29,479 bases of DNA from a virus, in IMG/VR virus record IMGVR_UViG_3300010354_000410, positions 1 through 29,479 of that record. One strand, 5' to 3'. The notes beneath the pieces were generated by a model. It was not told where the DNA came from and did not search any database. It saw only the letters and a program-made list of their open reading frames with translations. Positions within the stretch are counted from its first letter, which is position 1. Each line of letters begins with the position of its first letter. Of the stretch, positions 1 through 29,479 are shown one piece after another. The position numbers and the translations under genes are program-made.

Positions 1-258
1 ATAGAGGGATACCGCTACGGGGAGAGAGTGTTTACCTACACCGCACAACTGACTACAGCACAGCGGGTAAAACTGAACATCTCCTCGGTATATCCTGGTC
101 CCCTCAACAATATCACGGAGATCAAGATCTATAGCACCATCCCTAACTCTCTGTCTTCTCACCTAGCCATCGACAACATCGAATACACAGTGGTTCCCGC
201 ACCATCCGCACTTGCCCTGCTTGCGGTTGCTGGTATCATTGGAAGGCGGCGAAGGTGA
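1..258 (+). CDS. PEP-CTERM-type secreted/surface protein, C-terminal part
   Basis: The reading frame is open from the first base, so the gene begins outside the window and only its last 85 residues are visible. The visible part is a beta-rich stretch typical of the end of an extracellular domain. It closes with a tripartite sorting tail: VPAP, a hydrophobic helix of about 13 residues, and four terminal arginines. This is the PEP-CTERM architecture that exosortase systems recognise at the cell envelope, and the VPAP...GRRRR version is common in Planctomycetota. GC content is about one half, against about one third in the genes just downstream, which suggests recent acquisition, perhaps from the host. 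A GTG at 28 could serve as a start, but the in-frame codons before it read well as protein. The function of the extracellular domain cannot be judged from this fragment. Confidence 0.75.
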   Translation: MEGYRYGERVFTYTAQLTTAQRVKLNISSVYPGPLNNITEIKIYSTIPNSLSSHLAIDNIEYTVVPAPSALALLAVAGIIGRRRR

Positions 259-266
259 GCGAATTA

Positions 267-380
267 ATGGAATGGATTTTAATATTTTTCATGTTCTATA
301 TTTTCTGTAGTGCTTGGTTAATAGCAGAAATGATTGAGAAGATACTCAAACTGCTGACAGAGATGAATGAGAAAAAATAA
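267..380 (+). CDS. Small single-helix membrane protein
   Basis: This 37-residue ORF starts MEWILIFFMFYIFCSAWLIA, a continuous hydrophobic helix, and ends in a charged amphipathic tail (EMIEKILKLLTEMNEKK). An in-frame GTG at 255 overlaps the stop of the preceding gene and could be the true start; GGAAGG at 241-246 is well placed for it, while AAGG at 252-255 suits the ATG at 267. The stop TAA overlaps the next ATG as TAATG, so it is packed like its neighbours. The protein is probably an inner-membrane peptide of unknown role. I do not recognise a family. Confidence 0.55.
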   Translation: MEWILIFFMFYIFCSAWLIAEMIEKILKLLTEMNEKK

Positions 381-625
381 TGTACGGAATCATTACTGAA
401 ACAAACCAATTTGTGTCAGATAACCTAGTAGACTCTTCGGGAGAACCCCGCAAGGGTCTTCTTCTTTTTAAGAAGAAAACAAATGCAGTGGCAGAAGCAG
501 AGTCATTAAACGAACTGCGAAAACAAAACAAAATGACACAATGTTATTCTGTTGAGAAGGTTACTCTTGAAGATATACCTAGTTGTGGTATCATCCTTGA
601 TGGCAAGTGGAAAGATAAATTATGA
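380..625 (+). CDS. Small hypothetical protein
   Basis: An 81-residue protein beginning MYGIITETNQFVSDN. It is mixed charged and hydrophobic, with no signal peptide or membrane segment. The start codon shares a base with the previous stop (TAATG) and its stop TGA overlaps the polymerase start (ATGA), so it lies in a translationally coupled string leading into the polymerase fragment. I recognise no domain. It occupies the position where the amino-terminal part of a T4-type polymerase would be expected but shows no polymerase or homing-endonuclease motif. Confidence 0.65.
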   Translation: MYGIITETNQFVSDNLVDSSGEPRKGLLLFKKKTNAVAEAESLNELRKQNKMTQCYSVEKVTLEDIPSCGIILDGKWKDKL

Positions 626-1764
626 ATATATCAAAACTAACTGATGCAGAATTGATTGAACTTAAACGACAAACAGAAAATGACATATCAAAATACCACA
701 ACTTTCAGTTGGTTCGTAAAATTCAATTGAACTCTGCTTATGGTGCGATAGGCAATCAATACTTCCGATATTATTCAACTGAACTCGCAGAGGCAATCAC
801 TCTGTCGGGTCAGTTGTCTATTCAGTGGATTGGTCAGGAACTTAACAAGTACATAAACAAGACAGTCAAGACAGAGAATATTGATTATGTCATTGCATCA
901 GATACAGATTCTGTCTATCTTTGTTTGAATAATCTTGTTGAGAAAGTATTTCCAAACATTGGTTTGTTTGATGGCAGTTCTGTCACAACAAATACTAAAA
1001 CTATTGTAGACTTTCTTGATAAAGCAGCAAATGAATTGTTTCTTCCATTCATTGATAAAAAGTTCAAGGAACTTGCTGATATCACAAATGCTTATGAGAA
1101 TAAGATGCAGATGGGTCGAGAGGTAATTGCAGACAAAGGCATATGGACTGCAAAGAAACGGTATATGCTCAATGTATGGGATTCAGAAGGTGTACGATAC
1201 ACTGAACCTAAACTGAAGATCAAGGGTATTGAGACAACTCGTAGTTCTACTCCAGAGTTTGTAAGAAAGCATCTCAAGACCGCAATCAATATTACTTTGA
1301 ACGGTACAGAGCAGGAGATGGTAAACTTCATTGAGAAGTGTAGAGATGAATTTTATTCTCTGCCACCAGAGCAGATGGCATTTCCTCGTAGTGTCAATGG
1401 CATGACAAAGTATGCGGATAAAGATACAATTTATCGCAAGTCAACACCAATTGCTGTCAAAGGTGCTTTGATCTATAATCATCATCTCAAGCAAATGAAG
1501 TTGGAAAAGAAATACAAGAAAATTATTGAGGGTGATAAGATCAAATATCTTCATCTCAAGAAACCAAATCCTTTTGGTGGTATAAAAGGTGAAGATCAAG
1601 TTGTATCTTTTCCAAATATTTTACCAAAAGAATTTGAACTTGAGAAATATATTGATTCTAAAATGCAATTTGAGAAATCTTTTATTGATCCGTTGACTAC
1701 GATCCTAGATACTATTGGATGGTCAACTGAAAAGAAAAACACACTAGAAAACCTATTTGGTTGA
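622..1764 (+). CDS. 43: T4-type family B DNA polymerase, carboxy-terminal part (split gp43)
   Basis: This 380-residue protein matches only the last part of T4 gp43. Motif B (K33 to G41, KIQLNSAYG) in the fingers and motif C (D94-T-D-S97) in the palm are intact. The thumb follows, and the protein ends LENLFG, like the gp43 terminus that binds the sliding clamp. The exonuclease domain and palm motif A (DxxSLYP) are missing. The start ATG overlaps the previous stop (ATGA), and the three upstream genes are unrelated, so the missing half must be a separate gene outside the window. The piece begins about 30 residues before motif B. The lineage looks closer to marine T4-like phages than to T4. Split gp43 genes are known in some T4-related Aeromonas phages. 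The protein would be active only after assembly with the amino-terminal subunit. A pseudogene is unlikely because the motifs and reading frame are intact. Confidence 0.92.
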
Positions 1765-1774
1765 AAGGAATATT

Positions 1775-2818
1775 ATGAGTGACTTTTTATCATCAATGGT
1801 GAAAACATCAGGAAACAAATATGCGTCATTGGTTAGTGACGGACTCGAAGGATCAGATGTCAGTGGATTTGTTGATACGGGAACCTATCTTCTTAATGGG
1901 TTGCTCAGTGGAAGCATTTACTCTGGAATGCCTGGTAACAAAATTCTTGCACTTGCTGGGGAATCTTCTACAGGTAAAACTTACTTTACTCTATCTATTG
2001 TATCCAAGTTTCTAAGGGATAATCCAGAAGCAGTTGTTTTGTACTTCGATTCAGAGCAAGCAGTTACTTCTGAGATGTTCAAGAATCGTGGCATTGATCC
2101 AAAGCGTATTGCAGTATTTCCTGTATCGACAGTAGAAGAGTTTCGTCATCAAGCGATCACGATTGTTGATAAGTATCTTGAACTGCCAAAGGAAAATCGT
2201 AAACCAACAATGATTGTTCTTGATTCTCTTGGTATGTTGTCAACATCCAAGGAGATGAATGATACTGCTGAAGGTAAAGAGACACGCGACATGACTCGCG
2301 CACAAATCGTGAAATCAACTTTCCGTGTTCTCACAGTAAAACTTGGCATCGCAAAGATTCCAATGATTATGACGAATCATACTTATCAAGTCGTTGGTGC
2401 TTATGTTCCAATGTCTGAAATGGGTGGTGGTACTGGTCTTAAGTACGCAGCATCAACTATTGTTTATCTTTCAAAGAAGAAGGATAAGAATTCCGATGGT
2501 GAAGTAGTTGGTAACATTATTCATGTTAAACTTTACAAGGGTCGTTTTACCAAGGAAAATAAACAAATCGATGTTCGTCTAAATTATGATACTGGTCTTG
2601 ATCCATATTATGGTCTTGTCGATATCGCTGTGAATGCTGGCATCTTTAAGAAAAATTCAACACGAATTGAATTGCCTGATGGCACAAAGGTATTTGAAAA
2701 GACCATCTATGATAATCCTGAAAAGTATTTCACAAAGGATATCCTTGATCTGATCGACAAGGCAGTGTATAATGAGTTCAGTTACGGTGCAGACACAAAG
2801 GCAGAAGATGATGAGTGA
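1775..2818 (+). CDS. uvsX: UvsX-like RecA-family recombinase
   Basis: A 347-residue RecA/RAD51-fold strand-exchange ATPase. The Walker A motif is at 62-69 (GESSTGKT), followed by a Walker B-like strand ([10 protein letters not shown]) and a RecA-type L2 region containing [12 protein letters not shown]. In T4-like phages UvsX coats single-stranded DNA and drives recombination-dependent replication and repair, together with the polymerase, helicase and primase encoded around it here. I chose the ATG at 1775 because AAAGGAA at 1764-1770 is well spaced before it; the earlier in-frame start would overlap the polymerase gene without a ribosome site. The stop overlaps the next start. No UvsY-like mediator is seen in the window. 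Confidence 0.95.
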
Positions 2819-3056
2819 TCCTAAAATTTATGACACCGTAAATGAATTAAATCATCCTTTTGTTATTTCTCGTTGTGAAAATCATCCGATAGAAACTAGA
2901 ATGGATGATGCTAGAATGTGCCAAGTATTTACATTTTGGAGAGAAATACAGGATATTCTAGAGAGTGGTGCGAACGAAATAAGATCATTGAGGCAGCGTA
3001 TTGCTGAATTAGAAAATGACAGACATCGAAAAACTGATACTCCACAATCTAATTAA
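2811..3056 (+). CDS. Small hypothetical protein with C-terminal coiled coil
   Basis: An 81-residue protein starting [20 protein letters not shown]. Adjacent ATG codons at 2808 and 2811 both lie in the end of uvsX, behind GGCAGAAG. The second half (from about residue 45) is charged with leucine/isoleucine spacing typical of a short coiled coil ([14 protein letters not shown]), suggesting oligomerisation or a partner-binding helix. Its end overlaps the helicase start by 41 nt, unusually long for this phage but compatible with coupling. Its place between recombinase and helicase suggests a replication or recombination accessory role. It does not look like UvsY or gp59. Confidence 0.7.
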
Positions 3057-4401
3057 GAACGACACATATTCTCGAAAAGTAACTCCCTTTATCAAAAGGG
3101 AGTATTTTCATGATCGTGCTTTGCGATTTGTTTATGAAACAATTCATGACTTCATAATCAAATATAATAATCTTCCAACAAAGGAAGCACTATATATTAT
3201 ACTTGACAAAAATAAAAGCATAACACAGGAGGAGATGAAGCGTGTCTCGAATGTCATTGAAGAAATATCAAATACTCAAGAGGCATGTGATATTGATTGG
3301 CTCCTCAACGAAACAGAAAGTTTCTGTAAAGAAAAAGCAGTCTACAATGCGATTATGGAATCCATTCAGATCATTGATGGCAAGTCTCAGCAATCGCAAG
3401 GATCAATTCCTGACATTCTTTCTAAAGCGTTAGCAATATCTTTTGATGCCCACATCGGACATGATTATATTGAAGATTATGAAAAGCGATTTGATTTTTA
3501 TCATACAAAGGAAAAGAGAATTGCTTTTGATCTTGAGTTCTTCAACCAAATCACAAATGGTGGAACTCCAACGAAGACGCTCAACATCGTCATGGCAGGA
3601 ACAGGTGTCGGTAAATCTTTGTTCCTCTGTCATCACGCAGCAAATTGTCTGAAGCAAAATCAAAATGTTCTTTACATCACTTGCGAGATGGCAGAAGAAA
3701 GAATTGCAGAAAGAATCGATGCAAATCTTTTGGATGTGACTCTTGATGCTCTTCGTGAACTCCCAAAAACAGTTTACGAGAAGAAGATGAATAATCTTAG
3801 TGCTGGTGTAAAGGGTAAGTTGATTATCAAGGAATATCCAACTGCAACTGCAAATGTAAATCACTTTAGATTCCTACTTGATGAATTGCAACTTAAGCGT
3901 AAATTTAAACCTGATGTTATCTTTGTTGATTATCTAAACATCTGTGCTTCCGCAAGATTGAAGAACGGCAACAATGTAAATTCATACATGTATGTCAAGT
4001 CAATTGCTGAAGAGTTGCGTGGTCTTGCAGTTGAGTATGGTGTCCCTTTGTTCAGTGCTACACAAACAACTAGGTCTGGTTATTCCAGCACTGATGTTGG
4101 TCTTGAAGATACATCTGAGTCTTTCGGTCTTCCTGCAACTGCTGATTTCATGATTGCCTTGATCTCCACTGAAGAACTGGCAGAGATGAATCAAATCATG
4201 GTCAAGCAATTGAAGAATCGATACAATGATACGGCATCAAATCGTAAGTTTATTCTTGGTATCAATCGCGCAAAGATGAAGGTCTTTGACATCAAGAAGG
4301 AAGAGGCAGCAGTTATTCCTGCATCAAACAAGCAAACACAGATGCCTAAATCTGGACAACCATTTGTAAAATCAAATGATGTTGATACTTGGAAATTTTA
4401 A
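3016..4401 (+). CDS. 41: Replicative DNA helicase, T4 gp41/DnaB type
   Basis: This 461-residue protein has the DnaB-family plan: a helical amino-terminal domain (about 1-145), then a RecA-fold motor. Walker A is at 194-201 (AGTGVGKS) and Walker B at 301-305 (VIFVD), followed by the ATQTTR sensor region. The length is close to T4 gp41. It should form a hexameric 5'-3' helicase on the lagging strand and work with the primase encoded immediately downstream, whose start overlaps its stop (TAATG). The ATG at 3016 lies inside the preceding gene. The C-terminal tail is short and charged. No helicase loader of gp59 type is visible nearby. Confidence 0.94.
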   Translation: MTDIEKLILHNLIKNDTYSRKVTPFIKREYFHDRALRFVYETIHDFIIKYNNLPTKEALYIILDKNKSITQEEMKRVSNVIEEISNTQEACDIDWLLNETESFCKEKAVYNAIMESIQIIDGKSQQSQGSIPDILSKALAISFDAHIGHDYIEDYEKRFDFYHTKEKRIAFDLEFFNQITNGGTPTKTLNIVMAGTGVGKSLFLCHHAANCLKQNQNVLYITCEMAEERIAERIDANLLDVTLDALRELPKTVYEKKMNNLSAGVKGKLIIKEYPTATANVNHFRFLLDELQLKRKFKPDVIFVDYLNICASARLKNGNNVNSYMYVKSIAEELRGLAVEYGVPLFSATQTTRSGYSSTDVGLEDTSESFGLPATADFMIALISTEELAEMNQIMVKQLKNRYNDTASNRKFILGINRAKMKVFDIKKEEAAVIPASNKQTQMPKSGQPFVKSNDVDTWKF

Positions 4402-5387
4402 TGTCTTTGTATATTGATAAAAAATATGTTAATCTAGTATCCACTTCCCTTGAAAAATTCAAGTGGAAGAAAGTCAATCTTGCAAATTGTAGATGTCCGA
4501 TGTGTGGTGATTCGGAAGTCAATAAAAATAAAGCAAGAGGATACTTCTTCAGTAACACCGATAGTTATTTCTTTAAGTGCCACAACTGTGGTGTTTCCTA
4601 TAACATCTATAAATTCTTGGAAGTTATATCTCCTGCACTATTCAAGCAATACTGCTTGGAAAAATTCACAGACAAGAATACAAAGATAGAGTTTAGATCT
4701 GAGGAGATCATACAAACACCAGCAGTACGAGTTAAGTATGATATGATTGAAGAGTTACCACCAGATCATGTGGCAATTAATTTTCTTCAGTCAAGAAAAA
4801 TTCCAGAAAATAAATGGGATAGGTTTGGATATACAAAAACATTTGGTTTATTTGCCAAGCAATTGAATTCTGATTATAATCTTTTGGAACAAGATGAAAG
4901 AATTTTGATTCCAATATTTGATGAGAACAATCAGTTGGTTGGTGTTCAAGGTCGTGCAGTTAAAAATATAAAACCAAAGTATATTACACTTAAGAAAAGT
5001 GATGATTTACGACTTGTTTATGGAATGGATACTGTAGACAAAAGCAAACCAATATTTGTTGTTGAAGGACCAATTGACAGTTTATTTATTCCCAATGCAA
5101 TTGCAGTTCTTGGTCTTGGTAATTTTTTAGAAATTCGTAAAAAACTACAGAATCAAGATCTTATATTCATACTTGATAATGAACCAAGAAGTAGAAATGT
5201 TTCAAACATGATGAAGGAATTGATTGACGCAAATGAAAAAGTTGTTATCTTTCCTTCACATATCAAAGATAAAGATGTAAATGATATGGTGTTGAATGGT
5301 ATAAATGTTCTTGGTATAATCCAAGAACACACATACAGTGGTGCTTCAGCAATGATGGCATTTAATACATGGAGAAAATGTTTATGA
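4401..5387 (+). CDS. 61: DNA primase, T4 gp61 type
   Basis: A 328-residue primase. The amino-terminal zinc-binding domain carries C32-P-M-C35 and C60-H-N-C63. A TOPRIM region follows with the signature VVEGPIDSLFI and a downstream acidic FILDNEP strand. The start MSLYIDKKY with CPMCGDS closely resembles primases of marine T4-like phages. It would synthesise RNA primers in complex with the helicase encoded just upstream. The ATG at 4401 shares a base with the helicase stop; an earlier in-frame ATG at 4389 lies inside the helicase and is less likely. Its own stop overlaps the next start (ATGA). Confidence 0.93.
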   Translation: MSLYIDKKYVNLVSTSLEKFKWKKVNLANCRCPMCGDSEVNKNKARGYFFSNTDSYFFKCHNCGVSYNIYKFLEVISPALFKQYCLEKFTDKNTKIEFRSEEIIQTPAVRVKYDMIEELPPDHVAINFLQSRKIPENKWDRFGYTKTFGLFAKQLNSDYNLLEQDERILIPIFDENNQLVGVQGRAVKNIKPKYITLKKSDDLRLVYGMDTVDKSKPIFVVEGPIDSLFIPNAIAVLGLGNFLEIRKKLQNQDLIFILDNEPRSRNVSNMMKELIDANEKVVIFPSHIKDKDVNDMVLNGINVLGIIQEHTYSGASAMMAFNTWRKCL

Positions 5388-5905
5388 AGATTTCAGAAAA
5401 AGATTATTCTCTGCTCGTCGGTGTTGCAGAATTTCATTTTAAATTTGCAGAATATGTTCGCGAAAGTGATCCTGATATGTTTTATCGGGCAATTGATTAT
5501 GCTCGTACCTATACAAAAACAGATGGATTGCATTTTGATTATTGGCATGAAAATAACAAACAGTTCTTGAGTGAACTGAGTGCAATGCTGTTAAAAATTC
5601 AAAATTCATATGAGAGATGTTTACGCAAATATGAAAATGAAGATATTGCAAAAACAAATTGGATGAAGAAAAAGAATACAACCATAGAAGATATTCTTGG
5701 CATCAAAAATTATATTCAAAATTTTACTCATCACATGAAAGAATTAGAGTATGAAAATTTTGATGAAGAGGATTGGAGAAATTTTTCAAGCATTTGTTTT
5801 TACATTAAAGATGAAAAATATAAAGTATTTGCCCTTGAGCAAATGAAAAAATATCTTGGTGAGAATCATATTATTGTGAAGGAGTTCCCTAATGGAAAAA
5901 ATTAA
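5384..5905 (+). CDS. Hypothetical protein in replication operon
   Basis: A 173-residue, largely helical and charged soluble protein beginning MKISEKDYSLLVGVAEFHF. The ATG at 5384 overlaps the primase stop, with GGAG at 5371-5374 placed correctly; other in-frame ATGs at 5369 and 5378 are too close to that site. It has no signal peptide, membrane helix or recognised motif. Many aromatic and acidic residues suggest a compact helical fold. Position between primase and thymidylate synthase points to replication or nucleotide metabolism, but no specific role can be supported. Its end overlaps thyX by 14 nt. Confidence 0.75.
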   Translation: MKISEKDYSLLVGVAEFHFKFAEYVRESDPDMFYRAIDYARTYTKTDGLHFDYWHENNKQFLSELSAMLLKIQNSYERCLRKYENEDIAKTNWMKKKNTTIEDILGIKNYIQNFTHHMKELEYENFDEEDWRNFSSICFYIKDEKYKVFALEQMKKYLGENHIIVKEFPNGKN

Positions 5906-6593
5906 TGTATTAGATGCAGGGTTTGTTGAATTAGTAGACTGCATGGGATCTGATCTTTCTGTGGTAAATGCAGCAAGAGTTTCATTCAACAAAGAAAGTG
6001 AATGGCAAGAGATTGATCACGAAGGAAATGGTATTCTGTCTGTGAAGGATTCAAAATTAATCAATTATTTGGCAGAACATAAACACTGGACACCATTCGC
6101 GCATCCGCAGATCACACTGCGAATTAAAGCGCCTATTTCTATTCGCACTCAACTTTTTAAACATAAAGTTGGATTTGTCGAAAATGAAATTTCTCGACGC
6201 TATGTTTCTTATGTTCCCGATATTTATCAACCCTTTTGGAGAGCAAAACCTGCTGGTAGCGCAAAACAGGGTTCTGAAGATTTCGTGAAAGATGGCGAAA
6301 GTAAAAATACTTTTCAAAGAACATACAGAGAAGCAGTAGATAAGTGTCTTGAGATCTACAATTCTCTTATAGATAATGGAGTTGCCCCAGAACAAGCAAG
6401 ATTTGTTCTTCCACAGGGAACATACACTGAATGGTGGTGGACAGGATCTCTTGCTGCGTATGCAAGAGTTTATAATCAGAGATCTGATCCACACGCTCAG
6501 TGGGAAGTTAGAGAATATGCAAAAGCAATCGGTGCACTTATTGAACCTCTATTTCCTGAATCGTGGATGGTGCTGACAAAGGAGAACACATGA
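5892..6593 (+). CDS. thyX: Flavin-dependent thymidylate synthase ThyX
   Basis: A 233-residue ThyX, which converts dUMP to dTMP using FAD, NADPH and methylene-tetrahydrofolate. The ThyX signature is at 90-104, in the variant form KHKVGFVENEISRRY rather than RHR...S; the lysine-for-arginine change is also seen in T4-like marine phage relatives as I remember them. The conserved downstream ARFVLP segment and a TYTEWWWTGSL segment are present. The ATG at 5892 lies in the end of the preceding gene behind AAGGAG. It overlaps the ribonucleotide reductase gene (ATGA at 6590), so the two dNTP-supply enzymes are coupled. Sequence is full length. Confidence 0.95.
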   Translation: MEKINVLDAGFVELVDCMGSDLSVVNAARVSFNKESEWQEIDHEGNGILSVKDSKLINYLAEHKHWTPFAHPQITLRIKAPISIRTQLFKHKVGFVENEISRRYVSYVPDIYQPFWRAKPAGSAKQGSEDFVKDGESKNTFQRTYREAVDKCLEIYNSLIDNGVAPEQARFVLPQGTYTEWWWTGSLAAYARVYNQRSDPHAQWEVREYAKAIGALIEPLFPESWMVLTKENT

Positions 6594-8509
6594 AAGAATT
6601 GCCTTCTGATTATCAGAAATTTATACACACCTCTAGATATGCTCGTTGGTTGGAGAAGGAAAAGAGAAGAGAAACTTGGCAAGAAACAGTCAAGCGTTAT
6701 TTTGACTTCTTTGAATCACATCTGAAGGATAATTTTAATTATACTGTGCCATCTGAACTTCGTCAGGAGTTGGAGGATGCAGTTCTCAATCTTGAGATCA
6801 TGCCATCCATGCGCGCACTTATGACTGCTGGTGAAGCACTCAAACGCGACAACACAGCAGGATATAATTGTTCATATGTTGCAGTAAATAGAATTCGTGC
6901 TTTTGACGAGATTCTATACATACTCATGTGTGGAACGGGTGTGGGATTTAGCGTGGAGCGTCAATATGTTGAAAAACTTCCAACCATTGCTGAACAGTTT
7001 ACGGATTCTGACACCACGATCATTGTGGAAGATAGCAAAGCTGGTTGGGCTAAGGCTTACAAAGAACTTGTCTCCTTACTCATTGGAGGTCAGATACCAC
7101 GATGGGACATTTCAAAAATTCGTCCTGCTGGGGCCCGCCTCAAAACATTCGGTGGTAGAGCGTCTGGACCAAGACCACTTGAAGATCTATTTAAGTTCAC
7201 CGTTGATACTTTTAAGAGAGCGGCAGGGCGAAAACTTACCTCTATCGAATGCCATGATATCATATGCAAAATTGCAGAAATTGTCGTGGTTGGAGGAGTC
7301 CGTAGATCTGCTCTTATTAGTCTCTCCAATCTTACAGATGAAAGAATGCGAGATGCCAAGTCAGGAGCATGGTGGAATGATAATCCACAGCGCGCACTTG
7401 CAAACAACTCCGTCGCGTACAAAGAAAAACCAGAAATAGGAGTGTTCATGGATGAATGGGTGGCACTATACAAGTCAAAAAGTGGGGAACGCGGTATATT
7501 TAACAGGGATGCTTGCCGCAGGACTGTATCTAAACTTGGAGATCGTCGCGACTCGTCTTATGAATTCGGCACGAATCCGTGCAGTGAAATTATCCTCCGT
7601 GATCGTGAATTTTGCAATCTCACTGAAGTTGTAGTTCGACCAGAAGATGGTCTGGCATCTCTTCGTCGTAAGGTTCGACTTGCTACAATCCTAGGTACAT
7701 GGCAAGCATCACTCACACATTTCCCATACCTTTCATCAGAATGGACAAAGAATTGCAAACAAGAAGCATTGCTTGGTGTATCACTTACTGGTATACTTGA
7801 TAATAAGATGATGAGATCAATTGATGATCTTCCAAATACACTGTCCATTCTTAAAGATTATGCTGTTGAAACAAATAAAGAATGGTCATCAAAGATAGGA
7901 ATCAATCCTGCAGCTGCAATTACTTGTGTCAAACCATCAGGTGCAGTTTCCCAACTTACTGATGCTGCATCGGGTATTCATGCTCGTCACAGTGAATACT
8001 ATATTCGTACAGTTCGTGCGGATCGCAAGGATCCGTTGTGTCAGATGATGATTGATCTTGGATTCCCCGCAGAGCCATGCGTAATGAAGCCAGATCATAC
8101 TATGGTGTTCTCGTTCCCAATGAAAGCAGAGGGATCTATTACTCGCAACGATATGACTGCAATCGAACATCTTGAGTTGTGGTTGACATATCAGCGTTAT
8201 TGGTGCGAGCATAAGCCATCAATCACTGTGACAGTCAAGGATCACGAATGGATGGAGGTAGGTGCTTGGGTTTACAAGCACTTCGATGAGATCAGTGGTA
8301 TTTCATTCTTGCCACATTCGGATCACTCGTACCAGCAAGCACCATATCAGGAATGCACCAAGATTGCATATACTGCTTTGCTTGTAGAAATGCCAAAGAA
8401 TGTTGATTGGACAATGTTGAAGAATTATGAGAAGGAAGATAAGACTGTAGGCACACAGACCTTCGCTTGTAGCGGAGATAAGTGTGAAGTAGTCGATTTA
8501 ACAAACTAA
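6590..8509 (+). CDS. nrdJ: Adenosylcobalamin-dependent (class II, monomeric) ribonucleoside-triphosphate reductase
   Basis: A 639-residue class II reductase of the Lactobacillus leichmannii type. It reduces ribonucleotides using adenosylcobalamin as radical source. The cysteines match that enzyme: C94 (YNCSYVAV) and C342 (EFCNLTEV) as the active-site pair, C331 (GTNPCSEI) as the thiyl site, and C627/C632 (CSGDKC) as the C-terminal relay pair. The IRPAGARLKTFGGRASGP block and the VKPSGAVSQLTDAASGIH loop are also conserved. Start 6590 overlaps the thyX stop and follows AAGGAG; an upstream ATG at 6563 lacks such a site. T4 itself uses class I NrdAB, so this phage depends on host B12 but not on oxygen for dNTP synthesis. 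Confidence 0.95.
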   Translation: MKELPSDYQKFIHTSRYARWLEKEKRRETWQETVKRYFDFFESHLKDNFNYTVPSELRQELEDAVLNLEIMPSMRALMTAGEALKRDNTAGYNCSYVAVNRIRAFDEILYILMCGTGVGFSVERQYVEKLPTIAEQFTDSDTTIIVEDSKAGWAKAYKELVSLLIGGQIPRWDISKIRPAGARLKTFGGRASGPRPLEDLFKFTVDTFKRAAGRKLTSIECHDIICKIAEIVVVGGVRRSALISLSNLTDERMRDAKSGAWWNDNPQRALANNSVAYKEKPEIGVFMDEWVALYKSKSGERGIFNRDACRRTVSKLGDRRDSSYEFGTNPCSEIILRDREFCNLTEVVVRPEDGLASLRRKVRLATILGTWQASLTHFPYLSSEWTKNCKQEALLGVSLTGILDNKMMRSIDDLPNTLSILKDYAVETNKEWSSKIGINPAAAITCVKPSGAVSQLTDAASGIHARHSEYYIRTVRADRKDPLCQMMIDLGFPAEPCVMKPDHTMVFSFPMKAEGSITRNDMTAIEHLELWLTYQRYWCEHKPSITVTVKDHEWMEVGAWVYKHFDEISGISFLPHSDHSYQQAPYQECTKIAYTALLVEMPKNVDWTMLKNYEKEDKTVGTQTFACSGDKCEVVDLTN

Positions 8510-8518
8510 GGAGTATAG

Positions 8519-9292
8519 ATGAAAAATTTAGTAAAGACAGTATTGGTAGCATTCGTAGCACTTTGCGCAAACACTTTTGCTGTAGCACAGGAAGTCGAAT
8601 CAGCAAGACCACAGCGCGAACCAGGTCAGCGTCAAAAAGCAGATCAGGGTTTCAAGATGAACCTCACAGAGCAATTTTCAATTTATAATTTTGACTCTGG
8701 AACAATCACACAGTGGGATACCAAGTTAGATTTTAAACTGGATAATGATGTTAAGGTAGACATTACTCTTCCAGTATTTAATGATGACAGTCAAGTGAAT
8801 TCAACAGGAGTTGGTGATGTTAATGTAAACCTCACCTATGATAATGCAGTTCAATTTTTAGGATTTTCTGTTGATATTTTTGGTGGAGTAGGTGTTCCTC
8901 TTGATGGCGATTATTCATCAAGTGATTGCACCTTCTCTGGTGGTGCAGAACTTTCTGCAACATGGGAAGCAGTAGATTTCACACAGTCGGTTAAGTATAC
9001 ACTTGTTAATGACTACACATACATGCCAGTATTTGGTGGATTTGTAGAAGACAATGTATTTGCTCTAGAATCAACTCTGAAGTATAATGTTTCTGAGAAG
9101 TTTGGAGTCTGCGGTAATTTTGATCAGTTCTATACAGATGGTCAAAATGTAATTACCGTAGGACCAAGTGTAACTTATAATTTTGCACACAATATTGCAT
9201 TTAATGCTGGCGTTGCATTTGCAGTAAGTGCAGATCTTGATGTAGAGGACATGGATACCGTTACCACTTTTGGTCTAGGTTTCAAGTTCTGA
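8519..9292 (+). CDS. Exported beta-barrel protein (outer-membrane type)
   Basis: A 257-residue protein with a Sec signal peptide (about 1-23, MKNLVKTVLVAF..., cleavage after AVA before Q). A charged proline/arginine linker is followed by about 200 residues of alternating hydrophobic strands with short turns, ending in FGLGFKF. A terminal phenylalanine is the usual signal for BAM-dependent insertion. This looks like a small outer-membrane barrel made by the phage in the infected cell. Possible roles are receptor masking, superinfection exclusion or permeability change, but none is shown by sequence. A good Shine-Dalgarno (AAGGAG) precedes the start. The gene ends the nrdJ transcript, being followed by two hairpins including a strong terminator. 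Confidence 0.75.
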   Translation: MKNLVKTVLVAFVALCANTFAVAQEVESARPQREPGQRQKADQGFKMNLTEQFSIYNFDSGTITQWDTKLDFKLDNDVKVDITLPVFNDDSQVNSTGVGDVNVNLTYDNAVQFLGFSVDIFGGVGVPLDGDYSSSDCTFSGGAELSATWEAVDFTQSVKYTLVNDYTYMPVFGGFVEDNVFALESTLKYNVSEKFGVCGNFDQFYTDGQNVITVGPSVTYNFAHNIAFNAGVAFAVSADLDVEDMDTVTTFGLGFKF

Positions 9293-9319
9293 TATATAAT
9301 TAAGTCCAATCAACACCCC

Positions 9320-9340
9320 ACCTGGAATAGTATTCCAGGT
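9320..9340. other. Perfect inverted repeat between barrel gene and terminator
   Basis: ACCTGGAATA is followed after one base by its exact complement TATTCCAGGT, giving a 10-bp inverted repeat; the practical loop would be 3-5 nt. It has no T-run and lies just before a true terminator hairpin. It could be an mRNA 3'-end protector or an operator-like site. Confidence 0.6.
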
Positions 9341-9343
9341 CCG

Positions 9344-9375
9344 ACAACCCCCAGAAATGGGGGTTGTTTCTTTTC
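9344..9375 (+). terminator. Rho-independent terminator
   Basis: The arms ACAACCCCC (9344-9352) and GGGGGTTGT (9359-9367) pair perfectly around an AGAAAT loop and are followed by TTCTTTT. It closes the replication/nucleotide transcript after the barrel gene and separates it from the glycosyltransferase gene. I see no clear promoter in the 25 bases between this and the next ribosome site, so some read-through may feed the next genes. Confidence 0.88.
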
Positions 9376-9399
9376 ATACATAGTAATAAAGGGGATTCT

Positions 9400-10464
9400 A
9401 TGTCAACTAGCGGTAACTCGAAAAGAAGAATTCTTTTCATTATTAAGCAACGGTATGCTTACGGCGAAATAACAAAAGCATACGGTCTTTATAATTCATG
9501 TGACTTTATCGCAAGAAAATTAAACGAAGTCGGAATTGTATCTGAAGTTGTTCAAGTTGTTGACAATAATTCAATTGACAGAGAAGTTGCCAGATTTAAA
9601 CCAACAGATGTATTTATAGAAGCACTATGGGTTGTCCCTGATAAATTTAGGGTTCTTTCCCGATTACATCCAACAGTGAAATGGCATATTCGTTTACATT
9701 CTAAGACACCATTTATTGCAACCGAATCTATAACTTTTGATTGGTTAAATCAATATATGCAATTAAATGCAGAAGGTATTGATATAGAATTAAGTGCAAA
9801 CAGTCGTGAATTTTATGATAATCTAAAAAATATTTATCGTAGAAATGTTTCATACACACCAAATTTATATCATCCCAATCAAATAGAATGCTCTGCTCCA
9901 ACTATAAGAACACATGGAGATGAAGTTCATATAGGAATTTTTGGTGCATTGCGACCACTCAAGAATCATTTACAGCAGGCAGTCTGGGCATTGGAATATG
10001 CTAATGAAATAAATAAGAATGTCGCTGTACATATAAATGTCAGTGAACATGAATCAAATTCTGCTGTGCATGGTATTGGAAATGTATTGACAAATTTGAG
10101 AAATTTATTTAATAGTCCTGGATGTAAAGGACGATTAGTAGAACACCCCTGGTATCCCCATTCTACTTTTTTAAAGGTTGTAGGTCAAATGGATCTTGGA
10201 ATGCAAGTTTCGTTCAGTGAAACTTTTAACATAACTGCTGCTGACTTTGTTTATATGGGAGTACCAATTGTTGTTTCAACTGAAATACCATTTGTCAATG
10301 GTTTATGTAAAATCAATACCAATTCTTCGGATGAAGCAGTTGCTGCTATGAAGATTGCAACAAAATTTGGAAGATTTGGTTTAAACAGAATTAATAAAAT
10401 GCTTTTAAATAAATGGAATGATAAAGCATTTAAAGAATGGAAAGAACTACTTAAAGGAGATTGA
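9400..10464 (+). CDS. GT-B fold glycosyltransferase (GT4-like)
   Basis: A 354-residue protein without signal peptide. It starts with a Rossmann-like strand (RRILFIIKQRYAYGEI). The second half (from about 178, VHIGIFGALRPLKNHLQQA) is the nucleotide-sugar-binding domain of GT-B enzymes. The block SFSETFNITAADFVYMGVPI at 271-290 corresponds to the acidic donor-binding motif of GT4-type enzymes. It likely acts in the cytoplasm, transferring sugar to a protein, DNA base or surface glycan; the acceptor is unknown. The start at 9400 follows AAAGGGG, and an earlier in-frame ATG at 9364 lies in the terminator. It sits between two genes for exported proteins, so surface glycan change is a reasonable inference. 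Confidence 0.82.
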   Translation: MSTSGNSKRRILFIIKQRYAYGEITKAYGLYNSCDFIARKLNEVGIVSEVVQVVDNNSIDREVARFKPTDVFIEALWVVPDKFRVLSRLHPTVKWHIRLHSKTPFIATESITFDWLNQYMQLNAEGIDIELSANSREFYDNLKNIYRRNVSYTPNLYHPNQIECSAPTIRTHGDEVHIGIFGALRPLKNHLQQAVWALEYANEINKNVAVHINVSEHESNSAVHGIGNVLTNLRNLFNSPGCKGRLVEHPWYPHSTFLKVVGQMDLGMQVSFSETFNITAADFVYMGVPIVVSTEIPFVNGLCKINTNSSDEAVAAMKIATKFGRFGLNRINKMLLNKWNDKAFKEWKELLKGD

Positions 10465-10465
10465 A

Positions 10466-11782
10466 ATGAAAAAACTATTCACACTAGTATTGGCACTGTT
10501 TGTAAACATTTGCGCATTTGCACAAACCCCACCAACTAAGGTTGTACAACCTGATGGAACAATACAACTTGTTCCTGTACCACCAGCGACAGTTTATACT
10601 CCATATTACATAGATCCATCTATGAATTATCGTATTCTACTCGAATCGCAATGGTCAAATAAAGATTGGGATGGAAGAAATAAAAACGGAACAATTGCAA
10701 AGAAAGATGATATTATAGATGTTCGTATTCTTGCCCAACCTATATCAAAAACTAAGGTTGTAAATGGAAAAACAGTACAACTTTGGAGTGTGTTCCGTGG
10801 TGGTGATTTTATCGTATCTTGGGATAACACAAAATTTGAACTATTACCACCTCTTGTTGGTGGATTCGGATACGATACAACTGTTATGAATTCTGCTAAG
10901 TCTGGTATCGTTGCACCAGATCAATCTGGTGGAGTTAATGAGTCTGTTCTTCCTCAAGATGGGACAGTTTTATTTCATGCTGAAGCACTTCCTGCACCAG
11001 AAAAAAGAATTCCTGCACTAAAACCATTATATTATCAATGGAATTTTGATGGTTATCTATGGGCAAATTCATATAGACTCATGGGAACTTTACGTTTTAA
11101 GGTAAAGGGTGATTTTTATTATCCAACAAGTCAATTAACTGATATAAAAATTCTTCCAACCGTAACTGTAAATGGAGTAGAAACTAAAACTCGTATTGAT
11201 GGAAGTCCAACCATAGGAACCAATATTTTAAGCGAAATTAGAAATGGAACTAATGGTATTAAATTTGGTGCTGGTGCTGACTACACAGTTTCACATTCAT
11301 TGATTGCACCAACAACTAAATTCAAAGTTGGAGATACTGTTCCTGTAAGAGTTGTTGTGAAGAACGAAACTCTTCCGCAAAGAGTATCAAGTGTTTCTTC
11401 TATTTTTGTCTGGGATAATACCAAACTAGAATTTATGGGAACGAATACAACTGGAGCAAAACCAGGTATGATCAATAGAATTGACATGGTTGGTCCTGGT
11501 GGTGTAAATGAAGTTACCGTACCAAAAGATGGTAATGCTTGGCATAATTGGTTATGTCTTCTAACTGATAAAACATATCTTGATAAAGAAACTCTTATAG
11601 TTACACTTAACTTTAAAGTGATCTCCGCATTTGATACTACTTCAGTTGAATTGATTCAACAAAATGATCCTAGAATTGCTGGTCTTATTCAGTATGATGA
11701 AACTGGCGTATTGGGAAGTGATATTCCTGGAGTGTTTGTAACTGGTCAAAAAACAAATGCAGTTGTAAATGGAACTCCATGA
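10466..11782 (+). CDS. Secreted protein with two cohesin-like repeats
   Basis: A 438-residue protein with a Sec signal peptide (1-19, cleavage AFA before Q). Two similar modules follow, about 82-235 and 288-425. Each holds a strand like FIVSWDNTKFEL or IFVWDNTKLEF, then GGVNExxxPxDG (155-166 and 346-356), and later a strand FKVKG/FKVIS. This pattern resembles cohesin/carbohydrate-binding-type beta-sandwich modules of large secreted proteins. No membrane anchor, dockerin or sorting tail is visible. The ATG at 10466 follows AAAGGAGA; the ORF upstream of it overlaps the glycosyltransferase. Probably exported to the periplasm or surface, with binding rather than catalytic function. The exact family is unproven. 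Confidence 0.7.
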   Translation: MKKLFTLVLALFVNICAFAQTPPTKVVQPDGTIQLVPVPPATVYTPYYIDPSMNYRILLESQWSNKDWDGRNKNGTIAKKDDIIDVRILAQPISKTKVVNGKTVQLWSVFRGGDFIVSWDNTKFELLPPLVGGFGYDTTVMNSAKSGIVAPDQSGGVNESVLPQDGTVLFHAEALPAPEKRIPALKPLYYQWNFDGYLWANSYRLMGTLRFKVKGDFYYPTSQLTDIKILPTVTVNGVETKTRIDGSPTIGTNILSEIRNGTNGIKFGAGADYTVSHSLIAPTTKFKVGDTVPVRVVVKNETLPQRVSSVSSIFVWDNTKLEFMGTNTTGAKPGMINRIDMVGPGGVNEVTVPKDGNAWHNWLCLLTDKTYLDKETLIVTLNFKVISAFDTTSVELIQQNDPRIAGLIQYDETGVLGSDIPGVFVTGQKTNAVVNGTP

Positions 11783-12180
11783 TGTATGAATATGTTGTTT
11801 CTCAAGTTGTTAAAGTTGTAGATGGTGATACTCTAGATCTAATTATAGATGTTGGATTTGACATGATGCGTAAAGAAAGAATACGCATAAATCGTGTAGA
11901 TACTCCAGAGAGCAAAACTACAAATGAACTTGAGAAAAAACTAGGATTAGATGCTAAACAGTATGTTGAATCGTGGGTTGAAAAACAAAAACAAATAAGA
12001 ATAAAAACTTTCAAAGACGATAAATATGGTAGAATTCTTGGTGAGTTGTTTGGTGACTCTGGTGAATGTTTAAATGATCTTTTAATTGAACACGGATATG
12101 CTTGGGAATATAACGGAGAAACCAAGAAAAAAGATTTCAAACTGTTATTAGAGAAAAGGAATAAAAATGGACATACCTGA
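11779..12180 (+). CDS. Staphylococcal nuclease-like (TNase) protein
   Basis: A 133-residue SNase-fold protein. The DGDT loop near residue 15, RINRVDTPES (calcium and catalytic arginine/glutamate region) and KYGRILGELF (second catalytic arginine) match the family. There is no signal peptide, unlike exported thermonucleases, so it would act in the host cytoplasm, for example in host DNA breakdown or nucleic acid processing. The first ATG overlaps the previous stop (ATGA) and a second ATG follows at once at 11782; either may be used. Its end overlaps the FtsZ-like gene by 14 nt. Confidence 0.87.
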   Translation: MMYEYVVSQVVKVVDGDTLDLIIDVGFDMMRKERIRINRVDTPESKTTNELEKKLGLDAKQYVESWVEKQKQIRIKTFKDDKYGRILGELFGDSGECLNDLLIEHGYAWEYNGETKKKDFKLLLEKRNKNGHT

Positions 12181-13360
12181 TTTAGAAATACCCGATCTAG
12201 AGTTAGAAGATTATAAGGAACCAGATACTACAATCGAAGATGTTGCTGATGAAAGTGGTGGATCTCATATTTTTGCATGGATAGGATCTGGTCAGGGTGG
12301 TGGTAGAATAGCAAAAGCATTCTATGACCGTGGTTATAAGAAGTGCATTGCTGTCAATACATCAAAGCAAGATTTATCAATTCTAGACATTCCAGAAACC
12401 CAGAAAATGCTTCTCGACATCGGAGAAGAGGGTGCAGGCAAGGACATGGAAAGAGGAGCAAATGCTACACTCAAATACAAACAAGAGATCTTTGATCTCA
12501 TGCGTAAAGTCTATGGCACAAAGGTGGATCATATTATGGTTTGCATTGGTGCTGGCGGTGGTAGCGGAAGTGGTTCCTCTCTTGTTCTGATCGACATTGC
12601 CAAGAAGTACATGAAATTTATCGGTCACGACAAACCAGAAGAGCGCGTAGGAGTCGTTATGTCTCTACCAACCCGTGGAGAGGCAACCTCACCCAAAGTC
12701 TCCTACAACGCTTATAGAGTCTTAAAACAAATAGGTGCACAAGCAGAGCGTAAGGAAATATCACCTCTGGTTATCCTAGACAATGCACGAATTGAAAAAA
12801 TGTACACAAACTTAACAGTCAAGGAATTCTGGAATACAATTAACAGCACAGTATCTGGACTGTTTCATATCTTTAATGTGCTTTCAAAGCATCCATCCCA
12901 GTATACATCATTCGATCCTACTGATTATGCAACAACATTCCGTTGTGGTGGTGTAATGGTAATGGGAGTTTCCAAATTAAATATTGATGGAAACAAACCA
13001 GCATCAAAGACATCAAATGAAACAGAGATTTCTAAATCAATCAAGAGTAATATTGATAAGACTCTTCTTGCTGAAATAGACATCTCAAATGGAACATTTG
13101 CTGCTTGTTGTGCAGTTGGAGGAAAGGATCTAATGGCAAACACAGCAGGACTGATGGACAGTCTATCCTATGGGTTTGATACATTATCTTCCCTTGTTCC
13201 AAATGCAACATTCCATAGAGGTATCTACGAAGATGATAAACCAACATTGAGACTATATACTTTAGTGTCTGGTCTTAAAATACCAAACAAGCGTTTAGAA
13301 CAATTTAAACTGAACTTTGAAAACAAAGTATTTGATGAAAAACACCCATTTGATTCTTAA
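12167..13360 (+). CDS. FtsZ/tubulin-like GTPase
   Basis: A 397-residue protein with the tubulin/FtsZ fold. The first phosphate loop is GSGQGGGRIA (40-49). The tubulin signature is GAGGGSGSGS (128-137), a variant of GGGTGSG. The T7-like synergy loop is FDPTD (249-253) followed by GGVMVMG, which keeps the two catalytic acids that FtsZ uses to fire GTP hydrolysis in the adjacent subunit. It should therefore form dynamic filaments. An acidic, repetitive amino-terminal tail of about 33 residues (IPDLEIPDLELEDY) precedes the fold. Phage tubulins (PhuZ, TubZ-type) centre or move phage DNA in large phages; alternatively the protein may interfere with host division. AAAGGAA precedes the ATG. Genuine phage tubulins are unusual in T4-like genomes as far as I know. 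Confidence 0.85.
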   Translation: MDIPDLEIPDLELEDYKEPDTTIEDVADESGGSHIFAWIGSGQGGGRIAKAFYDRGYKKCIAVNTSKQDLSILDIPETQKMLLDIGEEGAGKDMERGANATLKYKQEIFDLMRKVYGTKVDHIMVCIGAGGGSGSGSSLVLIDIAKKYMKFIGHDKPEERVGVVMSLPTRGEATSPKVSYNAYRVLKQIGAQAERKEISPLVILDNARIEKMYTNLTVKEFWNTINSTVSGLFHIFNVLSKHPSQYTSFDPTDYATTFRCGGVMVMGVSKLNIDGNKPASKTSNETEISKSIKSNIDKTLLAEIDISNGTFAACCAVGGKDLMANTAGLMDSLSYGFDTLSSLVPNATFHRGIYEDDKPTLRLYTLVSGLKIPNKRLEQFKLNFENKVFDEKHPFDS

Positions 13361-13362
13361 CT

Positions 13363-13917
13363 ATGCACATCGCTGGAATTGACTATTCTCTAAATGGACC
13401 TTCTATTTGTGTGTTCGACACAAAGAACAAATTTAATTTTGATAACTGTTCTTTTTACTATTTAACAGATACCAAGAAATACGCAACGACTTTCCGTGGC
13501 AACATACACGGAGAGTCGTTTGCTGATTATAACGGTGACTGTGAAAGATATGGATCTATATCTGATTGGGTTATGAGAATTTGTATTGGATGTTCTAGAG
13601 TAGCGTTAGAAGGTTATGCTTATAATGCTACTGGCAGAGTATTTAACATAGCAGAGAATACTGGAGTTTTAAAGTACAAACTATATCAGGCATCGATTCC
13701 TGTATATGTGATTGAACCAACTGTTGTAAAGAAATTAGCAACAGGAAAAGGAAATGCAGACAAACAGATGATGTTTGATTCTTTCTTTGAAGAAACTAAA
13801 CTAGATTTGCATAATATGATAACTCCCAACAAAACTAATGTTGGGAGTCCAGTGACTGATATAGTCGATTCTTATTATATCTGCAAGCAATTATTTCATG
13901 AGATTATTGGAGTTTAA
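13363..13917 (+). CDS. RuvC-like Holliday junction resolvase
   Basis: A 184-residue RNase H-fold nuclease. It begins MHIAGIDYSLNG (D7), has ALEGYAY (E83) after the fourth strand, the GRVFNIAENTGVLKYKL helix and a final DIVDSY with D166 and D169. These are the four acids expected of a RuvC-type enzyme. It would resolve branched DNA before packaging, a role filled by endonuclease VII (gp49) in T4. The ATG lies two bases after the previous stop. It is the last plus-strand gene of this block, and its 3' end overlaps the convergent minus-strand gene by 27 nt. Confidence 0.82.
   Translation: MHIAGIDYSLNGPSICVFDTKNKFNFDNCSFYYLTDTKKYATTFRGNIHGESFADYNGDCERYGSISDWVMRICIGCSRVALEGYAYNATGRVFNIAENTGVLKYKLYQASIPVYVIEPTVVKKLATGKGNADKQMMFDSFFEETKLDLHNMITPNKTNVGSPVTDIVDSYYICKQLFHEIIGV
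13822..13848 (-). terminator. Possible terminator of the minus-strand late operon, inside the resolvase gene
   Basis: ACTCCCAACA and TGTTGGGAGT pair perfectly around a 7-nt loop. The hairpin lies inside the end of the RuvC-like gene and just downstream of the last gene of the minus-strand operon. On the minus strand it is followed by TATCATATTAT, which is AT-rich but not a clean U-tract. It may end minus-strand transcription or block read-through between the convergent operons. Confidence 0.45.
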
Positions 13918-15372
13918 AAAAGACTCAACAATCTTTCTTCTCAATGGACCTTTTTTGGTGTATCTTTTTTGTGCTGATACTGGAACTGCTACATCTTCTG
14001 GTCCACCTAATCCTGCAATGCCACCAGCACCGACACTCATTTCTTCTTTTAATTTTTTGACTTTCTTTTGTTTTGGTTCTACTGTAGTTGTGTGTTTTAC
14101 TATTTTTGGACCTTCTTCGGCAGTATAGTCCACGAAAGGAACATTAGAATGTGGTTGTTCTCTTTCTTTGGTAAATCCTCTTTCAACTCCTCTTCTTCTA
14201 TTTGAAGCACTGAATCCGTGTATTCCTTCTTCGGTGAGTTTAGCAAGAGATACTTCTTTGATTGATCCATCTTCTTGTGGTATACCGAATGCCGATACAA
14301 GACCTTCGTGCTTTTGACCATGCATAGGAACAATTCCCATTTGATGTGCGTGTTCATGGAATTGATCTAGCATGTGTTTCTTTGCTTGTGAAATATGGTG
14401 CATATGATTTAACAGAGCGGATAGGTGTTCTCCATGAGTACCCATATGGGATTCTAGTTCAGATACTAAACCAGATCTTGCTTTATCACTCATATTTCTT
14501 TGAGTTGATTTTTCCATGTAACCATAGGAAGTTCTTGCGCCATGTAATGGTTGATGTAAATATGTTCTCATTGAATCTACAGATCTTTCACCTGTAGTTG
14601 CAACAACTTCGTTTGAATATTCCTGTAGAAACTTATGTAGTTTTGGATTTGCAAATACATTCTTTGCGTATTCTTGAACTTCTGGAGTCATTGCACTCAT
14701 TGCTTGATCTAAATGATGCTTGACTTTCTCGTTTCTTTCTTGATTTAATCTTATCTGACCAGATTTTATCTGAAGATCAGGAACAAATACATTGTCGTGT
14801 TTGAGTTGTTTGATATCAGGAACATTTGTTGTTCTAGTCAATTCATCATTGTCATTGACATGGTATTGACTATGAACCGCAATGCCAATTCCATGTTCTG
14901 TTGGTTTATATTTTACAGTATTTGGTTGAATGAAACCTTTTTCTTTTTCACCGTGATCTGCCCAGAGAAGATCTCCTTGAAATGCGTGTCCTGCTTGAAT
15001 TGGCATTTGCATTGCATGTGCAAGCATTTTCTTTCCATCCTCTGCCCAAGGAACACCAGCAGCATCTATTTCCTCTGGAGTGTGGAACATTTTCTTTCCA
15101 CTTTTATATGTGATGAAATATCTTCCGTCTAATTTTTTACCGACGACTAAACTGACTCCGCCATCTGCCTTTACAGACACAGTATGGTTGGGTGTGCTCT
15201 CACCGTTCATGAACTTATGCATTGCCTCTGCGTGCTTATATGCAAGCATTGGATCCCCATACATTGACCAATCGGCAATGTGGGTCATATGTCCAGTTGT
15301 TTCTGCTTCCTTTTTCTTTTCTTTCGCTTCCTGTAGATTTATGTTGTGGATAAGATGCGCTATTCGAATCAT
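13891..15372 (-). CDS. Ligase-like nucleotidyltransferase-fold protein of T4-like phages
   Basis: A 493-residue protein. Residues 64-90 contain KADG (68-71) in TVSVKADGGVSLVVG, the covalent nucleotidyltransferase motif I of DNA/RNA ligases. FQGDLLW (131-137) resembles ligase motif III, NTVKYKP (151-157) comes after it, and GIGIAV (161-166) resembles motif IV. Related proteins in T4-like marine phages are catalogued as a conserved family of unknown function (I believe DUF6267). The second half (from about 210) is helical and histidine/methionine-rich, ending in a basic tail. Its amino terminus INLQEAKEKK resembles a prohead-protease site, so it may be a packaged head protein. Start behind AAGAG. 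Last gene of the late operon. Confidence 0.72.
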   Translation of the reverse strand: MIRIAHLIHNINLQEAKEKKKEAETTGHMTHIADWSMYGDPMLAYKHAEAMHKFMNGESTPNHTVSVKADGGVSLVVGKKLDGRYFITYKSGKKMFHTPEEIDAAGVPWAEDGKKMLAHAMQMPIQAGHAFQGDLLWADHGEKEKGFIQPNTVKYKPTEHGIGIAVHSQYHVNDNDELTRTTNVPDIKQLKHDNVFVPDLQIKSGQIRLNQERNEKVKHHLDQAMSAMTPEVQEYAKNVFANPKLHKFLQEYSNEVVATTGERSVDSMRTYLHQPLHGARTSYGYMEKSTQRNMSDKARSGLVSELESHMGTHGEHLSALLNHMHHISQAKKHMLDQFHEHAHQMGIVPMHGQKHEGLVSAFGIPQEDGSIKEVSLAKLTEEGIHGFSASNRRRGVERGFTKEREQPHSNVPFVDYTAEEGPKIVKHTTTVEPKQKKVKKLKEEMSVGAGGIAGLGGPEDVAVPVSAQKRYTKKGPLRRKIVESFLNSNNLMK

Positions 15373-15743
15373 TTTAATTCTCTTAATATTTTATCAATTC
15401 TGTGGTCGGTGTTGATTGTATTGACATCCACTTCTGGAATATATTTGGGAATATATTGTAAATAAACTAGAAACGATTTCAGATATGAGTGCAAATCTTT
15501 ATGTATTTTATAAAACAATATTCTCGTACAAGCTTCTGCACCAAATACATTTTGTAAAATTATAATATGATTCAGTATAAGTCTTTCTTTAAGATCGTGA
15601 TTTTTTTTATATTTTATGAGCAATCTTTTGATATATTTAATTCTATTGATATCTTCATAGAACTCTGTTAATCCAGAAGATGAACTACTATTGTACATCT
15701 TCATTGCATATAAAATAAAGTTATCACTACTTAACTTGAGCAT
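15369..15743 (-). CDS. Conserved small protein of T4-like aquatic phages
   Basis: A 124-residue helical protein beginning MLKLSSDNFILYAMKMYNSS. The segments RIKYIKRLLIKYKKNHDLKE, RLILNHIIILQNVFGAEACT and LYFLV-type helices resemble, from memory, a conserved protein of unknown function in T4-like cyanophages (I think DUF7207). It overlaps the start of the ligase-like gene by 4 nt (ATGA type), so the two are coupled. No catalytic motif is seen. Cytoplasmic or virion-associated role unknown. Confidence 0.75.
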   Translation of the reverse strand: MLKLSSDNFILYAMKMYNSSSSSGLTEFYEDINRIKYIKRLLIKYKKNHDLKERLILNHIIILQNVFGAEACTRILFYKIHKDLHSYLKSFLVYLQYIPKYIPEVDVNTINTDHRIDKILRELK

Positions 15744-15744
15744 A

Positions 15745-16272
15745 TTATTTCTTCTTGTTTTTCTTCTTCTTGTCCTTTAGCATTTCCTTAAGTTTATCTA
15801 GTCTCTTTTTTGATTTAATCTTATGCTCAACTGCTTCTGCGATTTGTGCATCTTTTGGTTCTAGTTTTCCACTCAACTTGAATCCGTGTTCATCTTTTCC
15901 AAGATTGATTGTCAAATTGTATTTTGGAAGATCAGCACCTGTGTCGAATCCTTGTGAGAGATCGGTTTGTGGTGTTGCACCGAATACGATTCCATGACTT
16001 ACTTCAAATGTATTTGTATTTTCTATTGGGGTGTGTGTGCCAATTGGAAAATCTAAATTAAGATGATTTAGTTTGTATCGAAGTTCAACAACAGCATTAT
16101 GAGGATTCATTGTGCCTTTGCACCCCAACCAGTGATTGATCATTGCGTTGATTCGATGCAGACCTTCTGAAGTCTGTGGATTAAGACGCATTCTGCCTTG
16201 TACAGTTTCTGCATCAAATGGTGAAAATATACTCTTATATTCTGTTTGTGATTGTGATGTATAATTGTGCAT
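15745..16272 (-). CDS. Hypothetical late protein with lysine-rich tail
   Basis: A 175-residue protein starting MHNYTSQSQTEYKSIFSPFD. The middle part is beta-rich and the last 25 residues are almost all lysine and charged residues (KEMLKDKKKKNKKK), as in nucleic-acid-binding or charge-neutralising head proteins. A clear AAGGAA precedes the ATG. It lies between the basic 527-residue protein and a conserved small phage protein in the same transcript. I do not recognise the family; a virion or DNA-packaging role is inferred from context only. Confidence 0.72.
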   Translation of the reverse strand: MHNYTSQSQTEYKSIFSPFDAETVQGRMRLNPQTSEGLHRINAMINHWLGCKGTMNPHNAVVELRYKLNHLNLDFPIGTHTPIENTNTFEVSHGIVFGATPQTDLSQGFDTGADLPKYNLTINLGKDEHGFKLSGKLEPKDAQIAEAVEHKIKSKKRLDKLKEMLKDKKKKNKKK

Positions 16273-16291
16273 TTGTATTCCTTATTTCTAT

Positions 16292-17875
16292 TTAGTCAGC
16301 AGAATTTTTGTTCTTCTTGCCACTCTTCATTTTCCATTCAATGTATGTTGCTAATCTATGTCTTGCATTTTCTGGAGTATCACCCTTTACAACTACTTTA
16401 GCAATTCCTTTTAATCTCTTTGCTCTTTTATCTCTACTGCGTATCATGCTTCTTGTCATTTTTCCACGATGTGCTTCATTTTTAACTTCTTCATTGATTG
16501 CTTTTGGTTTTTGAACTGGTCTTGGTTTTGGTTTTGGTTTATTTCCACCACCACAACCACATCCTTCAGTTAGAAACTTCTCTTTGACTTTCAGTTGCAA
16601 TGGATTCATTGATTCATTTACTGAAGACCAATCACCACCACGCTTCTTGTACCATTTTGCTGCCCATGCATTTGCGTATGCTGATGGATAGACATCAAAT
16701 TTTTGACGAGCAAGTGCTTTTGCTTTTGACCATAGTTTTTTGTTTGTTGGTTTATTTTTTGATTCTATTAGCATTGGTCTTGTGTCTCCTTCAAATGATT
16801 CGTTAGTTCCACAACGACAACCCCATACGCGGAGTGCTGCGTTGATCTTTGACTTTGGATCATTTGCGGTCTTTGAACTGGTTCTTCTTCGTTTCATTCC
16901 ACACATGCGAGCACAGAATGATTTTCTACGCTTTTGTGTTTTGCCTGATAATTTGCCAAATCCACCCTTGCGTTTTGCTTCATCTTTGGTTTCGATACCC
17001 GCATGAATGCCCTGTCTGCGTGCTTCTGCGCGAGACAGACCACCTTCTGGGTGATTCTTACCTTTATCGAAACCTTTGTATGGTTTTTTACTTTTCTTTG
17101 CTTCGATAATTAGTTGTTGTAGTGGTTCAAACATTTCTCTTAGTCCTCTAAATGATGCTATTCTTCTTATTGTATCAATATGTTCTGGTTTCATGAAAGC
17201 ATAGTTACTCGTTACTATACCCGATACTCTCATAGCATCTTGTTCTTCTTCTTTTCCGTGGTATGATCTATGACCACCAGCAGATGCTGGCACACCTTTC
17301 AATGTTGCTCTTGTTGGTTTACCACCAATTCCAGTAACTCTTAGTGCTGTTGCGTTTTGAGCAGATCCTTTTCTGTCCATAACTCTGACAATTAGTGGTG
17401 GTAAACTTCTATTTGGATAATGTTTTCTTATTGAATCCATGAAGGCATTATATGCATGAAAACGATCATAATGATCCATTGAAGTAAAATCATTATCATT
17501 TATCATTCTCAATAATCGATCATGATATTCTTGTGGATTTTCTCCATGTTGAATAACATCGTCTTCTTTTAAATATGATTCGTTCATTTTTTTCTTTCCT
17601 GGCCTATATTTATTTCTCGGACCATCCCATGTTTTTCCAGACTTATGTGAAGACCATTGCTTTCCCTTGCGATGTGCTTCTTGTTTCTTACGAACTGCCT
17701 TTTTCTTTTCTTCTGGAGACATTTCACTCCATGTCTGTGGACTTTTATCTGATACTCTTCTTGATGGACGACATTTTACACGACCACGACCTTTATATTC
17801 ACCGCATTTGGATCCATCTTGAGCAGTCCATTTTTCCTTAAACCATCTTCTTAAGTCTTCTTTGAGATTAATCAT
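16292..17875 (-). CDS. Modular, very basic late protein (possible packaged polyprotein)
   Basis: A 527-residue lysine/arginine-rich protein made of several short modules. An amino-terminal basic module (about 1-95) is followed by a helical segment (95-200). A third module (about 258-355) contains GLSRAEARRQGI, GFGKLSGKTQKRRKSFC and a CARMCGMKRRR cluster. A fourth (about 375-420) holds YPSAYANAWAAKWYKKRGGD, then comes a GCGCGGG/proline-lysine linker and a basic tail. The third and fourth resemble small recurrent basic domains of aquatic phages (I believe DUF6321 and DUF5872). Modules are separated by short segments such as QQLIIEAKK, RPMLIESKN and EKFLTEGCG, which look like prohead-protease sites. 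Start overlaps the end of the large gene by 8 nt. Likely virion DNA-binding protein. Confidence 0.75.
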   Translation of the reverse strand: MINLKEDLRRWFKEKWTAQDGSKCGEYKGRGRVKCRPSRRVSDKSPQTWSEMSPEEKKKAVRKKQEAHRKGKQWSSHKSGKTWDGPRNKYRPGKKKMNESYLKEDDVIQHGENPQEYHDRLLRMINDNDFTSMDHYDRFHAYNAFMDSIRKHYPNRSLPPLIVRVMDRKGSAQNATALRVTGIGGKPTRATLKGVPASAGGHRSYHGKEEEQDAMRVSGIVTSNYAFMKPEHIDTIRRIASFRGLREMFEPLQQLIIEAKKSKKPYKGFDKGKNHPEGGLSRAEARRQGIHAGIETKDEAKRKGGFGKLSGKTQKRRKSFCARMCGMKRRRTSSKTANDPKSKINAALRVWGCRCGTNESFEGDTRPMLIESKNKPTNKKLWSKAKALARQKFDVYPSAYANAWAAKWYKKRGGDWSSVNESMNPLQLKVKEKFLTEGCGCGGGNKPKPKPRPVQKPKAINEEVKNEAHRGKMTRSMIRSRDKRAKRLKGIAKVVVKGDTPENARHRLATYIEWKMKSGKKNKNSAD

Positions 17876-20800
17876 TGTCTGCCCTATTTGCTGATTTGCT
17901 TCTAACTCTTAGATTATGCTTACCGTTGTTTTTGGGATTTCCGTCTTTGTGGTCAACATCTTTACCATCACCCTTACGAACTTTACCAAGTTTCATCATG
18001 AGTCTACGAGCAAGAACTCTTTTGGATCGATTCTTTCTTTGCTCTGGTTTTGAATGGTAATTATCATACTCTTTGCGGTAATTTCTTTTCTCTGTGAGTA
18101 ATGCTTCTCCCAATGCTGGAACATCCATTCCAGGAACAGGATTATCAATTGGAATCTGTACGGGAATTCTAAATTCATTTCCATTAATAAACACTCTGTT
18201 GAATGTATAACCTTCATTTGGTATCGTATCTAACCAGTCAACAGAAGGAGATAAATCATCAAAATCAAATAATGGAATTATGATTTTTAAAAATTCCATT
18301 GGATTTTGTTCAGCAAGTTGTTTTAATTGATCAAAATTTGCTTTCATTTCGTCTTCAGTTGGTTGCGGTGGTGATTCTTCTTGTTTTTCTAGTAATAATG
18401 AAACTAATTTCACTCCATTTAATTTTGTAACTGGAGTGAAATCTTCTTTTAATTGTTCTAGATTGATTTCGTTAATCACAACACGAATAGTATTTCTTAA
18501 AGAATATGATCTAAAATCATCTAGATCTGTTAGTTTCTTTCCTTTTTTCTTTGCTTGCTCTTTAAGTTGTTCCCATTCTTTTTCTTGATCTGTTGTTGCT
18601 ACCGCGTTCGATTTTATACGAGAAGCAATGTCTATCTTACATTTTTTTGCAAGATCCAAATTTACTGGTGCTATTTTTACTTGTGATCCATCATGACTGA
18701 CTGCAATCATGGTGCTGGCAATTGCATCACTTCCTTGTTTGAATTTGTGGAATCCTGTTATTTGAGCAAGTGTATAGAGTGCTTGTAGATCCTTTGATTT
18801 AGCAAATACTTTATCTAACATATCTGTTAATTTTTTGTTTGCTTTTTCTTTCTTGGTAACTCCAGGATCTTGACCTGCAAGTGGACCTTTCTGTGTGTAT
18901 AATCCAGATGGTCCACTTTCTGTTCTATGATAACCACCATACTCATCACCAGAAAGGTAATCAGTAATTTTCTTTACATCTTTTCTGACATCTTCTGGTA
19001 AAGTTATTCCGAATTCTTCTGCGTTGTCAATTGTCCACTCTAGAGCAACATATGAATCTTGCCAGTTACCTGATGATGCTTGTCCTGGTCCACATTTAAC
19101 TGATGCATTATCTACTACTTTTTGTGTTTTTCTATCTAATACTTGCACATCAGTCTTTGATGTTTTATTTGTGATTCCACCCTTTTTTGCTTTATCGTTC
19201 AGTTGCACATCATCCATGCTACTGCCAGTTACCTTGAACATGACATCAGAGCCATATTTCTTGATCAGTGCGTCTGACATTTTCTCTAGTGCTGGATGCA
19301 AAGAAGCATGTGGATTTTTAAGAATTGCTAAAGCAGTTCCTTCATCTACTAATCCTAACTTTATTTGTTCTTGTACAGATACTCCATTTTTTGTATTTGC
19401 AAACAATGCCATACCTGGTTCTACAATTTTAGCATCATGTGATGTTGGATTGACACAGTGTTTTGACTGTCTCTTCTTTGGTTGAATGTTGCCAGGCTCA
19501 GGATCAAATTTTCCTGGTTCTTTTGGCATCATTTCTTTTCTTGCTTTCTTTTGTTCTGGTGTCAGTTCATCTTTTTTGTCTGATGCTTTTTTTGCACCTT
19601 TAGATTTTTTAGACTTTTTGGGTTCAGCAGCAGCTACTTTTGCTTTTCTGATTGTTGCTTTTTGCTCTCCCTTGATCATACCATACAATTCAATTGAAGA
19701 ATCGGTATTGACGAATCCCTTTTGTGTTGTTAATTTTCTACCAGCACCAATGCTGAATTTATCTGGAGCAAGAACTACATCCATTGTGTTTGGATTTATG
19801 GATTCTTTATCTACAATCATTTCTCTTCCAGCAAATTTGCCAGATTTAGATTTCACGATTGCATATCGTCCTTTTACATTTCCAGATGCTTTACTTGATT
19901 CAATTTTTGTTCTTTCTTTTTTCTTTCGTAGTCTTGCTTTGGAACGTGAAGCAGCACTATTTGCTCCAGTGGTCTTTTTTCCTAACTTCTTTTGACCGAC
20001 TCTTGCTTCTAACAGCAATGGCAATAGTAAATTTTCAAGAGATTCTTTTCTTGTGCTTACTCTTCGAAGTCTTTCATTTTCTCCACGAATGACATCTGGC
20101 ATGATTCTACGAACCATTGAGTCTGCTATTTTTCTTCTTTTATTTACATTTTGATCAATTCTTGCTCTGCTTGCAAATCCAAGTTTTTGCCAAGATCCCT
20201 TAAAATAACGATGCCTCAGTTGATTTTTAATATCTTGTTTTGCTCTACCTTTTAGTTGTCTTACATTTCTTCTTCTTTTAACTCTTGCTCTTCTCTTTGC
20301 TGCTCTTAACTTTGCAGTTCTTTTTGCAATACGAGAAAGTTTGAGTCTGGTAGCAGCAGAAACTTCTTCCTTTAGATCGACTTGTGCTTGTTTTAATCCA
20401 CCACGAAGTTCATCGAATAGTTCTCTTGCGTGCTCATCAGGTACATGTTGTGGAATCATTGATCTAACTTGTTCAAAATCATTATTTGCAGCGTGTTGAC
20501 GCATAAGTGTGCTGGATGCTCCTCTTATACCTTTTTCGCCTTCTTTTCTTTGTTGACCGAACTGTATAACTTTGACTCTATCTCCATACTTTTCTTGTAA
20601 TTTTTTACCAGTTTCATCTTGAATTCTATCCGATCCAAGATGCACATGAATTTCACCATATCCACTTTCAAGTAATTTTTCAATTGCAGAATATGGACTT
20701 TCCTCAAGTCTAATATTTTTTGTTCTGAAGAATCTTTCGAGGTGTTTTAATTTTTGTTCTGGACTGAGTGGAGTATCTGGGTGTGGTCTTGGAGTTTTTA

Positions 20801-20945
20801 GTTTTTTCATATGTCTCTGACTAGCATAAATCATATGATCCATGTTATTATCTTTTGCGTATTGCATAACATGTTCACCCAACCCCATGTGTCCTATGTG
20901 TGGAGGGTTCATTTTACCGAAAGTTATAGAAATCTTTTTTACCAT
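17868..20945 (-). CDS. 1025-residue mosaic: nucleotidyltransferase, basic, nuclease-like and HNH-like modules
   Basis: Residues 1-185 form a cytidylyltransferase/NMNAT-like domain with HIGH at 16-19, GSDR near 104-107 and SSTLMR (144-149), the two nucleotide-binding signatures of that superfamily. A very basic helical module follows (about 195-300). The centre contains SKTDVQVLD then NASVKCGPGQ, reminiscent of a PD-(D/E)XK nuclease core. The last 60 residues are HNH-like with DVDHKDGNPKNN (996-1007). Between modules lie LPLLLEARVG, VSLLLEKQEE and GEALLTEKRN, which resemble T4 prohead-protease cleavage sites. No Shine-Dalgarno precedes the ATG; instead TATAAATA ends 5 nt before it, predicting a leaderless late mRNA. 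Head gene of a five-gene late operon. A packaged polyprotein delivered with the DNA is an inference. Confidence 0.85.
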   Translation of the reverse strand: MVKKISITFGKMNPPHIGHMGLGEHVMQYAKDNNMDHMIYASQRHMKKLKTPRPHPDTPLSPEQKLKHLERFFRTKNIRLEESPYSAIEKLLESGYGEIHVHLGSDRIQDETGKKLQEKYGDRVKVIQFGQQRKEGEKGIRGASSTLMRQHAANNDFEQVRSMIPQHVPDEHARELFDELRGGLKQAQVDLKEEVSAATRLKLSRIAKRTAKLRAAKRRARVKRRRNVRQLKGRAKQDIKNQLRHRYFKGSWQKLGFASRARIDQNVNKRRKIADSMVRRIMPDVIRGENERLRRVSTRKESLENLLLPLLLEARVGQKKLGKKTTGANSAASRSKARLRKKKERTKIESSKASGNVKGRYAIVKSKSGKFAGREMIVDKESINPNTMDVVLAPDKFSIGAGRKLTTQKGFVNTDSSIELYGMIKGEQKATIRKAKVAAAEPKKSKKSKGAKKASDKKDELTPEQKKARKEMMPKEPGKFDPEPGNIQPKKRQSKHCVNPTSHDAKIVEPGMALFANTKNGVSVQEQIKLGLVDEGTALAILKNPHASLHPALEKMSDALIKKYGSDVMFKVTGSSMDDVQLNDKAKKGGITNKTSKTDVQVLDRKTQKVVDNASVKCGPGQASSGNWQDSYVALEWTIDNAEEFGITLPEDVRKDVKKITDYLSGDEYGGYHRTESGPSGLYTQKGPLAGQDPGVTKKEKANKKLTDMLDKVFAKSKDLQALYTLAQITGFHKFKQGSDAIASTMIAVSHDGSQVKIAPVNLDLAKKCKIDIASRIKSNAVATTDQEKEWEQLKEQAKKKGKKLTDLDDFRSYSLRNTIRVVINEINLEQLKEDFTPVTKLNGVKLVSLLLEKQEESPPQPTEDEMKANFDQLKQLAEQNPMEFLKIIIPLFDFDDLSPSVDWLDTIPNEGYTFNRVFINGNEFRIPVQIPIDNPVPGMDVPALGEALLTEKRNYRKEYDNYHSKPEQRKNRSKRVLARRLMMKLGKVRKGDGKDVDHKDGNPKNNGKHNLRVRSKSANRADND

Positions 20946-20950
20946 ATCAG

Positions 20951-20958
20951 TATTTATA
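20951..20958 (-). promoter_or_regulatory. T4-type late promoter
   Basis: Exact TATAAATA on the minus strand, the consensus of T4 late promoters. It ends 5 nt before the ATG of the 1025-residue gene and starts 4 nt after the T-run of the preceding terminator. The predicted start of transcription falls on or next to the ATG. Confidence 0.75.
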
Positions 20959-20962
20959 ATCC

Positions 20963-20992
20963 TAAATAAAAAACCCCGATTACTCGGGGTTT
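20963..20992 (-). terminator. Rho-independent terminator overlapping a stop codon
   Basis: On the minus strand AAACCCCGA pairs with TCGGGGTTT around a GTAA loop, followed by TTTATTT. The stop codon of the NUMOD-like gene lies in the loop. It closes the exonuclease island immediately before the late promoter. Confidence 0.9.
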
Positions 20993-21372
20993 CCAGTCTT
21001 TGCTATGAATTTGAATCCCTTGTGGGATTTTCTTATGCCTTTTTCTAGGTCATACATTTTTTGTCTTGAAAGTGAATATTTATTGCAGAATTCAGTTAAA
21101 TTATCTACATGGTAATGTTTACCTTCTTCGTCTGCAAATATCCATTTTTTGGGTACTTCTATGTTTTCTTTTTCTGGATCATTGATGATAACTATAGTTC
21201 CAGATTGTTTATCCTGCTCCAACCACTTCCAAGAACCACCAACGCGAGTGAAAAACCCACCGTTCTTTTCTACAAATATTTTTCTGTGTACATTTGAACG
21301 AGAATTATCATTGCACATTGTCCATGTGTTTGATCCGCGTCGATTGACTTCATCCTTCAATAATCTTATCAA
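20980..21372 (-). CDS. NUMOD-like DNA-binding domain protein
   Basis: A protein of up to 130 residues. The C-terminal half reads FADEEGKHYHVDNLTEFCNK then SLSRQKMYDLEKGIRKSHKG, matching the NUMOD/intron-encoded-nuclease repeat type helix-turn-helix that accompanies homing endonucleases. The amino-terminal part has NVHRKIFVEKNGGFF but no complete GIY-YIG or HNH catalytic motif. The frame opens with TTG at 21372, with GAGGTG correctly placed upstream inside the exonuclease gene; the alternative ATG at 21318 has no ribosome site. It may be a remnant of a homing endonuclease or a free-standing regulator. It is coupled to the exonuclease gene and ends inside a terminator. Confidence 0.7.
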   Translation of the reverse strand: MIRLLKDEVNRRGSNTWTMCNDNSRSNVHRKIFVEKNGGFFTRVGGSWKWLEQDKQSGTIVIINDPEKENIEVPKKWIFADEEGKHYHVDNLTEFCNKYSLSRQKMYDLEKGIRKSHKGFKFIAKTGNPE

Positions 21373-22036
21373 AGTTCACCTCTTTCTTATATGTAGTGAT
21401 CATGTTGCTCAATGGTTCTACGAAATTGATGACCTTTTCCTTGAAAACCTGACAGAATCCCTGTTCGTTTGCAATGAGAATTACGATATTAGGAATCTGA
21501 AGTCCAGTTCTTTCCTGTAGCATCAAAGAGTAAGCAGTCGCTTGACAGAAATAATTATCAATATCTGCTTTCTTCTTTGGAAAGGTACTTGCCTTGAAAT
21601 CGATTACTGACGGTTCTCCCTTGTATTTTGCGATACAGTCAACCCTACCAGCAAGACCTACGCATTTACCCCATAGGAATGTCTCTATGGCATAGACATC
21701 TGTAATATGATCAACTTCCTTCTTAATCAGACCAAACAAATCAAACACGGGAGACTCGTTCTTGAGTTCCACATGCTCGTTCATGAGATATGATTCTATG
21801 GTAGAGTGCAGCATAGTGCCACGATCACAGACACGCTGCGATTCTTTGGCATTATTATCTCTCCATGTCTTGTACTTTTTGCGTTTTTCGTGACCCACTA
21901 CAGTGGTTACAGAAGGAAAGAGTCCGTCTGGTGTCTTGTATAGACGGACTCCTTCTCGTTCTATTACCTCAAATTCAATTTGTGGATCTTTGAGTTCGGT
22001 AAGAAAATTATGTGTAAAATTGCCAATCACAACCAT
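21350..22036 (-). CDS. PD-(D/E)XK exonuclease, RecB/Cas4-like
   Basis: A protein of up to 228 residues resembling the exonuclease of T4-like marine phages. It has FPSVTTVVGHEKRKK near the amino terminus, DRGTMLHSTIE, LAGRVDCIA (metal-binding aspartate), SVIDFKAS (the D-x-K pair) and DNYFCQATAYSLML (motif with the conserved Q and Y). It likely trims DNA ends in recombination or degrades host DNA. The first ATG at 22036 directly abuts a TATAAT box, so it probably cannot be in the mRNA; the GTG two codons later (22030) coincides with the predicted transcription start and is the likely true start. No Shine-Dalgarno is present. Confidence 0.88.
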   Translation of the reverse strand: MVVIGNFTHNFLTELKDPQIEFEVIEREGVRLYKTPDGLFPSVTTVVGHEKRKKYKTWRDNNAKESQRVCDRGTMLHSTIESYLMNEHVELKNESPVFDLFGLIKKEVDHITDVYAIETFLWGKCVGLAGRVDCIAKYKGEPSVIDFKASTFPKKKADIDNYFCQATAYSLMLQERTGLQIPNIVILIANEQGFCQVFKEKVINFVEPLSNMITTYKKEVNFDKIIEG

Positions 22037-22064
22037 ATTATACCAGATTTAAATTAAAAGTCAA
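22037..22064 (-). promoter_or_regulatory. Sigma70-type promoter of the exonuclease gene
   Basis: On the minus strand TTGACT (22064-22059) is separated by 16 nt from TATAAT (22042-22037). Both boxes are near-perfect matches to the host housekeeping consensus. The -35 box overlaps the stop of the upstream gene. Expected +1 is about 22030, on the GTG codon. Confidence 0.8.
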
Positions 22065-23062
22065 GCTGTACCTGGATTGATTGGACCATCAATTTGTGGG
22101 TGATGAATTGCCGAATGATCAATATTTTTTATTGGTGGATTTTCATTTGCTCTTGAACTATATTTTTCTTTAGTTCTTAGTGATCTTTGTCTTATTAAAA
22201 CATCTCTCATTTTTGCTGCAATTTCTGTTGGAGTTGGATCGCCTATTAGGGTATCTTTTCCTCTAGGCATTTGTGGTTGGGGATTAATTGTGTCAAATTC
22301 TCTAATTTGTGGTTTTGTTTCCCCTGGTCCTCCTGGTTTTTGAGATTCCTCTACAGGTACTTTGAATGCTCTTCTTCTTTCCCCTCTTGGTGTCTGTACT
22401 TGCGAACCAGTTTCTCTTTGGAAAATTGGACTTACTTCAGAAGCAAAATTAGTTGAACTGTAACCATATTGGTTTGGTCCTGCTAATTTAGATAAATCTA
22501 GTGCTCTTGGACCAGTTAAATCTTTTTCTTGTTGTTTTCCTGTTGCCGTCGCCGTTGCTGTTTTTGTTGCTGTCCCTGATTGAGATTGTGGTGACAATGC
22601 ACCCAATGGATTAAATCCAAGTTTTAATCTTAGTAGTTCTCCTAAAATTGGAATTCCAAATCTTTCAATTGCTGACACCGATGATACTGATTTTTCATCT
22701 TCTACCTTTGGTGTGTTTGTGGAATTTGGTTCTGGTTTGTCTTCTGGTTTATATTCTGGTTTGTCTTCTGGTTTAGATCTAGGTCTTAAAATTGGAACTA
22801 ATTCTGGTGGAATTTCAGTTATTTGTGGTGGAGTTTGTGTTGTTGAATTTGCTGAACGCACAGCATCCGCAGCAGTTCCAGCAACTACCTCTCTACCGAC
22901 TGTTTTAATTGCTTCTGGTGCAACAACTTTAACTGCTTCTTTTGCAGCTGCTGGTGCTTCTTTTGCTAGTCCTTTTACGACTTCTCTTGCTAAAGTTCCA
23001 GCAAATTGTTCATTTAGAATTTGATTTATTACTATTTTTTCTTTTTTAAAGTTGTTCATCAT
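22061..23062 (-). CDS. Low-complexity late protein, Pro/Lys/Glu-rich
   Basis: A 333-residue protein starting MMNNFKKEKIVINQILNEQF. Residues about 20-65 form an alanine/valine-rich amphipathic stretch. A KPEDKPEYKPEDKPEP repeat and a TATKTATATATGK run follow, then a disordered proline/glutamine-rich half. Such proteins are typical of disordered head-interior or linker proteins. AAGGAGAGC precedes tandem ATGs at 23062 and 23059, overlapping the stop of the gene before it. It is the last gene of the large late operon, and its stop overlaps the exonuclease promoter. No enzymatic motif. Function unknown. Confidence 0.72.
   Translation of the reverse strand: MMNNFKKEKIVINQILNEQFAGTLAREVVKGLAKEAPAAAKEAVKVVAPEAIKTVGREVVAGTAADAVRSANSTTQTPPQITEIPPELVPILRPRSKPEDKPEYKPEDKPEPNSTNTPKVEDEKSVSSVSAIERFGIPILGELLRLKLGFNPLGALSPQSQSGTATKTATATATGKQQEKDLTGPRALDLSKLAGPNQYGYSSTNFASEVSPIFQRETGSQVQTPRGERRRAFKVPVEESQKPGGPGETKPQIREFDTINPQPQMPRGKDTLIGDPTPTEIAAKMRDVLIRQRSLRTKEKYSSRANENPPIKNIDHSAIHHPQIDGPINPGTA
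22731..22778 (-). repeat. Four 12-bp coding tandem repeats
   Basis: Four units of TCTGGTTT(G/A)(T/A/G)(C/A)T in tandem encode the KPED/KPEY/KPED/KPEP-like run of the low-complexity protein. Replication slippage is the likely origin. Confidence 0.85.
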
Positions 23063-24522
23063 TGCTCTCCTTGTGGACCCTCTGGCGGATTTGTTGGTGG
23101 ATTTTTTTCTCTTAGTCTTTTATTTATTAGTTCTTGTGCTCTTTGAGAAATTGCTTTATTTCTTGCTTCTTCTGCTGCTATTCTTGCTTCTTCTTGTTCT
23201 GCTGCATGTGCTCCAGCAACTCTTGCTTCACCTTGCTCCATTGCATGTGCTCCAGCAACTCTTGCTTCACCTTGTTCTGCTGCGTGTGCGGATCTAATAT
23301 CTGCTTGTTGTGGTGTTGGTTTTGCTGTTTTTGGTTTCATTAATATATCATCCACAACACCTCTTACTGTTGCTCCTGGCATCTTGTCTAGGTTAAGTGC
23401 TAAACCTTTGGCAGTGTCCAATGCACTGTCTATTCTAGAAACTCCTCTACCTAATGCTGAATTTGCAAATGCAGGTTCAAATGGTTTTATAAGTCCAGGT
23501 GCAACCTTTCCACCAACAGCTATTCCTGTTGCAATATTTGCTAATCTTGTTGTTAGAGGTGCATCTTCTGGTGTGGAGTAAGATGCTACAACTCCACCAC
23601 CAGCAGCACCAGCTGGATCCCAGTTAAATTTTTTATTGATGTTTGACAATGCTGTTCTAGTGGATGCATTGATATCTTTTATTCTTTGTGGAATGACTCT
23701 AGATGCAGTATTTGAAACTGCTTGGGTTGCTCTTGATGCTGTGTTTGATACTGCTGTTGCTGCTTGTGATGTTTTTTCACTAACTTTGGAGGTAATTTTT
23801 GCAGTTTTTTCTAGTGCGCTTTTGCCTCCTGGAATCGCTCCGATTACTGCTTTTCCTGCTTTGGTGGTTGCTGCACCAGTTACTGTCGCAATAGGTTTAG
23901 CATATTTTATTGTACCAAGAGTCCCTGCTTCTATTGCTCCACCAACAGCACTTCCGTAATTATCCTCATCTGATCTATATGATGCCAATACTCCTTTTGA
24001 TTTTCCATAATCAGCTGCAGCCTTTGTTGCCTTTATACCAGCAGCAACAGGATATGCAGGAGTATAAGTTAAAGCATTTGTAGCTACATCAGTTGCTGTG
24101 TTTGCTGCAAATTCTCCAGTTTCAAACCATCGTTGAGCTTGGTCTTCTCCTTGATTTTTGAGTGATCGGTTTTTCCAATTCCTTGCCATTTCACTTGCTT
24201 GTTTTCCAGTTATTTCACCAGATTGTACTGCTCTTAAAATTGGTCCAGGATTTTCTGGTGTTCCGAAAGCAGTTTCTAGTTCTTCTATTTCCCGATCTAT
24301 TCTTTCGGTTGCAGCAACATCGACTGCACTCTTTTTTTGCATTTCGGAATCATAATACCTTTGATATCTTCCAACAGTTGCATCATATAATCTACTACCA
24401 ATATCACTTGGTGCTTTTGGTTTTTGATCTGGTTCCAATGAATCTCTTTCAAGAACTTCATTTATGGATAATTTATTTTTGCTAGACAATTGCTGCAAAT
24501 GATGTAAGAATTGTTGATTCAT
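23059..24522 (-). CDS. Alanine-rich repeat protein, candidate internal head/ejection protein
   Basis: A 487-residue protein. A charged helical start (1-150) is followed by an alanine/glycine/valine-rich region (about 150-360) with hydrophobic segments such as GGAIEAGTLGTIKYAKPIAT and DPAGAAGGGVVASYSTPEDA. A repeated SNTASRxTQAV / SNTASRVIP run occurs near 255-275. Three 13-residue repeats AHAxEQGEARVAG lie near 415-450, followed by a charged alanine helix. The composition resembles membrane-active internal virion proteins ejected with DNA, though no family is recognised. The start overlaps the previous stop (TAATG), and GGAAGAAG lies upstream. Signs of repeat expansion are clear in the DNA. 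Confidence 0.72.
   Translation of the reverse strand: MNQQFLHHLQQLSSKNKLSINEVLERDSLEPDQKPKAPSDIGSRLYDATVGRYQRYYDSEMQKKSAVDVAATERIDREIEELETAFGTPENPGPILRAVQSGEITGKQASEMARNWKNRSLKNQGEDQAQRWFETGEFAANTATDVATNALTYTPAYPVAAGIKATKAAADYGKSKGVLASYRSDEDNYGSAVGGAIEAGTLGTIKYAKPIATVTGAATTKAGKAVIGAIPGGKSALEKTAKITSKVSEKTSQAATAVSNTASRATQAVSNTASRVIPQRIKDINASTRTALSNINKKFNWDPAGAAGGGVVASYSTPEDAPLTTRLANIATGIAVGGKVAPGLIKPFEPAFANSALGRGVSRIDSALDTAKGLALNLDKMPGATVRGVVDDILMKPKTAKPTPQQADIRSAHAAEQGEARVAGAHAMEQGEARVAGAHAAEQEEARIAAEEARNKAISQRAQELINKRLREKNPPTNPPEGPQGEQ
23182..23298 (-). repeat. Three 39-bp tandem repeats in coding sequence
   Basis: Units at 23182-23220, 23221-23259 and 23260-23298 begin TCTTGCTTC and share CATGTGCTCCAGCAAC; the third diverges at its end. 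Each encodes 13 residues (AHAxEQGEARVAG type), so the length is in frame. Confidence 0.9.
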
Positions 24523-24920
24523 TATCTTCTTCCTGGTGTTTCTAATGGCATACTGCTTGGTGTATACATACCAGGCCCTGGTCTAAAGAAGTCTGATCCT
24601 CCGTAGAAGTAATCATTTGTATACGCTTGCCCTGCTCTTTTTATTGCCATTTCTTTTGCTCTTCCACCAGATACTACTGTTTTTGGTGCTTCCCGAGGAT
24701 CAAATTCTGTTTGTTCTGGTTTATCTATTTCAACTTTTAACTGATCCTGATCACTTGGAAATGAAGCTGGATAGTTTTTAGCTTGTAAATATTTTGGATT
24801 TAATATTTTTTTAGAAGGATCAGATGGATCGGTGATGTATTTGTCAGGCATCAATTCCATAGTTGATGTGATAAAATCTCGGTTTTCAGATATAAACTGT
24901 TTAAATGTTAACCTAACCAT
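24522..24920 (-). CDS. Small late protein with capsid-targeting-like amino terminus
   Basis: A 132-residue protein starting MVRLTFKQFISENRDFITST. The TFKQFISE segment resembles the T4 capsid-targeting sequence (MKTYQEFIAE), after which prohead protease would cut. The rest is proline- and charge-rich with a tyrosine/glycine segment (YTNDYFYGGSDFFRPGPGMY) and looks extended. AGGAAGATC precedes the ATG, which lies 13 nt inside the zinc-ribbon gene. Likely an internal or scaffold-associated head protein, inferred from the motif and late operon. Confidence 0.7.
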   Translation of the reverse strand: MVRLTFKQFISENRDFITSTMELMPDKYITDPSDPSKKILNPKYLQAKNYPASFPSDQDQLKVEIDKPEQTEFDPREAPKTVVSGGRAKEMAIKRAGQAYTNDYFYGGSDFFRPGPGMYTPSSMPLETPGRR

Positions 24921-25207
24921 GATCTTCCTGTGTTTGCAGATGCTGCGTCTAGATTTGAGTGATATCTTTTAGCAAGACCACCCTTCATTCGTGACATTAA
25001 TTCATTCCATCTTCCGCCAGTCGCTGTGTTTGCATTTAAATTTGTATCAGCAGTCAGCGACTGGCGCATGGAACCAAAATCCTTGATTATTTTATTCTCA
25101 CCGCACTGAGGGCAGCATTCATTTAGTGGAAGTTCTCTGTCCTGAATAGACAATAACTTGTCAAATGAATGATTGCACCCCTCACATATAAAACCATAAT
25201 TTGGCAT
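24908..25207 (-). CDS. FmdB-type zinc ribbon protein
   Basis: A 99-residue protein beginning MPNYGFICEGCNHSFDKLLS. C8-x2-C11 and C32-x2-C35 (with an extra C31) make a zinc ribbon of the FmdB/CxxC type, common in T4-like aquatic phages. The C-terminal half is polar and basic without further motif. The start at 25207 follows AAGAGG and lies one base after the previous stop; a longer frame upstream exists but overlaps that gene. It could be a nucleic-acid or protein-binding factor acting late. Function not established. Confidence 0.85.
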   Translation of the reverse strand: MPNYGFICEGCNHSFDKLLSIQDRELPLNECCPQCGENKIIKDFGSMRQSLTADTNLNANTATGGRWNELMSRMKGGLAKRYHSNLDAASANTGRSWLG

Positions 25208-25208
25208 A

Positions 25209-25442
25209 TTAACCTCTTCCGCTGTTTTGTTCGTTTGAACGGAATCTTTCATTGAATGATCTTCGTGCTTCCTGAGCTCTTTCTCTAGTGGTTCTTTGCA
25301 CCATATTAGTTGGATTTCCTGCAAAGTTGCCTCTTGATTGGTTTGCTTCCGCAAATCTTCTTCCTGTATCCTGTCTTTGTTGTCCTGCTGAATCAGAAAC
25401 TTTTTGAAATACGGATGATCCTCTTGTATTGTGTCTAGGCAT
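25209..25442 (-). CDS. Small arginine/glutamine-rich late protein
   Basis: A 77-residue protein, MPRHNTRGSSVFQKVSDSAG..., rich in arginine, glutamine, asparagine and glycine and without hydrophobic core, so probably disordered and nucleic-acid-binding. AAGGAGAAATAA precedes the ATG; the ribosome site lies in the last codons of the gene upstream. It begins directly after that gene's stop and ends one base before the zinc-ribbon start. It may be a small DNA-condensing head protein. No family recognised. Confidence 0.7.
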   Translation of the reverse strand: MPRHNTRGSSVFQKVSDSAGQQRQDTGRRFAEANQSRGNFAGNPTNMVQRTTRERAQEARRSFNERFRSNEQNSGRG

Positions 25443-26018
25443 TTATTTCTCCTTATTTTTATTTATGCTAACTTTCTTTTTGATATGCGATATGATTCTT
25501 TTTGATTTTTCGTCAATTGGTGCTTTTTTCTTAAGAATTGTACCAGAATCTGTTTTGGTTACATCAAAAATCTTATTTTCTGGATCTAATCTACTGATTA
25601 ATTCTTTTGTGAACTTAAATCCTTTTGAAAACTTTAACACATCTGGGTCATGTGATTGTACATGATGTTGAACTGCGGGGAGAATGGTTCTCATCAAATT
25701 AATATCTGGTTCAAAATCTTTTACTTCACTGGAGAATGATGATGTTGTTTCGTGTCCAGATGAAGGATTTGCATTTAATCTATGGTCGATTTCAATTAGT
25801 CCAATGCTACCTTTATTTGAAAATCTGTATACATGAGTTCCATCATTTTTAGATTTTGCTTTTTCTCTCGGAACAAAATCATATTTAACAGGAATTGCTG
25901 CTTGAATATAACCACGGTGAATCACATCTTTAGTTTGTGGAGTATCAACCACATAAGCATCGGGTGTGTTTCTTTTCTTTACAGATTCATGGATGGATTG
26001 AAAAACTTCATTAATCAT
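25443..26018 (-). CDS. Hypothetical late protein
   Basis: A 191-residue protein starting MINEVFQSIHESVKKRNTPD. The first 16 residues form an amphipathic helix with a [I]HE|S site reminiscent of prohead-protease sites. The centre is a beta-rich domain (IPVKYDFVPR, THVYRFSNKGSIGLIEIDHR) and the tail is lysine-rich (KKKVSINKNKEK). Its start overlaps the stop of the lysozyme-like gene (ATGA), so they are coupled. No known domain. A virion protein is inferred from the operon. Confidence 0.7.
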   Translation of the reverse strand: MINEVFQSIHESVKKRNTPDAYVVDTPQTKDVIHRGYIQAAIPVKYDFVPREKAKSKNDGTHVYRFSNKGSIGLIEIDHRLNANPSSGHETTSSFSSEVKDFEPDINLMRTILPAVQHHVQSHDPDVLKFSKGFKFTKELISRLDPENKIFDVTKTDSGTILKKKAPIDEKSKRIISHIKKKVSINKNKEK

Positions 26019-26671
26019 TTTAGATAATCCATGTGTTCATTATAGTGAGTTGTGAAATTATTCAACCAATGTTTGTTTAACCCCCTTGGATCATTTTGAA
26101 CTCCGTGTGGAGCATATCTTGTTTGAAGATAATGAGTAAATCCACTATAACCAGACTGGGATTTTGAATCCATCCCTTGCCATTCGTTTATTCTTTTGTT
26201 TAAAATTGATGCTGCCCACCCTGCTTGCCTATCCAGTGTTTGACCTTTTGGACCAACGGCTTTTGCATGAAGAACTCCAAATTCTTTTCCTGCTCTTCCG
26301 TTTTCAGTTTTACGAATAGCAAACAACATTCCTAATTTATCATGATCGGTTTCATTGATTCCATTTCGTTTTGCAGCATTCATGATAACATCATATTCTG
26401 ATCCAAATTTTTTTCGAAGACCAGTGTGAAAATTATCATGAGCAACTTGTGCTGGATCTATTTTTGGTTTTTGCTCTTCTTCTTTTTGTTTTTGCGCTAT
26501 TTGTGTTGCAACGGGAACGGGTTCAGTGTGTGTTGTTTGTTGTGGTTGTCCGCCTTGGTTGGACATAAATTTCAAACCAGCAGCGCCAGCACTTATAGCA
26601 CCAAACGTTAGAGCAGCACCAAGTGCTTTATCTACAAAACCTTCTTCAATATATTGTTTAAATGTTTTCAT
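26015..26671 (-). CDS. Lysozyme/transglycosylase-like virion protein with capsid-targeting-like start
   Basis: A 218-residue protein. It begins MKTFKQYIEEGFVDK, nearly identical in pattern to T4 internal-protein capsid-targeting sequences. A hydrophobic alanine/glycine helix (about 16-33) and a Gln/Pro linker precede a domain (about 75-218) that resembles lysozyme-like folds: IRKTENGRAGKEFGV with E123 as candidate acid, KAVGPKGQTLDRQAGWAASI and a Tyr/His-rich end. It may be packaged in the head and ejected to open peptidoglycan at DNA entry; alternatively a maturation protein. The assignment of the fold is by pattern only. Start overlaps the previous stop (TAATG). Confidence 0.72.
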   Translation of the reverse strand: MKTFKQYIEEGFVDKALGAALTFGAISAGAAGLKFMSNQGGQPQQTTHTEPVPVATQIAQKQKEEEQKPKIDPAQVAHDNFHTGLRKKFGSEYDVIMNAAKRNGINETDHDKLGMLFAIRKTENGRAGKEFGVLHAKAVGPKGQTLDRQAGWAASILNKRINEWQGMDSKSQSGYSGFTHYLQTRYAPHGVQNDPRGLNKHWLNNFTTHYNEHMDYLK

Positions 26672-26835
26672 TAGTAATTCCTGTGTCTTTTAAACCATTC
26701 AATCTGTTTTAATCGTTTGAGTGCTGCTTCTTTACTTCCATATTTACCGAGTCTCTTACCTTTTTTGCTGAGTATTGTATACTCATCTCCAACTTTGCGA
26801 ATTGTTTCGGATAAAAGATTTTTAAAGTTTTTCAT
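26671..26835 (-). CDS. 54-residue basic protein with capsid-targeting-like start
   Basis: MKNFKNLLSETIRKVGDEYT... starts with the pattern of T4 capsid-targeting sequences (hydrophobic helix ending in L-S-E then T). The rest is a compact basic fold (KKGKRLGKYGSKEAALKRLK) resembling small conserved phage proteins of unknown function. It is too short to be convincing alone, but the ATG lies inside the end of the preceding gene with AGAGAAC upstream, and the stop overlaps the next start (TAATG). Likely an internal head protein binding DNA. Confidence 0.72.
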   Translation of the reverse strand: MKNFKNLLSETIRKVGDEYTILSKKGKRLGKYGSKEAALKRLKQIEWFKRHRNY

Positions 26836-27535
26836 ATTGTTCTCTAATAAATTGCTTGAATCCCATAATCGGTATATACGAATCTCCAAGACCTTTTCTT
26901 CTCCAGAAGTTCCATTCGGCAGTCGTCATATTACCTTGACCCATATTGGGTTCTTTTCCCAATCTAGAGGTATCCACAACTGGAATAGAATCTCTCTTTG
27001 GAGTTTTCTTTGGAGTTTTCTTTACTGGTTCAACAGTTGGTTTGTCTTTTATGCCACCAACAAGTTTTTCTATATGTTCTAATGAAGTGATAAATCCCAA
27101 ATCGTCTTTGCCAGTGATCTTTCTAATTTTTTCCGCTATCTTATATTCGGCATCACCATCAAATGGGGTTAATTCAATAGTAAATTTTCTTCTTGGGTAT
27201 TGTGAATAATGTCTATGTAAAGTTCTAAGTGCGTTTTCAAATTTTCGTAAAGATCCTCCCGTGGGGCTTTCATATGTTAAAATATGGTTATGGGATTGTT
27301 CATCCGAATCTCCCATATTGCTTCCAAAATAATATTCTCCACGAATAAATCCCCGATTGGCAGCTCGTCTATAGAGTCTATCATTATTGTGATCATTAAG
27401 TGCATGGTTAAGACTTTTATATCCGAATAGTTCATGATTACCAAAGATAAAATCGCCATGCATCGCGTTTTTACGGCGAATTGGGTGAAGGTTGCCGTCT
27501 GGGTCAAACCAATGTTTATCAGTAAATTCGTTCAT
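26822..27535 (-). CDS. Hypothetical late protein, first gene of the large late operon
   Basis: A 237-residue protein starting MNEFTDKHWFDPDGNLHPIR. The amino-terminal half is rich in Asn, His, Tyr and Arg (NHELFGYKSLNHALNDHNND). The second half contains KKTPKKTPKR linker and ends MGFKQFIREQYEKL, a capsid-targeting-like motif at the C terminus rather than the N terminus. No Shine-Dalgarno precedes the ATG; TATAAATA ends 6 nt before it. The upstream bases read ATGTAATG, a start-stop minimal ORF touching the real start. No domain recognised. It heads nine coupled late genes (27535 to 22061). Confidence 0.75.
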   Translation of the reverse strand: MNEFTDKHWFDPDGNLHPIRRKNAMHGDFIFGNHELFGYKSLNHALNDHNNDRLYRRAANRGFIRGEYYFGSNMGDSDEQSHNHILTYESPTGGSLRKFENALRTLHRHYSQYPRRKFTIELTPFDGDAEYKIAEKIRKITGKDDLGFITSLEHIEKLVGGIKDKPTVEPVKKTPKKTPKRDSIPVVDTSRLGKEPNMGQGNMTTAEWNFWRRKGLGDSYIPIMGFKQFIREQYEKL

Positions 27536-27541
27536 TACATT

Positions 27542-27549
27542 TATTTATA
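27542..27549 (-). promoter_or_regulatory. T4-type late promoter
   Basis: Exact TATAAATA on the minus strand, 6 nt before the ATG of the first gene of the nine-gene late operon. Predicted mRNA starts at or immediately beside the ATG. A GC-rich hairpin lies just upstream. Confidence 0.75.
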
Positions 27550-27553
27550 AGTT

Positions 27554-27579
27554 GGGGGAATCACTATGTTGATTCCCCC
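27554..27579. other. GC-rich hairpin between two transcription units
   Basis: GGGGGAATCA and TGATTCCCCC pair perfectly around a CTATGT loop. Neither side has a T-run, so it is not a canonical terminator. It lies between the small minus-strand gene and the late promoter at 27542, in the position that terminators occupy elsewhere in this phage. Confidence 0.65.
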
Positions 27580-27612
27580 CTAGTCCCTTAAGGTAGCGAA
27601 GCCCATGCGGCA

Positions 27613-27786
27613 CTAGTGTTTTATTTTTTTCATGTATTTTTTATTTTGGGTAAAAAATAAAAGCGGATCTACCTTCCGCTTTTTGGACTCTTTTTCAATA
27701 AAATGTAAAAATTCTGGTGATGTTACAAGTTCTGGTGAACCCATTGAAGATTTAAGAAACTTTGAATACTTCTTGTTCTTACTCAT
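27613..27786 (-). CDS. 57-residue lysine-rich ORF, possible small protein or RNA gene
   Basis: The frame reads MSKNKKYSKFLKSSMGSPEL through to KKYMKKIKH and stops with TAG. It is lysine-rich with an amphipathic centre (SPEFLHFIEKESKKRKV). AAGG lies only 2 nt before the ATG, and TATATATA ends 6 nt before it. The frame contains a hairpin followed by ATTTTTT (27652-27683), which would end transcription before the stop codon. It could be a small protein with a leaky internal terminator or the template of a short RNA of about 135 nt. It is divergent from the lysis cassette. Confidence 0.5.
   Translation of the reverse strand: MSKNKKYSKFLKSSMGSPELVTSPEFLHFIEKESKKRKVDPLLFFTQNKKYMKKIKH
27652..27683 (-). 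terminator. Terminator-like hairpin inside the 57-residue ORF
   Basis: On the minus strand AAAAGCGGA pairs with TCCGCTTTT around AGGTAGA and is followed by ATTTTTT. The same stem on the plus strand is followed by only one extra T. It sits about 18 codons before the stop of the ORF it lies in. Confidence 0.6.
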
Positions 27787-27792
27787 CACCTT

Positions 27793-27800
27793 TATATATA
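27793..27800. promoter_or_regulatory. Palindromic TATATATA between divergent genes
   Basis: TATATATA differs from the late motif TATAAATA at one base and reads the same on both strands. On the minus strand it ends 6 nt before the small ORF; on the plus strand it lies 20 nt before the holin-like gene, upstream of AAAGGAG. A shared bidirectional late promoter is possible. Confidence 0.4.
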
Positions 27801-27820
27801 CTTGTAAAGGAGTTTACTAT

Positions 27821-28015
27821 ATGGGACAGAATAAAAATACAACAATCGCAGGAATCGGAGCAATTTTGGTTGCAGTCGGAGCAGTTCTTACCGCTATGTT
27901 TGACGGTGATCCCGCAACAAGCGCAGATTTTGCTTCTGCAATCGCAGCGGTAATTGCTGGTGTTGGTCTTATTATGGCAAAGGATGCCAGCAATAATACC
28001 CCACCCGCAGCATAA
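27821..28015 (+). CDS. Two-helix membrane protein, holin-like
   Basis: A 64-residue protein with two hydrophobic helices: about 9-26 (IAGIGAILVAVGAVLTAM) and 37-53 (DFASAIAAVIAGVGLIMA). They are joined by an acidic loop FDGDPATSA and end in a polar tail. Size, topology and position before a lipoprotein suggest a holin that sets the time of lysis. AAAGGAG at 27806-27812 precedes the ATG; longer frames upstream have no ribosome site. Similar two-helix proteins with a D-x-D-x-A-T loop occur in other phages from memory. A non-lysis membrane role cannot be excluded. Confidence 0.72.
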   Translation: MGQNKNTTIAGIGAILVAVGAVLTAMFDGDPATSADFASAIAAVIAGVGLIMAKDASNNTPPAA

Positions 28016-28028
28016 TTGACGAGGTATA

Positions 28029-28298
28029 ATGCTTGAAAAGATTGTCGCACAAGTTGCTCTCGCGCTCTTCAACTGGCTCGAGAAAAGAATACAAGCATCT
28101 TCAACTGCAATTGATGCAGATGTGGATCGTGAGCGTCTTCGTCGTGCTGGTTCTCGGATTGATAACTGGTTGCGGGAGCAGAACCGTCTTCATCCCAGAG
28201 GACTCACCCATTCGTCTGGGTCCGAACACCAAAACGAGAGTATACACACTCCAACAGGGGGAGTGGGTTCTCAGCAACCACCAAGTGGGACTACCTGA
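28029..28298 (+). CDS. Small protein of the lysis-type cassette
   Basis: An 89-residue protein starting MLEKIVAQVALALFNWLEKR, an amphipathic/hydrophobic helix, followed by a charged helix (DVDRERLRRAGSRIDNWLRE) and a polar disordered tail. GAGG precedes the ATG at 28029. In the +2 frame its second half encodes the lipoprotein listed separately. Nested lipoproteins are a hallmark of Rz/Rz1 spanin pairs, so it may be an inner-spanin-like partner, although the amino terminus is a weak membrane helix. Not a recognised spanin family. Confidence 0.62.
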   Translation: MLEKIVAQVALALFNWLEKRIQASSTAIDADVDRERLRRAGSRIDNWLREQNRLHPRGLTHSSGSEHQNESIHTPTGGVGSQQPPSGTT

Positions 28299-28365
28299 AG
28301 GTTGGTACTGTGTGCCACCTTCGTATGTAAGTGAAAAAGATCCACTACCGACGAAACAGAAATAA
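28114..28365 (+). CDS. Nested outer-membrane lipoprotein, possible o-spanin
   Basis: An 83-residue frame within and beyond the preceding gene. It starts MQMWIVSVFVVLVLGLITGC, a lipoprotein signal peptide with lipobox L-I-T-G-C, then GSRTVFIPEDSPIRLGP and GEWVLSNHQVGLPEGWYCVP. Lipidation and outer-membrane sorting are expected. The globular part, with its RLG and LPEGWY segments, resembles short lipoproteins encoded by planctomycete-type phages as I recall. Start could be ATG 28114 or 28120. Neither has a Shine-Dalgarno, so translation probably depends on coupling. The outer-spanin role is inferred from nesting with the upstream gene. Confidence 0.68.
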   Translation: MQMWIVSVFVVLVLGLITGCGSRTVFIPEDSPIRLGPNTKTRVYTLQQGEWVLSNHQVGLPEGWYCVPPSYVSEKDPLPTKQK

Positions 28366-28390
28366 TCCGTGAAAGGGATGGGAGAGATGG

Positions 28391-28420
28391 AACGGGAAGT
28401 CGCAGCTTCCCGTTTCTTTT
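28391..28420 (+). terminator. Rho-independent terminator after lysis cassette
   Basis: AACGGGAAG pairs with CTTCCCGTT around TCGCAG and is followed by TCTTTTTT. It ends the holin/lipoprotein transcript. The T-run runs directly into the late promoter of the next gene. Confidence 0.9.
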
Positions 28421-28421
28421 T

Positions 28422-28429
28422 TATAAATA
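28422..28429 (+). promoter_or_regulatory. T4-type late promoter
   Basis: Exact TATAAATA on the plus strand, starting right after the terminator T-run. It ends 5 nt before the ATG at 28435 (another ATG starts at 28429, overlapping the last A). Predicted leaderless mRNA. Confidence 0.75.
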
Positions 28430-28434
28430 TGGTT

Positions 28435-28635
28435 ATGAAATCATTTAAACAAATATTATCTGAAGCAAAGAAGAAACAAAAAGAAGATCCTAATCAACTT
28501 TCTCTTGGTGCTGAATACGAAAAAGCAAAACAAGAAAATCAAGATAGAAAAGAACAAGAGGATGAAAAAAGAGAACGCGAGCGAGAAGAAGCAGCGGATG
28601 ACCGAGAATTTGATCGCGGTATGTATCGCAGATAA
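28435..28635 (+). CDS. Small charged protein with capsid-targeting-like start
   Basis: A 66-residue protein, MKSFKQILSEAKKKQ..., whose first 11 residues match the pattern of the T4 capsid-targeting sequence (hydrophobic helix then L-S-E-A). The rest is an almost uninterrupted charged helix of Glu, Lys, Arg and Gln, likely a coiled coil. No Shine-Dalgarno; TATAAATA ends 5 nt before the ATG, and the ATG at 28429 in the same frame lies on the promoter itself. It stands alone between a terminator upstream and noncoding sequence downstream. Likely an internal head protein. Confidence 0.72.
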   Translation: MKSFKQILSEAKKKQKEDPNQLSLGAEYEKAKQENQDRKEQEDEKREREREEAADDREFDRGMYRR

Positions 28636-28656
28636 TTGGTTTAGGCTCAGCACTCT

Positions 28657-28683
28657 AATACTATCAACATCAATACTATCAAC
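28657..28683 (+). repeat. Direct repeat AATACTATCAAC
   Basis: The 12-mer occurs at 28657-28668 and 28672-28683, a period of 15 bp, in the 186-bp noncoding stretch between convergent genes. The rest of that stretch holds only the terminator of the minus-strand gene. Possible binding site; function unknown. Confidence 0.65.
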
Positions 28684-28755
28684 TTTTCGCGCGTGATTTC
28701 TGCTCCTCATCGCGGGATTGTGGAAACACGGATCTTTTTATCTTTAATTGTATTT

Positions 28756-28787
28756 AAAAAACAGGAATGGATTTTACTCCATTCCTG
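28756..28787 (-). terminator. Rho-independent terminator of the vWA gene
   Basis: On the minus strand CAGGAATGGA pairs perfectly with TCCATTCCTG around a GTAAAA loop and is followed by TTTTTT. It lies just downstream of the stop of the CobT-like gene. Confidence 0.92.
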
Positions 28788-28821
28788 ATTGAAAGGGGTT
28801 GGGATTCCTTTAATGCGGGAA

Positions 28822-29479
28822 TCAACGCTTAACGGGTTGAGCAATCACATCCGCGAATCGGTTGATGAATCCGCGCGAGTTAGCGCGCTGACTGACTGCC
28901 TTGAAGAAGGTGTTGCGAACGCGAGTGAAGGTAGCGTTGTCGGGAAGAAGTTCCAGTGCATCATCCACCTCATCGGTGTCCAACACATTCACATTCGCGG
29001 GAATAACGAACAGACGATCATATCCGTGATTGATGCCGAGAGTATCTGCCTCGTACATTCCCTTGTCGTAGTTGTAACTACGAACCTTCTGCATCGTTGG
29101 TGCTTCGGTGTAACCCTTCTCCATCATGCGCTTGTATTCTTCCTTGCGATCAGCATTGGGATCCAAATAGCGGCAGTGTCCGTGCTTGCCACACAGAAAG
29201 AACCCGATGGTGTTGCTTCCCGTCACATCAGCAAAGATATGAAGAAGAGCATCGGTGCTCGTCGGGTAATCGGTGATGTCGTACTGCTTCTTGTTGAACG
29301 GAGAATCAACATAGACTCGTTCGTTGTTGTATGAACGAGTATGAACAACACTGTGACCCGATTCACCATCGGTGAGGAAGATCGTGTTCACGATCTGAAC
29401 CTTGTGCTTTGCTTGGAACTTGGGAACAATGTCCATCATCGCAACGACGGTGGAATCAAGAGGAGTGTTTCCCTGATTG
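28822..29479 (-). CDS. CobT-like von Willebrand A protein, C-terminal part
   Basis: The frame is open to the window edge, so the start is outside; 219 residues are seen. The first visible residues, GNTPLDSTVVAMMDIVP, and then VNTIFLTDGESG match the second and third metal-site regions of vWA domains, as in CobT-type cobaltochelatase partners of T4-like phages. The DxSxS motif would be further upstream. The rest is a mixed domain (RVYVDSPFNKKQYDITDYPT, CGKHGHCRYLDPNADRKEEY) ending in INRFADVIAQPVKR. Phage CobS/CobT pairs are AAA+/vWA partners; a CobS-like gene may lie outside. GC is about one half, above the core of the window. Ends in a strong terminator. Confidence 0.72.
   Translation of the reverse strand, partial: NQGNTPLDSTVVAMMDIVPKFQAKHKVQIVNTIFLTDGESGHSVVHTRSYNNERVYVDSPFNKKQYDITDYPTSTDALLHIFADVTGSNTIGFFLCGKHGHCRYLDPNADRKEEYKRMMEKGYTEAPTMQKVRSYNYDKGMYEADTLGINHGYDRLFVIPANVNVLDTDEVDDALELLPDNATFTRVRNTFFKAVSQRANSRGFINRFADVIAQPVKR

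Follow-up and report, generated by a model that had tools for sequence, protein, structure and literature searches.

We propose that two adjacent genes of a virus fragment encode head-packaged cargo polyproteins of an environmental T4-superfamily phage, which the prohead protease would cut in the head before their ejection, a reading that we regard as likely. The fragment, hereafter the window, is the whole stretch of DNA that was analyzed; it is linear, 29,479 bases long, and carries replication genes on the plus strand and a block of hypothetical genes on the minus strand (13.9 to 27.5 kb). The two genes, both on the minus strand, encode proteins of 1025 (17868..20945) and 527 amino acids (16292..17875) and overlap by 8 nt; they were characterized as open reading frames with Pfam and PHROG matches, homologue alignments and structural models. 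A sequence-only reading of the window had pointed to these reading frames, proposing that they join unrelated modules separated by repeats of an [LI]xE motif, and that the proteins are packaged, cut into modules in the head and injected into the host. Both reading frames exist as claimed, and sequence comparisons support the packaged-and-cut interpretation. Packaging rests on homologues found in purified cyanophage virions; cutting at the sites, ejection and any enzyme activity within the host are what we infer.

Module composition of the two proteins

The 1025-aa protein seems to consist of a nucleotidyltransferase (NTase), a basic Lys/Arg-rich module, a middle domain with a PD-(D/E)XK-like module, a small domain and an HNH module. 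The NTase module (residues 1-190, 20376..20945, minus strand), assigned by PHROG and fold matches to the NaMN/NMN adenylyltransferase or PPAT fold, matches phrog_3041 (E 3.6e-28) and, by Foldseek, NaMN adenylyltransferase 2qtm_A (E 3e-5), with a VIA Z of about 14 over residues 2-188. It carries the motifs GKMNPPHIGH (HxGH type) and GASSTLMR (SSTxxR type), and scores 16 bits with PF01467 (CTP_transf_like) versus a curated Pfam cut-off of 21. The second module (residues 194-300, 20046..20366, minus strand) is a Lys/Arg-rich helical domain delimited by alignment and found in the isolated phage Melnitz-2 as a separate gene with its own capsid-targeting/cleavage sequence (CTS). A further domain lies around residues 330-430. 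The next module (residues 498-825, 18471..19454, minus strand), which also has a CTS-tagged counterpart in Melnitz-2, shows E509, D599 and S615-x-K617 as invariant in the homologue alignment and a predicted secondary-structure order of a-b-b-b-a in the AlphaFold model. These features are consistent with a PD-(D/E)XK-like module; no PD-(D/E)XK family match was found in Pfam or PHROGs and none by fold searches, the matches of which covered residues 2-188 only (in the VIA search with the 1025-aa protein, all matches were taken up by the NTase domain). The C-terminal module (residues 953-1025, 17871..18089, minus strand), with the motif DVDHKDGNPxNN, scores above the cut-off for HNH_3 (PF13392, 26.4 bits versus 24.8) and is 45-51% identical to stand-alone viral HNH proteins. 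Thus, of the modules named in the sequence-only reading, the nucleotidyltransferase (by fold and PHROG), the basic helices and the HNH-like tail (by PF13392) were recovered, and the PD-(D/E)XK core is consistent with the data only in the above sense.

The modules of the 527-aa protein are arranged as two DUF5872 stretches enclosing a middle domain and a DUF6321-like module, followed by a G/C/K/P linker and a basic C-terminal module. The first DUF5872 stretch (residues 7-95, 17591..17857, minus strand) matches PF19197 with E 3.4e-13 and 50.7 bits, above the curated cut-off of 27.5. The middle module (residues 105-245, 17141..17563, minus strand), delimited by alignment, is missing from the homologues of loci L004, L007, L008, L009 and L011. 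Since the third module (residues 262-355, 16811..17092, minus strand) matches PF19846 (DUF6321; E 8e-4, 20.4 bits) under the curated cut-off of 28.5, and related PHROGs with E down to 1e-12 (phrog_4689, E 1.4e-12), we named it DUF6321-like. The second DUF5872 stretch (residues 374-418, 16622..16756, minus strand) was recognized with Pfam and PHROG. No peptidase family was recognized in either protein with Pfam or PHROG, and on this basis we rejected processing by an embedded peptidase.

Candidate cleavage sites at module borders

The six motifs quoted in the sequence-only reading were all found exactly: PLLLE313↓ARVG, SLLLE853↓KQEE and ALLTE952↓KRN in the 1025-aa protein, and LIIE258↓AKK, MLIE371↓SKN and FLTE437↓GCG in the 527-aa protein (arrows mark the putative cut). 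Additional border motifs are VDLKE193↓EVSA, VINE826, QLKE834 and ALGE947 in the former, and INLKE6↓DLRRW, YLKE104↓DDV and AINE462↓EVKN in the latter.

We compared these borders among homologues from IMG/VR loci, 11 of which belong to the 527-aa protein. Among those of the larger protein, nine extend over most of the length (one of them lacking the NTase), a tenth is more distant, another is divided between two genes and a last one is truncated by the contig end. When viral contigs were scanned with the full-length 1025-aa protein, no relative was confirmed, and its homologues were reached via a neighboring gene. Module starts were set by conserved domain sequence, independently of the motif, and the 14 residues upstream were inspected. 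An [LIV]xE was present there in 56/57 and 22/22 border-by-sequence cases (78/79, from 11-12 relatives, and as these come from related sequences they are not 79 independent events); at randomly chosen positions in these proteins the frequency was 22% and 16%. The claim that the motif repeats separate the modules, and the expectation that alignment would show them conserved at module borders in relatives, are thus both borne out. At the border sites, P3 stays L, I or V and P1 stays E, while P2 takes about 15 different residues.

All candidate sites lie on the minus strand. In the 1025-aa protein, LKE193 (20367..20375) is an [LIV]xE in 10/10 module-bearing homologues, and LLE313 (20007..20015, within NLLLPLLLE) is conserved as NFLxE in relatives. 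One linker (18387..18476) holds INE826, LKE834 and LLE853 as candidate sites, and LGE947 and LTE952 (18090..18113) stand upstream of the HNH module, which is preceded by [LIV]xE in 12/12 homologues. In the 527-aa protein, the N-terminal LKE6 (17858..17866) recurs in 10/10 homologues, LKE104 (17564..17572) in 7/7 module-bearing ones, LIE371 (16763..16771) in 9/9, and IIE258 (17102..17110, within EPLQQLIIE) and INE462 (16490..16498) each in 12/12; the IIE258 site reads FKQLIIE or LKQLLAE in relatives. The remaining site is LTE437 (16565..16573).

Nearly all border sites fall in linkers with pLDDT <50 in the AlphaFold models. In the 1025-aa protein, such stretches are 190-195 (with E193), 300-329 (E313), 431-497, 826-862 (the three-site linker) and 930-954 (E947 and E952); in the 527-aa protein they are 1-14 (E6), 71-109 (E104), 357-372 (E371) and 437-466 (beginning at E437 and including E462). 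These low-pLDDT linkers hold 7/15 [LI]xE in 17% of the residues of the 1025-aa protein and 5/7 in 29% of those of the 527-aa protein, an enrichment that is weak when compared to other glutamates (Fisher 0.08 and 0.07). The other 8/15 [LI]xE of the 1025-aa protein sit inside predicted folded domains of the model and probably do not serve as sites. In the 527-aa family, [LI]xE occurs 94 times versus 38.3 +/- 5.3 in shuffled sequences, and in the 1025-aa family 133 times versus 93.3 +/- 8.5, a modest excess. Thus only the 527-aa family stands out by its motif count, and it is position and conservation that carry the argument.

Relatives differ from each other by whole modules, with alignment breakpoints that coincide with candidate sites. 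The L008 homologue has no NTase module and begins NLNPVIANFLNNFINE↓EVSAQTR, in L011 the 1025-aa-type gene is broken at a border into two genes, L004 carries an additional module inserted between the NTase and the basic domain, and a module that is internal in L010 is N-terminal in L003 and L006. Seven homologues contain a small module with Cys (GSCWxGYK...VPNCVP) that is absent from the window.

Capsid-targeting sequences, prohead protease and virion detection

Several neighbors in the window carry a CTS at their N-terminus: MKTFKQYIEE (26642..26671, minus strand, detected with a CTS profile) in a 218-aa protein (26015-26671), and, read from the sequence, MKNFKNLLSE (26806..26835, minus strand) in a 54-aa protein (26671-26835), MVRLTFKQFISE (24885..24920, minus strand) in a 132-aa protein (24522-24920) and MKSFKQILSE (28435..28464, plus strand) in a 66-aa protein (28435-28635). 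A DUF6267 protein (PF19782; 13891..15372, minus strand) has NINLQE↓A at its N-terminus. Among 110 different N-termini of the fetched loci chosen on MK[STKN]F alone, 53 have E at position 10, and positions 7-8 are mostly hydrophobic.

The two polyproteins themselves have no canonical N-terminal CTS (MKxF..hh.E): the 1025-aa protein starts MVKKISITFGKMNPP, directly with the NTase, and the 527-aa protein starts MINLKE↓DLRRW. When both were scanned with the CTS profile built from the 110 N-termini, internal linkers did not score above shuffled maxima. These linkers keep the hydrophobic-x-E part of the CTS and rarely the MKxF part; as this part is missing, we do not claim them to be full CTSs. The proteins would thus work like CTS cargo, as judged from their sequences, and not be standard members of this class.

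The complete genome of Melnitz-2, which encodes an S77 protease, offers a possible origin for the internal sites. Four adjacent genes encode separate modules there, each with its own N-terminal CTS: an NTase (MKKFSEIIE↓A, E 1.6e-38), the basic module (MKKFSELTSELIE↓R, E 5e-5), the PD-(D/E)XK-like module (MQGFKTFLSE↓A, profile E 1.2e-34) and a DUF6267 protein (INFSKYITE↓D, E 3e-10 to that of the window). In the window lineage, three of these four modules are fused, with the hydrophobic-x-E part retained as a linker. Since the modules are separate and individually tagged in Melnitz-2, the internal sites of the window proteins appear to be former CTSs that survived the fusion of the genes.

No prohead protease (PF03420) was found in the 29-kb window, which as a fragment is uninformative for the whole phage. 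The gp21-like protease called for by the sequence-only reading is encoded in the lineage: a 156,711-base contig (G029), which has the window genes in the same order, contains a Peptidase_S77 (gp21-family) gene (E 2.3e-40) with the blocks GELNHP, GVSSRG and ADPSAP, and an S77 protease is encoded by every T4-type isolate tested. The major capsid protein of G029 reads ALAEGMLTE↓APANAIGGGF at the cleavage-equivalent position, and other capsid proteins read FLTE↓Y (G036), YLAE↓Y (G050), YITE↓Q (G031) and LLTE↓A (S-CREM2). This position corresponds to the one at which gp23 of T4 is cut. The 527-aa homologue of G029 contains LGE↓VMSMGGNFATGQVGDEVNPNLAGYDPIM, which matches the mature N-terminus of the capsid protein of the same contig (score 83 versus a shuffled maximum of 52), and similar capsid cleavage cassettes occur in other CTS proteins and in gp160 of S-CREM2. 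In 4/4 genomes readable for both, the cargo cassette is closest to the capsid protein of its own phage (best of 24 permutations). The proteases of T4, phiKZ and SPN3US all cut after Glu (PMC5694885), and LIE-9 of gp21 fits the gp21 cleavage logo (PMC9026906).

A cytidylyltransferase/NMNAT homologous to the NTase module was detected in virions of S-SM1 (PMC3037559), S-CREM2 (PMC10665884) and S-SCSM1 (PMC9602691), detections that could include carry-over according to the authors (PMC9602691). This homologue of module 1 is mostly a shorter, single-module protein, and cyanophage NTase homologues carry an N-terminal CTS in S-CREM2, S-SRM01 and P-SSM3. Two multi-module proteins of the 527-aa type, gp137 and gp160 of S-CREM2, are both on the virion protein list of this phage (PMC10665884), and in S-SCSM1 similar modules are joined by [VIM]xE in QFG06285, labeled 'virion protein' in GenBank. 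Among the non-structural proteins of S-CREM2, those with a CTS, defined as N-terminal F..(h)[LIV]xE, were present in virions in 4/6 cases versus 22/177 for the rest (Fisher p = 0.004). In the S77-free phages Pag-Yong1, HTVC104P and P-SCSP1k, the DUF6321-like module stands alone, without [LI]xE before it.

Proposed processing, alternatives and relation to known systems

According to the mechanism we propose, genes each with a CTS before the cargo domain would have been fused into polyproteins, which would join the core of the assembling prohead. At head maturation, a gp21-type protease would cut after the Glu of [LI]xE in the flexible linkers, freeing an NMN/NaMN-adenylyltransferase-like enzyme, a basic DNA-binding-type domain, an HNH nuclease, a probable PD-(D/E)XK nuclease and, in addition, small basic DUF5872/DUF6321-type domains. 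The freed modules would stay with the packaged DNA and be ejected with it into the host. On balance, we favor the idea that the tags of the fused enzyme genes became internal prohead-protease sites as well as joints at which effector modules are exchanged; a single gene would in this way supply each virion with separate enzymes in equimolar amounts.

The proteins might instead be packaged whole, as uncut polyvalent proteins whose L-x-E linkers bind the scaffold core and are cut only at the first of them or not at all. In the CTS of T4, targeting and processing parts are indeed separable and a sequence with Asp at position 10 still targets (PMC9026906), and some polyvalent proteins are packaged uncut, e.g. 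the N4 virion RNA polymerase (PMC5512222). Yet the borders keep the processing part (hydrophobic-x-E) and most linkers lose the targeting part (MKxF), the opposite of what a targeting-only role predicts, and we consider this explanation unlikely. It also seems quite improbable that the basic modules serve as structural parts of the core or in condensing DNA and that the polyproteins act mainly inside the head rather than in the host. Such a role would fit the strongly Lys/Arg-rich modules and the cutting of T4 gp22, gp67 and gp68 into fragments (PMC5694885), but it leaves the NTase, HNH and PD-(D/E)XK-like modules with their conserved motifs unexplained; for part of the modules it is compatible with the packaged, cut and ejected cargo that we prefer.

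A motif as short and degenerate as [LI]xE, with eight of its 15 copies in the 1025-aa protein inside domains, could also be an incidental feature of L/E-rich flexible linkers in ordinary intracellular multidomain enzymes with a homing-type HNH tail, and the gene set does adjoin replication genes. Against this stand the 78/79 border conservation with a free P2, the separate CTS genes of Melnitz-2, the copies of capsid cassettes and the virion detection of homologues, and we regard an incidental origin as very hard to credit.

CTS cargo and gp21 processing have been described before, as have polyvalent proteins and the processing of giant-phage proteins at several sites. The window proteins resemble IPI-IPIII and Alt of T4 in having hydrophobic-x-E before cargo and a gp21-family protease in the lineage, as well as in their basic or enzymatic cargo that varies behind a conserved tag (PMC9026906, PMC3012670). 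In T4, however, there is one cargo per N-terminal CTS (with an additional C-terminal cut in Alt), whereas in the window the sites repeat within one chain of 5-6 modules. Polyvalent proteins similarly combine many unrelated domains per chain, have a predicted co-delivery with DNA and have been likened to viral polyproteins (PMC5512222). The two or more unrelated domains by which they are defined are present in the window proteins, for which delivery is likewise predicted. Embedded metallopeptidases or an assemblin-like peptidase at the C-terminus are held responsible for their processing (PMC5512222), whereas the sites in the window chains match a separate prohead protease; the embedded zincin or assemblin-like peptidase, the commonest and not a required polyvalent domain, was not found in the window proteins. 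The ejection proteins of phiKZ, 201phi2-1 and SPN3US also undergo several cuts C-terminal to Glu and are ejected (PMC5694885, PMC10052503), but in these giant phages the extra cuts break up discarded propeptides at A-x-E/S-x-E, whereas the window sites lie between conserved domains. Our searches of the open-access literature found no prohead-protease-processed multi-module protein in cyanophages. What appears novel within that same literature is a single chain of enzyme and basic modules separated by prohead-protease sites and derived from fused CTS genes.

The internal proteins of T4 are known to be single cargoes with a CTS tag. If this reading is true, sets of several enzymes are delivered as one chain by a large group of aquatic T4-like phages, which would be a bacterial-virus counterpart of polyproteins. 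The S-CREM2 result points to the CTS as a predictor of virion cargo (SAM hydrolase, kinase, perhaps Cas9) that can be read from the sequence. With such a CTS-based prediction, many auxiliary enzymes and 'hypothetical proteins' of cyanophages would become injected effectors that can be tested.

Targeting sequences in a cyanophage and in G029

Four proteins of the cyanophage S-CREM2 (OR473000) stand out: gp6 (L275:3837-5081), gp12 (L275:7704-10313), gp13 (L275:10310-10546) and gp14 (L275:10579-12846). N-terminal capsid-targeting sequences (CTS) are found on the virion-detected SAM hydrolase (MKDFDSFLEE), gp13 (MKDLHSFLTE) and kinase (MKRFDAFLTE); a Cas9-type nuclease, itself virion-detected, carries RFASFMAE/A at residues 18-25 (slash, candidate or equivalent cleavage position). 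These four proteins are probably injected cargo.

CTS-like starts also occur in the syntenic relative G029, where the region L248:10021-11192 (contig G029 124021-125192) encodes a zincin-like metallopeptidase beginning with MKKFKQHLRE and a protein resembling lysozyme that opens with MKSFSMFYEE. In the window, a 237-aa protein (26822-27535, minus strand) carries a CTS-like sequence, IMGFKQFIREQYEKL, at its C-terminus, not its N-terminus.

Copies of the capsid arm

The post-cleavage N-terminal arm of the capsid protein (GGGF..xQ...NPxLAGY[DS]P) is copied in small proteins of five loci (L195:10252-10857, L178:6301-6927, L193:12243-12638, L211:11112-11495, L213:10272-11084), in some directly after a CTS and in others at the C-terminus.

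Other window proteins and the host

The window also encodes a Tubulin/FtsZ-family GTPase (12167-13360, plus strand; PF00091, E 1.5e-12), which scores far under the FtsZ equivalog cut-off. Signal-peptide-like N-termini are present on two proteins surrounded by replication genes (10418-11782 and 8519-9292, both plus strand), the former with weak cohesin similarity (E 0.006).

One protein each in the window phage (1-258) and G029 (L247:13121-13750, contig G029 108121-108750) ends in a PEP-CTERM-like tail (VPAPSALALLAVAGIIGRRRR; IPSPGAIGLLAIASLVSSRRRV). The presence of such tails in both phages hints that the host bears an exosortase.
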